DNA of 64,000 bases from a virus: positions 1 through 64,000 of IMG/VR virus record IMGVR_UViG_3300031857_000028; one strand, written 5' to 3'. The first letter of the stretch is position 1. Each line of letters begins with the position of its first letter. The position numbers and the translations under genes are program-made. The notes below the pieces were generated by a model that was not told the origin of the DNA, searched no databases, and saw nothing but the letters and a program-made list of their open reading frames with translations. Positions 1 to 64,000 of this stretch are shown piece after piece.

Positions 1-35
1 TAATGTCCATACACATACGCCATACTATTTCTCCG

Positions 36-134
36 AAAAACAAAACCCCTACTTTCAGACATCAGAATGTTAGCGGCACTCTGAGCTTACTCATAGGGGT
101 AATTTTGTTATATATGAGAAGACTGCCGCTAACA
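36..134 (-). ncRNA. Candidate structured RNA or 3' UTR with pseudoknot and terminator
   Basis: Read on the minus strand, GTTAGCGGCA (133-124) pairs perfectly with TGCCGCTAAC (78-69), and the helix can be extended past one mismatch. Inside its loop lies ACCCCTA (100-94), which is complementary to TAGGGGT (51-45) beyond the helix, giving an interleaved (pseudoknot) order. A small TGAG/CTCA hairpin sits between. The last strand runs into TTTTGTTTTT (45-36), as in a factor-independent terminator. It lies just downstream of the lipoprotein gene ending at 172, so it may be that operon's 3' UTR or a processed small RNA. No known RNA family is recognised. Confidence 0.45.
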
Positions 135-151
135 ATCCTCACATATATAAG

Positions 152-166
152 TAGTATGTTATACTA
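152..166 (-). other. Small perfect hairpin after the lipoprotein stop codon
   Basis: TAGTAT and ATACTA flank a three-base loop directly behind the stop codon at 172. There is no T-run, so it is not a convincing terminator alone. It may protect the transcript end together with the larger structure at 36-134. Confidence 0.3.
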
Positions 167-171
167 AATTA

Positions 172-723
172 TTAGGGCTTCTTATCACTACAATTCAGAT
201 TCCCTGCGGGATTTACTGCCATACAATACAGGCGTAAAGTATCTACCTTTGTAATACGAACGGTGTCTACCCGAACAACAATCGTTGGAACCCGCACGGT
301 ATCTACCTTAGTAATACGCAACGTATCCACTCTCGTTACAATCTTTGGTACATATACCGTGTCGAGGCGAGTAACTATCTTATTGACGGTATCAACGCGA
401 ACCAATCGCACTGTATCGGTTTTCGTAACAGTCCGTAGAACCGTATCGACTTTCGTTAATCGCAACGTATCTGTCTTGGTAACTGTCTTAACTACGGTGT
501 CTGTATTTGTACGAGTAATAATAACGGTATCCGTTCTAACAATTACATTGTTTACCGTGTCGGTCTTTGTCTTTACCAACGTGTCAGTCTTTTGAAGAAA
601 CACGGTATCCAACTTTCCATTTTTAAAATATACAGTGTATGGCTTCGTTGGGCCTTCATCTGCACATGCTGCACCTATAAGTACTGCTCCTACAACTGCT
701 GCTAACTTCAATATTCCTTTCAT
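172..723 (-). CDS. Lipoprotein with DTV/DTL repeats
   Basis: This 183-residue protein begins with a lipoprotein-type signal (MKGILKLAAVVGAVLIGAAC), with the likely lipidated Cys at residue 20. Residues 38-165 are a low-complexity array in which a VDTV/TDTV/VDTL unit recurs every 7 to 11 residues between Lys/Arg/Thr/Val-rich spacers. The alternating polar and beta-branched pattern suggests an extended beta or fibrous stalk. A short tail with two Cys closes the protein. An AGAGGAAG ribosome site precedes ATG 723. It is the last gene of a run of five exported proteins. Its function is unknown; an outer-membrane anchored spacer or a surface-exclusion protein are guesses. Confidence 0.75.
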   Translation of the reverse strand: MKGILKLAAVVGAVLIGAACADEGPTKPYTVYFKNGKLDTVFLQKTDTLVKTKTDTVNNVIVRTDTVIITRTNTDTVVKTVTKTDTLRLTKVDTVLRTVTKTDTVRLVRVDTVNKIVTRLDTVYVPKIVTRVDTLRITKVDTVRVPTIVVRVDTVRITKVDTLRLYCMAVNPAGNLNCSDKKP

Positions 724-733
724 ATACTTCCTC

Positions 734-1084
734 TTAAGTTTTAAGTTTTACACATTCAAAATTTAATCCATACGATATTCTAAAAGGATAATATAACCTA
801 TCTATGTGAGGAAAGCAATACAAATCCTTTTTATATCCTCGTAATATTACCTCAACCGTATCAGCCTTTGTCGCATAGCTAATATTATTAGTTGAATCAA
901 AATTGGTAAATAACGTATGGTTTTTTTGGTAAATGGTTTTTTCATTTTTGTTTACTATAATTTCCAAACTATCTATATATTTTCTATCATAAGCATAAAC
1001 GATTCTAATAGGGCTTCCTTGTAAAGACAGCGTGGCCGTAGAAGTTAGGACACCAATACATAGCAGTACTAATCGTCTGAACAT
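734..1084 (-). CDS. Small exported protein, unknown function
   Basis: This 116-residue protein has an N-terminal hydrophobic segment (about residues 4-20) that looks like a Sec signal peptide, possibly cleaved near residue 23. The rest is polar with many Tyr and Asn and two Cys near the C terminus (about 90 and 112) that could form a disulphide. The start codon lies inside the last codons of the upstream gene (overlap 1069-1084), so translation is probably coupled. The ribosome site is weak. It shares the DTV wording of its neighbours (KADTVEV). No family is recognised. Confidence 0.6.
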   Translation of the reverse strand: MFRRLVLLCIGVLTSTATLSLQGSPIRIVYAYDRKYIDSLEIIVNKNEKTIYQKNHTLFTNFDSTNNISYATKADTVEVILRGYKKDLYCFPHIDRLYYPFRISYGLNFECVKLKT

Positions 1085-1704
1085 GTTTCATTTTGTATCG
1101 TACCCCCACCAACCGCTTGCCAATTCAAACAGACGGTATTTGCATTCCGTAGACGAGCACCGGTAGACTTTCTGATGGCTAACGGAAACTTATCATATTC
1201 TGTTAAGCACTGTGGTATGGTTCTATCTCTATCCCGCATCACAATACTACCATCATTATATTCCATGAACGCACAGAATTGAACCGTTCGTGCAGCCACC
1301 GTTGTATCCCTCACCACCACACTATCTGGCTTCACATGAAGTCTGGTGACTTTGTAGTAAGCATCTGCGTTGAAATAAAAATTGACGTTTGCTGGAAGAC
1401 TTACCAATCCCCGGCGAACATTTACCATCATAAACCTATACGTAGTCGTATCATCGGGAATCGTAAATGATACGGTGTCTGGCATCTTTGCTCTTCGATA
1501 TACTACTGGCACTGAATCTTTTGATACGAACACCAGAATCATAGTACTATCAACTGCTTGAGGTTGTACCCATGTTACTCTAAAGCTAATTTGTTTTACC
1601 GTAGACATCAACGAAACCGCCGCACTGATTTGTTGCGGCGGTGACGGCTGAGCGTTCAGATTCAATGAACAAATACACATCAATGTAGCAAATAACCATT
1701 TCAT
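1069..1704 (-). CDS. Exported protein, fibronectin-like, paralogue of the next gene
   Basis: This 211-residue protein has a clear Sec signal peptide (MKWLFATLMCICSLNLNAQ) and no lipobox at the expected cleavage site. The body (about 25-120) is beta-rich and resembles a single fibronectin/Ig-like domain. It has the same length as the 1714-2349 product and shares its domain layout, including the phrase VRRGL-x-S at a similar depth, so the two look like an old tandem duplication. An AGAGGTT ribosome site precedes ATG 1704. Its C-terminal part carries three Cys. The function is unknown. Confidence 0.65.
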   Translation of the reverse strand: MKWLFATLMCICSLNLNAQPSPPQQISAAVSLMSTVKQISFRVTWVQPQAVDSTMILVFVSKDSVPVVYRRAKMPDTVSFTIPDDTTTYRFMMVNVRRGLVSLPANVNFYFNADAYYKVTRLHVKPDSVVVRDTTVAARTVQFCAFMEYNDGSIVMRDRDRTIPQCLTEYDKFPLAIRKSTGARLRNANTVCLNWQAVGGGTIQNETCSDD

Positions 1705-1713
1705 AAAAACCTC

Positions 1714-2349
1714 TTATTCTTTTACCAACGTGATAAATGTAATATTTTTCGTCACAAGAGTTGTTGTTCCATCTTCTTCACGAATAAACAATGACCGATA
1801 ATTTTTTAGATTGTTCGAATCGGTTGGTAAATTTGTAAAGAATTCATCGACTTTAATTGCTCCACCAATAATCGGTGCAGTCAATATGATGGTATCCACA
1901 CGAATTGAATCAGGTGGTGGCGGTGGACCATCCGCAGTTCTAATCACTACTTGTCCTTGTGCTGGAGTTGTTGATTCCAACCCACGGCGTACTGACCATA
2001 CACGAGAGGTAAGTATCAATGTATCGGTAACTGCTGGACGACTGATTGTAACAGTATCCACAAATCCGTTCACACGTTTTCTCGTTGGAAGGGTGCCCGA
2101 AACAGTTCTATTTGCAGTCATGGTATGCAAATAATATTCCGGGTCACCCAATCCATCTGATGTGGGCTTAGCCCAACGAGTTCTAATACTAATGGTACTA
2201 CTCACTAGATTGGAACTAACTAATGAAAATCCAACATCGGTTACTTCAGCAGGTGTTTTCTCTCCCGCAGGTGGTTCAATAACCCGTACCACTTCACATG
2301 CTGTTACAGCTACTACCAGTAATAATACTAAGTATTTTAGTTTGTTCAT
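1714..2349 (-). CDS. Lipoprotein, fibronectin-like
   Basis: This 211-residue protein has a lipoprotein signal ending in VTAC (Cys about residue 18), followed by a short Pro-rich linker. A beta-rich domain follows with the VRRGL-x-S motif shared with the downstream paralogue. A five-proline stretch (about residues 144-148) leads into a C-terminal segment with VDTIILT-type wording. Its ribosome site is poor, so translation may be coupled to the BIG2 gene 40 bases upstream. A cell-surface or periplasm-facing position is inferred; no function is known. Confidence 0.65.
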   Translation of the reverse strand: MNKLKYLVLLLVVAVTACEVVRVIEPPAGEKTPAEVTDVGFSLVSSNLVSSTISIRTRWAKPTSDGLGDPEYYLHTMTANRTVSGTLPTRKRVNGFVDTVTISRPAVTDTLILTSRVWSVRRGLESTTPAQGQVVIRTADGPPPPPDSIRVDTIILTAPIIGGAIKVDEFFTNLPTDSNNLKNYRSLFIREEDGTTTLVTKNITFITLVKE

Positions 2350-2390
2350 TGCAAAATCTCGACATAAGAATGAACAAAACCTTTAGAATG

Positions 2391-3527
2391 TTACGGTGTA
2401 ACCCTTAGTCCACGACGAGTAACCTTGTCACCAATCCATACTCGGAACGTTGCATCACCAGTTGCAACGCCCAACGTCAATCCACCATTCGATACCGACA
2501 AGAGTGACGGTGTATCAGACGCCCAATTAAATGTACGACCGGCCAATGCCGCAGTTTCAATACGACCACCATCTCGGTCAAAGGCTGTTGCGCTAAACTG
2601 ACGAGTAAATCCAATACGCAGGGATGTAGTATCACTTGGCGTCACAACAATCGTATCAATATCTACAATTCCAACTGTAAGATTAAATGTTGCCAATCGA
2701 CTGTCTACCAATGCCGCAACGGTCGTTGTACCCGTAAACAATCCAGTAACTACACCCGTGTTTGAAATCGTGGCAATCGATGGATTGCTCGTTGTCCATG
2801 TAACAGAACGACCAGCCGTACTCAGTAAATTCCCAACACTGTCACGAATGTTTAACGACAACTGTGTTGACCGACCGATAAAGAAATTATTAGTTGCTGA
2901 AATACTTACACTTGATGCGGGAACCACATTTACTGTCAATGTAAAATTTGCAGACCTACCTTCACTGGTTGCACGAATAGTCGTAGTACCCGGCCCAACT
3001 GCGGTAATAGTTCCCAACTGCGTTACGGTAGCTACTGCTGTATTGAGTGAAGTCCACTCGACAAACCGATTCGTAAGCAGTTCGTTACTCGGTCCCCTAA
3101 TTTCAATTCGGGGCGTAGTAGTCTGTCCGATAAACAGTGCAGTAGAACTCGGTGTCAGTACTACCACGGATACGGGAATATTAATAACTGCGGCAACAGT
3201 CTGTCCCGTTACATCACCTGACGTTGCATAAATAATGACTGCACCGGCAGATACACCCGTAACTACACCGGATGGACTTACTGTTGCGCGTGACGGGTCA
3301 GAAGAGCGCCACGTAACAGTCTTACCAGTTACGGTACCACCGGCAGCATTAAGCAGTGTAGCCGTAAACTGTTGCTGCTGTCCCACCGTCAACGTAAAGG
3401 CATTTGGACTTACCGTAATCGTAGTAACGGAGTCTGCCACCACGGGCGTCTTTACTACTTCCGTCACCTTACATGCGGACATACCACTAAACAAACTCAA
3501 ACCCAAAACCAACAAAACTTTCTTCAT
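2391..3527 (-). CDS. BIG2 (bacterial Ig-like) domain lipoprotein
   Basis: This 378-residue protein has a lipoprotein signal with SGMSAC at about residues 14-19. Four tandem BIG2 repeats follow, each with the hallmarks V-x-W-x-S-x-x-x-x-x-A-T-V, G-x-V-T-G and G-x-x-x-I-x-A (for example WRSSDPSRATVSPSGVVTG). The last repeat is divergent. BIG2 domains are common in bacterial surface proteins and in phage virion proteins, but a lipidated copy in a phage is unusual. It is the first gene of the exported-protein operon, has a strong AGGAGAGG ribosome site and a late-type motif about 25 bases upstream. Adhesion, exclusion or lysis roles are all possible. Confidence 0.85.
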   Translation of the reverse strand: MKKVLLVLGLSLFSGMSACKVTEVVKTPVVADSVTTITVSPNAFTLTVGQQQQFTATLLNAAGGTVTGKTVTWRSSDPSRATVSPSGVVTGVSAGAVIIYATSGDVTGQTVAAVINIPVSVVVLTPSSTALFIGQTTTPRIEIRGPSNELLTNRFVEWTSLNTAVATVTQLGTITAVGPGTTTIRATSEGRSANFTLTVNVVPASSVSISATNNFFIGRSTQLSLNIRDSVGNLLSTAGRSVTWTTSNPSIATISNTGVVTGLFTGTTTVAALVDSRLATFNLTVGIVDIDTIVVTPSDTTSLRIGFTRQFSATAFDRDGGRIETAALAGRTFNWASDTPSLLSVSNGGLTLGVATGDATFRVWIGDKVTRRGLRVTP

Positions 3528-3550
3528 GTAACCTCTCCTAGTTAATTTAA

Positions 3551-3559
3551 TATAAATAG
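3551..3559 (-). promoter_or_regulatory. Candidate late promoter of the lipoprotein operon
   Basis: On the minus strand the site reads CTATTTATA, 24-32 bases before ATG 3527. The same element precedes several fibre and baseplate genes. It resembles a T4 late promoter only in being an AT-rich octamer without a -35 box. Assignment is by recurrence, not by experiment. Confidence 0.4.
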
Positions 3560-3561
3560 TC

Positions 3562-4437
3562 TTACTTTACTACAAACGAACAAAGGTCGGGCTTATCTCG
3601 GAAACTACACCAACGACATGCCTCTTTACTGGGTGATGCGCCTTGTTCGTGGACATATTCACCTTCAGAATTAAAAGCGGTACTCACAAACTTTTGAAAA
3701 CGGTCCCAACTCTTATTCACACTTGGAGTACCGTTCGATGGTTCGAACTTACTTACTCGTGGAATAGTAAATTGTGCATTCTCAAAAATTGTACGTTTCA
3801 GAATAACAAATTCAACCTTAATATTCTTTTCATCAATACCCAATTGCTGAGAAAAGAATCTCTTATACAAGAGCAACTGTCCTACCTTCGTCGGGTCTTT
3901 CTTCTGTGCATCCGTCCACCCCGAACGTGACGTTTTCAAATCATACAGGACGTATTGATTACTCACCGTGTTATGGGTCACGATGTCAATGTATCCCACG
4001 TAATTAACGCCCTTACGTACTTCCGCATTTAATTCATATTCAATTCCAAAAAGTCTGGTATTTTCTGTTGGGAATATTTTCTTATAATTATTTTGGATAT
4101 ATGTAAGGATTCCACACCCATGTTCATAAAACTCCATGAGTGTTTTCTTATCGGCAAGAAAGATTTTCTCACCCGATTCATTCACGACGGTATTTTCTTT
4201 AAAAAGATTCAAAAGCTTTTCTTTGAATCCGTCGTGAAGGTACATCGTCTTTGCCATCGTTTCACTTTTATTATATAGAACGTCCAGCCACTCTTGGATA
4301 GCTTCGTGCATACTCGTACCAAAAATGGTATGAATAGACGTATCATCCAGTTTGTGGCCGTCCACATATTTTAGTTTCCATGCATGTGCACAGTTTTCCC
4401 ACATTGAATATTGACTATAACTAATTCTTTTGCTCAC
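3562..4437 (-). CDS. Cas4/RecB-like PD-(D/E)XK nuclease with Cys cluster
   Basis: This 291-residue protein belongs to the PD-(D/E)XK nuclease superfamily, close to the Cas4/AddB C-terminal type. Visible motifs are a GTSMHEAIQ helix, the metal-binding Asp in GYIDIV, the DLK core in YDLKTS and the QLLLYK motif. A Cys near the N terminus (WENCAHAWKLKYV) and a C-terminal CRWC-x8-C form a likely 4Fe-4S cluster. Such phage enzymes are usually DNA-end-processing exonucleases in replication or recombination. The start is GTG at 4437, overlapping the previous stop as GTGA, which implies coupled translation. It sits in a three-gene operon driven from 5065. Confidence 0.85.
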   Translation of the reverse strand: MSKRISYSQYSMWENCAHAWKLKYVDGHKLDDTSIHTIFGTSMHEAIQEWLDVLYNKSETMAKTMYLHDGFKEKLLNLFKENTVVNESGEKIFLADKKTLMEFYEHGCGILTYIQNNYKKIFPTENTRLFGIEYELNAEVRKGVNYVGYIDIVTHNTVSNQYVLYDLKTSRSGWTDAQKKDPTKVGQLLLYKRFFSQQLGIDEKNIKVEFVILKRTIFENAQFTIPRVSKFEPSNGTPSVNKSWDRFQKFVSTAFNSEGEYVHEQGASPSKEACRWCSFRDKPDLCSFVVK

Positions 4438-4646
4438 GTAAACCCATCCAGTATCTTGGTAAATTTAGCTTGTTCTTTCTTATTATAAGAACTCACGGGC
4501 GTAGTATCATTTACTGCATCCAGTATAATTCCCACAACATCTTTTACTACCTGCAAGTCATTCACATTGTATACGATTGGCCCATGTTCTTCCACTTCAA
4601 TCAATATACTCATCTTACCTGTAAAGGTAAAATTAATCTCGCCCAT
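4434..4646 (-). CDS. Hypothetical protein, 70 aa
   Basis: This short protein has no recognisable domain. It is acidic, with a mixed beta/alpha pattern (ILIEVEEHGPIVYNVNDL then a helix DVVGIILDAV). A good ribosome site (GAGGAAAT) precedes ATG 4646, and its stop overlaps the GTG of the Cas4-like nuclease gene. The tight coupling suggests a function together with the nuclease, though none can be assigned. Confidence 0.6.
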   Translation of the reverse strand: MGEINFTFTGKMSILIEVEEHGPIVYNVNDLQVVKDVVGIILDAVNDTTPVSSYNKKEQAKFTKILDGFT

Positions 4647-4652
4647 ATTTCC

Positions 4653-5015
4653 TCACGGAGTAATAATTGGTAAGCCATCAGCATGGAAATCGCATAGTGT
4701 TTTGTAGTCTGGAAGAACTTCATGTCGGGAACGAAGGTTGCCCGGTCTACCGCATTCTTCGCAAATCTTGAAACTTTCTAGTTCGACACTAATAACAAAC
4801 CTATCAAAATCTTCATGCATGGGTGCGGTATAAATACGCAGTCCACCCCATTTCTCTTTCACCGTATCAATAATAATATTAGGATACTCTTCCAATTTAT
4901 CAAATACTTTATGAATCAATCGTGCCCAGCCATGACCTACAGACCGTAGGGCTTGCTCTCTATTATAACCTTTTAAGTAGAAACAGCCTGGTACGAATTC
5001 TACATCCTTTTTCAT
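4653..5015 (-). CDS. Conserved phage protein with C-terminal zinc finger
   Basis: This 120-residue protein contains the phrase KEKWGGLRIY in its middle and a C-terminal CEECGRPG ... TLCDFHA segment, giving Cys-x2-Cys plus Cys-x2-His ligands for zinc. Small proteins with this layout are widespread in tailed phages but have no assigned role. It is the first gene of the operon, with a CGGAGA ribosome site before ATG 5015 and a sigma70-type promoter directly upstream. Confidence 0.75.
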   Translation of the reverse strand: MKKDVEFVPGCFYLKGYNREQALRSVGHGWARLIHKVFDKLEEYPNIIIDTVKEKWGGLRIYTAPMHEDFDRFVISVELESFKICEECGRPGNLRSRHEVLPDYKTLCDFHADGLPIITP

Positions 5016-5041
5016 AAACGTCTCCGAGAGATGATGTATTA

Positions 5042-5070
5042 TATATACACAATAATCTTGATATTGTCAA
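5042..5070 (-). promoter_or_regulatory. Sigma70-type promoter for the 5015 operon
   Basis: On the minus strand TTGACA (5070-5065) is followed by a 17-base spacer and TATATA (5047-5042), with a perfect TATAAT also overlapping slightly further on. It faces the zinc-finger gene starting at 5015. The same TTGACA-N17 layout occurs before the ligase, PolA-like, gp32 and UvsX genes. Confidence 0.65.
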
Positions 5071-5092
5071 GTGGTAATGATACTTATATAAA
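5064..5092 (+). promoter_or_regulatory. Sigma70-type promoter for the plus-strand structural gene
   Basis: On the plus strand TTGTCA (5064-5069), a 17-base spacer and TATAAA (5087-5092) point at ATG 5113. Its -35 box lies on the same bases as the -35 box of the divergent minus-strand promoter, so the two promoters may compete. Confidence 0.5.
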
Positions 5093-5112
5093 GATTCATT
5101 ACCGAGAAATAT

Positions 5113-6474
5113 ATGTCACAACATAAAATTATTAAAATACCCGACTGGAATACGCCGGAGGCCGAAACATTTTTAAATACAATCGGTAAAGAAGGATGGG
5201 AATTATTACATATATATAATCAACATGCCTTTATGAAGACCTCAACGGGCGGCTCCGTTGCCAGTGGGTCGCTTAATGCTGCAGTTGATGCGTTTGGAAG
5301 AGTTCGTATGTCCGAACCATTTACATTAGGTGATTATAAACCCAGTACGATTGATGATGCGTTTATCAATAAAGTAAATGGGGATGGTAGTATTACCGGT
5401 AACATAAATCGTGCATCAGTAATCCTTGCAGCAACGAGTAGTACGAGTTATGCAATTCACCAAACCAAAATGTATCATCATTATATGCCAGGAAAGAGTC
5501 AAACAATTCTTTCCAGTTTCATATTTGGTACACCGGTCAGTGGGTCTATAAAACGGACAGGGTACTTTGATGACCTCAATGGTATCTTCTTAGAACAAGA
5601 TGCGACGGGAAGTTTACAAATCGTAATTCGTTCTGCCACCAGTGGTACAGGGTCGGTTACAGAACAACGTGTCAAACAAGAAAACTGGAATGTGAATACC
5701 TTATTAGAAGGCGATTTCACGTTGGATGTAACGAAAACCCAATTATTCTATATAGACTTCCAATGGTTAGCGGTTGGTCGTGTTCGATGCGGATTCGTAC
5801 ACAGTGGTGTTACGGTTATTACCCATGTGTTTGACCATAGTAATATTTTAGATGTTGCCTACATGCAAAACCCCAATCTTCCGATGCGATGTGAGATTAG
5901 AAACTCAGTCACTACTGCATCATACATGGAACAAATCTGTTCTACGGTGGCAAGTGAAGGGGGATATGTAGAAGCAGGTCGAGCATTCTCGTTTGCCAAT
6001 CCATCGTTCCGAACGTTGGGTAGTGGGTCAACACTTCCCGTGTTAGCAATTCGTTTAAAGAATTCTGTGGGCGGTTTACCCAATCGTGCATATGTTCGTA
6101 TTAACGATTCGTCCGTATTTACTGACCAACAATCTGTTAGATATGTACTTACCAAGTTAAACAGTGGTTCCATGTTAACTACGGCAAGTGCATGGGAATC
6201 CGTAGATAACCAATCGGTGGTAGAATATAATACATCTGCCACGGGATATACGAACGGAAAAATTTTACTGTCGGGATTCGTCGGAGCAAACTCCCTGAAT
6301 ATCAATCAAGCCAACCCACTGGTACAATCTCATGCGGGTGTTACCAATAAACAAAACTTTATTGCACAGAACTTTGACAGTAACGACAGTGAGATCTATG
6401 TCTTAGTTGCCAAAAATATGACTGCCAATACAACCAATGTCGGCGGTTCTATGTTATGGTCTGAAGTCTATTAA
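5113..6474 (+). CDS. Phage structural protein with DUF4177-like N terminus
   Basis: This 453-residue protein starts with a small domain like DUF4177 (IGKEGWELLHIYNQHAFMK). Then comes a sequence typical of virion proteins of marine and freshwater phages: DAFGRVRMSEPFTLGDYK, followed by a long beta-rich body without Cys clusters or enzyme motifs. Proteins carrying the AFGR-x-R-x-SEPFTL phrase are found in many tailed phages as structural or fibre-associated proteins. It is one of only two plus-strand genes. The ribosome site is weak (GAGAAATAT). The exact virion position is unknown. Confidence 0.7.
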   Translation: MSQHKIIKIPDWNTPEAETFLNTIGKEGWELLHIYNQHAFMKTSTGGSVASGSLNAAVDAFGRVRMSEPFTLGDYKPSTIDDAFINKVNGDGSITGNINRASVILAATSSTSYAIHQTKMYHHYMPGKSQTILSSFIFGTPVSGSIKRTGYFDDLNGIFLEQDATGSLQIVIRSATSGTGSVTEQRVKQENWNVNTLLEGDFTLDVTKTQLFYIDFQWLAVGRVRCGFVHSGVTVITHVFDHSNILDVAYMQNPNLPMRCEIRNSVTTASYMEQICSTVASEGGYVEAGRAFSFANPSFRTLGSGSTLPVLAIRLKNSVGGLPNRAYVRINDSSVFTDQQSVRYVLTKLNSGSMLTTASAWESVDNQSVVEYNTSATGYTNGKILLSGFVGANSLNINQANPLVQSHAGVTNKQNFIAQNFDSNDSEIYVLVAKNMTANTTNVGGSMLWSEVY

Positions 6475-6492
6475 CTTTTATAGAGTACACGT

Positions 6493-6696
6493 ATGCCTTT
6501 TAGATATTATATTGCTGCAATGCCATCCGGTTCAATGAACGGTGCATGGTTAAATCAAATCGGTTCAAACGTTTCCCATTCTCTTACTGGTGCGCCAAGT
6601 GGCAGTTGGAACTTAGTTAATGTAGTTCCGATGTCATCGTTAAACGAAACGGGCGGTGGTTCTGTTATGTGTTATTTTGTATCGGGTTCGTATTAA
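6493..6696 (+). CDS. Small plus-strand protein, 67 aa
   Basis: A short Ser/Gly/Asn-rich protein beginning MPFRYYIAAMPSGSMNGAWL follows the structural gene by 18 bases and is probably cotranscribed. The composition fits a virion accessory or fibre-related peptide, but no family is recognised. Its 3' end overlaps the end of the convergent minus-strand gene by 32 bases, and no terminator hairpin is visible between them. Confidence 0.55.
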   Translation: MPFRYYIAAMPSGSMNGAWLNQIGSNVSHSLTGAPSGSWNLVNVVPMSSLNETGGGSVMCYFVSGSY

Positions 6697-6889
6697 TTTT
6701 CATTTCCAATTCCGATTCTAACGCCTCAATGTGTTCGTGTAATGCATGGACACTTGATGGCGCTTCTATAAAATCATAACTGACAAAGTTTCCGATACTC
6801 ACACTCACATGAAATGTTGAGGGGGAGTCTTGATAAATAACATACGTGTTTCCTTTAGAAGTTTTTTTGATTTCCTTTCCGGTAATCAT
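6665..6889 (-). CDS. Hypothetical protein, about 74 aa
   Basis: The reading frame can be opened at a GTG at 6901, but the ATG at 6889 (MITGKEIKK) has the better ribosome site (GAGAAG, about 6 bases before) and lies one base after the upstream stop. The protein has a beta-rich first half and an acidic helical C terminus (ALHEHIEALESELEMKI) that could form a short coiled coil. No function is known. Its last 32 bases overlap the convergent plus-strand gene. Confidence 0.55.
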   Translation of the reverse strand: MITGKEIKKTSKGNTYVIYQDSPSTFHVSVSIGNFVSYDFIEAPSSVHALHEHIEALESELEMKINTNPIQNNT

Positions 6890-6890
6890 A

Positions 6891-7157
6891 TTACTTCTCA
6901 CGCATGTTACGCATTAATAGAATAGCTTCCCACCGAATTTTATCTTCCGACCAAACTCCAGTTAAGCCAGGAAATAATTCCCAAAACATTCCAGATGCAA
7001 GTAATTCCGCATATTCCTTGTCAGGCTCATCATAACTAGAAGTATTCGGTAATCCACTATACTCACACATATCTTTATTGAAGATACGTTCCCAGTTATT
7101 TTTATATGTTTCTTGGTCTACGCTAAACGGTCGTGGAGTATCGCCTTTACCATTCAT
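6891..7157 (-). CDS. Conserved small phage protein of the MNGKGD type
   Basis: The frame is open from 7187, but the product most likely starts at ATG 7157, giving MNGKGDTPRPFSVDQETY, an N terminus common to many small phage proteins. A GAGG ribosome site fits this start, and the ATG overlaps the dCMP deaminase stop by 11 bases. The protein is about 88 residues, with a Trp-rich helical second half and no catalytic motif. Homologues usually lie near nucleotide-metabolism or replication genes; the function is unknown. Confidence 0.65.
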   Translation of the reverse strand: MNGKGDTPRPFSVDQETYKNNWERIFNKDMCEYSGLPNTSSYDEPDKEYAELLASGMFWELFPGLTGVWSEDKIRWEAILLMRNMREK

Positions 7158-7596
7158 AATACGCCACCTCAACCCCAGCTTCTTCAAACATAATCAGACT
7201 ACGTTTGGCGTGTTCATACCACTTCTGCGTACTTTCTCCAAACGTTAGATGGTTCTCGCAGACAATTTTGGAAATACCAGAGTTAATAATTCCCCGGGCA
7301 CAGTCGGCGCACGGAATACCACAGGTTAAATACATAGTACATCCCTTTGTACTTACACCAATTCGTGCGGCATTGTATAATGCATTACGTTCCGCGTGTT
7401 CAAACCAGAAATACTTCTCAGGACGTTCTTGCCGACTGTCTACGTTGTCGTCAATTCCACGAGGAAATGAATTATATCCAGTGGATACAATTTCATTATC
7501 TGACCCTACGATTACTGCACCAATTTGCGTGTTCTCGTCCTTAGACTTCATCTTCACTTGGTTTGCTATCGAACGAAAATATTGTTCCCATTTCAT
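7147..7596 (-). CDS. dCMP deaminase (zinc cytidine/deoxycytidylate deaminase)
   Basis: This 149-residue enzyme converts dCMP to dUMP, the precursor of dTMP. The catalytic zinc motif is complete: HAERNALYNAAR provides His and the proton-shuttle Glu, and CGIPCADC provides the two Cys ligands. An N-terminal KDENTQIGAVIV strand and a substrate-loop YNSFPRG are also typical of ComEB/dCMP deaminases. The length is normal. With the dUTPase and the ribonucleotide reductase further upstream it forms a pyrimidine supply route, and it may also serve a base-modification pathway. Its ATG overlaps the stop of the upstream 40-residue gene. Confidence 0.93.
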   Translation of the reverse strand: MKWEQYFRSIANQVKMKSKDENTQIGAVIVGSDNEIVSTGYNSFPRGIDDNVDSRQERPEKYFWFEHAERNALYNAARIGVSTKGCTMYLTCGIPCADCARGIINSGISKIVCENHLTFGESTQKWYEHAKRSLIMFEEAGVEVAYYEW

Positions 7597-7715
7597 TTAA
7601 GAATCTCCTGACACAGTTCAATAACTACCTGTAAGTGTCTAATACGTTTCACTAGACGAGGAATGTCCTCACGGTTGCAATTAATTTCAATTTCTCGTAA
7701 TTCTTCTTCTGTCAT
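7593..7715 (-). CDS. Very small conserved-context protein, 40 aa
   Basis: This short frame begins MTEEELREIEINCNRED and ends with CQEILK. It fits exactly between its neighbours: its ATG overlaps the gp62-like stop as ATGA (7712-7715), and its stop overlaps the deaminase ATG as ATGA (7593-7596). An AAGAAGG ribosome site precedes it. It is predicted to be wholly alpha-helical and charged. The double overlap is strong evidence that it is translated. The function is unknown. Confidence 0.7.
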   Translation of the reverse strand: MTEEELREIEINCNREDIPRLVKRIRHLQVVIELCQEILK

Positions 7716-8173
7716 AGTTTTACCTTCTTTAAAGTTTTACTGTCAATTCCATATTTCTCACACAGTTCCCGCAAACCAGACTTATCATGCAAATAATATA
7801 TTTCGATGTATTGTATTGCTTCCACAGTGGATACATGGAAGTGTTTAGCAACTAAGTCCACCAACCACTTTTCATATTTTCCTTCTTTATTGCCTTTAAT
7901 ATATTTATTGAACTGTCTACCACGAGGAAGTATGTTCGTAAGAAACAAGTAATGACACCGGTCGGGAATCCCTGTATACTTTTGTAGTTCATCCACGACC
8001 GGTAAGTAATTACTATTCATAGACAGAAACCTGTGAATCATATACCGAGAAGCCTTATATTTCTTTCGTTCACTTTCGGTTAATGAATCAAAAAATTCTG
8101 TTGTTTGATTTTCGGTGATACCGGCAATAAAATCGAACAGTTCTTTTCCTTGGTTTCCGTTAGTCTTTTTCAT
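7712..8173 (-). CDS. gp62: Clamp-loader small subunit, T4 gp62-like
   Basis: This 153-residue protein resembles T4 gp62, the small subunit that joins four gp44 ATPases to load the sliding clamp. Shared features are the central YLFLTNILPRGRQFNKYIK segment (T4 has a comparable YL...PRGKR-Y-KW), the helix HFHVSTVEAIQYIE and a Lys-rich C terminus. It has no nucleotide-binding site, as expected. gp62 in T4 is about 187 residues, so this is slightly short. It lies two genes after the gp44-like ATPase. Identification rests on motif spacing and context. Confidence 0.7.
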   Translation of the reverse strand: MKKTNGNQGKELFDFIAGITENQTTEFFDSLTESERKKYKASRYMIHRFLSMNSNYLPVVDELQKYTGIPDRCHYLFLTNILPRGRQFNKYIKGNKEGKYEKWLVDLVAKHFHVSTVEAIQYIEIYYLHDKSGLRELCEKYGIDSKTLKKVKL

Positions 8174-8177
8174 AGTA

Positions 8178-8765
8178 TTATCGTAGTTCCTTTACGGAAT
8201 CAGTAAGATTATATTTCTTTGCTTCTTGAGCAGACAGCCAAACGTCTTGTGGTGGAAGTAACTTTTCACGAATCGTTTGTTCATCCAATCCCGTACACTT
8301 CTTATAATGAGCAATCATACGTTTGGTTGTCAAGTCAAACTGACGACCCGTTGCAAGAAGTTCATGCTCCTTACCAAAGGCACCGGCTGACCACTGATGG
8401 GACAAAATACTCGTATTTGGTGTAATGAGTCGATGGCCCTTCTCACCGGCAATAAACGTCATGAGTCCCGCACTGGCAATCACACCCAACCCAATCGTAT
8501 GTACAGGAATGGCACTTCCTCGCATCACATCAATAAGAGCAAATGCAGCCATGAGGTCGCCGCCGTAACTAGTAATCATCAACGTCAACTGTTCAAACTT
8601 ATTCGTCTGGGACAAATTACTATCCAGAATCCACGTAATTACTTCTTTCGTAGTTGATGTCGAAAATTCGTTTGAGAAATAAAACACACCATTATCGGAC
8701 AATGTACTGGGACGATAATCTTGCATGATATATCCTTGGATGTCCTGCATATTATTGGCTAACAT
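8178..8765 (-). CDS. ClpP-like serine protease
   Basis: This 195-residue protein has the ClpP/crotonase fold signature: YGGDLMAAFALIDVM, the nucleophile Ser in IASAGLM (about residue 103), the His in LSHQWSAG (about 128) and an Asp in PPQDVWLSAQEA (about 177). ClpP cleaves peptides as a ring, normally fed by a Clp ATPase. Phage versions may act with host ClpX/ClpA, or in prohead processing when near capsid genes. Here it lies within the replication cluster, favouring protein turnover or takeover, but this is open. An AGAGAAGTAAG ribosome site supports ATG 8765. Confidence 0.85.
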   Translation of the reverse strand: MLANNMQDIQGYIMQDYRPSTLSDNGVFYFSNEFSTSTTKEVITWILDSNLSQTNKFEQLTLMITSYGGDLMAAFALIDVMRGSAIPVHTIGLGVIASAGLMTFIAGEKGHRLITPNTSILSHQWSAGAFGKEHELLATGRQFDLTTKRMIAHYKKCTGLDEQTIREKLLPPQDVWLSAQEAKKYNLTDSVKELR

Positions 8766-8766
8766 C

Positions 8767-9039
8767 TTACTTCTCTAACTTGATACGAGAGGTAGTATCT
8801 CGCGGCGCTTCTTCGCTATCCGAAATTTTTACTGGTAAAAACTGTTTGTTGATAAATCCACACGCATTACACGAAAAGGTTGGAATAGGAACAATAGCTT
8901 CCTTACCGGTTGGCGAAACGAGTGCAGAAATACGCTTCATCAATACAACTTCAGTAAACGTATAATTACCACAATTATCGCACACAACATCTTGTGCATT
9001 GCTAAGATCTAAATTAACAGGTGGTTGCTGATTTTTCAT
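8767..9039 (-). CDS. Zinc-ribbon protein
   Basis: This 90-residue protein has two CxxC pairs, CDNCGNYTF (about 20-28) and CNACGF (about 57-62), that form a zinc ribbon. The intervening KRISALVSPTGKEAIVPIP segment is typical of a family conserved in T4-like marine phages. The ribbon could bind DNA or RNA polymerase, but no activity is established. A strong AAGGAGT ribosome site precedes ATG 9039. It lies between the clamp-loader ATPase and the ClpP-like gene. Confidence 0.75.
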   Translation of the reverse strand: MKNQQPPVNLDLSNAQDVVCDNCGNYTFTEVVLMKRISALVSPTGKEAIVPIPTFSCNACGFINKQFLPVKISDSEEAPRDTTSRIKLEK

Positions 9040-9052
9040 AACGTACTCCTTA

Positions 9053-9967
9053 TTAGTTTGTTAATATTCTATATAATGTTGCCATAAAAGTAATTTCTTT
9101 ATCCGGCACCTGTCCATCACGAAACTGCCCGTCGTCAATTGCAACAACTGCTTGAGGTATTTTTGTTGGTGCATATATTTCAACGTTTTGATACAACGTC
9201 TGATATAATTCAGTGAAATCTTGTATCTGTGCATCTGCTACAATTTTACGTATACCAGTTATCTTATCCTTCAATGGAAGGTTGCCGGTAAGTACATCAA
9301 TAACTTGTAGTTTTACATCTTGACCAATCAGTTCTTCAACACTGATATGGAGTTTCTTATCACGAGTCTGTAACTGAGAAGTATTAATAATCTTACGAAT
9401 ATCTGGATAGTACGCGTTTACGATTTGTGCAATCGTCTTCGTATCATATTCCACGCCCTCGTTCTTTAGGATATCCGCCATTCGTTTGGCGGCTTCCTTC
9501 TTCGACGGTGGTGTAAGTTTATACACCTGCGTTCTACTCACCAATGGTTCGATGATTCGTTCAATATAATTAGCAGTAAGAATGAACCGAGTGGTGTCTG
9601 AGTAAGCTTCCATCATGTTGCGGAGGGCACGTTGACCATCGGGTGTCACTGCATCCATCTCGTCCAATACAACAATCTTCAATGATTTGAAACCCGTTGT
9701 GGAGGCAAAACCCTTCACCTTCTCACGCATTGTATCAATACCACGTTCATCGGATGCATTAATGAACATATAATCACAATCAATATTCTTGATGAGAATC
9801 TTTGCTGCAGTCGTCTTTCCAGTTCCCGCAGTACCATAAAACAAAATATGTGGAATATCTTGTGTTGTGATATACTGTTCCAGCTTGGAACGAAGGATAT
9901 CATTCCCTACATAACCTTCAAGTGTATCCGGCCTATAACGTTCTACCCACAAACTATTTTCACTCAT
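9053..9967 (-). CDS. gp44: Clamp-loader ATPase, T4 gp44/RFC small-subunit-like
   Basis: This AAA+ ATPase loads the sliding clamp onto primed DNA. Motifs in order: WVERYRPDTLEGYVG at the N terminus, Walker A FYGTAGTGKTTAAK, Walker B IVVLDEMDAV, sensor 1 ILTANY and SRTQVYKL in the arginine-finger (SRC) position, where Thr replaces the usual Cys. The frame opens at 9985, but ATG 9967 has a GGAGAAAGG ribosome site and forms an ATGA overlap with the methyltransferase stop, so it is preferred (304 residues). It acts with the gp62-like subunit and the clamp at 13293. Confidence 0.93.
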   Translation of the reverse strand: MSENSLWVERYRPDTLEGYVGNDILRSKLEQYITTQDIPHILFYGTAGTGKTTAAKILIKNIDCDYMFINASDERGIDTMREKVKGFASTTGFKSLKIVVLDEMDAVTPDGQRALRNMMEAYSDTTRFILTANYIERIIEPLVSRTQVYKLTPPSKKEAAKRMADILKNEGVEYDTKTIAQIVNAYYPDIRKIINTSQLQTRDKKLHISVEELIGQDVKLQVIDVLTGNLPLKDKITGIRKIVADAQIQDFTELYQTLYQNVEIYAPTKIPQAVVAIDDGQFRDGQVPDKEITFMATLYRILTN

Positions 9968-11181
9968 ACCTTTCTCCATAACCAAATTGGTTCACAGAAC
10001 GTTTTATTTATTGAATTATCTGCACGGTTCATTGTATCATCCGTCCATTCATTTGGAGCACTTCCTTGAAATACCATACCTGCTCCAGCACTGTTGGGTC
10101 GTTTCGACATTTCCATACCAATAGCACCCATATATTCCATACCCAATGATTTTAAATGGTCATTCATAGGATTCGTAATTTCTAACCACCGTTTCATTCC
10201 ACCATCCGATGTGGAGAATACATCCGCAATATTAATTGCGACCACTCCTTGTAGTCTAACTGATTGGTATAGATTAGTCAATACGTTGTGTAAAAAATTT
10301 GTGTTCCAATCACTAATTGTTTTATATCGTTTAAAACTTTGGGTATCATCCTGACTATAATGTTCTACATTATAATATGGTGGTGAAGTAAATACCACAT
10401 CGAAATAATTATCATATTTATTGAAATCGAATTCTTCCGCAGGAATTGCATAAAAATCACTCCGTTTATTGTTTTCAAAGAAACTGGTATGTTTATTATA
10501 AAAGTCTCGTTGTTTATTATACAATTGATGATTATCTGTCTTCGGGTCTAATCCGACATAATGCTCCGTCGTGTTCCCCGCATAGAAGGCTGCAAGTCTG
10601 TCACCCCATCCCATAGAAAAATCTAATACAGTCTTCGCCTCAAACTTATCATACAGTGCCTTTGCCACACTCGGTCTGAATTGCGAGCACGTATATTTTC
10701 TGAGGTGGAGGCAGCCACGTAACGTTCCTTTATCAATACGAGCCACCTTCAATGTGAACAACGACCCCATAAGGGTAATCATGTTCTTCTTCGTACGCCA
10801 CGTCTTTGCTGGCCCAGGACTTCTGTTAGAGTTTGCCTCCCACCGATTCTCTTGCTGAAAATAATTAGATGCAACACTTCCCACATTCGTTTTTGAAAAG
10901 TATTGCGTGCTCAAATCATATCTGGAATTCGTGGAACGATAGAACCATTCGCCATCCTTCAACAACTCATTCCATCGAATTCCCTTCAAATCCATATAAC
11001 TTTTATATGCGTCTTCTTCCGTTAAATCATTATATGGAATAGGATACGTCATGCAGATGGTAGCCATACTTTCTTTAACATCTTCTACGGAAAACGTTTG
11101 TTTAATATGTTCCCATTCCTCCTCACCTATTTCTAGGTAAGGTGTCATGTTCAGGAATTTGTCAAAGTATGATTGATACAT
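9964..11181 (-). CDS. DNA N4/N6-type methyltransferase with long N-terminal region
   Basis: This 405-residue protein has an SAM-binding motif DFSMGWGDRLAAF (about 190-202) followed by the catalytic TSPPYYN (about 270-276), the order expected of alpha-type amino-methyltransferases acting on adenine N6 or cytosine N4. The first 180 residues match no family I know and contain a basic stretch (SPGPAKTWRTKKNM) that could bind DNA. It is tightly linked to two TAGT-type glycosyltransferases and the clamp loader. It may protect phage DNA from restriction or take part in base hypermodification. Target sequence and base are unknown. Confidence 0.8.
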   Translation of the reverse strand: MYQSYFDKFLNMTPYLEIGEEEWEHIKQTFSVEDVKESMATICMTYPIPYNDLTEEDAYKSYMDLKGIRWNELLKDGEWFYRSTNSRYDLSTQYFSKTNVGSVASNYFQQENRWEANSNRSPGPAKTWRTKKNMITLMGSLFTLKVARIDKGTLRGCLHLRKYTCSQFRPSVAKALYDKFEAKTVLDFSMGWGDRLAAFYAGNTTEHYVGLDPKTDNHQLYNKQRDFYNKHTSFFENNKRSDFYAIPAEEFDFNKYDNYFDVVFTSPPYYNVEHYSQDDTQSFKRYKTISDWNTNFLHNVLTNLYQSVRLQGVVAINIADVFSTSDGGMKRWLEITNPMNDHLKSLGMEYMGAIGMEMSKRPNSAGAGMVFQGSAPNEWTDDTMNRADNSINKTFCEPIWLWRKV

Positions 11182-11182
11182 A

Positions 11183-12064
11183 TTATGTTTTCAAAATTGG
11201 AGTTTGTTTGTAATCATTGAAAAATTTACGTACATGTTGCAGTCTCCATCTTTTTATGGAATCGGGGTATTCCTTTACTGCAAATCGTCCCGGCCAAAGT
11301 TTACTAAATGCTTCGTATGCCAATTTACGATTGTCACCGGCGTATACGGTGGTAGTAGCGCCACCAGGAAGTTTCATTGTAGGCGTACATTGTTGCATAA
11401 TATGATGAAAGGCTAATGTACAATATCCTGCCTCCAATACACGCAACGTATGGTCCCAATCTTCAATAGCACATGCACAGTCATCTTCAACACTCACGGA
11501 ATTATCAAATAGTACACATTGGTATACGTGTCTATTTTTTTGTACTGCATAGTTTTTTGAAAATGCATATGCATAACTACATATTCCACTGAGTGCGACA
11601 TTAGAAAACATGTCCATACAATACTCTACGATAGACATACACAGCAATGGGTCCGCTACTACATTTTTTGTTGAACCTTTGGGTCTAATGAAAAATTTTT
11701 CTACATCATCGTCCAGTTCCCAATGCTTTTCTTCACCAGCGGCTCTGGAATATCGTTTTATAAACTTACGTGCATATCGTAATCCCCCGTCATTTTTATC
11801 CAATACTACTATTTTATCGGGGGAATGTACTTTGCAGTAACTATCGTAATCTTGTGGTTCTATAACCAATTTATAATCCAAACCAATTTTACTCAACACC
11901 GTGGCAGTTGTGGTTGATGGTCTACCTTTAGACGGAACATAGATAGTATATTTGTTTTTAGATGCTAAAGGTTTCCCTGCGTCCATAAAATTATATACCA
12001 TTTCATTTAAATCGATTAAATCAAATGGTTTCCCCGTGTCGGTAAAAGAGTATATGTCTACCAT
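11183..12064 (-). CDS. TET-associated-type glycosyltransferase (TAGT-like), copy 1
   Basis: This 293-residue protein resembles the TAGT family, GT-A-fold enzymes that in other phages add sugars to hydroxymethylated pyrimidines in DNA. Visible features: YTIYVPSKGRP, VIEPQDYDSY, the ARKF helix, HWELDDDVEKFF with the metal-binding DDD, and a VEDDCACAIEDWDHTLRVLEAG acceptor-side region. No signal peptide is present, consistent with a cytoplasmic DNA substrate. An AGAGGT ribosome site supports ATG 12064. It is adjacent to a second, longer copy. The family call is from motif reading; sugar and target base are unknown. Confidence 0.65.
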   Translation of the reverse strand: MVDIYSFTDTGKPFDLIDLNEMVYNFMDAGKPLASKNKYTIYVPSKGRPSTTTATVLSKIGLDYKLVIEPQDYDSYCKVHSPDKIVVLDKNDGGLRYARKFIKRYSRAAGEEKHWELDDDVEKFFIRPKGSTKNVVADPLLCMSIVEYCMDMFSNVALSGICSYAYAFSKNYAVQKNRHVYQCVLFDNSVSVEDDCACAIEDWDHTLRVLEAGYCTLAFHHIMQQCTPTMKLPGGATTTVYAGDNRKLAYEAFSKLWPGRFAVKEYPDSIKRWRLQHVRKFFNDYKQTPILKT

Positions 12065-12068
12065 AGTA

Positions 12069-13289
12069 TTACCTCTTAACGAATGTCATATTATATTCAT
12101 TAATGGTTGGAGTTTTCTCAATGCCAGGTTTTAATACCAAATCCTGTTTAAACAATCTGGTGTATGGAATGTAGTGGTGCGGACGGCCATCCACATGCAT
12201 TTCATTTGTAAGTTTAACAATCTTACCCCAATTCTTTTTTAACTCATCAAACTTTTTTTGATAACCAGAATTCGTGCCGCCTTCATAAATCGTGTCTGTG
12301 TTACCACCTCGCATAGTTCCCGTAGTTTGTTTACCACTGAGAAGACTATTGAAGTTCACCGTACACAAATCACCCGTTGACAATACACGTAAAGATAAGT
12401 CCGTATCTTCGTTATACGTACCACGCCACCGTTCATCTAACCGTTGGTCTAATAGTTCCGTATTAATTAGAATACAACTATAGACACGAGTATTCTTAAT
12501 AAATTGGCCTCGACCAGGCTCAGTTGCAGGTACGAACGATGCATACTGACACCCTACCAATCCTAGATTTTCATATCGGTCACTGAAATCTTCCATGATT
12601 CTAAAGAACACACCATCACGAATACGCTTTTTCATATTGTGATTCCATCGGAAGAAGCCAAGAATATTGTCATCAATTACCCAATGCTTCTTATGTCCGT
12701 GGTCAACGGAGTGCTGCCAGACAAAGTTACGCACCGGAATACTTCCCCGTTTTTGTTTACTAAAATTCTCTGGGAGTTTGATAATTTTATTTACATCCAC
12801 ATTAGCCGCATAACTATCGTATTCGTCGGGTTCCACGCAAATATTAAAATCAATACCCATTTCCTCTAACGTATCAATTGTAAGTGTGCGTTCCCAACGA
12901 CCCTTCGTAATAACATAAATTGGATATTTCGGATGAATCTTATGCGTGTATTCATACTCATAATCCTTGAATGGATTGTCTTCCAATTCAAAATGAACAT
13001 ATCCAGTTTTGTTTTCTTTGATACCTAGCGCATTAAAAAGAATATCTTTTTCTTGTTGACTTTTTACAGTGACCACCATTAAATGTCGTTCTTTTAAATA
13101 CGGCGACCAAACAAACTCTGGTAGGTTAAAATAATGTTCATTATCTAAATCATAGAAATCATGATTTTTGAAATCATATTCATACGACAACGTGTAATCC
13201 CAGAAGTCGCCTGGGATTACCGTTGTATTCAGTATGTGTTCTAATTTTTCTTTGTTACTCGTATGTATCTTTACAACTTCCACAGTCAT
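12069..13289 (-). CDS. TET-associated-type glycosyltransferase (TAGT-like), copy 2, with extra N-terminal domain
   Basis: This 406-residue protein carries the same motif set as its neighbour: IYVITKGRWERT, CVEPDEYDSYA, PVRNFVW, HWVIDDNILGFF and EDTDLSLRVLSTGD. About 115 extra N-terminal residues (STSN-free, Tyr/Asp-rich, with an ERHLMVVTVKSQQEKD strand) may be a separate DNA- or substrate-recognition domain. Two different copies may attach successive sugars or act on different bases. A GAGAAGT ribosome site precedes ATG 13289, and the stop is 4 bases before the next start. No TET/JBP dioxygenase or hydroxymethylase is present in this window. Confidence 0.65.
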   Translation of the reverse strand: MTVEVVKIHTSNKEKLEHILNTTVIPGDFWDYTLSYEYDFKNHDFYDLDNEHYFNLPEFVWSPYLKERHLMVVTVKSQQEKDILFNALGIKENKTGYVHFELEDNPFKDYEYEYTHKIHPKYPIYVITKGRWERTLTIDTLEEMGIDFNICVEPDEYDSYAANVDVNKIIKLPENFSKQKRGSIPVRNFVWQHSVDHGHKKHWVIDDNILGFFRWNHNMKKRIRDGVFFRIMEDFSDRYENLGLVGCQYASFVPATEPGRGQFIKNTRVYSCILINTELLDQRLDERWRGTYNEDTDLSLRVLSTGDLCTVNFNSLLSGKQTTGTMRGGNTDTIYEGGTNSGYQKKFDELKKNWGKIVKLTNEMHVDGRPHHYIPYTRLFKQDLVLKPGIEKTPTINEYNMTFVKR

Positions 13290-13292
13290 AAA

Positions 13293-14009
13293 TTACTTCT
13301 CTTGGACGAGATAGTATACAGTTGAAATATTATCGACTTCAAAGGTAGCACGTGCCAATCCCTTTGAAGAAACTTCAAGAGTTCCATTTGTAGCATCTTT
13401 ATTTGCTACAAGAATTTCCTTGAAATACTTCGCAGAAAAATTAATCGGAGTAAGTTCAACCGTCTTGTCAGTAGTGGCGTTAATTGCAATGCGATTGGTA
13501 TTGAGATTGGAGTGTCCAATCACCACCGTTGCAGTGGTATCCTTTCCTTCGCTAATCACCGTAAACGTATCCACTTCACTCAATGCACCTTTTGCTCTGA
13601 TAAAGGTGTTAACAAACTTCTCGTCCAATGTAATGGTAAAGTCCATGGGCGGAAGCTTCTTCAGTTCTGGTACAGCTGGAACCACGGAGATATCCGCAAG
13701 AACGAACGTTGCCTTCGTAGCACCATCCGTGATATTCAGACCCGTGATTTTCTCGTTAGCCGAACTGGTTTTGATTTCCAAATTTTCATCAAGAACACTT
13801 AGAATTGAACGCAGTTTCTTTGTTTCATATACACCAAAGTCACCTTCAGGGAAAGTAGCATTCTTAAATACAACTTCACCCAATACATTCTTATCATCCG
13901 AAATTGCTCTGACCGACAGGTCCGTTCCGTTTGACTTGAACACTACACTTTCACATGACCCACCAAGATTGTACTTACTAATAAACTTTTCAAACTTTGT
14001 CTTTTGCAT
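13293..14009 (-). CDS. gp45: Sliding clamp, T4 gp45-like
   Basis: This 238-residue protein has the length and beta-alpha-beta repeated layout of T4-type processivity clamps, which form a trimeric ring around DNA. The N terminus (KFEKFISKYNLGGSCESVVF) and the domain linker region near ELKKLPPMDFTITLDEKF match this family. It tethers the family B polymerase, whose C terminus ends in an aromatic DFFAF tail suited to clamp binding. In T4 the clamp also activates late transcription. AAAGGA precedes ATG 14009. Confidence 0.85.
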   Translation of the reverse strand: MQKTKFEKFISKYNLGGSCESVVFKSNGTDLSVRAISDDKNVLGEVVFKNATFPEGDFGVYETKKLRSILSVLDENLEIKTSSANEKITGLNITDGATKATFVLADISVVPAVPELKKLPPMDFTITLDEKFVNTFIRAKGALSEVDTFTVISEGKDTTATVVIGHSNLNTNRIAINATTDKTVELTPINFSAKYFKEILVANKDATNGTLEVSSKGLARATFEVDNISTVYYLVQEK

Positions 14010-14026
14010 AACCGTTCCTTTGTTAT

Positions 14027-14389
14027 TTAATATTGTTTATCTTCAAACCAAATTCTTGATAACTTACCGTCTGTAAATCGTGCATGGTAATCGCGCCACA
14101 TACGATTTCCATCCATCGGTTTACTTGTATAAAATATAATATCCCCATGAAAGTCTGTCAAGTATTCACGACGATATGTTCCATCAACTTTTTTAATATA
14201 TCCCTTTAAAAGAGAATTTAAATCGTCCACCCATTCATGGTCCCAATCTTCCCTATATAATTCACCATTAGCAGTTATTACATACTTATATAATGCACAA
14301 TCTAACGATTTCGTCTGATACCACGTATCGGTAATTTCGTATTCACCGGGCAGTATCTGCTGCACCCGAATTTCATCAAACATTCCCAT
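14027..14389 (-). CDS. Conserved phage protein of the MGMFDEI type, 120 aa
   Basis: The protein begins MGMFDEIRVQQILPG and continues with a WYQTKSLDCALYKYVI stretch, a pattern shared by many small hypothetical proteins of phages and prophages. It is rich in Trp, Tyr and Asp and is probably a compact beta-rich protein. No catalytic motif is evident. It lies between the endolysin-like amidase and the clamp. Its function is unknown. Confidence 0.6.
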   Translation of the reverse strand: MGMFDEIRVQQILPGEYEITDTWYQTKSLDCALYKYVITANGELYREDWDHEWVDDLNSLLKGYIKKVDGTYRREYLTDFHGDIIFYTSKPMDGNRMWRDYHARFTDGKLSRIWFEDKQY

Positions 14390-14390
14390 A

Positions 14391-14915
14391 CTACATCTCC
14401 TGTGAATTCAATAAGATTGATAATTCTTTCCAATCAAAGTTACGTCCAGGGTCATCTTTACGTCCTAATGGTAAAGCAACATCTGAATGTCCTACGACAG
14501 TATACGTTGTTGTATCTTTATATCGTGTTCTTAGTTGCTTTATGAGCCATGCAGTACTTTGATATTGTAACTGTGTATATGGTTTTGTTATACCATTTTC
14601 TAAACAAATACCAATACTGTATTTATTGATTCTAAACAGCCCTTTCCATACAGAGTATCCAACATGAGATGCTACATATTTCGGGTCTAACAGTTTCATT
14701 ATCGTCCCATCACGTTTTACATAGTAATGATAACTTAATCGACGTTTAATTAATGTTGCACGAGCCGAATTGTATCCACCAGAGCCACCATCATTATGGA
14801 TAATAATATAGTTTCTACTTGTATCTCGTATTTGTACCCTTCGTTGTGGTAATAACTGTTCTACAACTTTTGGTTGTGTTCCAGTTAATTGTAACAATAA
14901 CATCAGTTTAATCAT
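14391..14915 (-). CDS. N-acetylmuramoyl-L-alanine amidase (amidase_2/PGRP), likely endolysin
   Basis: The enzyme should cleave the glycan-peptide bond of peptidoglycan. Zinc ligands are visible as His in YIIIHNDGG, His in VGHSDVAL and the Asp-type site in GRKDDPG; ASHVGYS matches the HxGxS segment. The frame is open to 14999, but that part overlaps the tRNA-like element. ATG 14915, with a GGAG site 8 bases upstream, is the better start (174 residues). The N terminus MIKLMLLLQLTG is hydrophobic and could be a signal-arrest or Sec signal, implying export without a classical holin. It may alternatively be a cell-wall remodelling enzyme. Confidence 0.85.
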   Translation of the reverse strand: MIKLMLLLQLTGTQPKVVEQLLPQRRVQIRDTSRNYIIIHNDGGSGGYNSARATLIKRRLSYHYYVKRDGTIMKLLDPKYVASHVGYSVWKGLFRINKYSIGICLENGITKPYTQLQYQSTAWLIKQLRTRYKDTTTYTVVGHSDVALPLGRKDDPGRNFDWKELSILLNSQEM

Positions 14916-14930
14916 ATAATTCTCCAAAGA

Positions 14931-15032
14931 GGCAGTGGAGGATTCGAACCTCATTCCTTGGCCTAGCGTAGTAAAAGTTATAACGAGTAGCGAACCCAAT
15001 TTACTACCGACTTCCCGACAGTCCGCACTGCC
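14931..15032 (-). tRNA. tRNA-like element with expanded anticodon region
   Basis: Minus-strand ends GGCAGTG (15032-15026) and CACTGCC (14937-14931) pair as a 7-bp acceptor stem. A GACT/AGTC D-stem with a GG-containing loop and a canonical T-arm (GAGG-TTCGAAT-CCTC) are present. The T-stem has only four clear pairs. The element is 102 bases, too long for a standard tRNA. Where the anticodon arm should be, GTAGTAAA and TTTACTAC pair across about 24 bases, and no normal 7-base loop with 5-bp stem can be drawn. It could be a degenerate tRNA, an interrupted tRNA or a structured RNA mimic. The isotype cannot be assigned. Confidence 0.45.
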
Positions 15033-15039
15033 ACACTTA

Positions 15040-15840
15040 TCATGAAATACTAAAAAATTCTTCTGCCACTTTATTTACCTTATACTTTTGATAATTGTGG
15101 GTGAACACGTTCATATTAAAATTTGGTTGTGGAATGACTTCATATTTACCCGTCAGTACACGTTTTTCAAATACCAAATCTTTTTCTTTTGGATTCGGTT
15201 TGTTTACATATTCTGGATAACTGTCCAACATCTTACGTGCCTTCTTATCCAGTGGATACATATATCGAAACATCAGACCTCTAATTCTATCAATTCCTTT
15301 AACTTCACAGAAGTCTGGTGTCAGCCAAAAAACCTTGTCCTTTCCAATCATTTTGGCATTTTCTATATGTAGTGGTTTAATACTTCTAGGGTGCATTTTT
15401 TCACCCGTAATTCTATCCATATAGACATCGGTTTTAAAACTTCCAAGATATCGAAAGTTTGCTGCCTGATATACGAACCCACATTTGCCCATAATACCAT
15501 CTGCCATCGTATAAATAAACTTGACAGTCGTATTCTGTTTAGCCCAATCAATCAACAGTTTCATTGCAAACGAACCGAAATTACTTTTGTTCTTTTCTGG
15601 TAAGAAACACATCTTACCAATTTCGTAATAATCGGTAGTAATTACGTCATGCTTGTATAGAATTTTTTTGATTGTCTGTAGTGGCTGAGTTCCCCACCCA
15701 AGTGTTACCACGCCCACCAGTATATCATTTTCAAAATACCCTAAATAATATTTAGTGAGTCGCGGGAGAATTTTACTATAATGATAGCGGTGAATAAAGT
15801 CTACTGCCTCATTCTTGGGAATTTGCCGCACCATTAACAT
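15040..15840 (-). CDS. Mom-like GNAT-fold protein (candidate DNA modification)
   Basis: This 266-residue protein resembles the phage Mu Mom group and related GNAT-fold phage proteins. It has FIHRYHYSKILPR near the N terminus, GYFENDILVGVVTLGWG as the acyltransferase-like beta strands, YEIGKMCFLPEKNKSNFGSF, and TMADGIMGKCGFVYQAANF, which corresponds to the conserved AD-x-x-x-G-x-x-G-x-x-Y-Q-A-x-N-F segment. Mu Mom alters adenine in phage DNA to block restriction. The C-terminal 90 residues are basic and family-specific. GGAGAG precedes ATG 15840, which overlaps the ligase stop. The function is inferred from motif similarity; a different acyl transfer is possible. Confidence 0.55.
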   Translation of the reverse strand: MLMVRQIPKNEAVDFIHRYHYSKILPRLTKYYLGYFENDILVGVVTLGWGTQPLQTIKKILYKHDVITTDYYEIGKMCFLPEKNKSNFGSFAMKLLIDWAKQNTTVKFIYTMADGIMGKCGFVYQAANFRYLGSFKTDVYMDRITGEKMHPRSIKPLHIENAKMIGKDKVFWLTPDFCEVKGIDRIRGLMFRYMYPLDKKARKMLDSYPEYVNKPNPKEKDLVFEKRVLTGKYEVIPQPNFNMNVFTHNYQKYKVNKVAEEFFSIS

Positions 15841-16940
15841 TAAAACTCTCCGTATTCTCGGATACTCACACCCACAGGGAAAATTGGAATACCATCCTTA
15901 CTCAGCTCAAAGAATCGTACAGTGAGAAACTTGCCGACCAGTTCCTTACGGTTCTTATAGAGTTCAGCACGATTCTCCTGCGAACCCTCCGGGCGACAAT
16001 TAAACCGTGCACCAGAATCAGTCTCCAATTCAAAAATTGCGAGGCCGGTATCAGAACCGTCGCCGTCAACAACATTAACAATACGATATTCTGCATCAAC
16101 AAAATCCTTGAGTTTCAAAAGTGAATACGAACGTTTACCGATTTCATAGAAAGATGCGGGGTCACGAACCATTGTTCCCTCAAACCCATCACTCACAAAC
16201 AATCGGTGAAGATGCATTACTTGTGATTCATCGTCTGCTCGTACCGTATTAACAATCTTGATATTCTCCGGCGCATTCCGACAAATATCTTCGATAATTC
16301 GATACCGTTCTACATACGGCAAATCGGCATCTACAATATCATACACATGATAGAGCAACTTAGAAGACAGTTCTGGACGATACTTCTTGATTGCCTTCAT
16401 ACTTTCCTGTAGGAGTTGATTACCCGGTAGCATGAGTTCACCATCCAAAATAAATCCCGCCGTATCGAACGCGAGGTGCTTAATTACATCGGGAATCACC
16501 TGCTTATTACCCCGACTCCATCCCTCAAATCCATCAAACAGCATACGCATGCCATTCAGTTTGGGTTGCACGAATACAGGAAAATCCATCTTACCCTTAT
16601 GGTCAGAGAACTTGTGTGCTAGCATCGGCATGGGATACATCTGACGAGTTTCCCCGTCATATCCGAATCCTCTGTCTCGTTGCTTCTTGATAATAGCATC
16701 AAACTCAAACTCAGCCTGTTCCTTACTATCACGAGCGTTTGCACGACCCTCATTAGTAGGTGTAGCGTAGTAAGGTTCCGAAAACTGGCGCTTAGTTTCC
16801 TTACCTGTCTTACTGATTTGATACCATTCAGTCTGTGTGAAGTACTGGTCGCCGTCCAGAAGAATGTGCAATCGCCAGAACTTTTTTCCGCCGGACTTAT
16901 TTTCACCAATCAGCCAATCACTGGTTTTGATAATAACCAT
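15840..16940 (-). CDS. lig: ATP-dependent DNA ligase
   Basis: This 366-residue enzyme seals nicks using ATP. The nucleophile Lys is residue 127 in motif I (QPKLNGMRM; Asn replaces the common Asp of KxDG). Motif III is ILDGELML, motif IV is DGFEGTMVRDP and motif V is LLKLKDFVDAEY. An N-terminal domain of about 100 residues has a WGR-like start (FWRLHILLDGDQYFTQTEWY) and probably binds DNA. An OB-fold follows the core (KFLTVRFFELSKDGIPIFPVG). It is the first gene of a long replication and modification operon, preceded by a sigma70-type promoter and an AAGGATAA ribosome site. Confidence 0.93.
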   Translation of the reverse strand: MVIIKTSDWLIGENKSGGKKFWRLHILLDGDQYFTQTEWYQISKTGKETKRQFSEPYYATPTNEGRANARDSKEQAEFEFDAIIKKQRDRGFGYDGETRQMYPMPMLAHKFSDHKGKMDFPVFVQPKLNGMRMLFDGFEGWSRGNKQVIPDVIKHLAFDTAGFILDGELMLPGNQLLQESMKAIKKYRPELSSKLLYHVYDIVDADLPYVERYRIIEDICRNAPENIKIVNTVRADDESQVMHLHRLFVSDGFEGTMVRDPASFYEIGKRSYSLLKLKDFVDAEYRIVNVVDGDGSDTGLAIFELETDSGARFNCRPEGSQENRAELYKNRKELVGKFLTVRFFELSKDGIPIFPVGVSIREYGEF

Positions 16941-16970
16941 ATAATATTATCCTTGAAAGGGTTACACTGT

Positions 16971-16999
16971 AATATACTGAATATGACCTAGAATGTCAA
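16971..16999 (-). promoter_or_regulatory. Sigma70-type promoter for the ligase operon
   Basis: On the minus strand TTGACA (16999-16994) is followed by a 17-base spacer and TATATT (16976-16971), about 30 bases before ATG 16940. It overlaps the end of the polymerase gene by a few bases at most and lies in the 61-base gap. Confidence 0.7.
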
Positions 17000-17001
17000 G
17001 G

Positions 17002-19512
17002 TTAGAATGCGAAGAAATCACTCGCATTTTGATTTACCTCCGTGGGTATGTTCCCCCAATTTAATGCGGTATAAAAATCTTCTAATTTATTTTTTAATTC
17101 ATTATCGAATAGGGCATCAGTATCCATGAATTTATCAACTAAGTCAATAATTTCTTTCGGGTCATGATATCCCTTAACAGCAACCGCATCGATTTGTAAT
17201 GGATTATTTTTCAGATATACATATTTGATTTTTTCCCCATCAGAAATCTTTTCATACTGTGTATGAATACCATAATACTTTAATAATCTATTGTATACGA
17301 TTGCCGCCTTAATGTGCGCAGGTGTTCCTTTCCTAAACTTATTTAATGCATTCGTGGGCTCCGAATCATATTCCGATATGTTGTTTGCCGAAGTATTTCT
17401 TGCAACTTCCAAGTAATTAACCGTCTCCAAAGATTGTTTCAATTCCAATACTCTGTTATCAATAATATCTTTGGAAACTTTTTTAAGAATATCCTTTAGA
17501 AGTTGCGTCATGAATTCACGGAACACTTTAGGAAAACTGGAACGTACTACGTCCAACCCTTTCACCACCATTTTATTTACGTCTTGGTTTGTTTCCAAAT
17601 CATACACCTTATCAAGAGCATATCGTTTCTTGGATACCCAGAAGCCGGTCGAGGCAACTGATTCACCCTTAATGAATAATTTGTGATTATCACAGTTAAA
17701 TGCTTTCTTAGCAAATGTATCATAAAAACGATTTAATGTAGCTTCCATTTCCCGAGCCTTATCAATCGTAAACTGCTTGCAATCACAACCATTGGGCATG
17801 ATGGGCGTTGCAGATGCATAGATGGAATCAGTATCAATATATGTTACATGGTCCCCTTCCATACCCAATAACTTCTCGTAATGCTTATTTACCACCTTAG
17901 CAGTAGATTTAATTACGTCTTGACCCGTAATCGTTACGGCGGCGGCATTATCAACGTCATAGAAACGGAAAACGGGAAGACCAAGAACACCGTATAGAGA
18001 ATTCAAGAAAATCTTTTGAATATGCTGACGACGGTCATAATACGATGCCTTGTCCTTATCACCTTCGTTTACATACTTCTTCATTAGATTCTTATACTCA
18101 ACACGTTGTGCAAACCATGTTTCAAGAATTTCTGGAATGATTCCCCGTTTCTGATTGGAATACAGCACCCCGTTCGAACTAATCGTTAGATTATTCTCTG
18201 TGAGAAATTCCATGAACGTGTTGTAATCCATTTCCATCGATGCAGTTGTTCCCTTCTCCTCCACAACATACGCAACAATTTCTTTACGGAAATGTTGTTC
18301 CATATTCCAATTTCTCACAAACCCAATCTTCGTTTCAGGACTAATGTTGAGACTCATAATAATACTTGGATACAGAGATTGTAAGTCGAGTGAATACACC
18401 CAATCATACAATCCAGGAATAGGGTCTTTTACAAATGCTCCAACGAACCCGTCGCCCTCTGACTCCATCTTATCACGACCGCCGTCGGGTTTATCAGTTA
18501 CAACAATCCCTTTGCGATGTAGATAGGTAACGATAGTTCCTTCTAGGAAACGGGATGACATGTTATAATCTTCATACGGAACATGACCGATATGGCAAAT
18601 GCCACGTACCAATTCAATTAGATTCAATTTCTTGTCAAGGTCTACAATAAGACGCACGTCTTCCAGGTTATATTCAATAAACTTATTGAGGTCATCACGG
18701 AATAGTTGGTCGAGTGAACCATCGTATTCTACCTTACCTCGTCCTAGTTCTGTGCGAGCAACCGTGTCTAAACGATAATTCTGAAGTTGCGTGTAAGTAA
18801 ATTTCTTATACAAGTCGAGATAGTCCAGACAGGATACGCCAGCAATTCTGTAACGTTCTAATCGTTCAGAGTACTTTACCTTTCCAATAGGACTGAGCCG
18901 ATTTGCAATACCGGTTCCACAAACTTGCTTCAAACGATTGTACAAATACGGTACGTCGAATCCATTACTATTCCAACCCGTCAAAATTGTGGGCTGAATT
19001 TGTTCGTACACGGTTATGAACTTATGTAATAAGTCTTGTTCAGAATGGCAGAACATAATATCTGCTACTTCCGTGTTTCTATCCGTATACAGTTGTTGCG
19101 CGTCCAACACAAATACGGAATATTTTTCTATCGTTGGGTCGTATACCGCAATAGAAGTAATTTCGTTATTTGGATTCTGAGTATTTGGGATGCCGTTTGC
19201 CATCGACACCTCAATGTCAAAATACATAATAACGTTTCCTTCGGACGGATTATCTTCGTGTAAGTATAAATCAGTTAACACACGAGTTTCCTTACTCAAA
19301 TCACTTTCGAACACACTTGGATGACCCTTCGTAAATCGGCGAGTCTTAGACACTCGTTCACCGGTCATACTCAGATATTTTCCACTCGGGTCTTTTACGT
19401 ATGCATAATTAAATTCTGATAACGGACACGTTACCAATCCTTTTACATCGTCCCATACATAAACGGTTTGTTCATCGGTGTTTTGGTCAATATAAATATT
19501 TTGATATGCCAT
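17002..19512 (-). CDS. gp43: Family B DNA polymerase, T4 gp43-like
   Basis: This 836-residue replicative polymerase has a complete proofreading exonuclease: FDIEV (98-102), NSNGFDVPYLYNR and the Exo III YNLEDVRLI. Polymerase motif A is DLQSLYPSIIMSLN (about 373), motif B KIFLNSLYGVLGL (about 505) and motif C YIDTDSIY (about 556), with the KKRY motif after it. The C terminus ends in NASDFFAF, a likely clamp-binding tail. The length is slightly below T4 gp43. The ribosome site is unusually poor and the start follows the dUTPase terminator, so it probably has its own promoter. It works with the clamp, clamp loader, gp41-like helicase and gp32-like protein. Confidence 0.96.
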   Translation of the reverse strand: MAYQNIYIDQNTDEQTVYVWDDVKGLVTCPLSEFNYAYVKDPSGKYLSMTGERVSKTRRFTKGHPSVFESDLSKETRVLTDLYLHEDNPSEGNVIMYFDIEVSMANGIPNTQNPNNEITSIAVYDPTIEKYSVFVLDAQQLYTDRNTEVADIMFCHSEQDLLHKFITVYEQIQPTILTGWNSNGFDVPYLYNRLKQVCGTGIANRLSPIGKVKYSERLERYRIAGVSCLDYLDLYKKFTYTQLQNYRLDTVARTELGRGKVEYDGSLDQLFRDDLNKFIEYNLEDVRLIVDLDKKLNLIELVRGICHIGHVPYEDYNMSSRFLEGTIVTYLHRKGIVVTDKPDGGRDKMESEGDGFVGAFVKDPIPGLYDWVYSLDLQSLYPSIIMSLNISPETKIGFVRNWNMEQHFRKEIVAYVVEEKGTTASMEMDYNTFMEFLTENNLTISSNGVLYSNQKRGIIPEILETWFAQRVEYKNLMKKYVNEGDKDKASYYDRRQHIQKIFLNSLYGVLGLPVFRFYDVDNAAAVTITGQDVIKSTAKVVNKHYEKLLGMEGDHVTYIDTDSIYASATPIMPNGCDCKQFTIDKAREMEATLNRFYDTFAKKAFNCDNHKLFIKGESVASTGFWVSKKRYALDKVYDLETNQDVNKMVVKGLDVVRSSFPKVFREFMTQLLKDILKKVSKDIIDNRVLELKQSLETVNYLEVARNTSANNISEYDSEPTNALNKFRKGTPAHIKAAIVYNRLLKYYGIHTQYEKISDGEKIKYVYLKNNPLQIDAVAVKGYHDPKEIIDLVDKFMDTDALFDNELKNKLEDFYTALNWGNIPTEVNQNASDFFAF

Positions 19513-19540
19513 AAATTATAAATGCTAGGGTATAGTATAA

Positions 19541-19574
19541 ACATACAACAAAGGGACTTGAAACTCAAGTCCCT
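19541..19574 (-). terminator. Strong factor-independent terminator overlapping the dUTPase stop
   Basis: AGGGACTTGA (19552-19561) and TCAAGTCCCT (19565-19574) form a perfect 10-bp stem with a 3-base loop. On the minus strand it is followed by TTTGTTGTATGTTT. The dUTPase stop codon lies inside the stem. It closes the operon running from UvsX or the reductase to dUTPase and isolates the polymerase gene. Confidence 0.8.
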
Positions 19575-19984
19575 GTTGAACCAAATCCCTTATCATTTCT
19601 ACCATCAGAAGATTCTAATTGCGTCACTTCTTCTACAATAAAATCCACCGTAGGTACTAGAATTAACTGTGCAATCTTTTCTCCGTGGCTAATCCGTTGA
19701 ACATCTTCACCCGCGTTGTGGAGAGCAACTTTAATTTCTCCCGTATACCCATTGTCAATGACTCCTGCGACAACAAACAAATTTCGTTTAGTTGCCACAC
19801 TGGAACGGTCACGGATAAGTGCTCCGTATCCCTCTGGGAATTGAATACACACTCCTGTACCCACCAATTCCGTTTGGCCCGGATAAATCGTGGTGACTCC
19901 CAAACTAAATAGGTCATATCCCAAATCACCGGCATGTGCTTTTTGCGGTAGTCCTGCATCAAAAAATAACTTTTTAACCTTCAT
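19565..19984 (-). CDS. dut: dUTPase (dUTP pyrophosphatase)
   Basis: This 139-residue trimeric enzyme hydrolyses dUTP to dUMP, keeping uracil out of DNA and feeding dTMP synthesis. All five motifs are visible: AHAGDLGYDLFS, RDRSSVA, GVIDNGYTGEIKVAL, RISHGEKIAQLIL and the C-terminal arm GRNDKGFGSTGT. The length is standard. The ATG overlaps the thioredoxin stop by 11 bases. It is the last gene of the nucleotide-metabolism run headed by the ribonucleotide reductase. Confidence 0.96.
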   Translation of the reverse strand: MKVKKLFFDAGLPQKAHAGDLGYDLFSLGVTTIYPGQTELVGTGVCIQFPEGYGALIRDRSSVATKRNLFVVAGVIDNGYTGEIKVALHNAGEDVQRISHGEKIAQLILVPTVDFIVEEVTQLESSDGRNDKGFGSTGT

Positions 19985-20357
19985 TTATTTTACCCCCATG
20001 TTGTTTAAACACTTCATCTATTACTTCATATATAAACTTTTTCATTGTAGCCTCATCACCACCACCAATTTTTTCAGTAGCATTCTGGCCACGAAAAAAC
20101 GACTTAAAGTGAGGGACTCCATTGATTCCATACGTGGTAGACACAAACTCCTTTTGTTCTACAGGTTCCCACGCATTTATCTTAAAAAATTGAATATCAA
20201 CTGGCATACCTTCAAACAAGGTTGAAACTGCCTCGTAGTGGGGCATAGTAGCTTTACAGGGACCACATGTGGGACCATAAAACATTACTACCCTAATTAT
20301 ACTATCTTGGTATGGAAGAGGCTCAATCATCTCAGCCATGGTAATTTCCGTGACCAT
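19974..20357 (-). CDS. Thioredoxin-like protein 1 (CGPC)
   Basis: This 127-residue protein has a thioredoxin fold with the active site CGPC in MFYGPTCGPCKATM, and the cis-Pro in INGVPHF. A 15-residue N-terminal extension and a lengthened C-terminal helix set it apart from the second copy. In this operon a plausible role is to reduce the ribonucleotide reductase after each turnover. GGAG precedes ATG 20357. The presence of two different thioredoxins suggests separate partners. Confidence 0.88.
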   Translation of the reverse strand: MVTEITMAEMIEPLPYQDSIIRVVMFYGPTCGPCKATMPHYEAVSTLFEGMPVDIQFFKINAWEPVEQKEFVSTTYGINGVPHFKSFFRGQNATEKIGGGDEATMKKFIYEVIDEVFKQHGGKINEG

Positions 20358-20361
20358 ATTA

Positions 20362-20724
20362 TTACTCCAAATAACGTTTGAGTTTTGATTTTATTTTTTT
20401 GGTATTACTATTAATATCAGCTTCCCAGAGATGGATAAATTTATAACCAAGTTCTTGAAATCTAGTTTTTCTTTCTAAATCTCTAACCCAAATTTCTTGA
20501 GCAGTTTTCTTTTTTCCTTTATTAAAATAACTCGGTTTATATTTTTGTGGATTACAATGCCAGAAATCTCCATAACATTCAATAATATACTCGCCATTCA
20601 CCAAGAAGTCAACATTGTATTTATCAATCTCTATCTGTGCCTCAAATTTTACATTCAACCGTTTCAAAATATCATAGACTTTTTGTTCAATTTTATTTAA
20701 CGATGAACGTTTTTTACTACACAT
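20362..20724 (-). CDS. Vsr-like / DUF559-type endonuclease
   Basis: This 120-residue protein carries the PD-(D/E)XK variant of Vsr-like nucleases: YNVDFLVNGEYIIECYGDFWHCNP, with Asp and Glu metal ligands and the characteristic G-D-F-W-H-x-N-P. LGYKFIHLWEADI follows, as in mismatch-nicking and homing-type enzymes. Basic helices at both ends fit DNA binding. It sits between two thioredoxin genes in an operon with ribonucleotide reductase, a favoured location for free-standing homing endonucleases in T4-like phages. No intron or intein is evident nearby. Motifs quoted span residues of about 47-70 and 90-105. Confidence 0.8.
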   Translation of the reverse strand: MCSKKRSSLNKIEQKVYDILKRLNVKFEAQIEIDKYNVDFLVNGEYIIECYGDFWHCNPQKYKPSYFNKGKKKTAQEIWVRDLERKTRFQELGYKFIHLWEADINSNTKKIKSKLKRYLE

Positions 20725-20727
20725 ATA

Positions 20728-20994
20728 TTAGTCACTTAAAGCCGAAGTAATTGCATCAATATATTTTTGTTTTGATTGTAGTCCAACCATTCTATCTATC
20801 GTCTGGTTGTCTTTCTCAATAATTACCGTTGGAACATTTCTAATTGCATAGAGTTGTGCAATCATCGGCTTCTCATCAACATCTACGGTAATAAATTTTA
20901 CATCGGTAAATTGTTCTTCCAACTTTTTAAACTCGGGTGCTAAGAGTTTACAAGGGCCGCACCAAGGTGCGCTAAATCGTGTTACATGAATCAT
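20728..20994 (-). CDS. Thioredoxin-like protein 2 (WCGPC)
   Basis: This 88-residue minimal thioredoxin has the classical active site APWCGPCKLLAPEF (about residues 9-22), the FITVDVDEKP strand and the cis-Pro in RNVPTVII. It is shorter than cellular thioredoxins because it begins directly at the first core strand. Its ATG overlaps the TonB-receptor stop as ATGA. Electron donation to the ribonucleotide reductase encoded upstream is the likely function. Confidence 0.92.
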   Translation of the reverse strand: MIHVTRFSAPWCGPCKLLAPEFKKLEEQFTDVKFITVDVDEKPMIAQLYAIRNVPTVIIEKDNQTIDRMVGLQSKQKYIDAITSALSD

Positions 20995-23669
20995 TGTTTT
21001 ATTGAAACTCCAAATGAAAGTGTTCGTCCTGCATTAAATCCTTCACGCTCCATAGTTCCTTGTGTATAACTATAACGAGCGTCCAACAAATTACGCATAT
21101 CTAATCGTGCGGTGACATTGTGAGCCACCGGCATTTTAACTGTGACATCTAACAAGTTTCTGGCCTTTTCCACGATATTGGGAAGCGGCATAACACCTGC
21201 TGCAAAGATTCTGTCACCCACTCTATTAAAGAGAATGGTTGCGTTGGTTTTACCATCCAATGATGAATACGTCAATCCCGTGTTCATGACATACGGTGCT
21301 TGTCCAACCAAGGCTCTGGATTTGTCCGTCACCGTTAATGCTTGCGTGGTATCTAATTGTACCAACGAATGCATCAAAGTAATATTACTAAATGTACTCA
21401 CATGTGTCAAGAGTTGTTTACGAAGTTCTAGTTCCACGCCATAATTTGTTGCAGAGATGGCATTCTGGAATCGTGCTTGGTATGCCCCAGACGTTGCCTG
21501 TTCCAATCGTTCTATGGGGTTGATAAAGTGTTTGCTGAATACACCAACACTTATGACTTCATAATTCGTTGGAAACCATTCGTAACGAATATCTACATTA
21601 TTAATGAGTGCTCGTTGGAGATTACTATTTCCAGTAATACTCACACCACCTAATACGTCACGGAATGTAACCGGTGATAGTTCCCGATACTCTGGACGAG
21701 ATAGTGTGCGAGACACAGCAAATCGAAGATTTTGTGCGTCTGTTAATTTTGTATTAATTAATAATGACGGTAATACATCCATGTTTTCTAACCCAGACCC
21801 AGCTTCAAATCCACCTTGGGTTCTGGTATTTACTTTGATGGTTGCTGATTCCAAACGTCCACCAGCAATCATTCGTACCTTATCCGTTAATTGCCATTCT
21901 GACATTGCATAAGTAGCTTGTGTTACGTCGGATGCGGTATATGAACCGGCTTGTCCGATAGGTTGTACATTTACCGTAGTAGCTTGTTCTTTACTGAAAA
22001 TTACATTAGCAGGTTGTGCAGTAATCTCTTCGTTTGCTCTGGATATAAATGCATATATCGGTGCCTCTGCCGTTCTATTCGTGGTTCTACTATATAGTCC
22101 CACCTTAATAAGATTTTGATTCAACGTAAACGTGTGGTCTACTTGTCCTACGATATTGGTTTCTCCCAAATCGAAATAGACACGACGAGCACCGTCTAAC
22201 GAAGACAAAATACGATAGGTACCAGCAGATACACGAGAATATACCACATCAGAACGGTCGGGTTCTTTTCGAACAGTGTTACCATATGTCAATGACCATG
22301 CAGTTTTATTTGCATTGGATACTTGATGTTCACCCAGTGCGGTCATGTTCACCACTCCACGGGCAACATATCGTAACGTGGTACGAGCAATACTGTCATT
22401 TAGATTTTCATCAAATCCACCGTCTACTCGTGCTTCATTATCAGCATTTCTGGTAAGGGTAGTGTTCAATGCTATACGAGAGTTTTGACCTAACATTGCC
22501 GAAAGATTTGCTATTCCTCCCCACTGTACACCAACTCTGCCGGTGGTACCTTGTAACGTGGTAAGTGGTACCACGGTATTGTTTGCTCCTTGATTACCTA
22601 CGGCAGTAACTTCATCAGCCTTTCGTTCTTCAGAATATCCATAATTGGCACTAACAACATATCCAATACGTTTTCCAAGAATACTGTTTCCACCGGCAGA
22701 TACCCCCACTGACCCATTTCCCATTCCATTTCGATAAATGGGTGACCAAACATTACGTTGCTGAGTTACAATATCCTGCATCTGCTGTGGAGTTACTGTA
22801 CCAAAAAAATTTGCTTGCTGCAATGCGGTTGGCATGTTACGTGATGAACCGACTAATCCAAGTCTTTCACCGCCAACTCGTGGAGCAGTCGGCATATATT
22901 CATTGAGTACCACCGAGTTTCCACCAAACCCAACTGAATAATTCACTTCACGATTTGCAGGAAATTCCTTCGTACGAATATTAATATTTGCTCCAGCAAA
23001 GTCACCAGGTTGGTCTGGAGAGAATGTTTTACTGGTACTAATATCTTGAAGTAGTGATGTAGGAAATAAATCTAACGGAACAACTTTACGTTCTGGTTCT
23101 GGGCTTGGAATACGAACACCGTTTAATGCTGCCGTCGTATACCGTTCACTTAATCCACGAACTTGTAAGTATTTCCCATCTTGTACCGTAACACCGCTAA
23201 TACGCTGTGCTGCTTGTGCCGCATCTCCATCGGGGGAACGAGAGATTTGTTCTGCGGTAATAGCATTGACCACATTTGTCGAATTTCTTTGTTGATTCAA
23301 TGCTTCACTAATCGTTCCCTTTTCTTTTGCTGCCGTGACACTCACTGCCGCGAGTTGAATTTTTGCAGCAGTCAGTGACACATCTTGATTAATAATACCA
23401 TCGACGGGGACAACAATCCCAGTGATAGTCTTTGGGGTGTATCCAATACGACGAACTTGCAGGGTTACGGTGCCAGCTCCTACCTTCAACCGATACCGTC
23501 CGTCCAAGCCGGAGGCACCACCCGTTGTGGTACCTACGACTTGAATTCCTGCGTCCACGATACCTTGACCTGTCGTAGCGTCAAGGACTTTTCCAACAAT
23601 CTGACCAGTTTGTGCCTGAACCAATGTTGGACACAATATGAAAACAGCAGTTAATAATTTTCTCAACAT
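20991..23669 (-). CDS. TonB-dependent outer-membrane receptor
   Basis: This 892-residue protein looks like a complete TonB-dependent receptor: a Sec signal ending VQAQTG (about 20), a carboxypeptidase-regulatory-like beta domain (23-105; VGKVLDATTGQGIVDAGIQV), a plug (about 118-250; AQAAQRISGVTVQDGKYLQV, then RGLSERYTTAALNG and RIPSPEPERKVVP) and a long Tyr/Thr-rich barrel ending RTLSFGVSIKQ. Such receptors import cobalamin, siderophores or glycans in Gram-negatives and are hardly ever encoded by lytic phages. It lies in-operon between a B12-type reductase (gap 17 bases) and thioredoxin (ATGA overlap), so it is not a contig artefact. No ribosome site is visible before ATG 23669. Its substrate is unknown; cobalamin is a context-based guess. 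Confidence 0.92.
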   Translation of the reverse strand: MLRKLLTAVFILCPTLVQAQTGQIVGKVLDATTGQGIVDAGIQVVGTTTGGASGLDGRYRLKVGAGTVTLQVRRIGYTPKTITGIVVPVDGIINQDVSLTAAKIQLAAVSVTAAKEKGTISEALNQQRNSTNVVNAITAEQISRSPDGDAAQAAQRISGVTVQDGKYLQVRGLSERYTTAALNGVRIPSPEPERKVVPLDLFPTSLLQDISTSKTFSPDQPGDFAGANINIRTKEFPANREVNYSVGFGGNSVVLNEYMPTAPRVGGERLGLVGSSRNMPTALQQANFFGTVTPQQMQDIVTQQRNVWSPIYRNGMGNGSVGVSAGGNSILGKRIGYVVSANYGYSEERKADEVTAVGNQGANNTVVPLTTLQGTTGRVGVQWGGIANLSAMLGQNSRIALNTTLTRNADNEARVDGGFDENLNDSIARTTLRYVARGVVNMTALGEHQVSNANKTAWSLTYGNTVRKEPDRSDVVYSRVSAGTYRILSSLDGARRVYFDLGETNIVGQVDHTFTLNQNLIKVGLYSRTTNRTAEAPIYAFISRANEEITAQPANVIFSKEQATTVNVQPIGQAGSYTASDVTQATYAMSEWQLTDKVRMIAGGRLESATIKVNTRTQGGFEAGSGLENMDVLPSLLINTKLTDAQNLRFAVSRTLSRPEYRELSPVTFRDVLGGVSITGNSNLQRALINNVDIRYEWFPTNYEVISVGVFSKHFINPIERLEQATSGAYQARFQNAISATNYGVELELRKQLLTHVSTFSNITLMHSLVQLDTTQALTVTDKSRALVGQAPYVMNTGLTYSSLDGKTNATILFNRVGDRIFAAGVMPLPNIVEKARNLLDVTVKMPVAHNVTARLDMRNLLDARYSYTQGTMEREGFNAGRTLSFGVSIKQ

Positions 23670-23686
23670 AAGATTAGTATAAAGGT

Positions 23687-25537
23687 TTAAATAACCTCAC
23701 ATCCTCCAGCACCACATGCAACTTCACCGGCAAGGTTTGTTACGTCTTCCAATTCAACCACTTGCGTTAAATCAATCATATGTAAGTGTGTTAGAAGCTC
23801 TTCATACTTTTCCTTCGTGATGTCTTCAAATGGGGCCTGCACATAGCTATGGTCAGAGAACGGTAACACACTGAGTGCCGTGAAGTTTTCCTTATTGGTC
23901 CACATCCATTCTCCAACTTCTTCCCACTCCCCATCCTTGATGGACACGGTGACCGAAACATTATTCTTGTTCTCACCCTTACGATGGCCCGTCTTCACCC
24001 AATCCTTCCAAACCTTACTTACTCTACCAAGTAAATCAAGTGCCGTTTCTTGACGGGTAACTGCTCCTTCTGGAGCACGTTGTGGGATACCGATAACGGC
24101 TTGAATGTTCGGCTTGAAGTAATCGTCTTCCAAGAGTTCTGGGTGGTTGAACAACAAGTACGAGTAAATACTTTCATTCTTACCGACACGAATACGACGG
24201 ATGTAATACTCGTTATGCCAAGCATGAATTCCAGAGGAAGTCCCAAGTACCAGCGAAGAGGTACCTTCGGGCTTGACCGTAGTAGTACGGGCAGCTTTCT
24301 TGATGCCAAGTAATTCCGCTACTCTTTCGTTCTCCGCCTTCACTAGATTTGCTGCTTCCTTCATATCCAGCTTTAGTACCGCACCAGAGGCAATACCGGT
24401 CATAGATACGCCAATCAGTGCTTCGCGTTCGGTAGTCTTTTTCCATATATCTCTCAAATAGTGGAAGTTCGTATAACTTGCTTGAAGGGTACCAATAAAG
24501 GCGGCTGCCCGTGCACGGGCATTCAGGTCATCTTGGTCTACCACACTTCCTGCATCAATGGTAGTAAGATTACAGAACTGAAAGGGACGGAGAGAAATTT
24601 CCGCACACGGGTTCAGCCCCCAACTTGCATCGTTCGTGAAGAAAAAGCCCGGTTCACCAGAACCACTCAATTCAATCTTTTTCCAGAGTTCCAAGAATGT
24701 TTCCTTTTCAATCTTGTGACGAACGATAACAGCACTGTTATTAGCACGAGCGCGTTGTGGATTATTCTCCCACCAATTACCGAACTTACATGTGAGCATG
24801 TCATCATCGTCCAAGTCAAACAAAGAGATCATAGCGGAACGACGAATACCACCAGAGAGTACTGCATCAGCAATGTAGCAAAGAATATCATGCACTTCAA
24901 TCGTACTAAGTTGTTCACCGTTCTGTTTACGATCAAAAATCTTTTGGATATTGTGAAGTGCATCCTTCAACGGTTCTGGACCAGGCGCCTTCCCACCCGA
25001 CGTAAGAAGTAATGCACCCTTCTGACGAATGTCACGGAAGTCAAATAATGGAAGAGGCTTGCCCTTTAAATACGAAGCTACCAATACCTTGACTGCATCT
25101 GCCCATCCTTCAATACTATCACCAACGAGATAGCGACGAGTCTTGGATGGCTTCGTAATCTCTGGTAACTTTTCAACGTGCTGTCTCTGTACTGAATACC
25201 CTACACCTGTACCAGACAACAATAAAAACATGACTTCACTAAAGGCATCTGGATGGTCTATAGGAAGAAAGCAACAATTATACAATCGTGCATTATTAAT
25301 TTCAATTGGTTTACCAGCAAACTGCAACGAGCGCATACTGGGGAGAATCTTCTTCTCGTAGACAAATGTATATGCGTCTTCGATTTCTGCACTCAAGTGC
25401 GGAAACTTCTGTAGGTGCATATTTTTGTTACGGGTCACCAATTCTTCCCATGTTTCTCTGCGTTGTAGTTCTGGTATGTACTTCGCATATTTCATAAATG
25501 TCGTAATTTCCGACAATAGCTTTGATTCTAACAACAT
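23687..25537 (-). CDS. nrdJ: Ribonucleotide reductase, class II (cobalamin-dependent) type
   Basis: This 616-residue enzyme reduces ribonucleotides to deoxyribonucleotides. Recognised features are NARLYNCCFLP (first redox Cys), LLLSGTGVGYSV, GLNPCAEISLRPFQFCNLT (radical Cys and conserved Glu), RTTTVKPEGTSSLVLG and the C-terminal redox pair in ACGAGGCEVI. A single compact chain without the class I ATP cone, with no NrdB gene and no NrdG activase nearby, fits the monomeric adenosylcobalamin-dependent RTPR group. GGAGAAG precedes ATG 25537. It is followed by the TonB receptor and two thioredoxins. Confidence 0.9.
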   Translation of the reverse strand: MLLESKLLSEITTFMKYAKYIPELQRRETWEELVTRNKNMHLQKFPHLSAEIEDAYTFVYEKKILPSMRSLQFAGKPIEINNARLYNCCFLPIDHPDAFSEVMFLLLSGTGVGYSVQRQHVEKLPEITKPSKTRRYLVGDSIEGWADAVKVLVASYLKGKPLPLFDFRDIRQKGALLLTSGGKAPGPEPLKDALHNIQKIFDRKQNGEQLSTIEVHDILCYIADAVLSGGIRRSAMISLFDLDDDDMLTCKFGNWWENNPQRARANNSAVIVRHKIEKETFLELWKKIELSGSGEPGFFFTNDASWGLNPCAEISLRPFQFCNLTTIDAGSVVDQDDLNARARAAAFIGTLQASYTNFHYLRDIWKKTTEREALIGVSMTGIASGAVLKLDMKEAANLVKAENERVAELLGIKKAARTTTVKPEGTSSLVLGTSSGIHAWHNEYYIRRIRVGKNESIYSYLLFNHPELLEDDYFKPNIQAVIGIPQRAPEGAVTRQETALDLLGRVSKVWKDWVKTGHRKGENKNNVSVTVSIKDGEWEEVGEWMWTNKENFTALSVLPFSDHSYVQAPFEDITKEKYEELLTHLHMIDLTQVVELEDVTNLAGEVACGAGGCEVI

Positions 25538-25587
25538 CTATACTTCTCCAGATTAGTTAAGGTATGTAGGTTCATATAAGTAGTGGG

Positions 25588-26973
25588 TCACTCGTCAGAA
25601 AAATCGTCATGTAACTCTGAGAATTTCTTAGCCAGTGTCTTTTTTAGTAGGGTTTCACCGGACTGCATCTGCTTCTTCAACAGCATGCCCTTCGATGAAT
25701 TTTCGTCATAAATTTCAATTTTACCGATAGAAGTATTCATATACACCGGAAGTGTTACACCATCCGAACCAAATCGGTTCTTCATCACATGCGCTCGTCC
25801 AGTATGATTTGCCTTATCTTCCAGTTTACGTGACAATGAAATCACCAAGTCTGCATTCATAATCTTTTCATATGATGACGCAATCTTATCGGCTTCAATA
25901 ATATCATCTTGGATAGAACTACGTTGTGTCTGTGAGGCCGTCCAAATCGGTACACCCAATTCACCCGACATACCACGAATTTCTTTATAGATTTCTCCAA
26001 GTTCTTGGTGTCGTGCTTCCACTCTGTCGGCTGACCGCATCAAGTCCGCATAGTCAATAATTACCAAGTCGGGCTTCATCTTCGAAGCAGTCAAGTTATC
26101 CAAGTGGGCACGAATGGTGTGAACCGTGATGGCGCTTGCGGGATAGTATTTGATGATAATATCACCGGCAATACTATCAACCGTCAACCGTACACTGTCC
26201 GCATTATCGGGAATACTACTCGGTTCAATTCCCGTAAAAATGGTATCAAACCGTAGTCCCACATAATTCTCATTCAGTTCCAACGTATAATACACCACAC
26301 GTTTTCCGTTACGAGCAGCATTGGCACCAATCGTAGCAAGTGCCCAACTCTTACCAATACCAGAGGGAGCAGCAATAACACCCAATTCACCGGCAGCAAG
26401 TCCGCCACCAATCAACGTATCAATTGCATCCCATCCCGTAGCAACAGTATTTCTCGACTGTCCTGCCAATCGTAGTTCAATATCCTTTTTCCAATCATGT
26501 CCGATGTTTCGGGGCTGACCAGACTTCAACGCAGCATCTACGAGGGTTTTAATATCGGAATATCGTCCCATCTGTAGAAGGTCTACGGACCTCACGATTG
26601 CCGACTTCAATGCTTGATTCTTTGCGAAGTCTAAGAAACTATCTTTGACGTATTCAAGGTCATCATCGTTCTTTCTCTGAAAGGCCATTTTCAGTTGTTC
26701 TTTCACTGCAACCTTCAGAACGTCATCCTTCTGCTTGTCCAGTTCAATCTTGAACACTTCCAGTGTTGGAATTGCCTTATAATCTGTATAATAGTCAATA
26801 GTCTTTTCTACAATCCACTGACCAGCATCTGATTCAAAGAATTTCGGATTTAATACATCTAACGACTGCTGTAGAAACTCGGTAGAAGAAAAAAGATTTG
26901 CTAATACTTTAGCCTGAAAGGTTGGTCCGTATTTTGCTAGGTTATCTACGTTTGTATCAAATGTTGCTGTCAT
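25588..26973 (-). CDS. gp41: Replicative DNA helicase, DnaB / T4 gp41-like
   Basis: This 461-residue RecA-fold hexameric helicase unwinds DNA ahead of the fork. The C-terminal domain has Walker A APSGIGKSWALATIG (about 207-221), the YYTLELNENYVGLR motif, Walker B LVIIDYADLM and WTASQTQRSS. The N-terminal 150 residues form the helical primase-interaction region. The last part is polar and ends in acidic residues. Its ATG overlaps the end of the RNase H-like gene by 17 bases. A separate primase is not seen in the window. Confidence 0.92.
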   Translation of the reverse strand: MTATFDTNVDNLAKYGPTFQAKVLANLFSSTEFLQQSLDVLNPKFFESDAGQWIVEKTIDYYTDYKAIPTLEVFKIELDKQKDDVLKVAVKEQLKMAFQRKNDDDLEYVKDSFLDFAKNQALKSAIVRSVDLLQMGRYSDIKTLVDAALKSGQPRNIGHDWKKDIELRLAGQSRNTVATGWDAIDTLIGGGLAAGELGVIAAPSGIGKSWALATIGANAARNGKRVVYYTLELNENYVGLRFDTIFTGIEPSSIPDNADSVRLTVDSIAGDIIIKYYPASAITVHTIRAHLDNLTASKMKPDLVIIDYADLMRSADRVEARHQELGEIYKEIRGMSGELGVPIWTASQTQRSSIQDDIIEADKIASSYEKIMNADLVISLSRKLEDKANHTGRAHVMKNRFGSDGVTLPVYMNTSIGKIEIYDENSSKGMLLKKQMQSGETLLKKTLAKKFSELHDDFSDE

Positions 26974-28009
26974 GAGTAAATCTGTTTAGAGGAATAAAGT
27001 TTTGTGTAATCCACGAATCATAGTTCGGGAACGCACTTAGTAACTTAGAACGCATGAGTAGTTGTGTCAAGGTGTATTTCTGTAGTTCCACGGAACTGTC
27101 ACGGTACTTACCCGCCACTTTCATACGTGCATCTACTGACATTATTCCTTCGTGTAAGTTCATCAATACCAAATTACGTTCTACTACATCTTTATTATTT
27201 AGTATATTCTCAATCATTTTCGGAATTTTCTTCTGACCCGTATATTTTTGCTGTATCATGTCAAAAGAAATTTCCGTTGTTGGGTCGGCAATTTCAGGCA
27301 AATACTTTTTCAAAGTTACTTCACCAACGCCTTTCACGCCATCAATGTTGTCACTCTTATCTCCGTTTAATGCACGGAAGAAATGAAAATGTTTTGGATG
27401 AATACCATAATCTTCTAGAATAACCTGTTCATCAAAGGTCTTCTTTCGAACAGGATTATAAATCTTTACCGACTCTGATGCCAGTTGGAAGAAATCTTTA
27501 TCGGTAGAATAAATAATACTCTTACCACCGTCTGCAGTAATTAACTGCGTTAGGTACGCAATCACATCATCCGCTTCCACGTTATCTATAGCAGAAATCG
27601 TTACTGGAAGGCATTCTAGTATCTGCACCAGTTCGACCAACTGCCACTTCATGTTCTCCCGTTCTTGTTCGTCGGTCGTCATGTCGTAGGCACGATTCAA
27701 TCGTACGGCAGGTTTTCTGTTTGCCTTATACTGTGGGTAAATCTTTCTTCGACGCTGACTACCACCCTTCCCATCAAATACAATAATACAGCGGGTAGGT
27801 TTAAACGTTCGTATAGCAAGACCAAGACTTTTCAAAAAGCCTATCATGCCACCGATATGATTACCGTTATCGTCCATTGACGGTACTGCCGTATAACTTC
27901 TGATAAAGAGATTCATTGCATCGACCAACAGGACACGACTATTATAAGTCATGCCCTGTTCGTCGTTTTCAAACTTCATATTTTGAAAAACTTCGTTGAT
28001 GTTAACCAT
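26957..28009 (-). CDS. rnh: 5'-3' exonuclease / RNase H (T4 Rnh, FEN-like)
   Basis: This 350-residue FEN-superfamily nuclease removes RNA primers from Okazaki fragments. Catalytic acidic motifs: LLVDAMNLFIRSY (about 26-38), CIIVFDGKGGSQRRRKIYP, VEADDVIAYLTQL, YSTDKDFFQL and the helix-hairpin-helix region LNGDKSDNIDGVKGVGEVTL. The N-terminal 20 residues are an extension before the first strand. ATG 28009 overlaps the upstream small gene's stop by 8 bases. It is encoded with the helicase and UvsX, as expected of a replication operon. Confidence 0.93.
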   Translation of the reverse strand: MVNINEVFQNMKFENDEQGMTYNSRVLLVDAMNLFIRSYTAVPSMDDNGNHIGGMIGFLKSLGLAIRTFKPTRCIIVFDGKGGSQRRRKIYPQYKANRKPAVRLNRAYDMTTDEQERENMKWQLVELVQILECLPVTISAIDNVEADDVIAYLTQLITADGGKSIIYSTDKDFFQLASESVKIYNPVRKKTFDEQVILEDYGIHPKHFHFFRALNGDKSDNIDGVKGVGEVTLKKYLPEIADPTTEISFDMIQQKYTGQKKIPKMIENILNNKDVVERNLVLMNLHEGIMSVDARMKVAGKYRDSSVELQKYTLTQLLMRSKLLSAFPNYDSWITQNFIPLNRFTHDSNI

Positions 28010-28244
28010 TTAGTAATTGGCTAGTGGATGGTGGACATTCCCGCGTAGTCCATTTTCCGGTAACAGTTCCGGGATTAATTGTATAAGTGTGAGTAGTTTT
28101 CTGCGATGTATCATTACAATAACACTGCATCAAATTTCTACGAAAATGTAATTCAAACAACTTTATTTGTTCACTTGTTCCATATACACTCTCGTGTGAT
28201 TGCAATGCAATCTGCACCAATCTTTCCAGTTGTGTATTAATCAT
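28002..28244 (-). CDS. Hypothetical protein, 80 aa, between uvsX and rnh
   Basis: The frame is open to 28283, but ATG 28244 (MINTQLERLVQIALQ) overlaps the UvsX stop by 8 bases and is the likely start. The N-terminal half is helical (RLVQIALQSHESVYG), the middle contains two close Cys (QCYCND) and the C-terminal half is Thr/Ser/Pro-rich. No family is recognised. The conserved overlap on both sides suggests it is expressed with the recombination and replication genes. Confidence 0.6.
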   Translation of the reverse strand: MINTQLERLVQIALQSHESVYGTSEQIKLFELHFRRNLMQCYCNDTSQKTTHTYTINPGTVTGKWTTRECPPSTSQLLNG

Positions 28245-29373
28245 CGTCCGACGCCCCCATAATACTAATGGTATCAGGGTCAAATTCCGACTGATATTTC
28301 ATAATCAACGTATCACAGATTTGATTATATAGATATTCCTTACGTTCCTTATTCTCTTCCAAGAACTTGGCAAACTCCTTCGACTGAAACTTGGTTTCCT
28401 CACCAGTGGTCGGGTCAACGTAGGTATACCACGCACCTGCCTGCTTCACCAACTTGTTTTCTTTCATGATAGTCAACCAAGCACCCGTATCATCAATTCC
28501 ACGGTTAAAATAAATTTCAAACTCGGCCGTACGATGTGGCGGTCCCAAACGATTCTTTACAACATTTGCCTTGACCTTTACACCAATCACATCACCAGCA
28601 GAATTACTAATCTTACCAGTGGTTGCAAGTCGAAGTCGTGTCGAGGCGTGGAAAGCAATTGCCTTACCACCCGAAGTCGTCCACGGGTCAGAGAATGCCA
28701 TTGCATTCATCTTCTGACGGAGCTGATTCGTGAACACCAGTGCAATTCGTTCACGACCAAGAAGGCCCGTAATCTTACGCATTGCCTTACTAATAATGAT
28801 TGCCTTATCGGTGGCGTATCCATCCTTTCCGAAGTCTGCTTCCATTTCCTTCTTGGTAGAAGCAGCAGCAACGGAGTCTACTACAATCGTAACCAGTTTG
28901 TTCTTGTCCTTCCCAGTACGAACCTTTTCGATAATGGTGGTAATAGCATCAAAAATTTCTTCAACCGTCTGTAACTGGACATATACTAACTTAGTAATAT
29001 CGATACCCACCGCCTTGAAAAATTCTGCATTTACGGCGGTTTCAGTATCAATAAGTACCCCTACTCCACCCCTTGCTTGCGTATTTGCAATCAATTGTGC
29101 CCCCAATAGCGACTTGCCTGACCCCTCTAAACCAGTGAGTTCCGTGATACGTCCAACTGCAATACCCCCATGTGGGCGATTACTAATTGCTACGTCTAGG
29201 ATGGTTGCGCCGGTGGAAATAAAGTCTGTGAAATCGGTGGGAGTTTCTTCACGACCATCTAGAAAGAATGCAATCTGGTCGCTGTCCTTATTCATTTTAT
29301 TCAATGATTCTGCAATAAGTGATGCTAATTCATCACGATTTGGTTCATCAATAGTTTTCTTTTCTTTTGCCAT
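28237..29373 (-). CDS. uvsX: UvsX/RecA-type recombinase
   Basis: This 378-residue strand-exchange ATPase polymerises on single-stranded DNA to pair homologous DNA. Walker A is GLEGSGKS (81-88). Further motifs are GVLIDTETAVNAEFF, Walker B VTIVVDSVAAAS, FTNQLRQKMNAMAF (the L2-type region) and TTSGGKAIAFHAS. The C terminus is acidic (MGASDDD), as in many RecA proteins. AGGAAT precedes ATG 29373, and a sigma70-type promoter lies 60-70 bases upstream. It works with the gp32-like protein encoded next to it. Confidence 0.93.
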   Translation of the reverse strand: MAKEKKTIDEPNRDELASLIAESLNKMNKDSDQIAFFLDGREETPTDFTDFISTGATILDVAISNRPHGGIAVGRITELTGLEGSGKSLLGAQLIANTQARGGVGVLIDTETAVNAEFFKAVGIDITKLVYVQLQTVEEIFDAITTIIEKVRTGKDKNKLVTIVVDSVAAASTKKEMEADFGKDGYATDKAIIISKAMRKITGLLGRERIALVFTNQLRQKMNAMAFSDPWTTSGGKAIAFHASTRLRLATTGKISNSAGDVIGVKVKANVVKNRLGPPHRTAEFEIYFNRGIDDTGAWLTIMKENKLVKQAGAWYTYVDPTTGEETKFQSKEFAKFLEENKERKEYLYNQICDTLIMKYQSEFDPDTISIMGASDDD

Positions 29374-29390
29374 AGATTATTCCTATAAAT

Positions 29391-29422
29391 AATGTAAAGA
29401 CCCACTACAGTAATATAGTGGG
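29391..29422 (-). terminator. Hairpin terminator downstream of the gp32-like gene
   Basis: CCCACTA (29401-29407) and TAGTGGG (29416-29422) form a 7-bp stem with an 8-base loop. On the minus strand it is followed by TCTTTACATT. It would end gp32 transcripts. The loop contains the -10 box of the UvsX promoter. Confidence 0.6.
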
Positions 29423-29440
29423 CCTTTAGATTATAGTCAA
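29412..29440 (-). promoter_or_regulatory. Sigma70-type promoter for the UvsX operon
   Basis: Minus-strand TTGACT (29440-29435), 17-base spacer and TATATT (29417-29412). The -35 box lies just upstream of (and touches) the gp32 stop region. The -10 box lies in the loop of the terminator hairpin, so termination and initiation signals are interleaved. Confidence 0.6.
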
Positions 29441-29446
29441 GTGTGA

Positions 29447-30232
29447 TTAGTTAAATACTTCGTCAAATTCGTCAATCATATCCTTGACGGCGGTTGACTT
29501 CATCTCAACGGACTTTGTTGCGGTAGGCGAAGTAGTCTTTGTTTCTACTTCGGTATTAACGGCCACTGGCCCTGTGGGTGCGCTCGGGTCAAGGTACCGT
29601 TCAAGAGCGACCTTCATTTCCTCATACGAGGGTTCCTTGAAAATGGAACGAATGTCCGGCTGTTCACTGAGAAACTGCTGAATCTGAGCAGCGTCTGGGA
29701 CAAGTGGCGTCTGATTCGGCTTAGGACGAACCATCGTCTTTGCAAAGCTCGTGTCACTCTTTTCCTGTGGGATGTACTCCACCACAATATCACGACCGTT
29801 CTTTACATCGGTAATATCCCCGTAATCGGGGTCGGAGATGATGGAAAGAAGTTCCGTGTACACCGTCTTACCGAACGACATGAAACGAACGCCCTTAGAT
29901 TCCTCTCCACGTACGATGATAGGAACAAAGGTACGAAGCTTTGGACGGAAGGGACGGGACTGTGCCCAATCATCCTTCGTACCACCTGCGGCAAGTGCTT
30001 CGGCAAACTCCATGATAGGGTCACGGTTGCCGTTTGAGGTGGGGGAGAGATACGTCTTATTTCCGAGATAGTGGAAATACAATTCGATAAAGGGATTTTC
30101 CCGATTTTCCTTCCACGGAACGATACGAATGACGTGCTTACCTTCCGTGGGCTTCCACAGTGCCTCACTTGAAGAGGTCTGCTTGGTGAACTGATTCAGT
30201 TTAGCCTTGAGTGCTGCGATGTTTAGCGACAT
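29447..30232 (-). CDS. gp32: Single-stranded DNA-binding protein, T4 gp32-like
   Basis: This 261-residue protein has the gp32 layout: a short basic N terminus for cooperativity (LKAKLNQFTKQ), an OB-fold core (HVIRIVPWKENRENPFIELYF; RPFRPKLRTFVPIIV) and a Thr/Pro/Ser-rich linker to an acidic tail ending DEFDEVFN that would recruit replication partners. It has no Cys, so the zinc site of T4 gp32 is missing, as in several marine relatives. AAAGGAG precedes ATG 30232. Its own promoter lies at 30289-30317. Confidence 0.88.
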   Translation of the reverse strand: MSLNIAALKAKLNQFTKQTSSSEALWKPTEGKHVIRIVPWKENRENPFIELYFHYLGNKTYLSPTSNGNRDPIMEFAEALAAGGTKDDWAQSRPFRPKLRTFVPIIVRGEESKGVRFMSFGKTVYTELLSIISDPDYGDITDVKNGRDIVVEYIPQEKSDTSFAKTMVRPKPNQTPLVPDAAQIQQFLSEQPDIRSIFKEPSYEEMKVALERYLDPSAPTGPVAVNTEVETKTTSPTATKSVEMKSTAVKDMIDEFDEVFN

Positions 30233-30277
30233 AGTGTACTCCTTTTAGTGTTTAGAATGTTTAGTGAGTTTAAAACT

Positions 30278-30300
30278 CCCTATACTGTATAGTAATAGGG
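30278..30300 (-). other. Hairpin upstream of the gp32-like gene with promoter -10 in the loop
   Basis: CCCTAT (30278-30283) and ATAGGG (30295-30300) form a 6-bp stem, followed on the minus strand by AGTTTTAAAC. The T-run is weak, so termination of the upstream gene is uncertain. The layout copies the element before UvsX. Confidence 0.4.
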
Positions 30301-30317
30301 CCCTGCTTAAATGTCAA
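30289..30317 (-). promoter_or_regulatory. Sigma70-type promoter for the gp32-like gene
   Basis: Minus-strand TTGACA (30317-30312), 17-base spacer and TACTAT (30294-30289), 57 bases before ATG 30232. The long leader contains the hairpin side CCCTAT and could carry autoregulation, as known for T4 gene 32, though no such site is proven here. Confidence 0.6.
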
Positions 30318-30323
30318 GTGGTC

Positions 30324-30725
30324 TTATATAGTAATGATACTTGATAATTTTGTGTTTACGATTTTTAACTTTCCATACGCAGTTACTAATATCATATTTT
30401 TCAAATCATTCCAATCAATTCTAAATGATTTGTCTAATATACCATTATTTTTTTCTTCAATTAATCTATTGATTGCATTAATCGTGTAAATCGTATTCGT
30501 TTGCTTTTTACGATGGACGGATATAGTTGACAAAGGAGGAACCGCAGTCAACAAATCACGTTTTTCTACATTATATGTTAATACCAACTGAGTTTCATCG
30601 TTGATGTTTTCTAAGACATATATTTTATTAAAAGCCAAGGTGTACGTGTTTTGTATCTGTTGTATAATTTCGTTCAAATTATTCGTATTAACAAATGTAC
30701 ACAATAATTGAGTGGTAATTTCCAT
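30324..30725 (-). CDS. Conserved hypothetical protein, about 133 aa
   Basis: The frame can open at a TTG at 30731, but ATG 30725 (MEITTQLLCTF) is the likely start. The protein has an N-terminal helix, a central NTIYTINAINRLIEEKNNG segment and a C-terminal RIDWNDLKNMILV stretch. Proteins with this TINA-x-N-x-LI plus DW layout recur in T4-like phages of aquatic bacteria without assigned function. A late-type motif lies about 30 bases upstream, so it may be expressed late even though it sits between replication genes. Confidence 0.6.
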   Translation of the reverse strand: MEITTQLLCTFVNTNNLNEIIQQIQNTYTLAFNKIYVLENINDETQLVLTYNVEKRDLLTAVPPLSTISVHRKKQTNTIYTINAINRLIEEKNNGILDKSFRIDWNDLKNMILVTAYGKLKIVNTKLSSIITI

Positions 30726-30754
30726 CGGCAATATCCATTAAAAGTAAATCTCTT

Positions 30755-30763
30755 AATAAATAT
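30755..30763 (-). promoter_or_regulatory. Candidate late promoter
   Basis: On the minus strand ATATTTATT, 30-38 bases before ATG 30725. It is one of six matching sites with similar spacing. Confidence 0.35.
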
Positions 30764-30794
30764 TACCGACGTATGAAAAACCAATAATTAATTA

Positions 30795-31652
30795 CTAAGA
30801 AATTGCTCTACCTTTTAACGTTTCCCAATCACGTTCTGGACGGTCTACAATAACATTTCTATTCCATGCTGCACGTAAAAGTGGGGTCTGTACGTCTTTT
30901 GTTTTTGCATAGTTAATTAATGCCGAAATATCTTTCGGGAAACACGTGCCACCAAATCCTCGGTGGCCATCGGGACCTGGAACTTTCCAGTGACTCTTAC
31001 CCAAACGAGCATCCTGGACTAACAACGATTGTAGAGTTTCCCATTCAACTCCTGCGGCTGTTGCAATATCGTACAGTTCATTTGCAAACGACACCTTCAC
31101 TGCAAGAAATGTGTTTGCAGTGTACTTCAGTAGTTCAGCTGTAGTTGCTGTAGTGATTTGTACGAATCGTACAGAGTTAATTACCCGTACTTGATTCATT
31201 AATACTGCTTCAGCAATATCATGAGGTGTATTGTCAGACTTCCCCATGACAAGCACATCTTGATTTAAATAATCATCCAAATAGTTTGCTTCTGTCAAAA
31301 ATTCTGGATTGAATAGAATATAATGATTTGGATATCGTTCCTGTAACCGCTCGGTGGTACCAGGCGGAACTGTGGACTTAATGATAATTACCTTCTGCGA
31401 ATCCGTCATACAAAGGTCATGAACCACCCGTTCTACTATAGACGTATCACATTCACCAGAACTATTCATCGGTGTTGGTACTGCAACATAAATTAGATTT
31501 GCGTTCGTTAAAAACTCCTCAAACGAGGAGCATGTTGGATTTTTACTTACATCGACATCGAATGTGTGTACATGATGTCCTTTTAGTTGGTATGCATTTA
31601 AAACTGCGCCACCAACAAATCCTAATCCAATAATTCCAACTTCAAAGTTCAT
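30795..31652 (-). CDS. UDP-glucose/GDP-mannose dehydrogenase-like protein, short form
   Basis: This 285-residue NAD-dependent enzyme has a Rossmann motif GIIGLGFVGGAVLNAY, IYVAVPTPMN, KSTVPPGTT, NPEFLTEANYLDDYL, TTAELLKYTANTFLAVKVSF and the catalytic Cys in GFGGTCFPKD. Typical family members are 380-450 residues; here the C-terminal sugar-nucleotide-binding domain is almost entirely missing. The short form may still act on a different substrate. It could supply an oxidised sugar nucleotide for the glycosyltransferases in the window. Its ATG overlaps the PolA-like stop as ATGA. Confidence 0.85.
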   Translation of the reverse strand: MNFEVGIIGLGFVGGAVLNAYQLKGHHVHTFDVDVSKNPTCSSFEEFLTNANLIYVAVPTPMNSSGECDTSIVERVVHDLCMTDSQKVIIIKSTVPPGTTERLQERYPNHYILFNPEFLTEANYLDDYLNQDVLVMGKSDNTPHDIAEAVLMNQVRVINSVRFVQITTATTAELLKYTANTFLAVKVSFANELYDIATAAGVEWETLQSLLVQDARLGKSHWKVPGPDGHRGFGGTCFPKDISALINYAKTKDVQTPLLRAAWNRNVIVDRPERDWETLKGRAIS

Positions 31653-32908
31653 AACCGTATCTCCGTGATATTATTATATGTATTTCCCGCATGAATTCTT
31701 ACCGGAAATTTTTTATTTTCTTCTAGAATTTTCACAACCTCTTGAATGATATTCTTATCAAGCGTCTGCATATCCAGTAATATACTATCATAAGTATACA
31801 ATACCAAGTGGTTCGTTGTATTTTTAAGTAGTTCCAACACTTTCTGTAATTTCGGTAGTGTTTTCACTATCTCAAGTGATTGTACATGATAGTTAAACAT
31901 CTTACTTATGTTAGGTTCAGTAAAATTGACGGTAACGCCACTTGGTAATACAAATGGCCCAGTTACATCTTTGTAGAATCGTCGGATATGTACGATACTC
32001 TCAAAGAGTTCCACGCCATACGTTTCATCGGACATGCCATACATAATTTCAAACGTTTTTTGCTTACTTGCTGCATATAGTTCGTCTGTAATATCATTAG
32101 TATCAAAATACTTTTTAGCCAATTCCATATGCAGTGAACCCGTGGGAAGTGTAATCTTGTGCTCGTCTGCAACTAATCGCAAATGATATGCTTCAAAATC
32201 AAACTGTACGAGTACACCGTCTGTATATCTACTAATAAATACTTCTCTACTTCCATCACTCTTATTTAAGGCAGAGAAATTAATTCCCCCAAATCGGTTA
32301 CTAGGCCGTCCCGTTGTGGTGAAAACATTATACTGCGTGTATACCATGTCATGTTTAAAATGTCGTTTCACGCGCTTATCATAATACTGTTCCAACAATT
32401 CCGTATTTACCTTGATTCCAGCAGTTTCAATTTCTTTCAATGTATCCGATAATTGTTTAACAAAGATGTATGCTGGTTCATTTATCGTATTATAATACTC
32501 TCTTAATACGCCAAGTAGTTGCGTGTGATATTCCCGTAATACGTTGGTCCACACCATAAGCGGTACAATCTTGTTCGTATCCCTAATACCAGAAAATTGT
32601 TGATACGTATTTGTTATATATACGGTTAATTGTTTTTGTAGTATTGGTTGATTATTCACATATGCAAGAATTTGAATGTCCGTGTCCGACAATACTTTAC
32701 TACCCACAGGAATGTTAAAGGTGGGCGCATCCTCATGTGATATAGAAACAATATAGGTACTATTATCTATAAAAGTAACTCCAGCACATAATAAAGTATT
32801 CTCCGTTTCATGATAATATGGGTCACGAAAAATCGGGGTAAGTATACACTCATCCCGATTCATTCGTTCTAATAATTCTGTATATTCTTGGTGTGTTGTT
32901 ATAATCAT
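31649..32908 (-). CDS. Small family A (PolA-like) DNA polymerase
   Basis: This 419-residue protein has the palm and fingers motifs of family A polymerases: TTTGRPSNRF (197-206), motif A QFDFEAYHLR (235-244, Asp 237), motif B SKQKTFEIMYG (281-291, Lys and Tyr) and motif C YTYDSILLD (371-379, Asp 374; Tyr replaces the His of the usual VHDE). No intact 3'-5' exonuclease motifs are visible in the first 150 residues. Such short polymerases are known from environmental phages. Because the same phage encodes a full family B replicase, this one probably serves repair, gap filling or bypass. It is first in its operon. Confidence 0.82.
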   Translation of the reverse strand: MIITTHQEYTELLERMNRDECILTPIFRDPYYHETENTLLCAGVTFIDNSTYIVSISHEDAPTFNIPVGSKVLSDTDIQILAYVNNQPILQKQLTVYITNTYQQFSGIRDTNKIVPLMVWTNVLREYHTQLLGVLREYYNTINEPAYIFVKQLSDTLKEIETAGIKVNTELLEQYYDKRVKRHFKHDMVYTQYNVFTTTGRPSNRFGGINFSALNKSDGSREVFISRYTDGVLVQFDFEAYHLRLVADEHKITLPTGSLHMELAKKYFDTNDITDELYAASKQKTFEIMYGMSDETYGVELFESIVHIRRFYKDVTGPFVLPSGVTVNFTEPNISKMFNYHVQSLEIVKTLPKLQKVLELLKNTTNHLVLYTYDSILLDMQTLDKNIIQEVVKILEENKKFPVRIHAGNTYNNITEIRL

Positions 32909-32936
32909 ATTATGATGTAATCATAGTGTACACCAT

Positions 32937-32965
32937 AATATAAACAGAACAAGGTATCTTGTCAA
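32937..32965 (-). promoter_or_regulatory. Sigma70-type promoter for the PolA-like operon
   Basis: Minus-strand TTGACA (32965-32960), 17-base spacer and TATATT (32942-32937), about 30 bases before ATG 32908. The -35 box overlaps the stop codon of the upstream structural gene. Confidence 0.7.
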
Positions 32966-33795
32966 GATTCAAATTGTGAGTAATTCAATTTTGCTCGTAA
33001 GGTAAATGCAACAGAAGTATACGATGTGGATGCATTAACCGAAACCGTGCCGCCACCAGAAATTGAACCGGTAACTGCGTTTGAATCATGTATGGCGTAC
33101 AATCGGGAGTTCGGGGTGGCAAGACTTCCAGAATACCCAATCAATCTATTAACAAATCCGCCACGTGGCACTTCTGCGGGCGTTAGTGAATTTACTACAT
33201 TTGTTGCACGTTGTAATATCATTATCCAATGGTTTCTGTTATCTGTAAAATCTGTTGGAGACGTGGCCCCAAATTGCATCGTTGAACAATTATTACACGA
33301 CACTGAACCACCTATGTTAATATTGTCCACATTTCTATATACCACGACCGCATTATTTATAGGTGGTCTAGCTGCAAATGATGGAAACGTTTCTGCACTT
33401 GATGATGCAATCTTGGTTGCGAAAATTGTAGAGGGACTTGATGTAGAAGATACCACTACCCAACCGGTTCCCGCCGATAATAATGGAGCTGACGATGCCG
33501 TGGTTTCACCATATAAAATAATAAAATCACCGGTTTGATGGCTTGGAAACGTGGGTGAACCGGATGGATTATGTGCACTACCGATAAACTGTATGTTATA
33601 CGATGGTACTGTGGTGAATTGTCCATTATTATCTAACGTTGACCCTGTAGACCCGCTGGGTCCAACAAATCCCGTTATGAAATCTGCTAATGATGCAGTT
33701 TGTGTAGAAATAACACTTGCAGTTAGTGCATAACTTGCAGTTAGTGCATGTGAACTACTAAACGGTATGCCATACGGAAAAGATTTTATTGTCAT
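32962..33795 (-). CDS. Fibre-like structural protein
   Basis: This 277-residue protein starts with FPYGIPFSSSHALTASYALTAS, a Ser/Ala/Thr repeat related to those of the fibre proteins at 51457, 55553 and 58172 (quoted span is residues 6-25 or so). The remainder is a beta-rich Ser/Gly/Thr domain with a CNNC pair and no enzyme motif. The N-terminal repeat probably forms a trimeric attachment segment. It lies at the end of the baseplate gene run, so a baseplate-attached short fibre or adhesin is likely. Confidence 0.65.
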   Translation of the reverse strand: MTIKSFPYGIPFSSSHALTASYALTASVISTQTASLADFITGFVGPSGSTGSTLDNNGQFTTVPSYNIQFIGSAHNPSGSPTFPSHQTGDFIILYGETTASSAPLLSAGTGWVVVSSTSSPSTIFATKIASSSAETFPSFAARPPINNAVVVYRNVDNINIGGSVSCNNCSTMQFGATSPTDFTDNRNHWIMILQRATNVVNSLTPAEVPRGGFVNRLIGYSGSLATPNSRLYAIHDSNAVTGSISGGGTVSVNASTSYTSVAFTLRAKLNYSQFES

Positions 33796-33802
33796 ATTTA
33801 AC

Positions 33803-34213
33803 TCATACTAACGATTCAGAAAACCAAAATTCTAAATAGTCACTTATATAGGTTTTTAATCCACCAAAATTCAAATCTACGTTTGCAACTTCTATTCTAT
33901 TCATATCACCTATGCCATAAATAGTAATACCCGTTAGTAACGTTCGTGTTTCTTTAACGCCCACAATTTTCCATTTAACCGACGCAGTTATAAACCGTGT
34001 ATTTGATTTTAAGTTTTCATATTGATTTTTATCAATTTCCATAACAACAGTCTTATCATTCACGGGTCGAATGAAATACCGCATAATATATCCCAATGTA
34101 ACATCTTTCTGTGTTACTATCGGACGTATTGATGTTGGATATATGTTTAATAGCTCCTTCAATTTCTGTTCTTTCTTTTTATATAATTCTTCAACCACTC
34201 TGGGTTCTAGCAT
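33803..34213 (-). CDS. Conserved tail/baseplate-associated protein, 136 aa
   Basis: The frame is open to a TTG at 34243, but ATG 34213 (MLEPRVVEELYKKKE) is preferred; it overlaps the hub gene's end by 23 bases. After an N-terminal coiled-coil helix comes TLGYIMRYFIRPVNDK and then VKWKIVG and LNFGGLKTYISDYLEFWF. This arrangement is seen in small proteins encoded beside baseplate genes of aquatic T4-like phages. A structural role is likely; the exact counterpart in T4 is not identified. Confidence 0.65.
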   Translation of the reverse strand: MLEPRVVEELYKKKEQKLKELLNIYPTSIRPIVTQKDVTLGYIMRYFIRPVNDKTVVMEIDKNQYENLKSNTRFITASVKWKIVGVKETRTLLTGITIYGIGDMNRIEVANVDLNFGGLKTYISDYLEFWFSESLV

Positions 34214-37200
34214 TGTTTGTTTCTCGTCTAAATTTTTCTGCAATAGCAGTCTTCCAATTATTACCTAGAAAATTAAATCGTGCATGAATTTTAGTTTTCC
34301 ACCCAGAAACGTCGATAACATCTTCAATACTTAATATTTGGAATGCGCCGAACACTTTATAAAAAGATGGTAATCTATCTATCCAGAAGAGTTCCCCGAC
34401 GCGTAATCCACTAATTCCAGGTAATATGAGATCGCCGCCGATAGATAACGCTCCAGGACTTGCTCCAAACGCATTTGCAAAATTGCCATTTGCTGTGTCG
34501 GTTATTTCAGCAACCATATATTCAGGGAACATTTCTACATACCTGAATATAGCTTGTAGATGTGGAAAGTCTCTAAGTTTTTTCTCTATTATTTCTTTTA
34601 CTTTTTCTTCTTCTTGCATAATCTGGGTAGTTTGTTTAACCGTTTGTTTTGCACGTTCGCATTTCTTGCACAATTCTTTTCCATTGGCAATGTCAACGTC
34701 CGAGGTCGGACCTAGTGCTAACCCAAAATTATTGGCAATTGAAATATTCAAATATTGCTGGTCAGTGCATCCAGTATTTGCCGGAACTTGGTTATTTGGA
34801 CTGGGTTGAGTGGGTGTCGGTGTAGGCGCAGGTGTAGATGCAGGAACAGGTGTAGGTGTAGGTGCGGGTGTAGGTACCGTGACGCCGCTCAACGTTTGAG
34901 GAGTTATTCCAAATTGAGTGGCTTTTTTATTTGTTACTTGTGTCAAATCTTCTACAGTTATAAACCCATCGCCACCAACATCCAATCCTCTATTTTGTGT
35001 GTAAAAATCCGGACGACTAATTTCATATTCACTGGTCAATACTATGCCGGAAGGAATCGATGGGCTATTAGGTCGCAAATTACTCTGTTTTAGTGGGGTT
35101 TGCAATCTTCCCGGTAAAAAAGTAACCGCATATAATTTTCCTGCACTATCCAATTTCACGCCACGTGGAGTAAATCGTTTGTAATATTGAAACACATAAT
35201 CTAATTGTTGTACTCTAGTCATTCTTCTGAGAGCGTCGGTTGTTGTATTTAACGCAAGTGCGGTCTTCGGCATGAATTGTATCAATCCACTGGCGCCGCC
35301 ATTCTTATTAAGTGCATTTGGTAGTATACCAGATTCATTTGCCATAACCTTCAACATGTCTTCCGGTCTACATCCAAGCTGATTACAAATTTGTACAAGT
35401 TTTTCTTTAAATCCTGGTTCACTGAGGGCATTTTGTAATGCATTCTTGCCTGCTGCCGTAGGACTATATCCAGTGGGGGCAGTAGGAGTTGGTGGTGCAC
35501 ATTGTTCACATTTCTTACACACCTCACCATCCAATAATTTCTGTGCTTGTTCTTTTTCATCGTTCAACTGTTGGGTACGTTTATCTGTGGACGATTCTTC
35601 GGTAGAAATACCAGCTGCTTTACTACCTTGACCAGCAGTTTGTGCAGGCGTCTGTGAGTTTGCTTTTCCACATACACCATTTGCTGCCAATTGTGCAGCA
35701 CGTTGAGTTCTTGGTAAGATTGTCAAGTCCGGGCCCTGAGTACTATCTCCCTTTGGAGATAGTACTGTAATTGCATATAATTCACGTAACGTGTCATTAG
35801 GGTCGGATATCTTTGCAGTTTTTTGATTTGTATAATCGGCGGGGTCATCTGCACTACCGGTAGTAATTCCTACTTTATCCAAATCTTCCGGTTGTACAAG
35901 TCCTAATGTAGCTATTTGTGAAAATAATCGTTTTGGTAACGACAAATCTATATTACATTCTATTAATTCCGATCCTACCAATTGACCGCTTTTAGTATCC
36001 GTTCTAACGTATTTGTTAAATACATGTACTTTATCAATAAATTTAGAAACTGCATCTTGTGAGTTTTCTTTTACGTTGGAATCAATAACAATGTAATTAT
36101 ATGACGGTTGTTTACTACCCAATGGTTCCACGGTGTCTAACGTTAAATCCCAATAATTTAACGTAGCTTGATTCATACGATCTAATAAATTAGTAATTCC
36201 ACGTACTATGGTATCGCCGCCAATCATCGACTCTACCACAGTTTTATGATTCAACCAAACCCCCGTACTTAAAAACGAACGGTCTTTCATCGGTTCTCCT
36301 TTTGAATCCCGTCCTTTATTGTAGTCCGGTGCTGCAGTATCGTACTGTCCAATTGCTTTGAATTTCTCCGATTCATCTGTAGGTTCCAGTAAGTTCCTTC
36401 CTCCTAATGCGGCAGATTTATACTGGTCATTTGCAGCCGCCAATTCTGCCGCTTCTTCGTTTACAATAATCATAATCGACGGGTCAATTGACCGTAAATA
36501 TTTATTGTATCCAGCAAACGGTTCTAACGGATCGTCGATTGCACTATTTGTTGCAACAGGACCATCTCGTTCAGGACCATTTGCATATGGTAACAACATT
36601 CCAATTTTTTCTAAAACATCTTTTTCTACGACGGTAGTAAAAATACGTTTTAAACCAAATTCCGCGTTATTCAATACCACATTTACAAAAAATCGCCACG
36701 TCATGAAATAGGCATCTTCCAAATCTGCAAAGGTATTTTGGTTAACGGTGGGTTTCTTTTTTTCTGCGTCAGGAGCTTTAGGATCACCTTCTTTCACGTT
36801 TCCTTGTGCAAAACGTTGCACGTGACCTTGCCACTCTTTTAATTTACTTCCAGCTTCAACGTCGTCTAATAATGTTTTTAAATTTAGGCCTGTTGCAGTT
36901 TCTGCAAAATACGAGTATACACTATTCGTGTCCGACGCACAGAAAAATTTAGTTGATGCATCTTTTGCAGGAACTACGGTATTTTTTGTTGAGTAGGCCC
37001 ATGAATCCTCTGAGGAGCCAACGATTTTAACTATCGATTGAAAAGACCCATCTGGTAATGTCGTGATTGTAAAGTTTGAAACTCGGCCGAACATCCACAT
37101 GTATTGTCCGCTTGATGGATACACATAGTTCTCTAAAATATCTTGTAGTGAAAAATTATTTTTAGCAATACGAGTTAATATATCTAGTGTTCGATTTTTG

Positions 37201-37817
37201 TCGTGCCATGGGAACATTGCATAGGAAATATCAGGCAATTCCCCGGTCGCATCCATTCCTATAGATTCTAAAGCAAATTGTTGCCCCCATTCCACTATCA
37301 TACCCACACCGGGTATCAAGAACGTTTTTTGTAAACTTTCCAATTGTGCTAATGATGGAATATTGACGGTAAGTTGTGCATGTGCCAGTAATCCATTCTT
37401 GTTTCTGCCAACAGTTAGATTAGTTATACCAGGCGGGGGAATTCTTATAAATTCTTTTGAATTTGTGAATAGTTCTGCACGATAATCGAACACTTGTGAT
37501 GCAATTACGTCTACGTCATTTTTAGCGTAAATACGTCGAGTTTTTCCATTTGCATACGTATAGCCAATTAACGGTGAATCACTTCCCTGCGACGAATATA
37601 TATCTTCATATTTAACGTCTTGGTCAATTGCATGTAATCCTAATGTAAATCCTATACCACCATCTAATAAGGGTACACCGGGACCACCAATTGTCGTAGT
37701 AGCTTTAACGAACGGCATTCCCACCTGTGTCGTGTTATTTAACTTCGAGCGTGCACGTAGTATTGCTTGTATATTTTCGTTTATTACTTTATAGTCAAAA
37801 GAACCGGATGTGTGCAT
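34191..37817 (-). CDS. Large baseplate hub protein with lytic transglycosylase domain
   Basis: This 1208-residue protein has an N-terminal structural half (for example VGRNKNGLLAHAQLTVNIPS) typical of large hub/baseplate proteins in marine T4-like phages. An SLT-type peptidoglycan domain lies at about 800-870, with catalytic Glu in MANESG (about 827) and GGASGLIQFMPKTA. An EF-hand-like loop VGGDGFITVEDL (about 947) and a Thr/Pro/Ala linker (about 980-1010) follow. Two Cys clusters (CKKCEQC and CKKCER) may bind metal. It probably opens the cell wall during injection, as gp5 does in T4. Confidence 0.8.
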   Translation of the reverse strand: MHTSGSFDYKVINENIQAILRARSKLNNTTQVGMPFVKATTTIGGPGVPLLDGGIGFTLGLHAIDQDVKYEDIYSSQGSDSPLIGYTYANGKTRRIYAKNDVDVIASQVFDYRAELFTNSKEFIRIPPPGITNLTVGRNKNGLLAHAQLTVNIPSLAQLESLQKTFLIPGVGMIVEWGQQFALESIGMDATGELPDISYAMFPWHDKNRTLDILTRIAKNNFSLQDILENYVYPSSGQYMWMFGRVSNFTITTLPDGSFQSIVKIVGSSEDSWAYSTKNTVVPAKDASTKFFCASDTNSVYSYFAETATGLNLKTLLDDVEAGSKLKEWQGHVQRFAQGNVKEGDPKAPDAEKKKPTVNQNTFADLEDAYFMTWRFFVNVVLNNAEFGLKRIFTTVVEKDVLEKIGMLLPYANGPERDGPVATNSAIDDPLEPFAGYNKYLRSIDPSIMIIVNEEAAELAAANDQYKSAALGGRNLLEPTDESEKFKAIGQYDTAAPDYNKGRDSKGEPMKDRSFLSTGVWLNHKTVVESMIGGDTIVRGITNLLDRMNQATLNYWDLTLDTVEPLGSKQPSYNYIVIDSNVKENSQDAVSKFIDKVHVFNKYVRTDTKSGQLVGSELIECNIDLSLPKRLFSQIATLGLVQPEDLDKVGITTGSADDPADYTNQKTAKISDPNDTLRELYAITVLSPKGDSTQGPDLTILPRTQRAAQLAANGVCGKANSQTPAQTAGQGSKAAGISTEESSTDKRTQQLNDEKEQAQKLLDGEVCKKCEQCAPPTPTAPTGYSPTAAGKNALQNALSEPGFKEKLVQICNQLGCRPEDMLKVMANESGILPNALNKNGGASGLIQFMPKTALALNTTTDALRRMTRVQQLDYVFQYYKRFTPRGVKLDSAGKLYAVTFLPGRLQTPLKQSNLRPNSPSIPSGIVLTSEYEISRPDFYTQNRGLDVGGDGFITVEDLTQVTNKKATQFGITPQTLSGVTVPTPAPTPTPVPASTPAPTPTPTQPSPNNQVPANTGCTDQQYLNISIANNFGLALGPTSDVDIANGKELCKKCERAKQTVKQTTQIMQEEEKVKEIIEKKLRDFPHLQAIFRYVEMFPEYMVAEITDTANGNFANAFGASPGALSIGGDLILPGISGLRVGELFWIDRLPSFYKVFGAFQILSIEDVIDVSGWKTKIHARFNFLGNNWKTAIAEKFRRETNNARTQSG

Positions 37818-37819
37818 AA

Positions 37820-38083
37820 TTAATATGTTTGAGGTATTGTAATCAATGTTCCTGGTTTAATAAATATTGAACCATTTAGTCCATCATTAGCATTAGCAAT
37901 GACATACCATAAGGTTGCTGAACCGAGATACTTGTAAGCTAATGTGTCCCATCTATCACCCATCCGTGCTTCGTGTACGTATTCCAACTCATCTTGTTTT
38001 GGGTCTAATGGGATAGCAGAACTATAGTATCGTTTTCCTGCATCGGTTCGATTGATTCCTATATTATTTAAATATCGTGCCAT
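37820..38083 (-). CDS. gp53: Baseplate wedge protein, T4 gp53-like with LysM
   Basis: The likely start is ATG 38083 (MARYLNNIGI), one base after the upstream stop; an in-frame GTG lies at 38095. The 87-residue product matches the short gp53-type proteins: an N-terminal RYYSSAIPLDP segment, then a LysM-like domain with RMGDRWDTLAYKYLGSATLW and a final PGTLITIPQ. gp53 joins baseplate wedges around the hub in T4. The size fits the single-domain form seen in many myoviruses. Confidence 0.82.
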   Translation of the reverse strand: MARYLNNIGINRTDAGKRYYSSAIPLDPKQDELEYVHEARMGDRWDTLAYKYLGSATLWYVIANANDGLNGSIFIKPGTLITIPQTY

Positions 38084-38084
38084 A

Positions 38085-40334
38085 TTAGTTTCCACTCATC
38101 CTATTTGCTGCGGCAGTAATTGCCATAGTAGCCCGTCTAAATTCTTCTCGGCGATTAGCCTGTGTAAGTCCAATGTTTTGCACCGTTACTGTATCCCCTC
38201 GGTTATTTGCAGCCACTATTGCCGCGGTATAATCTCTATCTTGCTGGTCAAACCCCTGTAATGTTCGGGTTAGTATGTTATCGGAAATTGGTTGATCATT
38301 CTTGGGTAGTGTATCATCATTAGCACCGGCAGTTGGTATTCGTTCCGAGAATCCGTCCAGTTTCTCCGTTATACCATAGAACGGCGAATCTGCTATTCTT
38401 GACGCCTTCTCAACCAACGTGAAGTTCATAGATACAACCGCAGAAATAGGAACCTGTTTACCGGAATCCAATTCCCATGTTTCCGAGAGTTCCGAAAAAT
38501 TTGTATTTACTGCCGTAATATACGCAGGTTGGTCTACGTATACATTTCCTACCGTCATTCGAACTATGTTGGGTTGGAAGATGCCTTTATTAAATCCATA
38601 CGGATATGCCATACCGGTTAGATAATTTAATCTTCTCCACATTCCATCCAATTCCTCTTTGGAAAATGCAACTAGTCCTAGTTTAAATGAAACATCACGT
38701 TGCACCCCCGTGTAATAAATAAATTGCTCCATTCTACCAATATATTGCAATGGATTGTATTTTGGATTTACCGTTTGTTGCAAATCTCTTATATATGCAC
38801 GAAATCTAACATGTCCATCCTTTCCCATTGCAAACGATACAACGATGGGATCATCAAAATCATTATTTATTCGATTATACGCTTCTTTTGAAACTGCAGA
38901 ATTTTTCGCACCAGTTACTATGTTTGAGTCATCTTTTATGTAAGATATTTTTCTTCGTCTAAAATCACTCCCTAATGCAACGAATTCTGCATTCGTAGAT
39001 ACGCCGTCTTTAATTGCATCAGAATTTGCCAATCGTACAGTACCCTCACCGTATGTAAAATATTTTACATATGATATCGCGTCACCAATCAAATGTGTTG
39101 GAATTTGACCAACAGTTGGTTTTAACGTTTCATTGATATATGCAGCTTGATTACCTTCTAACGCAATAGTTTCTAACGAAGAACTAGATTCATATTTTTC
39201 TTCTAAAACCTTTCTGTCTGGTATTACTTTTGGTCGTATTTCTTTTAATCCTGCTAGGGTGGGTGTTCTTTCATACCGCACCCCCGTTCCATAATCAACA
39301 TACTTGTCTATAGGTATATTTTTTTCTAGGATCGTCTGAGTATTTGATCGTTTATACGTTTCTAACAGATCAACTTTTTTAGCAGCGGCCGTTCTTGATT
39401 GTCGAAAAACGTTTAAAAGTAATTTACCCGAAGAACTTCGGATAGGATATTCTACTGCAGCAATATATAAGTTTCCAGTTTGTCCAACATGTGTCCAAGT
39501 AGACTCTCCATCAGTATTTCTAAGATATGTGACATACGTATCATTTAATTTTGGATAGTAGTTCGGCATGTAATTAGTAACATATTTGTTATCTAATTTA
39601 GAATTTAATATTACTTGATTGGCCATTGCATAGCCACTTTTCGACGTAGTGTTACCACTGAATAATGTGGTTATTGCTCCCCGTAACCCAAGTTTAGACA
39701 GTTCTGGACGAGATTCGTCAAAGTCTTTTATGCCGTCACCAACACTACGTTTTGATTTTACTGCAGAAACTACTTGACCGATGACAGGAATTTTTTTAAT
39801 TAAACTTTTTATACTAATTGCTTGTGTTGCTTTATTATATGTTTCTTCTTGTAACTGTCCAATTTTTCGTAAACTAGCAACATCCTTCTTCTGTGCACCA
39901 GAACCAAGCAATCTGTTAGTCAGTGCATTACTACCCAATAATGCACGAGCAATTCCACGAGCAGTTATTGGAATATCAATCATTCGCTTCGTGTGAATGA
40001 ATGGAACTGCGTTGGATATGTGAAATGCAGGATTTATAATACGTGTAGATTCAAACGTATTGCCTGTCTGTAATAATTGTTGCTTGGCTAAAAATTTCAA
40101 TCCACGGGTACTGGCAGTAAACAACGTCATACGCTTTACATCATTAAACGCACTTGCTACAGGTGTAGAACGACTTTCGGCCGGATTCCAGTATCCGTTT
40201 CCTGGTGCACGGACAATCAATGGATCATCATTGCGACCCGAACTGGGTTTACCGTTATCGAATTTAGTTTTTGCACCTGAGTACAAATCACTTACTTTTT
40301 CATTGAATCGCTGTTCTAGATTCTTTAACGACAT
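38085..40334 (-). CDS. Large baseplate or tail structural protein
   Basis: This 749-residue protein has no enzyme motifs. Its C-terminal part contains a pattern common to baseplate and tail-tube-associated proteins: MWRRLNYLTGMAYPYG, then IVRMTVGNVYVDQPAYITAV and ELSETWELDSG. Its N terminus is polar and basic. It is encoded between gp53 and the tape measure, as comparable structural proteins are in pelagic and cyanobacterial T4-like phages. A position near the hub or tube is inferred from context. Confidence 0.7.
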   Translation of the reverse strand: MSLKNLEQRFNEKVSDLYSGAKTKFDNGKPSSGRNDDPLIVRAPGNGYWNPAESRSTPVASAFNDVKRMTLFTASTRGLKFLAKQQLLQTGNTFESTRIINPAFHISNAVPFIHTKRMIDIPITARGIARALLGSNALTNRLLGSGAQKKDVASLRKIGQLQEETYNKATQAISIKSLIKKIPVIGQVVSAVKSKRSVGDGIKDFDESRPELSKLGLRGAITTLFSGNTTSKSGYAMANQVILNSKLDNKYVTNYMPNYYPKLNDTYVTYLRNTDGESTWTHVGQTGNLYIAAVEYPIRSSSGKLLLNVFRQSRTAAAKKVDLLETYKRSNTQTILEKNIPIDKYVDYGTGVRYERTPTLAGLKEIRPKVIPDRKVLEEKYESSSSLETIALEGNQAAYINETLKPTVGQIPTHLIGDAISYVKYFTYGEGTVRLANSDAIKDGVSTNAEFVALGSDFRRRKISYIKDDSNIVTGAKNSAVSKEAYNRINNDFDDPIVVSFAMGKDGHVRFRAYIRDLQQTVNPKYNPLQYIGRMEQFIYYTGVQRDVSFKLGLVAFSKEELDGMWRRLNYLTGMAYPYGFNKGIFQPNIVRMTVGNVYVDQPAYITAVNTNFSELSETWELDSGKQVPISAVVSMNFTLVEKASRIADSPFYGITEKLDGFSERIPTAGANDDTLPKNDQPISDNILTRTLQGFDQQDRDYTAAIVAANNRGDTVTVQNIGLTQANRREEFRRATMAITAAANRMSGN

Positions 40335-40347
40335 AATGTATTCTCAG

Positions 40348-43300
40348 TTATCTTGATTGTACTCTAAACACCCCTGTGGACGCCGCAATTTCTGCAGTAT
40401 TCACCAATACTTTACCCACTTTATTACCATCCATATTTATTTGAATACCTTGTAGTGCATTAATAAAATTATTTAGTTTTTGTTCTATTCCACTAGTGTC
40501 TACTTTTATTGTCGGTTGTTGTGTAGTTCCTTCACGAGACTGTGGGAACATTCCACCGGCCAACATTGCTGCCAAATTAGGAAGATTTCCAGCCGTCATC
40601 ATTTCAGGAGTAATTTGTGGTACTGTTTGTTTTTTCTTCCCAAACAATCCACCCACAAATTTACCTACCTTTGACCCCATCATAGAACCAATCATTGTAC
40701 CAACACCAGGAATTGGAATTGCACTTCCAAGTGCACCACCAATAAACTTTCCAATCCCACCTTTAGCCAACGAACCTAACGCACCACGTACTCCACCCGT
40801 TTTATAAGCAGAAAATACGTCCATGGCATCTGCTACCATTGGTGCCTTACGAGTAGCCATTCCAACTCCCCGATTAGTAAGATAATCTTTTAGTCCACCC
40901 GTCCCACCTTGTCTATAAGTACCGATTAGATTTGACGCTTCTGGCATATACTTGGAAAAGCCTGGTACTCTACTATTAAGTAGATTCAATCCTTTATCTT
41001 TTGCACCTGTACGAGACATTAATTTAGAAATCGTTCCTATTGGAAGTTTTTTACTTCCCACCAAATCATCTGCATATGTTATTTTACGACCTTTCAGATA
41101 TGCCTCACCAGCTAACGCACTGCCGACGGCTTCTGCTATTACTGCACCAGGACCGGTAGGACTTGCTAAAGTGGCCGCTTGAGCGCCACCGACAGCCGAT
41201 GCTGCATAATATCCGAGTGCTACTTTAATTGATTTTTTGAGATCTTTGGTCGTCTTATATTCATCATTAGCTACCATGATTGCTGATACAACATCCCCGA
41301 GTAAAGGAATCGCATTGGTCGCCATTCTGGCCGTTGCATTACTGATGGCTTTTCCTGCTGCTTTTGCCGCAGTGTCACGAGTAACGGTAACTACCGTATC
41401 CTTTGCCACATCCTTTGCTGATTGTGCAATAGACCCATATGGACGTTTTTCTGTTCCTACTAAATCGTCTGCATAGGCAATAATATTATCTTTATCGTTT
41501 AATGCAATAATACCGGCAGGCGTTACTAATGAACGCTTCCCATAACCAGGTTTGGCAATAACGTCATCGCCCGTTGATACTTTTGGTTTGGCTGCGGCTG
41601 GTTTAGTACTAAACCAGCTGGTGAAGGAATCCCACATTTTACCTACGGAATTACCTGCAGAATCTAGAGCTGTAGAAAATCTTTTCGTGATATTCGTGTT
41701 CACCCACGAAGCCAACTTATCACCTAAAATTGCTCCGCCTAGACCACCTAAAAATCCACCTATAGCTATTCCCCAAGGACCGCCGATTGCACCTAATTTA
41801 GCTCCAAGAAGAGCGCCACCGTATGCACCTCCAAATGCTCCCCCCGTTGAGAGTGCGGCTGCCGTAGCTGCCGTTCCTTTACCAGTTCCTTCGGCACGTT
41901 CTTGCTGGTAAGTTTGATATCCACTGTACAATCCAGCAGCTGCACCAAATAGTCTTCCTCCCAAACGGGTTGCTTTAGATAAAGGAAGTTTTGTACTTGT
42001 ATCAAGTTTAGTTGCTAATTTACTTGCAACTGATGCAAACTTACTTGAACCCACTCTTGTTGCTATTCTACTTGATAGAATTCTCTTACCCAATTTACTG
42101 CGTGAAAAAAACCTTCTAGCAAGTCGGCTTCGTGCACGTAAACGAGTTCCCTTTCCTCTGGGCCCCTGTCCTCTGGATCCAGTATCCACGTCCGGTATAT
42201 TAGTTACATTACCGAATTTAGTGTTTCTTTCAATCAACCTTAATAATATATTTGCTAGTCCTATTCCACTAGCCACTGCCTGCACTGCTTTAACAGTTGC
42301 TTCGGCACGATCAACTGCAGTACTTAACCATTCATTCGTCTTTTTTTGCAGGTCTACGGTATCTTCACCCCCGCCGTCCACCGTCTCTCCACTCATTGCC
42401 AACATATCGCTGATATTTAGACCGAATGCATTTTCCAACGCCAATCGTTCAGACCGACGAAGTTTCGTAATATCTTTTCCGGTGGCCGCTAATTGTGATC
42501 GAAGTTCATCAAATAATGCAGCATCGTCCCCAGTTTCGGCAATTTCTGCCAATCGACTGGAATCAAATCCGAATCCCATTGCTCCCAGTTCGGCTTGACT
42601 TTCTAGGAATCCTTCAAAGTCATTAATCAGATTATCACCGAATTGACTAATCTTACTGAGTTCGACACCTATTTTCTTTGCATCTGCTAATGCACGTATC
42701 ATCTGTGTGGAGAAACGTGCCCCATTTTTTGCTAATAGTTCAGAATTCTTTGCAATTTCTTGCATAGCAACTTTAGACGACAATCCTTTCTTGGCAAATT
42801 CAGAAACAAATTTGTCAGTCTGTTCTTGCGCTTTATTTGCATCACCTCGGGTTTGTGTTAAGAATACACGACGAGCAGTTGCTAATTGCTCCGTAGTTAC
42901 ACCCATCTTTACTGCTTCCTGTGCCATCTTGGTTGCAGCTTCCGATGTGAGTAGTCCACCAAATTGATCTTGGAAGTCTTGCTGCGCTTGTGCAATTTGC
43001 TCCATAGTAACACCGGGACCAGACTTTCCACCCGGTAACAATGCACTTGCAAAACTGTCTACGCTTGATTTTAAATTACTAAAATTTATTTCTGTTGCAC
43101 GAGCGGCAGAAATACCGAACTGTTGTTGGGTTTTTCTAACCGAAGCCACTAATCCTTCAAACGTGTCGGCAACTTTTAAAATACCCTCCGCCATCCGTCC
43201 AAATTTTAAGTTTTTAACTTCTTCGGATTTTAGTTCAATCTGGTTTGTAAATTTATCTACGGCATCCGTAGATTTTTGATACGCCGTGCGAGCTTTTTTT

Positions 43301-43719
43301 TTCGTCTCTGCTAATGTTTCATTATCTTTCAGTAACGTTTTAAGCTCGTCATTTTGTGCTTGAGTTCTTTGAGTACCAAGTTTGTGTAAATCGGTAAGTT
43401 TTTGTTTATTTGCCGCCTTAAAGTCATTATGAGCTTTTTCGGCATCTTTGAAATGTCGTTCGTCTTGTTTTAGTTTTGCCCTTGCATAGTCTAACTGACG
43501 TTGTTTTAATTGAATACTTTTTTCTTTTAATTTGATATCTTCTGTATCGAATCGAATTCCCTGTATTATACCAGCTATACTTTTTGTAACAAAGTCAGCC
43601 TTTCGTGTTAACGTATTCGTAAGTCGTTGCTGTGAGGCCGTCATCGAACGTGTCATTTCACTCGTTCGACGTAATTCTCTTTCAAGTCTCTCCAGTTCTT
43701 CCTTAACTCTATCGGCCAT
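40348..43719 (-). CDS. Tail tape-measure protein
   Basis: This 1123-residue protein starts with long charged coiled-coil helices (about 1-190; ERLERELRRTSEMTRSM), followed by an Ala/Lys-rich helical region. Several hydrophobic Gly/Ala-rich segments follow (about 610-680 and 1000-1065), typical of the membrane-interacting parts of tape measures. Two related YADDLVG-type segments suggest internal duplication. Length sets tail length in this class, predicting a tail of roughly 160-170 nm by the usual 0.15 nm per residue. Genes for gp26-like and a small chaperone-like protein lie upstream, as expected. Confidence 0.82.
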   Translation of the reverse strand: MADRVKEELERLERELRRTSEMTRSMTASQQRLTNTLTRKADFVTKSIAGIIQGIRFDTEDIKLKEKSIQLKQRQLDYARAKLKQDERHFKDAEKAHNDFKAANKQKLTDLHKLGTQRTQAQNDELKTLLKDNETLAETKKKARTAYQKSTDAVDKFTNQIELKSEEVKNLKFGRMAEGILKVADTFEGLVASVRKTQQQFGISAARATEINFSNLKSSVDSFASALLPGGKSGPGVTMEQIAQAQQDFQDQFGGLLTSEAATKMAQEAVKMGVTTEQLATARRVFLTQTRGDANKAQEQTDKFVSEFAKKGLSSKVAMQEIAKNSELLAKNGARFSTQMIRALADAKKIGVELSKISQFGDNLINDFEGFLESQAELGAMGFGFDSSRLAEIAETGDDAALFDELRSQLAATGKDITKLRRSERLALENAFGLNISDMLAMSGETVDGGGEDTVDLQKKTNEWLSTAVDRAEATVKAVQAVASGIGLANILLRLIERNTKFGNVTNIPDVDTGSRGQGPRGKGTRLRARSRLARRFFSRSKLGKRILSSRIATRVGSSKFASVASKLATKLDTSTKLPLSKATRLGGRLFGAAAGLYSGYQTYQQERAEGTGKGTAATAAALSTGGAFGGAYGGALLGAKLGAIGGPWGIAIGGFLGGLGGAILGDKLASWVNTNITKRFSTALDSAGNSVGKMWDSFTSWFSTKPAAAKPKVSTGDDVIAKPGYGKRSLVTPAGIIALNDKDNIIAYADDLVGTEKRPYGSIAQSAKDVAKDTVVTVTRDTAAKAAGKAISNATARMATNAIPLLGDVVSAIMVANDEYKTTKDLKKSIKVALGYYAASAVGGAQAATLASPTGPGAVIAEAVGSALAGEAYLKGRKITYADDLVGSKKLPIGTISKLMSRTGAKDKGLNLLNSRVPGFSKYMPEASNLIGTYRQGGTGGLKDYLTNRGVGMATRKAPMVADAMDVFSAYKTGGVRGALGSLAKGGIGKFIGGALGSAIPIPGVGTMIGSMMGSKVGKFVGGLFGKKKQTVPQITPEMMTAGNLPNLAAMLAGGMFPQSREGTTQQPTIKVDTSGIEQKLNNFINALQGIQINMDGNKVGKVLVNTAEIAASTGVFRVQSR

Positions 43720-43723
43720 TTAT

Positions 43724-44092
43724 TTACTCAAATAAAACGTGATATGTTGCCGCAAACAACGTCACAATATCACCAGAAGGAACCGTAACTAACGAAGTTC
43801 CCGATGGTGATATTCCTTTATATGACCTATTACCTTGTAGTTTGGCAATGGGAGAGCCAGACACAGCAATCCCCTTAAATATCAAATCACCAACCAATGT
43901 TGCTAATGGTTTACCAGTACGTGTTATTCCTGCATACAGTTTATTTCCTGATATGGTGTATAACGGACTTCCGGATACCGAAGCACCTTTGTATGCACGT
44001 GAATTTACTACCGTAAGAACCGGAGTTCCCGATACCGACATTCCCGCATATGCTTTAGTATTTTCTTCCAAAAGTTTCCGTAATAATATCAT
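43724..44092 (-). CDS. Five-repeat (19 aa) small tail protein
   Basis: After 13 residues the 122-residue protein consists of five near-perfect 19-residue units with consensus x-Y-x-G-x-x-x-S-G-x-P-L-x-T-x-x-G-N-x, at about residues 14-108. Each unit would give one or two beta strands and a turn, suggesting a small solenoid or a bladed ring. ATGA overlap joins it to the chaperone-like gene. Its position just before the tape measure suggests a tail assembly or tip role. No named family is recognised. Confidence 0.65.
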   Translation of the reverse strand: MILLRKLLEENTKAYAGMSVSGTPVLTVVNSRAYKGASVSGSPLYTISGNKLYAGITRTGKPLATLVGDLIFKGIAVSGSPIAKLQGNRSYKGISPSGTSLVTVPSGDIVTLFAATYHVLFE

Positions 44093-44295
44093 TTTTTTCT
44101 AGCCTTATCAATTTCTCTATTCTCTTGTTCTTTTAGTTTAACAAACTCTTTGATATAGAAATTTCTCATATAAATTGGCATATGATATAAATCCATAACA
44201 CTAAAAGCACCCTTCGAATAATGAGATATAGTTAACATATTTTTAAATACATCAAGTTTATACTCTGGCGTCAGGCCAAAAAAAGTCGGCGCCAA
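44089..44295 (-). CDS. Small tail chaperone-like ORF, possible frameshift extension of gp26-like gene
   Basis: The 68-residue frame contains ISHYSKGAFSVMDLYHMPIY and a charged helical C terminus, similar to small proteins beside tape measures. Its only start for the full length is a TTG at 44295, with GAGG seven bases upstream; the first ATG would remove 19 residues. It overlaps the gp26-like gene by 38 bases in the +1 frame. A run of seven T in the overlap lets tRNA-Phe slip +1 or -2. Either TTG initiation or programmed frameshifting could express it. Confidence 0.6.
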   Translation of the reverse strand: MAPTFFGLTPEYKLDVFKNMLTISHYSKGAFSVMDLYHMPIYMRNFYIKEFVKLKEQENREIDKARKK

Positions 44296-45031
44296 TCGGC
44301 AACCTCATCGTTTGAATATTTCCGCATGAGCAATCAACTGTTATATTAAAGTTAATATCAGGAACCAAACTTCTATATTTTTCACGAAGATATCGAGCAT
44401 CTCGTACTAGTAAATTGTCAACAAATGACCAGATGGCTCCGGGTGAAGAATCTCCGTCTACTGAGGTAATAATTGCTTTCAGTCGTGTGGTAGTTTCTGC
44501 GTCAACGTCACCGTTGACTTTTTTCAACGACTTAATCTCCTTTTCAACACGCAATTCATCGCCACGAGTCAACAATTTCAACACCACTTGTTTTTTCGAA
44601 ATAGGAAGTACTACACTGAACTCTGGTTTATTTCCATCAGTCGGTTCATTTTCATTTTCCAATTCAGATAAATTTACAGTTTGTTCGACCAATTGACTGC
44701 ATGATGGACATTCTAAAGAAACTTCATAATCCTTACCATACCCCAAAATACGTGAAGCAACCATGACCGCATTTAAATCACCAAGTAACAAGTCTGCCGC
44801 TTTCACCCCCTTTGTGGCAATTAAGGCATCCATTAATTTATCTAATACCAATCCTTTTTGAATTAAATTGGTGGATGTTAAAATATCTTCGTGTTTTGCG
44901 GTCATATAATGTAATTCAATTTGACCACTACGTAACGGACTATTTTCTGGGTAAAACACTCCTTTTGATGGGAGGTCAATTACTTCTGTTGGAAACGTAT
45001 TCTGATTAGTTGTAACTTCTTGGTCTACCAT
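44258..45031 (-). CDS. gp26: Baseplate hub assembly protein, T4 gp26-like
   Basis: This 257-residue protein matches the T4_baseplate (gp26) family: EVIDLPSKGVFYPENSPLRS at the N terminus, then IELHYMTAKHEDILTSTNLI. Two Cys pairs (ECPSCSQ and DCSCGN) flank the middle region and may bind zinc. The C-terminal region RYLREKYRSLVPDINF is also typical. It helps assemble the hub and probably chaperones the tape measure. Its 3' end contains a seven-T run that may promote frameshifting into the next frame. A late-type motif lies upstream. Confidence 0.85.
   Translation of the reverse strand: MVDQEVTTNQNTFPTEVIDLPSKGVFYPENSPLRSGQIELHYMTAKHEDILTSTNLIQKGLVLDKLMDALIATKGVKAADLLLGDLNAVMVASRILGYGKDYEVSLECPSCSQLVEQTVNLSELENENEPTDGNKPEFSVVLPISKKQVVLKLLTRGDELRVEKEIKSLKKVNGDVDAETTTRLKAIITSVDGDSSPGAIWSFVDNLLVRDARYLREKYRSLVPDINFNITVDCSCGNIQTMRLPIGADFFWPDARV
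44273..44290 (-). promoter_or_regulatory. Candidate ribosomal frameshift site (seven T)
   Basis: Near the end of the gp26-like frame the minus strand reads GAC TTT TTT TGG. The downstream small frame reads ACT TTT TTT GGC. A +1 or -2 slip on the T7 run joins them as ...ADFF-GLTPEYK. There is no direct proof. -2 shifting at the equivalent tail genes is known in phage Mu. Confidence 0.4.
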
Positions 45032-45059
45032 AAAACCCTCTTAGTTAAAGTTATACTTT

Positions 45060-45068
45060 AATAAATAT
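45060..45068 (-). promoter_or_regulatory. Candidate late promoter of the gp26-like gene
   Basis: On the minus strand ATATTTATT, about 30 bases before ATG 45031, overlapping the helicase stop. It would start the tail operon. Confidence 0.4.
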
Positions 45069-46951
45069 CATTCTTCTGTATTTTCACTATCAAATTCTTC
45101 TCGGTACCCCATATTGATTCGCTTGACGAATTCCTTAAACATGGATTTGTTACGTTGCGGTGTCACTAAGGCACCGTCTACAATCACATCTGCTATATCT
45201 TGTTTTTCTTTCAAGATATCCCGCATATATTCGTCAATCGTTCCTTCACATATCATATAATATGCTTGGACTTGCGATTTCTGTCCAATACGATGCGTAC
45301 GGTCTTCTGCTTGTTCATGTTCTGCTGGTAACCATCCCATGTCGATAAATACTACCGTATCCATCACGTGCTGTAATCCGTCAATACCCATACCTGCCGC
45401 ACGTAAACTGAACAGTCCAACTTTAGCCTGTTTACTCGTTAGTCTATCAATACTTTGTTGGCGGTCGTTTCTACCCATTTCGCCGGTCAATAGCGCCGCT
45501 TTATCCCCATAGTGTTGTAATAGTGCTTTCAACGGTTTAATATAACAACTGAAAATGAGTATCGAACGGTCATTGTCAATAAACTCATCAATCATTTCAA
45601 TCAATCGTGGTAATTTCTTTTCAATTAAAAATCCTTGGAGTTTGGGCATGTGTTGAACGGATGGTTTACCGTCCATCTTCCACTTTCCAAACATTTCACG
45701 CAGTAATTGATTATATTCCTTCTTCTCGTCTTTTGTGAGTTCCACATACAAATCGTTACGTTGTTTCTTTGGCATCTCCGTCAAGACTTGTTCTTTCTTT
45801 CTACGAATAACCAAGTCTTTGGTGCGGTCATGAAGGTCTTGAAGATTCATCGGTGCTGCACCTTTCCATCCACCATACCGTTGGGTAAAATGAAAGAAAT
45901 TATTGAATCTATCTTTATCCAGAAAGTTTAATAATGCAAACGCCTCAATTGGGCGAGACATGACAGGTGTGCCGGTGAGAAAAATGCAATATTTCGTTTT
46001 GATGCCGGGATACTTTCGTCGTTCTTTATACGAACCCAAGATAGACTTTGCACGAATTGTTTGACGGTTTTTGAGATAGGTTGCCTCGTCACACACAAGT
46101 AAATCAAATTGCTGGTCACGAAGCCACTGATGATTTTTAGACACAGCATCGTAATGGCTAATATGAAATTGATTTCCGAGTTTCCCGTCATATCCTTTTG
46201 AATCCCATATGGTACTCTCCTTTCCCGTAAATCGTTTAATTTCACGTTGCCAATTGACGACAACTGATAATGGGCACACGATAATTGTTTTTAAATTATG
46301 TAATTGTGCATAAGCAATTGCTTGCATGGTTTTTCCCAAACCGGGTGCATCGGCGATGAGACAACGCCCACCGGCTCTATCCACGAATTGTACGCCCACT
46401 TTTTGATACGGATAAGGTTCTACTTTCATACCCTTGATTTCAAAATCCGTATCGTCTTTCTGACGAATTTCGTCTAAGTGTTCTCGACGTTCAGTGAGTT
46501 TATTTAATAATTTAATTGCTTGGTCGGAGAACGTTGCTGTCGGGAATATTTTCTGTATTTTTGGTAAGTGAACTGCCGGAAACTCCCAATACTTTTCGTC
46601 ACCGTTCCACTTTCGTCCATCAATTTCATACTTAAACTGTTCCAATAATAGTTTATTATACGGCATATTAATATATGCAGTTTTACTATCTTTTAAGGAT
46701 ATTTCTATTGGACCAGTTTTTTCTTCTTGTTGTACTTGTGGGGTGTGGGATAATTTTGTACGAGGTAAGGATAAATCTGATACATCATCGTCGGTTAATG
46801 CTCGTTTAGCAGCTTCTACCCATGCAGGTGGGATACCTACCGTTGTACTCATCCATTGGAGGTATTGTGGGGCAATGCGTCGAACACTCCCCAACGTATG
46901 CCCCTTATACTTTCCCCACGTAAAAATTACTGCATCTAACGACGGATGCAT
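45068..46951 (-). CDS. SNF2-type helicase with HARP-like and ExoX-C-like domains
   Basis: This 627-residue enzyme starts with FTWGKYKGHTLGSVRRIAP and YLQWM, the small domain found at the C terminus of exodeoxyribonuclease X. A HARP-like region (about 70-120; YINMPYNKLLLEQFKYEIDG) is followed by a SNF2 core: Walker A IADAPGLGKTMQAI, LLVCDEATYLKN in the DEAH position and the helicase-C motif DRTHRIGQKSQVQAYYM. The layout resembles SMARCAL1, which rewinds single strands. It may serve as the UvsW-like branch-migration helicase. TAATG overlap joins it to the upstream small gene. Confidence 0.88.
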   Translation of the reverse strand: MHPSLDAVIFTWGKYKGHTLGSVRRIAPQYLQWMSTTVGIPPAWVEAAKRALTDDDVSDLSLPRTKLSHTPQVQQEEKTGPIEISLKDSKTAYINMPYNKLLLEQFKYEIDGRKWNGDEKYWEFPAVHLPKIQKIFPTATFSDQAIKLLNKLTERREHLDEIRQKDDTDFEIKGMKVEPYPYQKVGVQFVDRAGGRCLIADAPGLGKTMQAIAYAQLHNLKTIIVCPLSVVVNWQREIKRFTGKESTIWDSKGYDGKLGNQFHISHYDAVSKNHQWLRDQQFDLLVCDEATYLKNRQTIRAKSILGSYKERRKYPGIKTKYCIFLTGTPVMSRPIEAFALLNFLDKDRFNNFFHFTQRYGGWKGAAPMNLQDLHDRTKDLVIRRKKEQVLTEMPKKQRNDLYVELTKDEKKEYNQLLREMFGKWKMDGKPSVQHMPKLQGFLIEKKLPRLIEMIDEFIDNDRSILIFSCYIKPLKALLQHYGDKAALLTGEMGRNDRQQSIDRLTSKQAKVGLFSLRAAGMGIDGLQHVMDTVVFIDMGWLPAEHEQAEDRTHRIGQKSQVQAYYMICEGTIDEYMRDILKEKQDIADVIVDGALVTPQRNKSMFKEFVKRINMGYREEFDSENTEE

Positions 46952-47217
46952 TATTTCTGTCCTTCGTCTCCCACCGCAAACCCATCGGGGTCTGTAACTG
47001 CGGTTGGTTCTGATTGGTCGATACGAACGTATACCATGTTATCCATATCTAACCGCCACCCGTTTCGTGGATCTATTTGCAATATTTGCATCAGTTGTAT
47101 ATTAGCTTGTTGTACTTCTTCCATCAATCGTGATTGATATGATTTTAATAAAGCGTTGTTTGCTTTTATTAAATTTTGTAGTGCTATTGGTACTTCCATA
47201 GTAACTTGATTACTCAT
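46951..47217 (-). CDS. Hypothetical protein, 88 aa
   Basis: The protein is helical and Gln/Leu-rich in the first 50 residues (LIKANNALLKSYQSRLMEEV), suggesting a coiled coil. Its C-terminal half is acidic, with WRLDMDNMVYVRID. No family is recognised. It overlaps the helicase start and lies between the helicase and glycosyltransferase genes. Confidence 0.6.
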   Translation of the reverse strand: MSNQVTMEVPIALQNLIKANNALLKSYQSRLMEEVQQANIQLMQILQIDPRNGWRLDMDNMVYVRIDQSEPTAVTDPDGFAVGDEGQK

Positions 47218-47234
47218 TATTCACCTCTATAAAT

Positions 47235-48053
47235 TTATAGGAAAATACTAAAATACTCTCTCCACCCACATTTAATTAAATTATACATATGTTTATTTCG
47301 TGTATAAGAAATATCGAAGATTTTTTCATCACTTCCGATATATCCATGTTGAATAGATTCATCTACCGTATCACAAAATTCTTTAGTTAAGAAATCTATT
47401 AAATGCGAAGGAACTATAAATGCTGTTCCTTGAATGTTTCTTATTTGAGACAACGAGTGAAATCTTTTATCTGATACATCAAACGATTCGTTGTGACTGA
47501 AGAATGTGATTTTGTTTAGATCTAAATCATTTATTTTTTGTATATTCGGCCAGGTAATTCCAGAATAATTCTCGATAGCTTCTCGTAATCCTCCTGCATC
47601 GGCCCAAATAACCAGTTCATTGTCAAAATATTTATTCTCAATACAGTCTCGTATCCAAAATATTTTATTGAACATTATAACATTATACAACGGCTTACTC
47701 ATTTCAGGTACGTCTGGAAAGCTGAGTTTGCTTATAAATGATTCGGAACTCATTAATGTTTCCAATTTTTGATTGTACATTTTATACGCGGGAAGCTCTT
47801 CCAATTCCTGCGTGATAATAATAGTATCGATTAAAGTTGGATCATACTTTTTTCTAATAGTTTCTATCCTATCTTTGAATTTCAACTGCGTGTAAATAAC
47901 CAATTTAGTATGCAACGATAATGTTTTTTCCATCCAATGAATGTATCCATCATATGACTGACGAAACTGTTCCCATGTATCTCTTCCGATATCATATAAT
48001 GCAGTAACTACTGTAGTATTCTTTATAAGTGGGTGTGCTAAATCCATTGCCAT
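47235..48053 (-). CDS. HtrL/YibB-family protein (glycosyltransferase-like)
   Basis: The N-terminal phrase VTALYDIGRDTWEQFRQSYD and the later IIYTQ-type strand and WADAGGLRE match the HtrL/YibB family, often encoded in lipopolysaccharide or glycan loci and thought to be GT-A-like transferases. The 272-residue product has no signal peptide. Two ATGs (48053 and 48047) are possible; AGGTG lies 9 bases before the second. It overlaps the upstream transferase gene by 16 bases. Substrate is unknown. Confidence 0.7.
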   Translation of the reverse strand: MAMDLAHPLIKNTTVVTALYDIGRDTWEQFRQSYDGYIHWMEKTLSLHTKLVIYTQLKFKDRIETIRKKYDPTLIDTIIITQELEELPAYKMYNQKLETLMSSESFISKLSFPDVPEMSKPLYNVIMFNKIFWIRDCIENKYFDNELVIWADAGGLREAIENYSGITWPNIQKINDLDLNKITFFSHNESFDVSDKRFHSLSQIRNIQGTAFIVPSHLIDFLTKEFCDTVDESIQHGYIGSDEKIFDISYTRNKHMYNLIKCGWREYFSIFL

Positions 48054-48793
48054 TTCACCTGTATGTTTTTGTGTTTAATTTCAACTTTGTCCGTATCAAA
48101 AAATTGCGATGTATTATCTGAATTAATTAATGTTGCTAATTTCATTTCATATTTGTTTAGTATGGTTGGTACAAATCCCTCGGAATATCCATAAATCCCT
48201 TCTCTATGAACTTTCAATAGAATTTCCATTGCACGTTTAGAAAACCTAACAATCGGAAAAAATGAACCAAATAATTCAGTAACATCATTTGGTATGATAT
48301 CACCATCACCTGGAAATCTATAAAACCACTGTTCATTTGAATATGTATTGTGGTCTATGTGGGGAATCGTAGGCTGTGATGATACGTCTTTGTGTTTAAA
48401 TATAAAATACGAAATAAAATCACTATTATCGGTATCAACATTAGCAAAAAATGCATTCCAATCACCTACACTTACATCATCATCAAAAAACCAATAATAG
48501 TCATAATTAGGATGTGTTAAATAATAATTCAACATTCTGAAATGTGCATAGAACCAAATAATATTTCGATTGCCGATGCTATTCCAAAAATGCTTCGTAC
48601 TCACTTGACGGTCGAAATTAAGATTTTTTCTAACATCCGATTCAGTATACGTAAAACCAACGTCAAAGGTACTATCTCTTGTCACATCCGCTATAACTGT
48701 TAGATGTTTGTCAGTTTTTCTAAACTCATCCCAGTTTGCCTCAAAATGTGGATACATATCCGGTGTTGTACAAACGCAGTATGCACTATTCAT
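48038..48793 (-). CDS. Glycosyltransferase-like protein (GT-A, DDD motif)
   Basis: This 251-residue protein has a nucleotide-sugar-binding architecture: an N-terminal CVCTTPDMYPHFEANW strand-helix, HFRMLNYYLTHPNYDYYWFF and the metal-binding DDDV at about residue 100, then FPIVRFSKRAMEILL. This resembles transferases that sit in glycan gene clusters. It is encoded in a run of five such genes. The acceptor may be a virion protein, DNA or a host surface glycan. Confidence 0.7.
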   Translation of the reverse strand: MNSAYCVCTTPDMYPHFEANWDEFRKTDKHLTVIADVTRDSTFDVGFTYTESDVRKNLNFDRQVSTKHFWNSIGNRNIIWFYAHFRMLNYYLTHPNYDYYWFFDDDVSVGDWNAFFANVDTDNSDFISYFIFKHKDVSSQPTIPHIDHNTYSNEQWFYRFPGDGDIIPNDVTELFGSFFPIVRFSKRAMEILLKVHREGIYGYSEGFVPTILNKYEMKLATLINSDNTSQFFDTDKVEIKHKNIQVKWQWI

Positions 48794-49604
48794 ATGAATT
48801 TATTAAAATTTTATGCCAGTGTGGAACTCTATTAAATTGATGTACAATATCATATATTTTTTCGTCCGACGTACATATTCTATCATTGAGTAATTGCGGG
48901 ATTCCATATCTTGTTTCGATTATACCTTTAAATCCCCATGCATCAAAAAAATTAGTCGGGCCTGCTGCGGCACAGTGCATTGCCCAGCCATCAGTTAAAT
49001 TAAAAATTTTAACATTTGGAATTTTTCCATTTGCTAACAATATAATTAGTGCAGCTTGGTCACGGATGTTGTGATTATTAACACCAACTTCACACAACTC
49101 ATGCATTTGTTGTAACATGTGTATTAGTTGTTCACGTTTTCCCGCCATCACGCCCGAACATATTACCTCAAACGACCGACATTTTTCCATTTCTTCTGGA
49201 TAGCATTTATTCAATACATCGGAGTTCCAAGGTTCCTCGTTGACCAGCACTCCTTCTCCGCTAACAAATATATCATATGTATGTAAATCCATTTTCAAAA
49301 ACGGATCTGCCTGAAACACTACATCGAACACATCTGTAACCATGAACAAATCTATATTACTTTGTTTTAAATAGTCAACCGTGTGCTCCAATCGTTTATT
49401 ATTAATGTACCACGTATCTTCTATTTGAACTGGATGGCACGCTATATTCAATTCCTCACACACCTTGATATCATCTTCATTAGTATTTACTGCTAGTAAT
49501 ATAACATCGCCATCGGAAAATTTTCTAAAACTTTCTGCCCAAATTTTAATTTTTGCTTTGTTCTGTACTATATTGTTTGATGTTCCTATTAATGCTTTTT
49601 TCAT
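48786..49604 (-). CDS. Glycosyltransferase-like protein
   Basis: ATG 49604 (MKKALIGTSNNIVQNKAKI) is preferred to the in-frame ATG at 49628, since it follows the upstream stop by one base. The 272-residue protein has DLFMVTDVFDVVFQADPF, in which TDVFD supplies a DxD-like metal site, and SGVMAGKREQLIHML, as in GT-A enzymes that transfer to growing glycans. Its end overlaps the next gene by 8 bases. Donor and acceptor are unknown. Confidence 0.7.
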   Translation of the reverse strand: MKKALIGTSNNIVQNKAKIKIWAESFRKFSDGDVILLAVNTNEDDIKVCEELNIACHPVQIEDTWYINNKRLEHTVDYLKQSNIDLFMVTDVFDVVFQADPFLKMDLHTYDIFVSGEGVLVNEEPWNSDVLNKCYPEEMEKCRSFEVICSGVMAGKREQLIHMLQQMHELCEVGVNNHNIRDQAALIILLANGKIPNVKIFNLTDGWAMHCAAAGPTNFFDAWGFKGIIETRYGIPQLLNDRICTSDEKIYDIVHQFNRVPHWHKILINSYE

Positions 49605-49605
49605 A

Positions 49606-50175
49606 TCAACAAGTTCCCGTACCCACAACTAACGTTTCATTAAATCCAAGTATCGTGGGCCACAGATATTCAATCAAGTAGTTAATTTGACTCTTCACTT
49701 CCAATGGAATTGATTTTTTTATTTTTTCATACGACTCTTTACTTCGTTGTAAAATTAATTTTTTAGAAACAATGCATTGTGCCCCACTTATAAATTTTAT
49801 GGGTAGATTATATTCAATGTGTACGTTCTCTGCATACTGCACAGTTTCTTTAACGATAGAATCAACATCTCTGATATACGAGATTCCCAATGGATAAAAT
49901 GACTGAGTTGTGTCAAAATTATTAACATTGTTTATAAAATTTGGACAATGCGTAAACGGGTCGTCTTGACTGAAACATACGAAATCCGGTAAATTATCGT
50001 AATTGTCTATGATGTATGTTAAATATGCGATTGCATCATATCCAACATTAGGTAAATTTTTTTCATATAAATTATTTTTGTCCGGATTTTTGTTATATAC
50101 CACAACGGGATACTTTATTTGTTTAATCCAATCCAAATTTTCTTGAAAATGACAAACAACAACGGTTAGGTTCAT
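49606..50175 (-). CDS. DUF3431-family protein (glycosyltransferase-like)
   Basis: This 189-residue protein fits DUF3431: VVVCHFQENLDWIKQI, PVVVYNKNPDKN, NLPNVGYDAIAYLTYII, and LPDFVCFSQDDPF with a DD pair. Members occur in fungi and bacteria next to glycan synthesis genes and are thought to be transferase-like, though no enzyme activity is established here. The ATG overlaps the stop of the upstream gene. Confidence 0.72.
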   Translation of the reverse strand: MNLTVVVCHFQENLDWIKQIKYPVVVYNKNPDKNNLYEKNLPNVGYDAIAYLTYIIDNYDNLPDFVCFSQDDPFTHCPNFINNVNNFDTTQSFYPLGISYIRDVDSIVKETVQYAENVHIEYNLPIKFISGAQCIVSKKLILQRSKESYEKIKKSIPLEVKSQINYLIEYLWPTILGFNETLVVGTGTC

Positions 50176-51422
50176 ATAACCACACTCCTTCTATCCAACC
50201 ACCCCTTTGTTTCTGAGTGGGGCCAGAAAATATATTTATACGGTTTTTTAACCGTATTAAATTCTCTCCAAATTTTTATATAAGGGTCATTAGTAGATTT
50301 TAACTGTTGTATCTCGTCTTTTAGTACGTCTTTTCTATACAATTCTGTACCAGTTTCATCTTCAAATGCAACAACCCATACATTATAATCATTTTCGGGA
50401 ACTTGGTCAAGTGGTATATCTAGACAATATTTAAATATTGATACCCAATTTTTTTCATATTGTTCTTCCGACAAATAGATAGGATTTGGTGGAAGATTAT
50501 TTTCAATTGTGTATTGCTGAACTGCTCTCTTCTTAAAGTTTATTCCCGCATATCGTTCATACTGCTGTAATGTTCTTTTTGTTCCGAACCCGTATATCCC
50601 AAAATCAATATCTTGAGCTTCACCATCCATACCAAATAATTTTCTATTTCTTAGATGTGATTTTGAATTTTTTTCCCACCACGTTTTGTCGTCATCCCAC
50701 TGCTTAGTTCTATTCTTTCTAGTGTATTCATGCCAAGCTACAATTTTATGCGGATGAAATATATCATATCCCCACGTATATGCTCGTACCGCAATTGAAA
50801 TTTCTTCGCCGTGAAAATAGTAATTAGGGTCGTGAGGAACTTCTTTACAAAATTGCCCCAACGTGAAGGCAAAATGTGCCGAATAAAATCTCCCAGGTAT
50901 AGGAGATTGTAAATTTTTATAATTGTCAATTCCGGCGGGTATAAAAAATATTGCACCTTCTGGAATGAATCTATCAAAATTCATTTTCCAGGGAATCTGT
51001 ACCCGACCGTCTGGGTCGTTTTCTGGGTCGTATGATGGGATGTAACTTGTCAGTAACGGTTTTTTATATCCATCGTTTTGCAATTGCTCAATCATGTTAA
51101 TACATTCTACGTCCCAATTTTGTACAAATCTATGATGAGAATCTAATTGAAGGGTATATTTTTCATCATTATATAGTTGCTGTATTTTATTTCGTGCCCA
51201 GCACGCACCATTCGATTCTTTATAGGGAATATCTATTATACTAAATCTAGAATCTTCTTTAAATTCATCTAAATTATCCCACACATCTTCTTCAGAATGT
51301 TGCCACGCAATTCCAAATCGTAAATGTTCTGGATGTTTTGCCTTAACTATACAATCTCGTATAGTTGGAACTAACTCAGGGTCACGGTACGATGCAATTT
51401 GTACAAATATAGTATTTTTCAT
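50172..51422 (-). CDS. GlcNAc-transferase-family glycosyltransferase
   Basis: The start is probably ATG 51422 (MKNTIFVQIASYRDPELVP) rather than the in-frame ATG at 51437, giving 416 residues. The sequence matches the PF11397-type UDP-GlcNAc transferases first known from eukaryotic hydroxyproline/Skp1 glycosylation: ACWARNKIQQLY, the metal site in LQLDSHHRFVQNWD, HFAFTLGQFCKEVPHDPNYYF and HGEEISIAVRAYTWGYD. A hydroxyamino-acid acceptor would suit a virion glycosylation role, for example on the Thr-Pro-rich fibre encoded next to it. Confidence 0.82.
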   Translation of the reverse strand: MKNTIFVQIASYRDPELVPTIRDCIVKAKHPEHLRFGIAWQHSEEDVWDNLDEFKEDSRFSIIDIPYKESNGACWARNKIQQLYNDEKYTLQLDSHHRFVQNWDVECINMIEQLQNDGYKKPLLTSYIPSYDPENDPDGRVQIPWKMNFDRFIPEGAIFFIPAGIDNYKNLQSPIPGRFYSAHFAFTLGQFCKEVPHDPNYYFHGEEISIAVRAYTWGYDIFHPHKIVAWHEYTRKNRTKQWDDDKTWWEKNSKSHLRNRKLFGMDGEAQDIDFGIYGFGTKRTLQQYERYAGINFKKRAVQQYTIENNLPPNPIYLSEEQYEKNWVSIFKYCLDIPLDQVPENDYNVWVVAFEDETGTELYRKDVLKDEIQQLKSTNDPYIKIWREFNTVKKPYKYIFWPHSETKGWLDRRSVVI

Positions 51423-51456
51423 AAACCTTTCCTTCATATGTTTTATTTATTAATTA

Positions 51457-52881
51457 TTATAATACACAGACATTCTCTAAACAAGTTAAGCCATTACAAC
51501 ATGATAATGATAAACAACTTTGGCCCTGATCTGCACATGGTTCTGGTGTAGCCGTTGGGTCAGGTACTGGTGTCGCTGTTGGTTCTGGTACTGGTGTCGC
51601 TGTTGGGTCTGGTACTGGTGTCGCTGTTGGTTCTGGTCCCGGTGTAGCCGTTGGGTCCGGTACTGGTGTCGCTGTTGGGTCTGGTACTGGTGTCGCTGTT
51701 GGTGCCGGTGGCCCACCACCCTGACACGTACTGAGGTTACCATCCACTTCAACGCAATCCAATCCATCACAGCAAGTTCCTACTGGAGAGCCACTGACTA
51801 TACATGCATTACCTGACGTAATACACGTTGGTGTAGCGGTCGGTGCTGCTGGTGTAGCAGTTGGTGCTGGTGTAGCAGTTGGTGCCGGTGGTCCACCACC
51901 CTGACACGTACTGAGGTTACCATCTACCTCGGTACACGTTAATCCATCACAGCAAGTTCCTACTGGAGAACCGCTGACTATACATGCGTTACCTGACGTA
52001 ATACACGTTGGTGTAGCAGTTGGTTGTACTGGTGTTGGTGTTGGTGACGGCGGTGCAGCAGTTTGACACGTACTGAGGTTACCATCTACCTCGGTACACG
52101 TTAATCCATCACAGCAAGTTCCTACTGGAGAACCGCTAATTACACACGCATTACCTTCCGTAATACACGACGGCGTAGCCGTTGGTGTTGGTGTAGCCGT
52201 AGGTGGTAATGGTGTCGGTGTAGCAGTTGGTTCTACTGGTTCTGGTGTAGCCGTTGGTGTTGGTGTAGCCGTTGGTGTTGGTGTAGCAGTTGGTGTCGGT
52301 GTAGCAGTTGGTTCTACTGGTCCTGGTGTAGCAGTTGGTGTAGCGGTTGGTTGTACTGGTGTTGGCGTAGCCGTTGGTGGTACTGGTGTAGCCGTAGGTA
52401 CTGGGGTGGCGGTTGGTTGTACTGGTGTTGGCGTAGCCGTTGGTGGTACTGGTGTTGGCGTAGGTGCTGGTGTGGCAGTTGGTGGTACTGGTGTAGCCGT
52501 AGGTACTGGCGTGGCTGTTGGTGGCACTGGTGTAGCAGTTGGTGTCGGTGTAGCAGTCGGTGTAGCGGTTGGTGTTGCTGTAGGTGTTGCTGTAGGTGTT
52601 GGGGTTGGGGTTGGTGTGGCACTTGTTGTTGGTGTAGGTGTTGGTATTGGGGAGTGACACAGAAAATAATTGCGGGGACGATAGGCAATTAAACTGTAAT
52701 TCACTTCCGTGTATCCAGCAGGACATCCTGCTGCAGCCGACCCAGACGGACCTCTATTTCCGAAACTACCCGTAAGTGCATATAAAATACTATATCCAGG
52801 ACTGTTAACGGTAGTAACAATACTGGCAGAAATTGCATATGAACTGGATGCTGGGATAGCAAACGGAAAAAATACGGACAT
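51457..52881 (-). CDS. Fibre protein with Thr-Pro stalks and knottin-like Cys repeats
   Basis: This 474-residue protein opens with [16 protein letters not shown] and a small [10 protein letters not shown] domain. Residues about 83-235 are almost pure T/P/A repeats of the [13 protein letters not shown] type. Three near-identical Cys modules follow (about 237-272, 290-325, 354-388; spacing C-x6-C-x9-CC-x4-C-x9-C), separated by T/P linkers. After another DPTATPVP linker comes a fourth (447-474) with spacing C-x6-C-x4-CC-x4-C-x4-C. This is the inhibitor-cystine-knot pattern. The Thr-rich stalk is a likely O-glycosylation target of the adjacent transferases. Confidence 0.75.
51540..52660. repeat. 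Low-complexity tandem repeat DNA
   Basis: About 1.1 kb of imperfect GGTGTAGCNGTTGGT-type units (plus strand), interrupted by three copies of a roughly 105-base module encoding the Cys motif. The plus strand is G/T-rich with GGGGTTGGGGTTGG near 52600, which may form G-quadruplexes. Repeat number could vary by slippage or recombination. Confidence 0.8.
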
Positions 52882-52918
52882 TACATTCTCATTCTAAATT
52901 GGATATACACGCAACACC

Positions 52919-53773
52919 TTAAGTTTCTAACGAAAATACGTGAACCGATGCGGTTACACTTTGAGAAGAACCTACTGATGCAAGATTCTCTATCATATAG
53001 TAAATTTCATGTTTTCCCGCAAGTGTGGAAAAACTATTCTTAATAATATTCAAGTCCGTTCCCATATTTTGTATATTTGCTCCAATAATTTTTGGTACAA
53101 AATAGGTAGTCTCACTTCCCGTTAAAATTGCATCTAACAGTAACGTGTTTGTTTGTGTTTCCGATGCATACGGTCTATTTTTTTCGGTAGTATTATTTAA
53201 GATTGGTTGTGTATTATAAAATCGTACTCGTATGGGTGCCGAAGTGTTACTAACTGATGCACTTACAAATAAGTAGGTTCGTGGAATATCAGCATTCGTA
53301 ACTGAACCACTTGCTAATTGTCCTGGTGACAGTGATACTTGTATTGATGGTAATTCTACACGACTATCTGTACTAATTACTGAATCTTCTAATAAGTATC
53401 TACCAAATGTCAATCTAGGTACTGATGGTGCGTTATCTATTTTATAATAGGTTAATTTTGTTGATGGTGTACCAACCACACCATATAGTGCGGGGTCAAT
53501 CGTATATGTGCCCGCAGCCATCGTAAAATCACCTATTAATGAAATCGATGCAGGAATATTTGTATCACCAAATGCACGTGACTGCTCTGTCAAATTATTT
53601 AGACTATCTAAATTGTCATACAAACGCAGTCTACATGACGTATTTGACTGAATTGCATATAACACGTATGCAGAACCTAAATCAACAGATCCTGATCCTG
53701 CTACGTCTGTTAATATTTCGATATTATCCCGTGTTAAACTTGCACCGGCTTGTAAATATTCTTTTAATCCCAT
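52919..53773 (-). CDS. Structural protein with two related domains
   Basis: The 284-residue protein appears to be an internal duplication: YVLYAIQSNTSCRLRLYDNL near residue 36 matches YLFVSASVSNTSAPIRVRFY near residue 167, and each is followed by a LNN-T-E-x-x-R-x-F/Y segment. Each unit has about 120 residues and looks like a beta sandwich. No catalytic motif is present. Located among fibre genes, it is probably a fibre or adhesin component. A late-type motif lies upstream. Confidence 0.65.
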   Translation of the reverse strand: MGLKEYLQAGASLTRDNIEILTDVAGSGSVDLGSAYVLYAIQSNTSCRLRLYDNLDSLNNLTEQSRAFGDTNIPASISLIGDFTMAAGTYTIDPALYGVVGTPSTKLTYYKIDNAPSVPRLTFGRYLLEDSVISTDSRVELPSIQVSLSPGQLASGSVTNADIPRTYLFVSASVSNTSAPIRVRFYNTQPILNNTTEKNRPYASETQTNTLLLDAILTGSETTYFVPKIIGANIQNMGTDLNIIKNSFSTLAGKHEIYYMIENLASVGSSQSVTASVHVFSLET

Positions 53774-53797
53774 GGAGTTTTATATTTAATGTCTGTA

Positions 53798-53806
53798 TAT
53801 AAATAT
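53798..53806 (-). promoter_or_regulatory. Candidate late promoter
   Basis: On the minus strand ATATTTATA, 25-33 bases before ATG 53773. It lies in an 80-base gap without coding sequence. Confidence 0.4.
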
Positions 53807-53852
53807 GTACTCATGTCCATATCCTACAGAATTTACTCATAAATATGTTAAT

Positions 53853-54053
53853 TTAAAATGGCGTAGTTATCCACGCAGTTCCATTCCAATACTTCACAGG
53901 TTTAATTTGCCACGTAGAACCGTCCCATACTTTCATGGGCTTTGCTATCCATTGTGCACCATCCCACACTTTAATTTGTCCCGTGGTTCCAACGACTGCA
54001 CTTTGTAAATCTGCGGCCGCAGGAAGCAGTGGTTGATAAATCCATGTAGACAT
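53853..54053 (-). CDS. Small fibre-associated protein with WDG repeats
   Basis: The 66-residue protein contains three units of about 13 residues: IKVWDGAQWIAKP, MKVWDGSTWQIKP and VKYWNGTAWITTP. Aromatic K-V-W-x-G-x-x-W units of this kind occur at the ends of phage structural proteins, where they form small beta repeats that may bind glycans. The stop lies just before the next gene region. No further function can be assigned. Confidence 0.65.
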   Translation of the reverse strand: MSTWIYQPLLPAAADLQSAVVGTTGQIKVWDGAQWIAKPMKVWDGSTWQIKPVKYWNGTAWITTPF

Positions 54054-54054
54054 A

Positions 54055-54408
54055 CTATGCTACTCTTCGGATTGACCAGAGAACTGTGATAGTTCCTCCT
54101 GCAATCGTGGTTAATGTGACATCCCACCCATGTAATAGTATCAACGAAGGGCTAACCCATGTATCGGTCATGGTTCCCGTAATAAACGATTCGTAAATAA
54201 TACGCTGTGCGTCACCAGCGCCTGTGCATTTTTCATATACACGAATACGTAATTCGTCTCCCGCAACCATATCTGATGTATCTAAAAAGACTTGATACAC
54301 TCCGTCATCTACTTCTGCGTTAATGGCAGAATAGGTTGCGTTATTTGGCGCAGAAAATTCGGTTGCACCAATTGCTGCCGTTCCACTAAATGCTTGCGTT
54401 ATTGCCAT
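54055..54408 (-). CDS. Small structural protein, 117 aa
   Basis: A beta-rich protein with the segments VDDGVYQVFLDTSDMVAGDE and ELRIRVYEKCTGAGDA, a layout common among small proteins encoded in fibre and head-completion regions of environmental phages. It ends in ITVLWSIRRVA. No enzyme motif is present. It follows the 286-residue structural gene by three bases, and its stop abuts the WDG-repeat gene, so the three are probably translated together. Confidence 0.6.
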   Translation of the reverse strand: MAITQAFSGTAAIGATEFSAPNNATYSAINAEVDDGVYQVFLDTSDMVAGDELRIRVYEKCTGAGDAQRIIYESFITGTMTDTWVSPSLILLHGWDVTLTTIAGGTITVLWSIRRVA

Positions 54409-54411
54409 ATC

Positions 54412-55272
54412 TTACCCTCCAGCCGCAACTACGACGGCATTATAGTTACCTGTTTCGTTGGCACCACTGTTTTGTCCACGTATATAAATATTACTTCCTG
54501 CGGGAACTGGGAATTCACATGCACCTAGTAACGGGATATTATTGAAAGATTCTGCGGTTGCCCCTTGACGTATTGGTACGTCTTTTAAAATAACTCTGGT
54601 TCCCGCCACTGTTCCATCCCCGACGCCTACGTCAACGAGAATCGTAGTGGTTGCAGCATATGAAGTATCACTTGCCGTTCCTTGAACGCCTACTTGCCAC
54701 CACCATAAGTCTCGTATAGTAGACCCTAATAACGTCCATGTTCCATTTGCCGCTGTAACCGATGGGACAAAGTTTGTTCCTTCAAATGTACTTTCACCAA
54801 TAGATTCTGCATACGTAGCAATACGTTGAGCGGATGGGTTCAGTGGTTTATGATAGAATTGAGCAAACACACGAATTGCGGTATTCACCGACCCAAACGC
54901 TTGTGCTCCTACCGCTGACCCCGAGGGGATAAAAATGGGAAAGAAATAGTATTGTGCATTTCCTTCAGTTATGAACGTGGGAGCGCCACCGGCTACTAGA
55001 TTCGGTATTACTGTAGTGAATGTGGTACCACCCGCTAAATCGACGCCAATATTTACCACTGTACGTCTAGATGCGTTGTTCGCACTGTTAGAATTGACAC
55101 CGATTAATATTCCATATGAATCATCTGTCAAGTCTAATCCAACTTGTGCATAGGCACCAAACCCAACCGTACCTGGCGTAACTGATGTTCCTTGTGCGGC
55201 AACGGGTCGAGTTCCCGCCGTTGATGCTGATACGAATCCAAAGACGTTTCCACCACCTGGCACATATAACAT
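54412..55272 (-). CDS. Structural protein, probably two similar domains
   Basis: The 286-residue protein is Gly/Ala/Thr/Val-rich and beta-type. Two halves share an order of features: VNIGVDLAGGTTFTTVIPNL with FPIFIPSGSAVGAQAFG in the first, and ILVDVGVGDGTVAGTRVILK with CEFPVPAGSNIYIRGQNSG in the second. This points to an internal duplication of a capsid-decoration or fibre-like domain. No catalytic residues are visible. It overlaps the upstream small gene by one base. Confidence 0.6.
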   Translation of the reverse strand: MLYVPGGGNVFGFVSASTAGTRPVAAQGTSVTPGTVGFGAYAQVGLDLTDDSYGILIGVNSNSANNASRRTVVNIGVDLAGGTTFTTVIPNLVAGGAPTFITEGNAQYYFFPIFIPSGSAVGAQAFGSVNTAIRVFAQFYHKPLNPSAQRIATYAESIGESTFEGTNFVPSVTAANGTWTLLGSTIRDLWWWQVGVQGTASDTSYAATTTILVDVGVGDGTVAGTRVILKDVPIRQGATAESFNNIPLLGACEFPVPAGSNIYIRGQNSGANETGNYNAVVVAAGG

Positions 55273-55541
55273 TACACACTCTCCTTGTTTCGTATATAGG
55301 TAATAAAATCTGCTATTTTATCTACGGTTATAAATCCCAGTACGTCATCACTACTATTCTCAAATATATAGGGAGAATTTGTATTGTCCCACGCACGAAT
55401 TTCTGCGTTGGTGGAATCGTTATATTCTGTTTCAAATTGGTTATCACTCAACGTATTTGGTCCAAATTGTATAGACACTTTCCATCCATTAGAGAATGTC
55501 ATGTCAAAACCACTATAATCTGTTTGATTAATATGTAACAT
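55272..55541 (-). CDS. Hypothetical protein, 89 aa
   Basis: This small acidic protein begins MLHINQTDYSGFDMTFSNGW and ends with KIADFITYIRNKES. It has a mixed alpha/beta pattern and no recognised domain. It lies within the fibre gene run and overlaps the following gene, so it is probably expressed with structural genes. Confidence 0.55.
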   Translation of the reverse strand: MLHINQTDYSGFDMTFSNGWKVSIQFGPNTLSDNQFETEYNDSTNAEIRAWDNTNSPYIFENSSDDVLGFITVDKIADFITYIRNKESV

Positions 55542-55552
55542 ATAGTATCCTA

Positions 55553-56902
55553 TTAATTAGTATCTACCCACAAATCGTTGATTGCGGGACTTGATGGGGC
55601 CGTGGTACCTACGGTGATGCGTAGTGCTACGGGATTGAATTGTGCAAGTGATCCAGTAAACGACCCCGTGAATGATCCAGTAATCCCAGCGGAAGCACTA
55701 ATACTTCCGTTCACCGATAGTGTGTTACGTAAATTGGTCGTAGTATTAATGCCAACGTTTCCACTGGAGCTAATGAATACTCGTGTTGTTGCCGTGCTGT
55801 CTCGACCACCAGCAAACAATCGAATATTACCAGTTGAAACAGGTGAGGCATTCCCGATATCTAATTCACCCACACTAGAGGTAAAATATACATACCCGTC
55901 CGATGGACCACCAACCAATCCTCCATTATACGTGGTGCTATTAATACCTAAATCAATATAATTACCAGAATCCGTGGTATTATTTGATGATACTACAATG
56001 TCCGAACTTGCATTATTTCCCGCCGAAAAATTGACTACTTCTAATTCAAAAAAGCTATCTGTGCTACCACTGATAATTACTGGACTGTTATTATTTGAAC
56101 TTGACATTAACAATGATCCGCTAATTTCTTGATTCCCGATAATATGGGATGACCCTGTAATCTTCAATGATCCAGAAATGTTTACTTCTCGTCTATTGTT
56201 TACCTTAAACACATCAATACTAGCAGATGTTAATGTAAACAAATCACTAGATGAATCATCCGTAACTTCAAACAATTGCCCATCATTACCAATTATTGTA
56301 AATAATGCAGAACCACTTCCACGTAACACCGTGGAACCAGTTACTCTCAATGCGGGAATTATTCCACTTCCAGAAAGAATTAATGAACCTGAAATTACGG
56401 CGGGAGTTGTTCTTCCATCATACGGGAACGTACTGCCACCCGGACCACCACCGGTACCAACTGATGCAGTCGTAAAGATTTGGTTTGTTGCCGTATTCAA
56501 GACCAATACTTTGTTTGTTGCGGTCGTATCAGCCAAATTATTTAATTGAACATTTGACGAAGTGATATTTCCAATAAATGACCCTGTAAAACTTCCGGTA
56601 TTAATTTGTGCGGAAGAAGATACCACTCCCGATGGAAGTATGTACGTTGATGCAAACGAGGCAGTGGTTGCGAAGGACGCCGTTGTCGCAAACGAAGCGG
56701 TAGTTGGTGTAAATGTAATAGAGGTTGCCGCTGACGCAGTTATTGCATTATTTGCCCAACTACTCGTTCCGAACAACGACCCAGTAAGGCCCCCGTTAGC
56801 AAATTGCGAGGCACCTGAAATAATCAAGGAACCCGAAAGTATCGTGCTCCCAGTGACTTCTAATTGGTTGAAACTACCTGTGTCCGTAAAAAATATTGGC
56901 AT
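55553..56902 (-). CDS. Tail fibre protein with SFATTA repeats
   Basis: The 449-residue protein begins with FFTDTGSFNQLEVTGSTIL and a repeat SFATTASFATTASFAS (about residues 72-88), then beta-type units such as LFEVTDDSSSDLFTLTSASI. The final part IRLFAGGRDSTATTRVFISS leads to a short C-terminal helix. This layout is common in fibre proteins of aquatic phages, where Ser/Ala/Thr heptad-like repeats form trimeric stems. It shares segments with the 1775-residue fibre. A late-type motif lies upstream. Confidence 0.72.
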   Translation of the reverse strand: MPIFFTDTGSFNQLEVTGSTILSGSLIISGASQFANGGLTGSLFGTSSWANNAITASAATSITFTPTTASFATTASFATTASFASTYILPSGVVSSSAQINTGSFTGSFIGNITSSNVQLNNLADTTATNKVLVLNTATNQIFTTASVGTGGGPGGSTFPYDGRTTPAVISGSLILSGSGIIPALRVTGSTVLRGSGSALFTIIGNDGQLFEVTDDSSSDLFTLTSASIDVFKVNNRREVNISGSLKITGSSHIIGNQEISGSLLMSSSNNNSPVIISGSTDSFFELEVVNFSAGNNASSDIVVSSNNTTDSGNYIDLGINSTTYNGGLVGGPSDGYVYFTSSVGELDIGNASPVSTGNIRLFAGGRDSTATTRVFISSSGNVGINTTTNLRNTLSVNGSISASAGITGSFTGSFTGSLAQFNPVALRITVGTTAPSSPAINDLWVDTN

Positions 56903-56930
56903 ATCTATATGTTGTATTAAATGTCTATAC

Positions 56931-56939
56931 GATAAATAG
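56931..56939 (-). promoter_or_regulatory. Candidate late promoter
   Basis: On the minus strand CTATTTATC, 29-37 bases before ATG 56902. Confidence 0.35.
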
Positions 56940-56944
56940 TAGTA

Positions 56945-58168
56945 TTATCTGTAACTAATACGAATTAATCCTTGTGCTCCTGCTCCACCTGAACGGTTTG
57001 CTCCGGATACTTTTGCAGCGCCGCCGCCAGCACCACCATAATTTTCTCCTGGATTTCCGTTGACTCCTTGTGTGGATGCAAGTGCAAAGGTACCTCCAGC
57101 CCCACCGAAATCAAACGAGGTACCGGAAATACCATACGAACCAGCTCCAAGTCCACCACGACCCCCTCCTTGTCCCGAAGGAATACCCGTACTACCGGCT
57201 TCTCCGTTTTGATCAAATCCTGAAAACACCACATCACCAATTCCTCCATTTATAGAACCTGTGGGTACGTTTTCAGTTATATCAGAACTGTTGGCTGGAC
57301 CTCCAGTTCCTCCTTTTGCCACCACAACATTCGTATCCCACGTTGTATCATTACCAGTTGCCCCATTTCCAGTAGTTCCTGCAACCGATGCTGCCACAGA
57401 ATATGAAATAGATTGCTGTGCAGACCCGTATGTTATCGTTTTTCTAGCGTATTGACCTCCCGCACCCCCGTGCCCCGCCTGATTATTAAGCGTTGCACCG
57501 CCACCAGCACCGCCACCACCCCAACATTCCACGATAACTTCCGTAACTCCCAACGGTTTGGTCCAACTTCCAGCACCTGGTGTGGTGAACGTTTGTACTG
57601 TATATGCACGAGTTTCTATTGGTGTCCCGATTATACCTACCACTTGAGCCGAATATAATTGATTTATAGGCGTTAAAGTTGCTGGATCTGAAAAATTTTC
57701 TGGACCCAAGATAAGCCAATATGCATAAAATCCATTAATAATAGTTGGTTGCCACGTTGATGGTGAACTGATAAATATATCTACCTTACCCGAAGGTGGA
57801 TATGCATCTGCTGATAACTTGGCTGGTGTAGAACGTATATCCCAATTAACTCCGTTGTAAAAATACGTTGTTAATTGACGAGGTGAAAAAAAATCATCTG
57901 AAAGGTTATTCGTGAATGTAAATTGTATTGTTTGTACCCTTGCATTAAAACCTAATATATTATATTGTCCATTCAAATAAGTATTATCAAATGAAATTCC
58001 ATCTGATGGAAACGTCCCTGTGTTTGGTGGAGACAAGTTTACAGTATTATATGTTTGTAGCGTAGAATACGCATAGGTAAAATTTGTTGGAGCTATCGGT
58101 ATATTTGAAAAATCACATATAACAGATTTATTAGAAATTTTAACTCCTTTAGATAATCGTATACCCAT
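56945..58168 (-). CDS. Glycine-rich fibre tip / adhesin-like protein
   Basis: The 407-residue protein has an N-terminal beta domain and, from about residue 190, the phrase PGAGSWTKPLGVTEVIVECW, followed by Gly-rich loops (GGGGAGGGATL; GGAGGQYAR; GGRGGLGAG; NYGGAGGGAAK). The W-T-x-P-x-G-V-T start is common to phage tail-tip proteins with Gly-rich domains. Polyglycine-type sandwiches act as receptor-binding tips in some T4-like phages. It is a good candidate for host recognition. Confidence 0.75.
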   Translation of the reverse strand: MGIRLSKGVKISNKSVICDFSNIPIAPTNFTYAYSTLQTYNTVNLSPPNTGTFPSDGISFDNTYLNGQYNILGFNARVQTIQFTFTNNLSDDFFSPRQLTTYFYNGVNWDIRSTPAKLSADAYPPSGKVDIFISSPSTWQPTIINGFYAYWLILGPENFSDPATLTPINQLYSAQVVGIIGTPIETRAYTVQTFTTPGAGSWTKPLGVTEVIVECWGGGGAGGGATLNNQAGHGGAGGQYARKTITYGSAQQSISYSVAASVAGTTGNGATGNDTTWDTNVVVAKGGTGGPANSSDITENVPTGSINGGIGDVVFSGFDQNGEAGSTGIPSGQGGGRGGLGAGSYGISGTSFDFGGAGGTFALASTQGVNGNPGENYGGAGGGAAKVSGANRSGGAGAQGLIRISYR

Positions 58169-58171
58169 ATG

Positions 58172-61100
58172 TTAATTTTCTCCGTATGCGGTTGCAATCC
58201 AATACGTAGTACCAGCTAACCCAGTGTTACTATTTGCATTAATTACGAAACTTCCCGCAAGTTTACTTTCAATCGTCCATGACCGTGCATCTTCTCCAGT
58301 AACCGTGATTGCGTAATTTGTATTCGGAAACGCCGTGGTAAACGTCACCGTTGCTTTTCGTGGGTTGCCGGCAAACGAGGTATTTGTCACATTTCCTGCT
58401 TTGGAGCGTAAGACATTTGATGCAAATGATGAGGTAGTAGCAAATGAACTACTACCTAACAACGAACCGGAGAAAGACCCAGTAAACGACCCCGTACTGA
58501 TTTGTAACGAACTTGATACCGTGCCTACTGGCAAGAATGCAATTACTTGAGCAGAACTACTAACAATATTAGCTGGAATATTTTGGAGTTGCGTGTAACT
58601 AATTTGTGTTGAAGAAGATACCACCCCCTCGGTATTTAATTCCTTTTTCACACCGTCTAGGAAATGAACTGAACTTGTATCCAGTGTAATAGTTCCTGTA
58701 GAGTTGATAGTACCGCCTGTCAATCCATTACCTGCCACTATTGATGTAACTCCACCAATACTCGGAGCCCATGACGCCGATGTGGCAAATGACGAACTTA
58801 CAGAATTACTTGCCCAACTTGCCGTGGCAATTAATGAACCAGTAACGGTTAATCCATTAGTAAAATTACCACTACCCGAGACATCTAATGTGTACTGTGG
58901 AGTGGGAGTTAATATACCTACTTTTGCTTGTGCGGATAAACTGGATGTTACCGTTGTTGGCGAATTAACAAAATCACTGGAGCTGTGGATACCTGTTGCA
59001 AATAATAATCCGCCCAAATTCATGAAATTTGTAGAATTATTGGGTACTGCTATTCCATTTCCAATAACAATAGTATTACTACCCGTTAAAATTGATGACG
59101 TTGGTTGTCCGGCGGAAACTCCAATATTAATTGAAAATGGAGTACTGGCATTTTTCCCCGCCCCATGACCAATATTTGTGGAATAATTTATTGATTTACT
59201 GTTATTGGTGGCATTACCAGTAAACCTTCCAGCGTCACGGCCAATATTTATTGAACCAGCAGATGAACTGACCCCCAATCCTGCAAGGGTGCCAATATTT
59301 ACGGAATATTCCGACAGATCTGTATATGCTCCCGCATATTCACCTATTGCAATTCTTCGTGAACCACTATTACCGAATTCGCCTGCATAATATCCTATAT
59401 TAATTGCATAAGTGGCACGTTGTACATTACTACCGGCGTACTCTCCTATAGAGATAGCATAATCTACATATTTTGAAAATACACCCGGTCGTGAACCGAT
59501 TGATACTGTGTTTCCTGAACCCGTGGTATTTGCGTTTGCCGACAAGCCTATTGCAACCACCTGACCGGCGCCAACGTTTGAGTTGGCACTTGCGAGTGGT
59601 CCAATTATAACGTCACTAAAAAATGTACCTCCCCGAGCTGCAGTCCCTGCACCAATATATACTCCAGAATTGGTACTGTTTGTAAGGGAAGATGAAAATA
59701 ACGAATGTGAACCTATAACAATAATGCCGTTGGGGTTGTTAGTCAACAAGCCTGCCGCATTGGCACCAAGTATTACTGAGCCCGTTGGGATAACGCCCGA
59801 CCTGCTAACTTCAAAAGATACTAATGAACTATTTACTACCTGTAGTGGATATGATGACGATACTGCATTTGTTGTAAATGATGACGATATACTAAAACTT
59901 GATGTAACTGCTCTACTTGAACTTGTAGCAAACGATGCCGATATTGTTAGACTTGATGTTGGCGCAAAGGATGCAGTTGCTGGAGTAAAGGTGATGGAGT
60001 TGGCCGCACTTGCCGTAATTGCATTAACTGCATTAGTTGCCCAACTTGCCGTCCCAAACATCGTACCAACATTTGTAATATCATTTCCACCCAACGACAG
60101 AGTTCCTGCCATTGCACGAGCACCGTTGACCAACAAATATTGTGTGTGGTCATCGGCATCTAATCCTAAGAGATTTCCGTGAACAGATGAAGCATTTACA
60201 CCGGTTGCTCTAAATCCAATTATTGGACGGATATCTTGAATTTGAGTAATATTTGCCGAACCGGATTGTACATACACTGCGGCCAACGGTACCACCCCAT
60301 CATTAAAATACGATGGAATAGATGGTAAGTTTGCATTTTCCGCTTCAACAAGGGTAGAATATTGATTACTATTTAATATCAAGAAATATTTTTCATCAGC
60401 ACCATCACCCACCAAGTAGACTGTATGCTTCGTATAAGCAGATGCGGACATTGCAACTAGGGCACTACTTGATGCATATACATTATTTGGAACGATTGAT
60501 GACGTATATCGTGCCCATGCCGATGCACTTGGATAATATTGCGTAAGATTTATAGAGGATGTTCCTATCGGAGTAAACTCGTTTTCCGAGAAGAAATACG
60601 TTCCTTGTGTAACATCTAATTTAAATGGGGTTACGTTTTGTGTTACTGTTGATCCTGCGGCAAATACTGGTCCCAAGGCTTTTCTATTGAACGTAGAAAG
60701 CTTGTTAGCCATGTGTTCACCGTTATACAACGTTTGGTCAATAAATTCTACCTTTGTATCGTTGGTGACAACTCTTCCAAGAATAATATTCGTTTCATTA
60801 TCTGGAATTGTACCCGCAGATGTTAATGTTCCAGCATCCGTAATGTAAATATAGTTATTGGAATTTGCCGTTAATGTAAGAGTACCATCCACCCAATCCA
60901 ATCTCTTGTATACATCTGTATCTATGGTATCTTGTAAGTATCCGAATCCACTTGCCGCAGTAATACCAAATCCACTTCCAGTAGTAATAGTCCCACCTTG
61001 CATGACACCCATTGGTGAACCCTTAAAGATAAGGGTTGTTGCGTCCGTATGCGTACCATCAGCAAAGGTGACGGATAACTTACGAGTTACGTCATTTTCA

Positions 61101-63499
61101 CCGTCTTCATCGTCTAAGAAGTTCCAGTAAAAGTTTTCACTATTATTATTAATTTTTGTGTGATTGGATACACCTTGATATCGTCCACGAGTTGATGAAT
61201 TTTGAACATCAAAATCATAGGTGCCCGTATCGTGAATCATACCACCAACAATTCTAAATTCTGGTCCATTTCCTCCTGCTGGAATAACTAGTCCATAGTC
61301 AGGATTTTGAATGTCTACTGCGGCGGCTTCTAATACCGCCCCATTTTCCATTCGTATCGCCGTGGAATTTGCTGTACCGTCACCTTGGTACTTTGCCGCA
61401 TATAAACTTAAACTTGCACTTGGTCCCGCTATATAATTACCAATAACAGCACTTGCCGATGGGAACAAGTAGTAGTTTTCCATATTGGCATCAACTACGG
61501 TACCGTTACTTGACGATACATACGTACCGTAACTGAATGTTCCATTCATATCGACATATTCACCGAAGAATGATGTTGCTGCTGTATTACCAATTACTTT
61601 AACACCGTAATCACAATCATAAATGGATATTTTGTGAACCAGTGCAAATCCATCCAAATCAGTTGCATCAAACGCCGCACATCCAACACCGGAACCTCGC
61701 AGTGTCATAAATGATACTTCACTCGTATTACCGAGTTTGAAGATGTTATGATTGCTTCCAGAGGCAATTACTTCTGTGGCTTGAATGTCCGACCCGAATA
61801 TACTGACATATGGTTTATTAGTTAAATCAATTTCACTTTCAGTAAATTGACCAGGACCAACTTCAATGATATATCTATTATTTTCAGATGAGTCGGTGAT
61901 ATATGCTACGGATGCACTGATAGAGGTGAAGTCTCCACCTTTCTTTGCAACGGTAATCTTTCGTGGGTCTTGTCCGACTTCGTATAGTGGAGCATTTAAG
62001 GCAATTTGTGTCTTTAAGAAATTGTCCGTACCTTGTACTTTACCCAACGACCCCGTATGTTCAATTGCTACGTCTGTCGTACAATTTTCAAAGTTTAAGG
62101 CAATTGCGTCAATACTTGGCGCAGAACCAGTCTGTGGTGCCCAAATACCCCGTATCCAACGTTGGAAGTTGACGCCTGTTAGTCGAAGTTGTCCACCATT
62201 ATATACTTTAAACCCCGTTCCTCGTGCCGCACCTGTTGCACGGGTTAACAAACATCCATTAACAATGAACGTACAGCCTGGTGCATCAGCAAGAGCAAAG
62301 ATTTGGTCATTGTCAGTTCCTGCAACACCACCGTTGGTAGACGTAACGTTACGTAATTGCATACGTCCGATACCACCATCGGACCCAGATGTCACGTAGA
62401 AACCAACATCAAATGATTTACTTCCCGAAGTGAACCCACCGTACTTGACGTTGGAACATTGGAGGATACAATTTCCACTACTTCCACTACCCACAACTTT
62501 TGCGTTTGTATAGTTGGTGCCAAATCGAACGTTTTCTACATACGCAATAGCGTTCGTTTGTGGTGTTGTTGGTGAAGAATATACGACAGCGGAGGTATTT
62601 GCAGCAGTAGACCCTTGTATCTGCATGTCAATGACCATTGTTTGGTCAGCCATGACGAAGATGGTATTTGCAGGGTTTGATGCAGAGACAACTGTGGAAA
62701 TAGACGAATCACCCTTAATTGCAATATACGGTTTTAACGTAATCGTATCTTCAATGTACACGCCGGGATATACACGCACCGTGTACGTATTTGCTGCAGA
62801 AGCGTCTGTAATGCTATCAACCGCTGCTTTGATTGATGTATAATTCGTGTTACTACCGGCAAGTCCCACCGTTACATAATTGTCAATAAATGATGGCGGT
62901 GTGTATGACGCAGAAGTTGCAAATGATGCACTTATTACATTACTTGCCCAACTGCTCGTACCAATCAATGTACCTGTGAATGAGCCGCTAAAACTACCAG
63001 TATTTATTTGTAATGACGATGATACCAATCCACTCGGTAATGTTAGCGGGGCAAAGGATGCAGAGGTAGCAAACGATGCCGTAGCAGGAGTAAAGGTAAT
63101 AGAGGTCGCCGCACTTGCCGTGGTAGCAAATGATGCCGTTCCTATCAATGAACCACTGAATGCACTTGCTGACACCACCCCTTGTACTTGCAACGGTGTA
63201 GTTGGTCGAGCCATACCAATACCAACACGACTTCCGGTCACCACCAACGTATTTTGGTTCAATGTTCCCATCACCACTCTATCATCACTAAATACTTCAA
63301 GAATGGGTAATCCTGAAATATCATTGACGCTCATGAGTGAGCCAGAGAGTTGATCAGTAATAGAGAATAATGACCCGCTGTTGCCGTAGAAAGCTACACC
63401 ACCGGACGCTTCTACTTGGAGACGAATCGTATCGTTATTTGCTGACCCACTAAATTGTATACTGGCGGCACCAGGTGTGATAAGAATATTATTTGGCAT
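58172..63499 (-). CDS. Giant tail fibre with beta-helix and YadA-like repeats
   Basis: This 1775-residue protein has a signal-less N terminus shared with other fibres (GSGSLFSI-type units). Two beta-helix/pectate-lyase-like blocks lie at about 215-500 and 515-720, each opening with a YTSI/FTSI-SASVA phrase and a long right-handed-helix pattern. A region of SSFATSAS stems follows. Seven or more YadA-type head repeats lie at about 1310-1485 (ISIGEYAG, INIGYYAG, IAIGEYAG, VNIGTLAG). A compact C-terminal domain ends TYWIATAYGEN. It is probably a long receptor-binding fibre. Confidence 0.8.
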   Translation of the reverse strand: MPNNILITPGAASIQFSGSANNDTIRLQVEASGGVAFYGNSGSLFSITDQLSGSLMSVNDISGLPILEVFSDDRVVMGTLNQNTLVVTGSRVGIGMARPTTPLQVQGVVSASAFSGSLIGTASFATTASAATSITFTPATASFATSASFAPLTLPSGLVSSSLQINTGSFSGSFTGTLIGTSSWASNVISASFATSASYTPPSFIDNYVTVGLAGSNTNYTSIKAAVDSITDASAANTYTVRVYPGVYIEDTITLKPYIAIKGDSSISTVVSASNPANTIFVMADQTMVIDMQIQGSTAANTSAVVYSSPTTPQTNAIAYVENVRFGTNYTNAKVVGSGSSGNCILQCSNVKYGGFTSGSKSFDVGFYVTSGSDGGIGRMQLRNVTSTNGGVAGTDNDQIFALADAPGCTFIVNGCLLTRATGAARGTGFKVYNGGQLRLTGVNFQRWIRGIWAPQTGSAPSIDAIALNFENCTTDVAIEHTGSLGKVQGTDNFLKTQIALNAPLYEVGQDPRKITVAKKGGDFTSISASVAYITDSSENNRYIIEVGPGQFTESEIDLTNKPYVSIFGSDIQATEVIASGSNHNIFKLGNTSEVSFMTLRGSGVGCAAFDATDLDGFALVHKISIYDCDYGVKVIGNTAATSFFGEYVDMNGTFSYGTYVSSSNGTVVDANMENYYLFPSASAVIGNYIAGPSASLSLYAAKYQGDGTANSTAIRMENGAVLEAAAVDIQNPDYGLVIPAGGNGPEFRIVGGMIHDTGTYDFDVQNSSTRGRYQGVSNHTKINNNSENFYWNFLDDEDGENDVTRKLSVTFADGTHTDATTLIFKGSPMGVMQGGTITTGSGFGITAASGFGYLQDTIDTDVYKRLDWVDGTLTLTANSNNYIYITDAGTLTSAGTIPDNETNIILGRVVTNDTKVEFIDQTLYNGEHMANKLSTFNRKALGPVFAAGSTVTQNVTPFKLDVTQGTYFFSENEFTPIGTSSINLTQYYPSASAWARYTSSIVPNNVYASSSALVAMSASAYTKHTVYLVGDGADEKYFLILNSNQYSTLVEAENANLPSIPSYFNDGVVPLAAVYVQSGSANITQIQDIRPIIGFRATGVNASSVHGNLLGLDADDHTQYLLVNGARAMAGTLSLGGNDITNVGTMFGTASWATNAVNAITASAANSITFTPATASFAPTSSLTISASFATSSSRAVTSSFSISSSFTTNAVSSSYPLQVVNSSLVSFEVSRSGVIPTGSVILGANAAGLLTNNPNGIIVIGSHSLFSSSLTNSTNSGVYIGAGTAARGGTFFSDVIIGPLASANSNVGAGQVVAIGLSANANTTGSGNTVSIGSRPGVFSKYVDYAISIGEYAGSNVQRATYAINIGYYAGEFGNSGSRRIAIGEYAGAYTDLSEYSVNIGTLAGLGVSSSAGSINIGRDAGRFTGNATNNSKSINYSTNIGHGAGKNASTPFSINIGVSAGQPTSSILTGSNTIVIGNGIAVPNNSTNFMNLGGLLFATGIHSSSDFVNSPTTVTSSLSAQAKVGILTPTPQYTLDVSGSGNFTNGLTVTGSLIATASWASNSVSSSFATSASWAPSIGGVTSIVAGNGLTGGTINSTGTITLDTSSVHFLDGVKKELNTEGVVSSSTQISYTQLQNIPANIVSSSAQVIAFLPVGTVSSSLQISTGSFTGSFSGSLLGSSSFATTSSFASNVLRSKAGNVTNTSFAGNPRKATVTFTTAFPNTNYAITVTGEDARSWTIESKLAGSFVINANSNTGLAGTTYWIATAYGEN

Positions 63500-63521
63500 A
63501 GTGTTTCTTAAAAGTTACCTA

Positions 63522-63530
63522 TATAAATAG
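63522..63530 (-). promoter_or_regulatory. Candidate late promoter of the giant fibre gene
   Basis: On the minus strand CTATTTATA, 23-31 bases before ATG 63499. Confidence 0.4.
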
Positions 63531-63532
63531 TT

Positions 63533-64000
63533 TTAAGTATTGAAACGTGACCGTAATGCATTGTAGTTTTGTAGAATTTCTAATGCGGATAATACTCTAT
63601 TGTATATTTTAATACTTGCTATATTGCCTGCAAACGGAAATTGCGTAGTTCCAACATCATATCCAGAACCAATTCGAAGTGATGTGTCGGGTGTAGAAAT
63701 TGTTCCAGCTATACTAGTGGAATGTTTGAATTGTCCATCGTAATATAATTCTATTCTACTTTGTGCAATATCTGTAATTCCAACTATTTGATGCCATGCG
63801 TTGTCACCGTTCGTTATCCCAAGTGATTCTTTCGACCATGTAAAATACGGGGTAGTTCCGTTCGATGTAGCATATATCAATACCATTTGGTCCGTTCCAG
63901 ACGAATTCCATGTTCTTACGACCTGTCTATCATCTAAATAGAATGCAAAGTTTGTTAATGAATCACTATTATTTCTATTTGTCATAATAGCATTAAATGT
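63533..64000 (-). CDS. LamG / concanavalin-like domain protein, 5' end outside window
   Basis: The frame stays open to the window edge, so the protein continues upstream and the ATG at 63985 is probably internal. The visible 155 residues form the C-terminal part of a laminin-G-like jelly roll: DNAWHQIVGITDIAQSRIEL, YYDGQFKHS, LRIGSGYD and FAGNIASIKIYNRVLSALEI. Such domains bind carbohydrates and are common in phage fibres and in lectin-like structural proteins. It ends 34 bases before the giant fibre gene. Confidence 0.8.
   Translation of the reverse strand, partial: TFNAIMTNRNNSDSLTNFAFYLDDRQVVRTWNSSGTDQMVLIYATSNGTTPYFTWSKESLGITNGDNAWHQIVGITDIAQSRIELYYDGQFKHSTSIAGTISTPDTSLRIGSGYDVGTTQFPFAGNIASIKIYNRVLSALEILQNYNALRSRFNT

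Follow-up and report, generated by a model that had tools for sequence, protein, structure and literature searches.

We have identified a cassette of five genes for exported proteins in a T4-like lake phage, where they form a single run behind a late-class promoter motif and occupy a variable slot between two core genes. This anatomy is well established from the data below. What the cassette does is a more tentative matter: we favour, with a probability of about 40%, an accessory late module for envelope modification, most likely acting against superinfection or against the loss of progeny on cell debris. To our knowledge, phage exclusion lipoproteins of known mechanism are single small proteins from enterobacterial phages and are usually made early. 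By contrast, the set described here is multi-gene, phage-specific, exported and Ig-like, sits in a swappable slot with a late-class motif of its own, and belongs to T4-like phages probably of Gemmatimonadota. Three of its members (FNlp, FNsp and sp116, here the triad) provide defined candidates for envelope remodelling. The window analysed is a stretch of 64,000 nucleotides, bases 1-64000 of a 145,753-bp virus record, with the following features.

69-133, minus strand: hairpin (arms 124-133 and 69-78) just past the cassette, a candidate terminator or boundary; predicted fold
172-723, minus strand: gene 5, DTV, lipoprotein (C20) of 183 aa with DTV/DTL repeats and a C-terminal Cys pair; optional member
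734-1084, minus strand: gene 4, sp116, small exported all-beta protein of 116 aa with a conserved Cys pair; triad member
1069-1704, minus strand: gene 3, FNsp, secreted protein of 211 aa with an FN3 domain and a C-terminal four-cysteine domain; triad member
1714-2349, minus strand: gene 2, FNlp, lipoprotein (C18) of 211 aa with an FN3-like domain; triad member
2391-3527, minus strand: gene 1, BIG2lp, lipoprotein (C19) of 378 aa with four BIG2 Ig-like domains (Pfam Big_2); optional cassette member
3551-3559, minus strand: promoter motif CTATTTATA of the late class; the first ATG of the cassette follows after 32 nt
3562-4437, minus strand: PD-(D/E)XK exonuclease (Pfam PDDEXK_1, 2.2e-15; phrog_69), conserved border of the slot, outside the cassette
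5042-5070, minus strand: sigma70-like promoter TTGACA-17-TATATA, from sequence, before the exonuclease operon
20991-23669, minus strand: TonB-dependent receptor-like outer-membrane protein of 892 aa (Pfam Plug, OMP_b-brl_3, CarbopepD_reg_2), a separate locus

The phage belongs to the T4 superfamily: its terminase is ~52% identical to those of Microcystis phage Mel-JY01 and Flavobacterium phage immuto, and tail sheath, tail tube and UvsX families were found in the genome, nearly all genes of which lie on the minus strand. The cassette is real and no assembly chimaera, because a copy with 100% identity across 11,527 bp is present on a second contig from another assembly; this contig extends 3.1 kb beyond the end of the record. 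The five open reading frames that the earlier note had reported are present at 172-3527; they lie on the minus strand and nearly abut, in the gene order BIG2lp, FNlp, FNsp, sp116 and DTV. The chance of five exported genes in a row is ~7.5e-5 in a simulation based on 12 exported-looking ORFs among 179, called by a simple hydrophobicity rule. Past the last gene, 120 nt have a predicted fold of -32.3 kcal/mol, from which termination is only predicted, and strong hairpins stand at the equivalent place in relatives.

The account of the proteins given in the same note also held. Three are lipoproteins by their lipobox Cys (BIG2lp, FNlp and DTV), and two, FNsp and sp116, carry N-terminal export signals. 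The four BIG2 domains claimed for the first protein were recovered as four stretches of Pfam PF02368 (Big_2, E=4.6e-37). The likely paralogues proved to be FNlp and FNsp, equal in length and distant in sequence (BLASTP E=0.031; profile-profile 87.5%, E=3.6e-6, in the FN3-like region). The DTV repeats of the last protein are real, one 18-aa block being absent from the homologue in L104. The signal of FNsp ends at an invariant A-Q, the N-terminus of sp116 is hydrophobic in six viruses, and C20 of DTV is invariant in three viruses with an atypical -3 residue (G). Ig-like folds are found for at least three of the five proteins, which are mostly beta-sandwiches of the Ig/FN3/BIG2 type. An AlphaFold model of FNsp (pLDDT 72.8) matched FN3 domains in Foldseek (FN3con, E=2.6e-4), and its four-cysteine domain is conserved. 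The model of sp116 (pLDDT 77) gave an FN3 scaffold as best match at a non-significant E=0.022; with only weak matches in the PDB (E>=0.02) and nothing significant in the viral library, an FN3 fold is not claimed for this protein. FNlp has no Pfam family, and neither the triad proteins nor DTV could be placed convincingly in a family by searches of Pfam, PHROGs, NCBIfam and PADLOC. Weak matches to ARD, DUF6959 and GGGP synthase were all below cut-off and were dismissed as chance.

Conservation was examined in 80 loci collected by alignment of the exonuclease, the slot being the interval between this gene and a SpoU methyltransferase. The triad lies in the slot of L013, L018, L022 and L104 as it does in the virus of the window. 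Including L109, where it is relocated to a position behind the methyltransferase, it recurs in the same order in six divergent viruses, so that the search for the same cluster in related phages, proposed in the earlier note, was successful. Homologues are 40-45% identical for FNlp in the five other viruses, with gene order kept, 51-73% for FNsp and 51-74% for sp116, and dN/dS of 0.06-0.19 in close pairs indicates purifying selection on the triad. The slot otherwise turns over. In L018 it holds two extra exported genes, and the cysteine domain of FNsp recurs in one of them (E=3.8e-8); L104 has DTV in addition to the triad; L015 and L016 have other genes, a small lipoprotein among them, and other lipoproteins occupy the same slot in relatives. 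In L023, L024, L025 and L095 the exonuclease and methyltransferase adjoin and the slot is empty. A relative of BIG2lp (54%) is found in L003/L014. The copy of DTV in L104 is 91% identical and in the same place, whereas the neighbouring FNlp and FNsp are only 41-52% identical between these two viruses, which suggests that the DTV gene was exchanged separately from its neighbours. A further copy in L096 (45%) lies elsewhere.

Variable presence at a fixed site (present in L002, L013, L018, L022 and L104, missing from L016, L023-L025 and L095) marks the cassette, by genome comparison, as dispensable accessory cargo in a swappable slot. Like moron or cargo genes, it has its own promoter motif and varies in presence at a fixed position flanked by core genes; it differs from them in being a whole multi-gene exported operon of a T4-superfamily phage with a late-class motif. 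The triad is, as judged by profile searches, specific to phages. The profile of FNsp recovers each of the five phage records; in 118 host-family genomes neither it nor the sp116 profile has a match, and the FNlp profile gave two short weak stretches (best E=9.4e-7 over 65 positions). Scanning of genome contigs with the FNsp alignment found no cellular relative, and tblastn of BIG2lp and FNsp against annotated phages returned nothing.

The motif that the earlier note had seen before the operon, [AC]TATTTAT, is real and enriched genome-wide. Of 140 genes, 17 have it at a distance of 25-46 nt upstream, compared with a mean of 0.9 (sd 0.89, max 4) in 500 dinucleotide shuffles, and its reverse complement was found at 0 of 140 genes in the same upstream scan. 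Where a bearer could be assigned to a family, it encodes a baseplate-hub protein (two genes), the tail tube, a neck adaptor or a cytidyltransferase-like protein (one gene); the majority of the other bearers have no family. The genes for SSB, helicase and exonuclease lack the motif upstream, and the UvsX gene is preceded by no more than the heptamer TATTTAT, at a distance of 18 nt. Of the bearers that could be aligned with a relative of 166.6 kb (G005), 5 of 5 have the motif there too, versus 3 of 57 other genes. It stands before the cassette in L003, L013, L018, L022 and L104. The late promoter of T4 is TATAAATA at -10; this element occurs upstream of 0 of 140 genes here and was rejected as the motif. 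Of the late expression proposed earlier, the part that stands is the conserved late-class motif, shared with the baseplate hub, tail tube and neck adaptor; late transcription itself is probable to the extent that it can be read from these bearer genes.

The cassette proteins probably act in the envelope, as their export signals and lipoboxes suggest. Phage lipoproteins are known to bind outer-membrane receptors and also to stop adsorption to lysed cell fragments (PMC9586334, PMC12685063): T5 Llp jams FhuA, with adsorption to the fragments also blocked by proteins of this kind (PMC9586334), and Rtp45 acts on LptDE (PMC12685063). Given these precedents, exclusion of other phages or protection of progeny appears the best of the three functions that the earlier note had offered, namely lysis, exclusion and a place on the virion. 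The proteins would be made mainly late and reach the periplasm and outer membrane, where the Ig-like domains may bind, then mask or jam, a host surface receptor. This would spare sibling phages and released progeny from being lost on the infected cell or on debris, in a mode like that of T5 Llp and without kinship to it. DTV could be an extended rod anchored in the membrane, with BIG2lp serving as an optional surface arm of host-like character. Export signals, lipoboxes, Ig/FN3 domains, late-class motif, triad order, slot turnover, purifying selection, the phage specificity of the triad and the presence of other lipoproteins in the slot are all consistent with an envelope function. Against exclusion, early synthesis is usual for the known proteins with this function (PMC9586334) and the motif here is late-class; the cassette proteins exceed known exclusion lipoproteins in both size and number; the relocated triad of L109 has no motif; and slot cargo could have many functions.

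Like T5 Llp, T1 Cor and Rtp45, the cassette encodes exported lipoproteins for the host envelope (location predicted here), and the lipobox cysteine typical of that class is invariant in FNlp (C18) in six viruses. Those systems consist of one small early protein, whereas the cassette has five, which are larger, mostly Ig-like and preceded by a late-class motif. Searches gave no sign of sequence similarity to any known exclusion lipoprotein: the FNlp profile has no PDB match at E<=1 and the slot lipoproteins no relevant one, in a copy of the PDB for which the presence of Llp and Rtp45 chains was not separately confirmed. The small slot lipoproteins have a common size and Cys spacing among themselves and no match to a solved exclusion protein; kinship to T5 Llp was rejected in favour of mere resemblance.

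Another possibility, which we consider unlikely, is that the Ig-like lipoproteins are surface cargo that aids the infected cell in feeding, attachment or aggregation, as a nutrient-uptake or adhesion module, perhaps with the TonB-dependent receptor of the phage. BIG2 surface proteins are abundant in the host family (similar to BIG2lp in 105 of 118 Gemmatimonadota-family genomes), the phage does encode a conserved receptor of this kind, and the DTV relative in L096 adjoins a tyrosinase lipoprotein. However, a link between receptor and triad was looked for among relatives and not found: relatives of 164-167 kb have the triad without the receptor, and L095 has the receptor and an empty slot, its exonuclease abutting the methyltransferase. 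A late promoter would also leave little time to gain from uptake.

The timing itself may be questioned. Ahead of the exonuclease operon stands a sigma70-like promoter (5042-5070). A terminator was looked for between this operon and the cassette and not found, so that transcripts begun early at this promoter may run on into the cassette genes. If this were the main route of expression, the operon would be early or constitutive and its motif incidental, as the motif-less triad of L109 might suggest. The statistics and conservation of the motif make this improbable, as does the finding that, where relatives lack the cassette, no motif follows the exonuclease. With two promoter classes, late-class and sigma70-like, the timing of the cassette is directly testable. 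More doubtful again is a role in counter-defence or periplasmic interference, in which the proteins would block an envelope-located host defence or a competing mobile element. The variable slot and its rapid turnover fit an arms race, and small exported proteins with conserved Cys pairs would suit such a task, but PADLOC gave no family match and late-class timing is late for counter-defence.

The spanin-like lysis function put forward earlier is disfavoured. A two-component spanin consists of an adjacent i-spanin with an N-terminal transmembrane domain and an o-spanin lipoprotein, and a unimolecular spanin combines an N-terminal lipobox and a C-terminal transmembrane domain in one protein (PMC6139136). 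The late-class motif and lipoprotein signals recall spanins, which likewise include an outer-membrane lipoprotein with late-type expression (location and timing being predicted for the cassette), and DTV or an FN3 lipoprotein could be the outer-membrane half, the DTV repeat forming a periplasm-spanning rod. Unlike spanins, the five proteins have no transmembrane segment beyond their signals (hydropathy in a 19-residue scan peaked at 1.82, within a BIG2 strand region, and at 0.44-1.43 in the other proteins), and hence the run has no i-spanin gene as inner-membrane partner and no protein with the C-terminal domain of a unimolecular spanin. The endolysin gene is elsewhere (14391-14999), and the cassette is not kept in close relatives, the slot being empty in L023-L025 and L095 and filled by other genes in L015-L016 (this refers to the cassette site; copies elsewhere in these fragmentary loci are possible). 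A lysis module is thus very unlikely. With no transmembrane partner, export signals on every protein and dispensability, the cassette appears accessory rather than a lysis or virion set. It is equally far-fetched that the cassette disables a native TonB-dependent adsorption receptor while the diverged receptor of the phage imports nutrients without binding phage, a form of superinfection exclusion in which the outer membrane of the host would be rebuilt by the phage late in infection. That the proteins are packed on the virion is scarcely credible: BIG2/Ig-like domains are frequent in phage virion proteins (PHROG 215, phrog_341 and others) and the late-class motif is common to structural genes, but all five proteins here carry export signals, three with lipoboxes, which cytoplasm-assembled virion proteins lack, the cassette is dispensable, and FNsp has no homologue in annotated phages.

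The host is probably a member of the Gemmatimonadota, since the captured receptor nests among receptors of that phylum, an assignment made from this one gene. Over its full length the phage receptor is 65-69% identical to those of 15 Gemmatimonadota genomes, whose phylum is known from a titled locus (L120), and at most 36% in 345 Bacteroidota genomes. A literature search found no described isolate phage of Gemmatimonadota. A phage-encoded TonB-dependent receptor has precedent in the SusC-like protein of megaphages Mar_Mega_1 and LR745206 (PMC9723777); the present one is ~26% identical to that of LR745206, Gemmatimonadota-derived and outside the operon. In the receptor tree, eight phage copies group together (100/100) and unite with the 15 host sequences in a larger clade (100/100); L119 represents a separate capture, so that the receptor was captured at least two times by these phages.

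Two proteins of related phages lie beside or within genes related to the five-gene cassette:
L096:11731-13074, lipoprotein-like tyrosinase-domain protein (Pfam, E=2.7e-29)
L018:9207-10295, exported protein of 362 aa
The former adjoins a lipoprotein resembling DTV, the repeat lipoprotein encoded last in the cassette. The latter is inserted in the triad of middle cassette genes, between FNsp and sp116; a Pfam search assigned it to no family, and its sequence suggests a putative lectin-like fold.

The variable slot between the exonuclease and SpoU methyltransferase genes encodes small lipoproteins:
L002:12935-13165
L104:10302-10523
L016:9006-9236
All three have a mature length of ~60 aa with Cys at 1, 14 and 54, and are reminiscent of T5 Llp in size, but a sequence match was not found.

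In five relatives, sigma70-like promoters (TTGACA/T-17-TATATT) sit within strong hairpins separating gene blocks, and the window has a similar element:
L013:7428
L016:7936
L018:11324
L022:9591
L104:10109
window 29440 (-)
Hairpin and promoter look as if they formed a single element closing the preceding operon and opening the following one.

Other genes of the window include:
12069-13289 (-), similar to the T4-type beta-glucosyl-HMC-alpha-glucosyltransferase by a hit to phrog_842 at E=5.8e-33, which hints at possible DNA glucosylation
20991-23669 (-), TonB-dependent receptor-like protein encoded by the phage and comprising both a plug and a barrel
23687-25537 (-), protein resembling ribonucleotide reductase that shows weak features of the B12-dependent class; its gene adjoins that of the receptor
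Other copies of the receptor-like protein occur in L095, L111-L117 and L119, and it is absent from two relatives of 164-167 kb. Across eight phages the proteins share 67-85% identity and group in the tree with a Gemmatimonadota clade; that of L119 is a ninth phage copy, captured independently.
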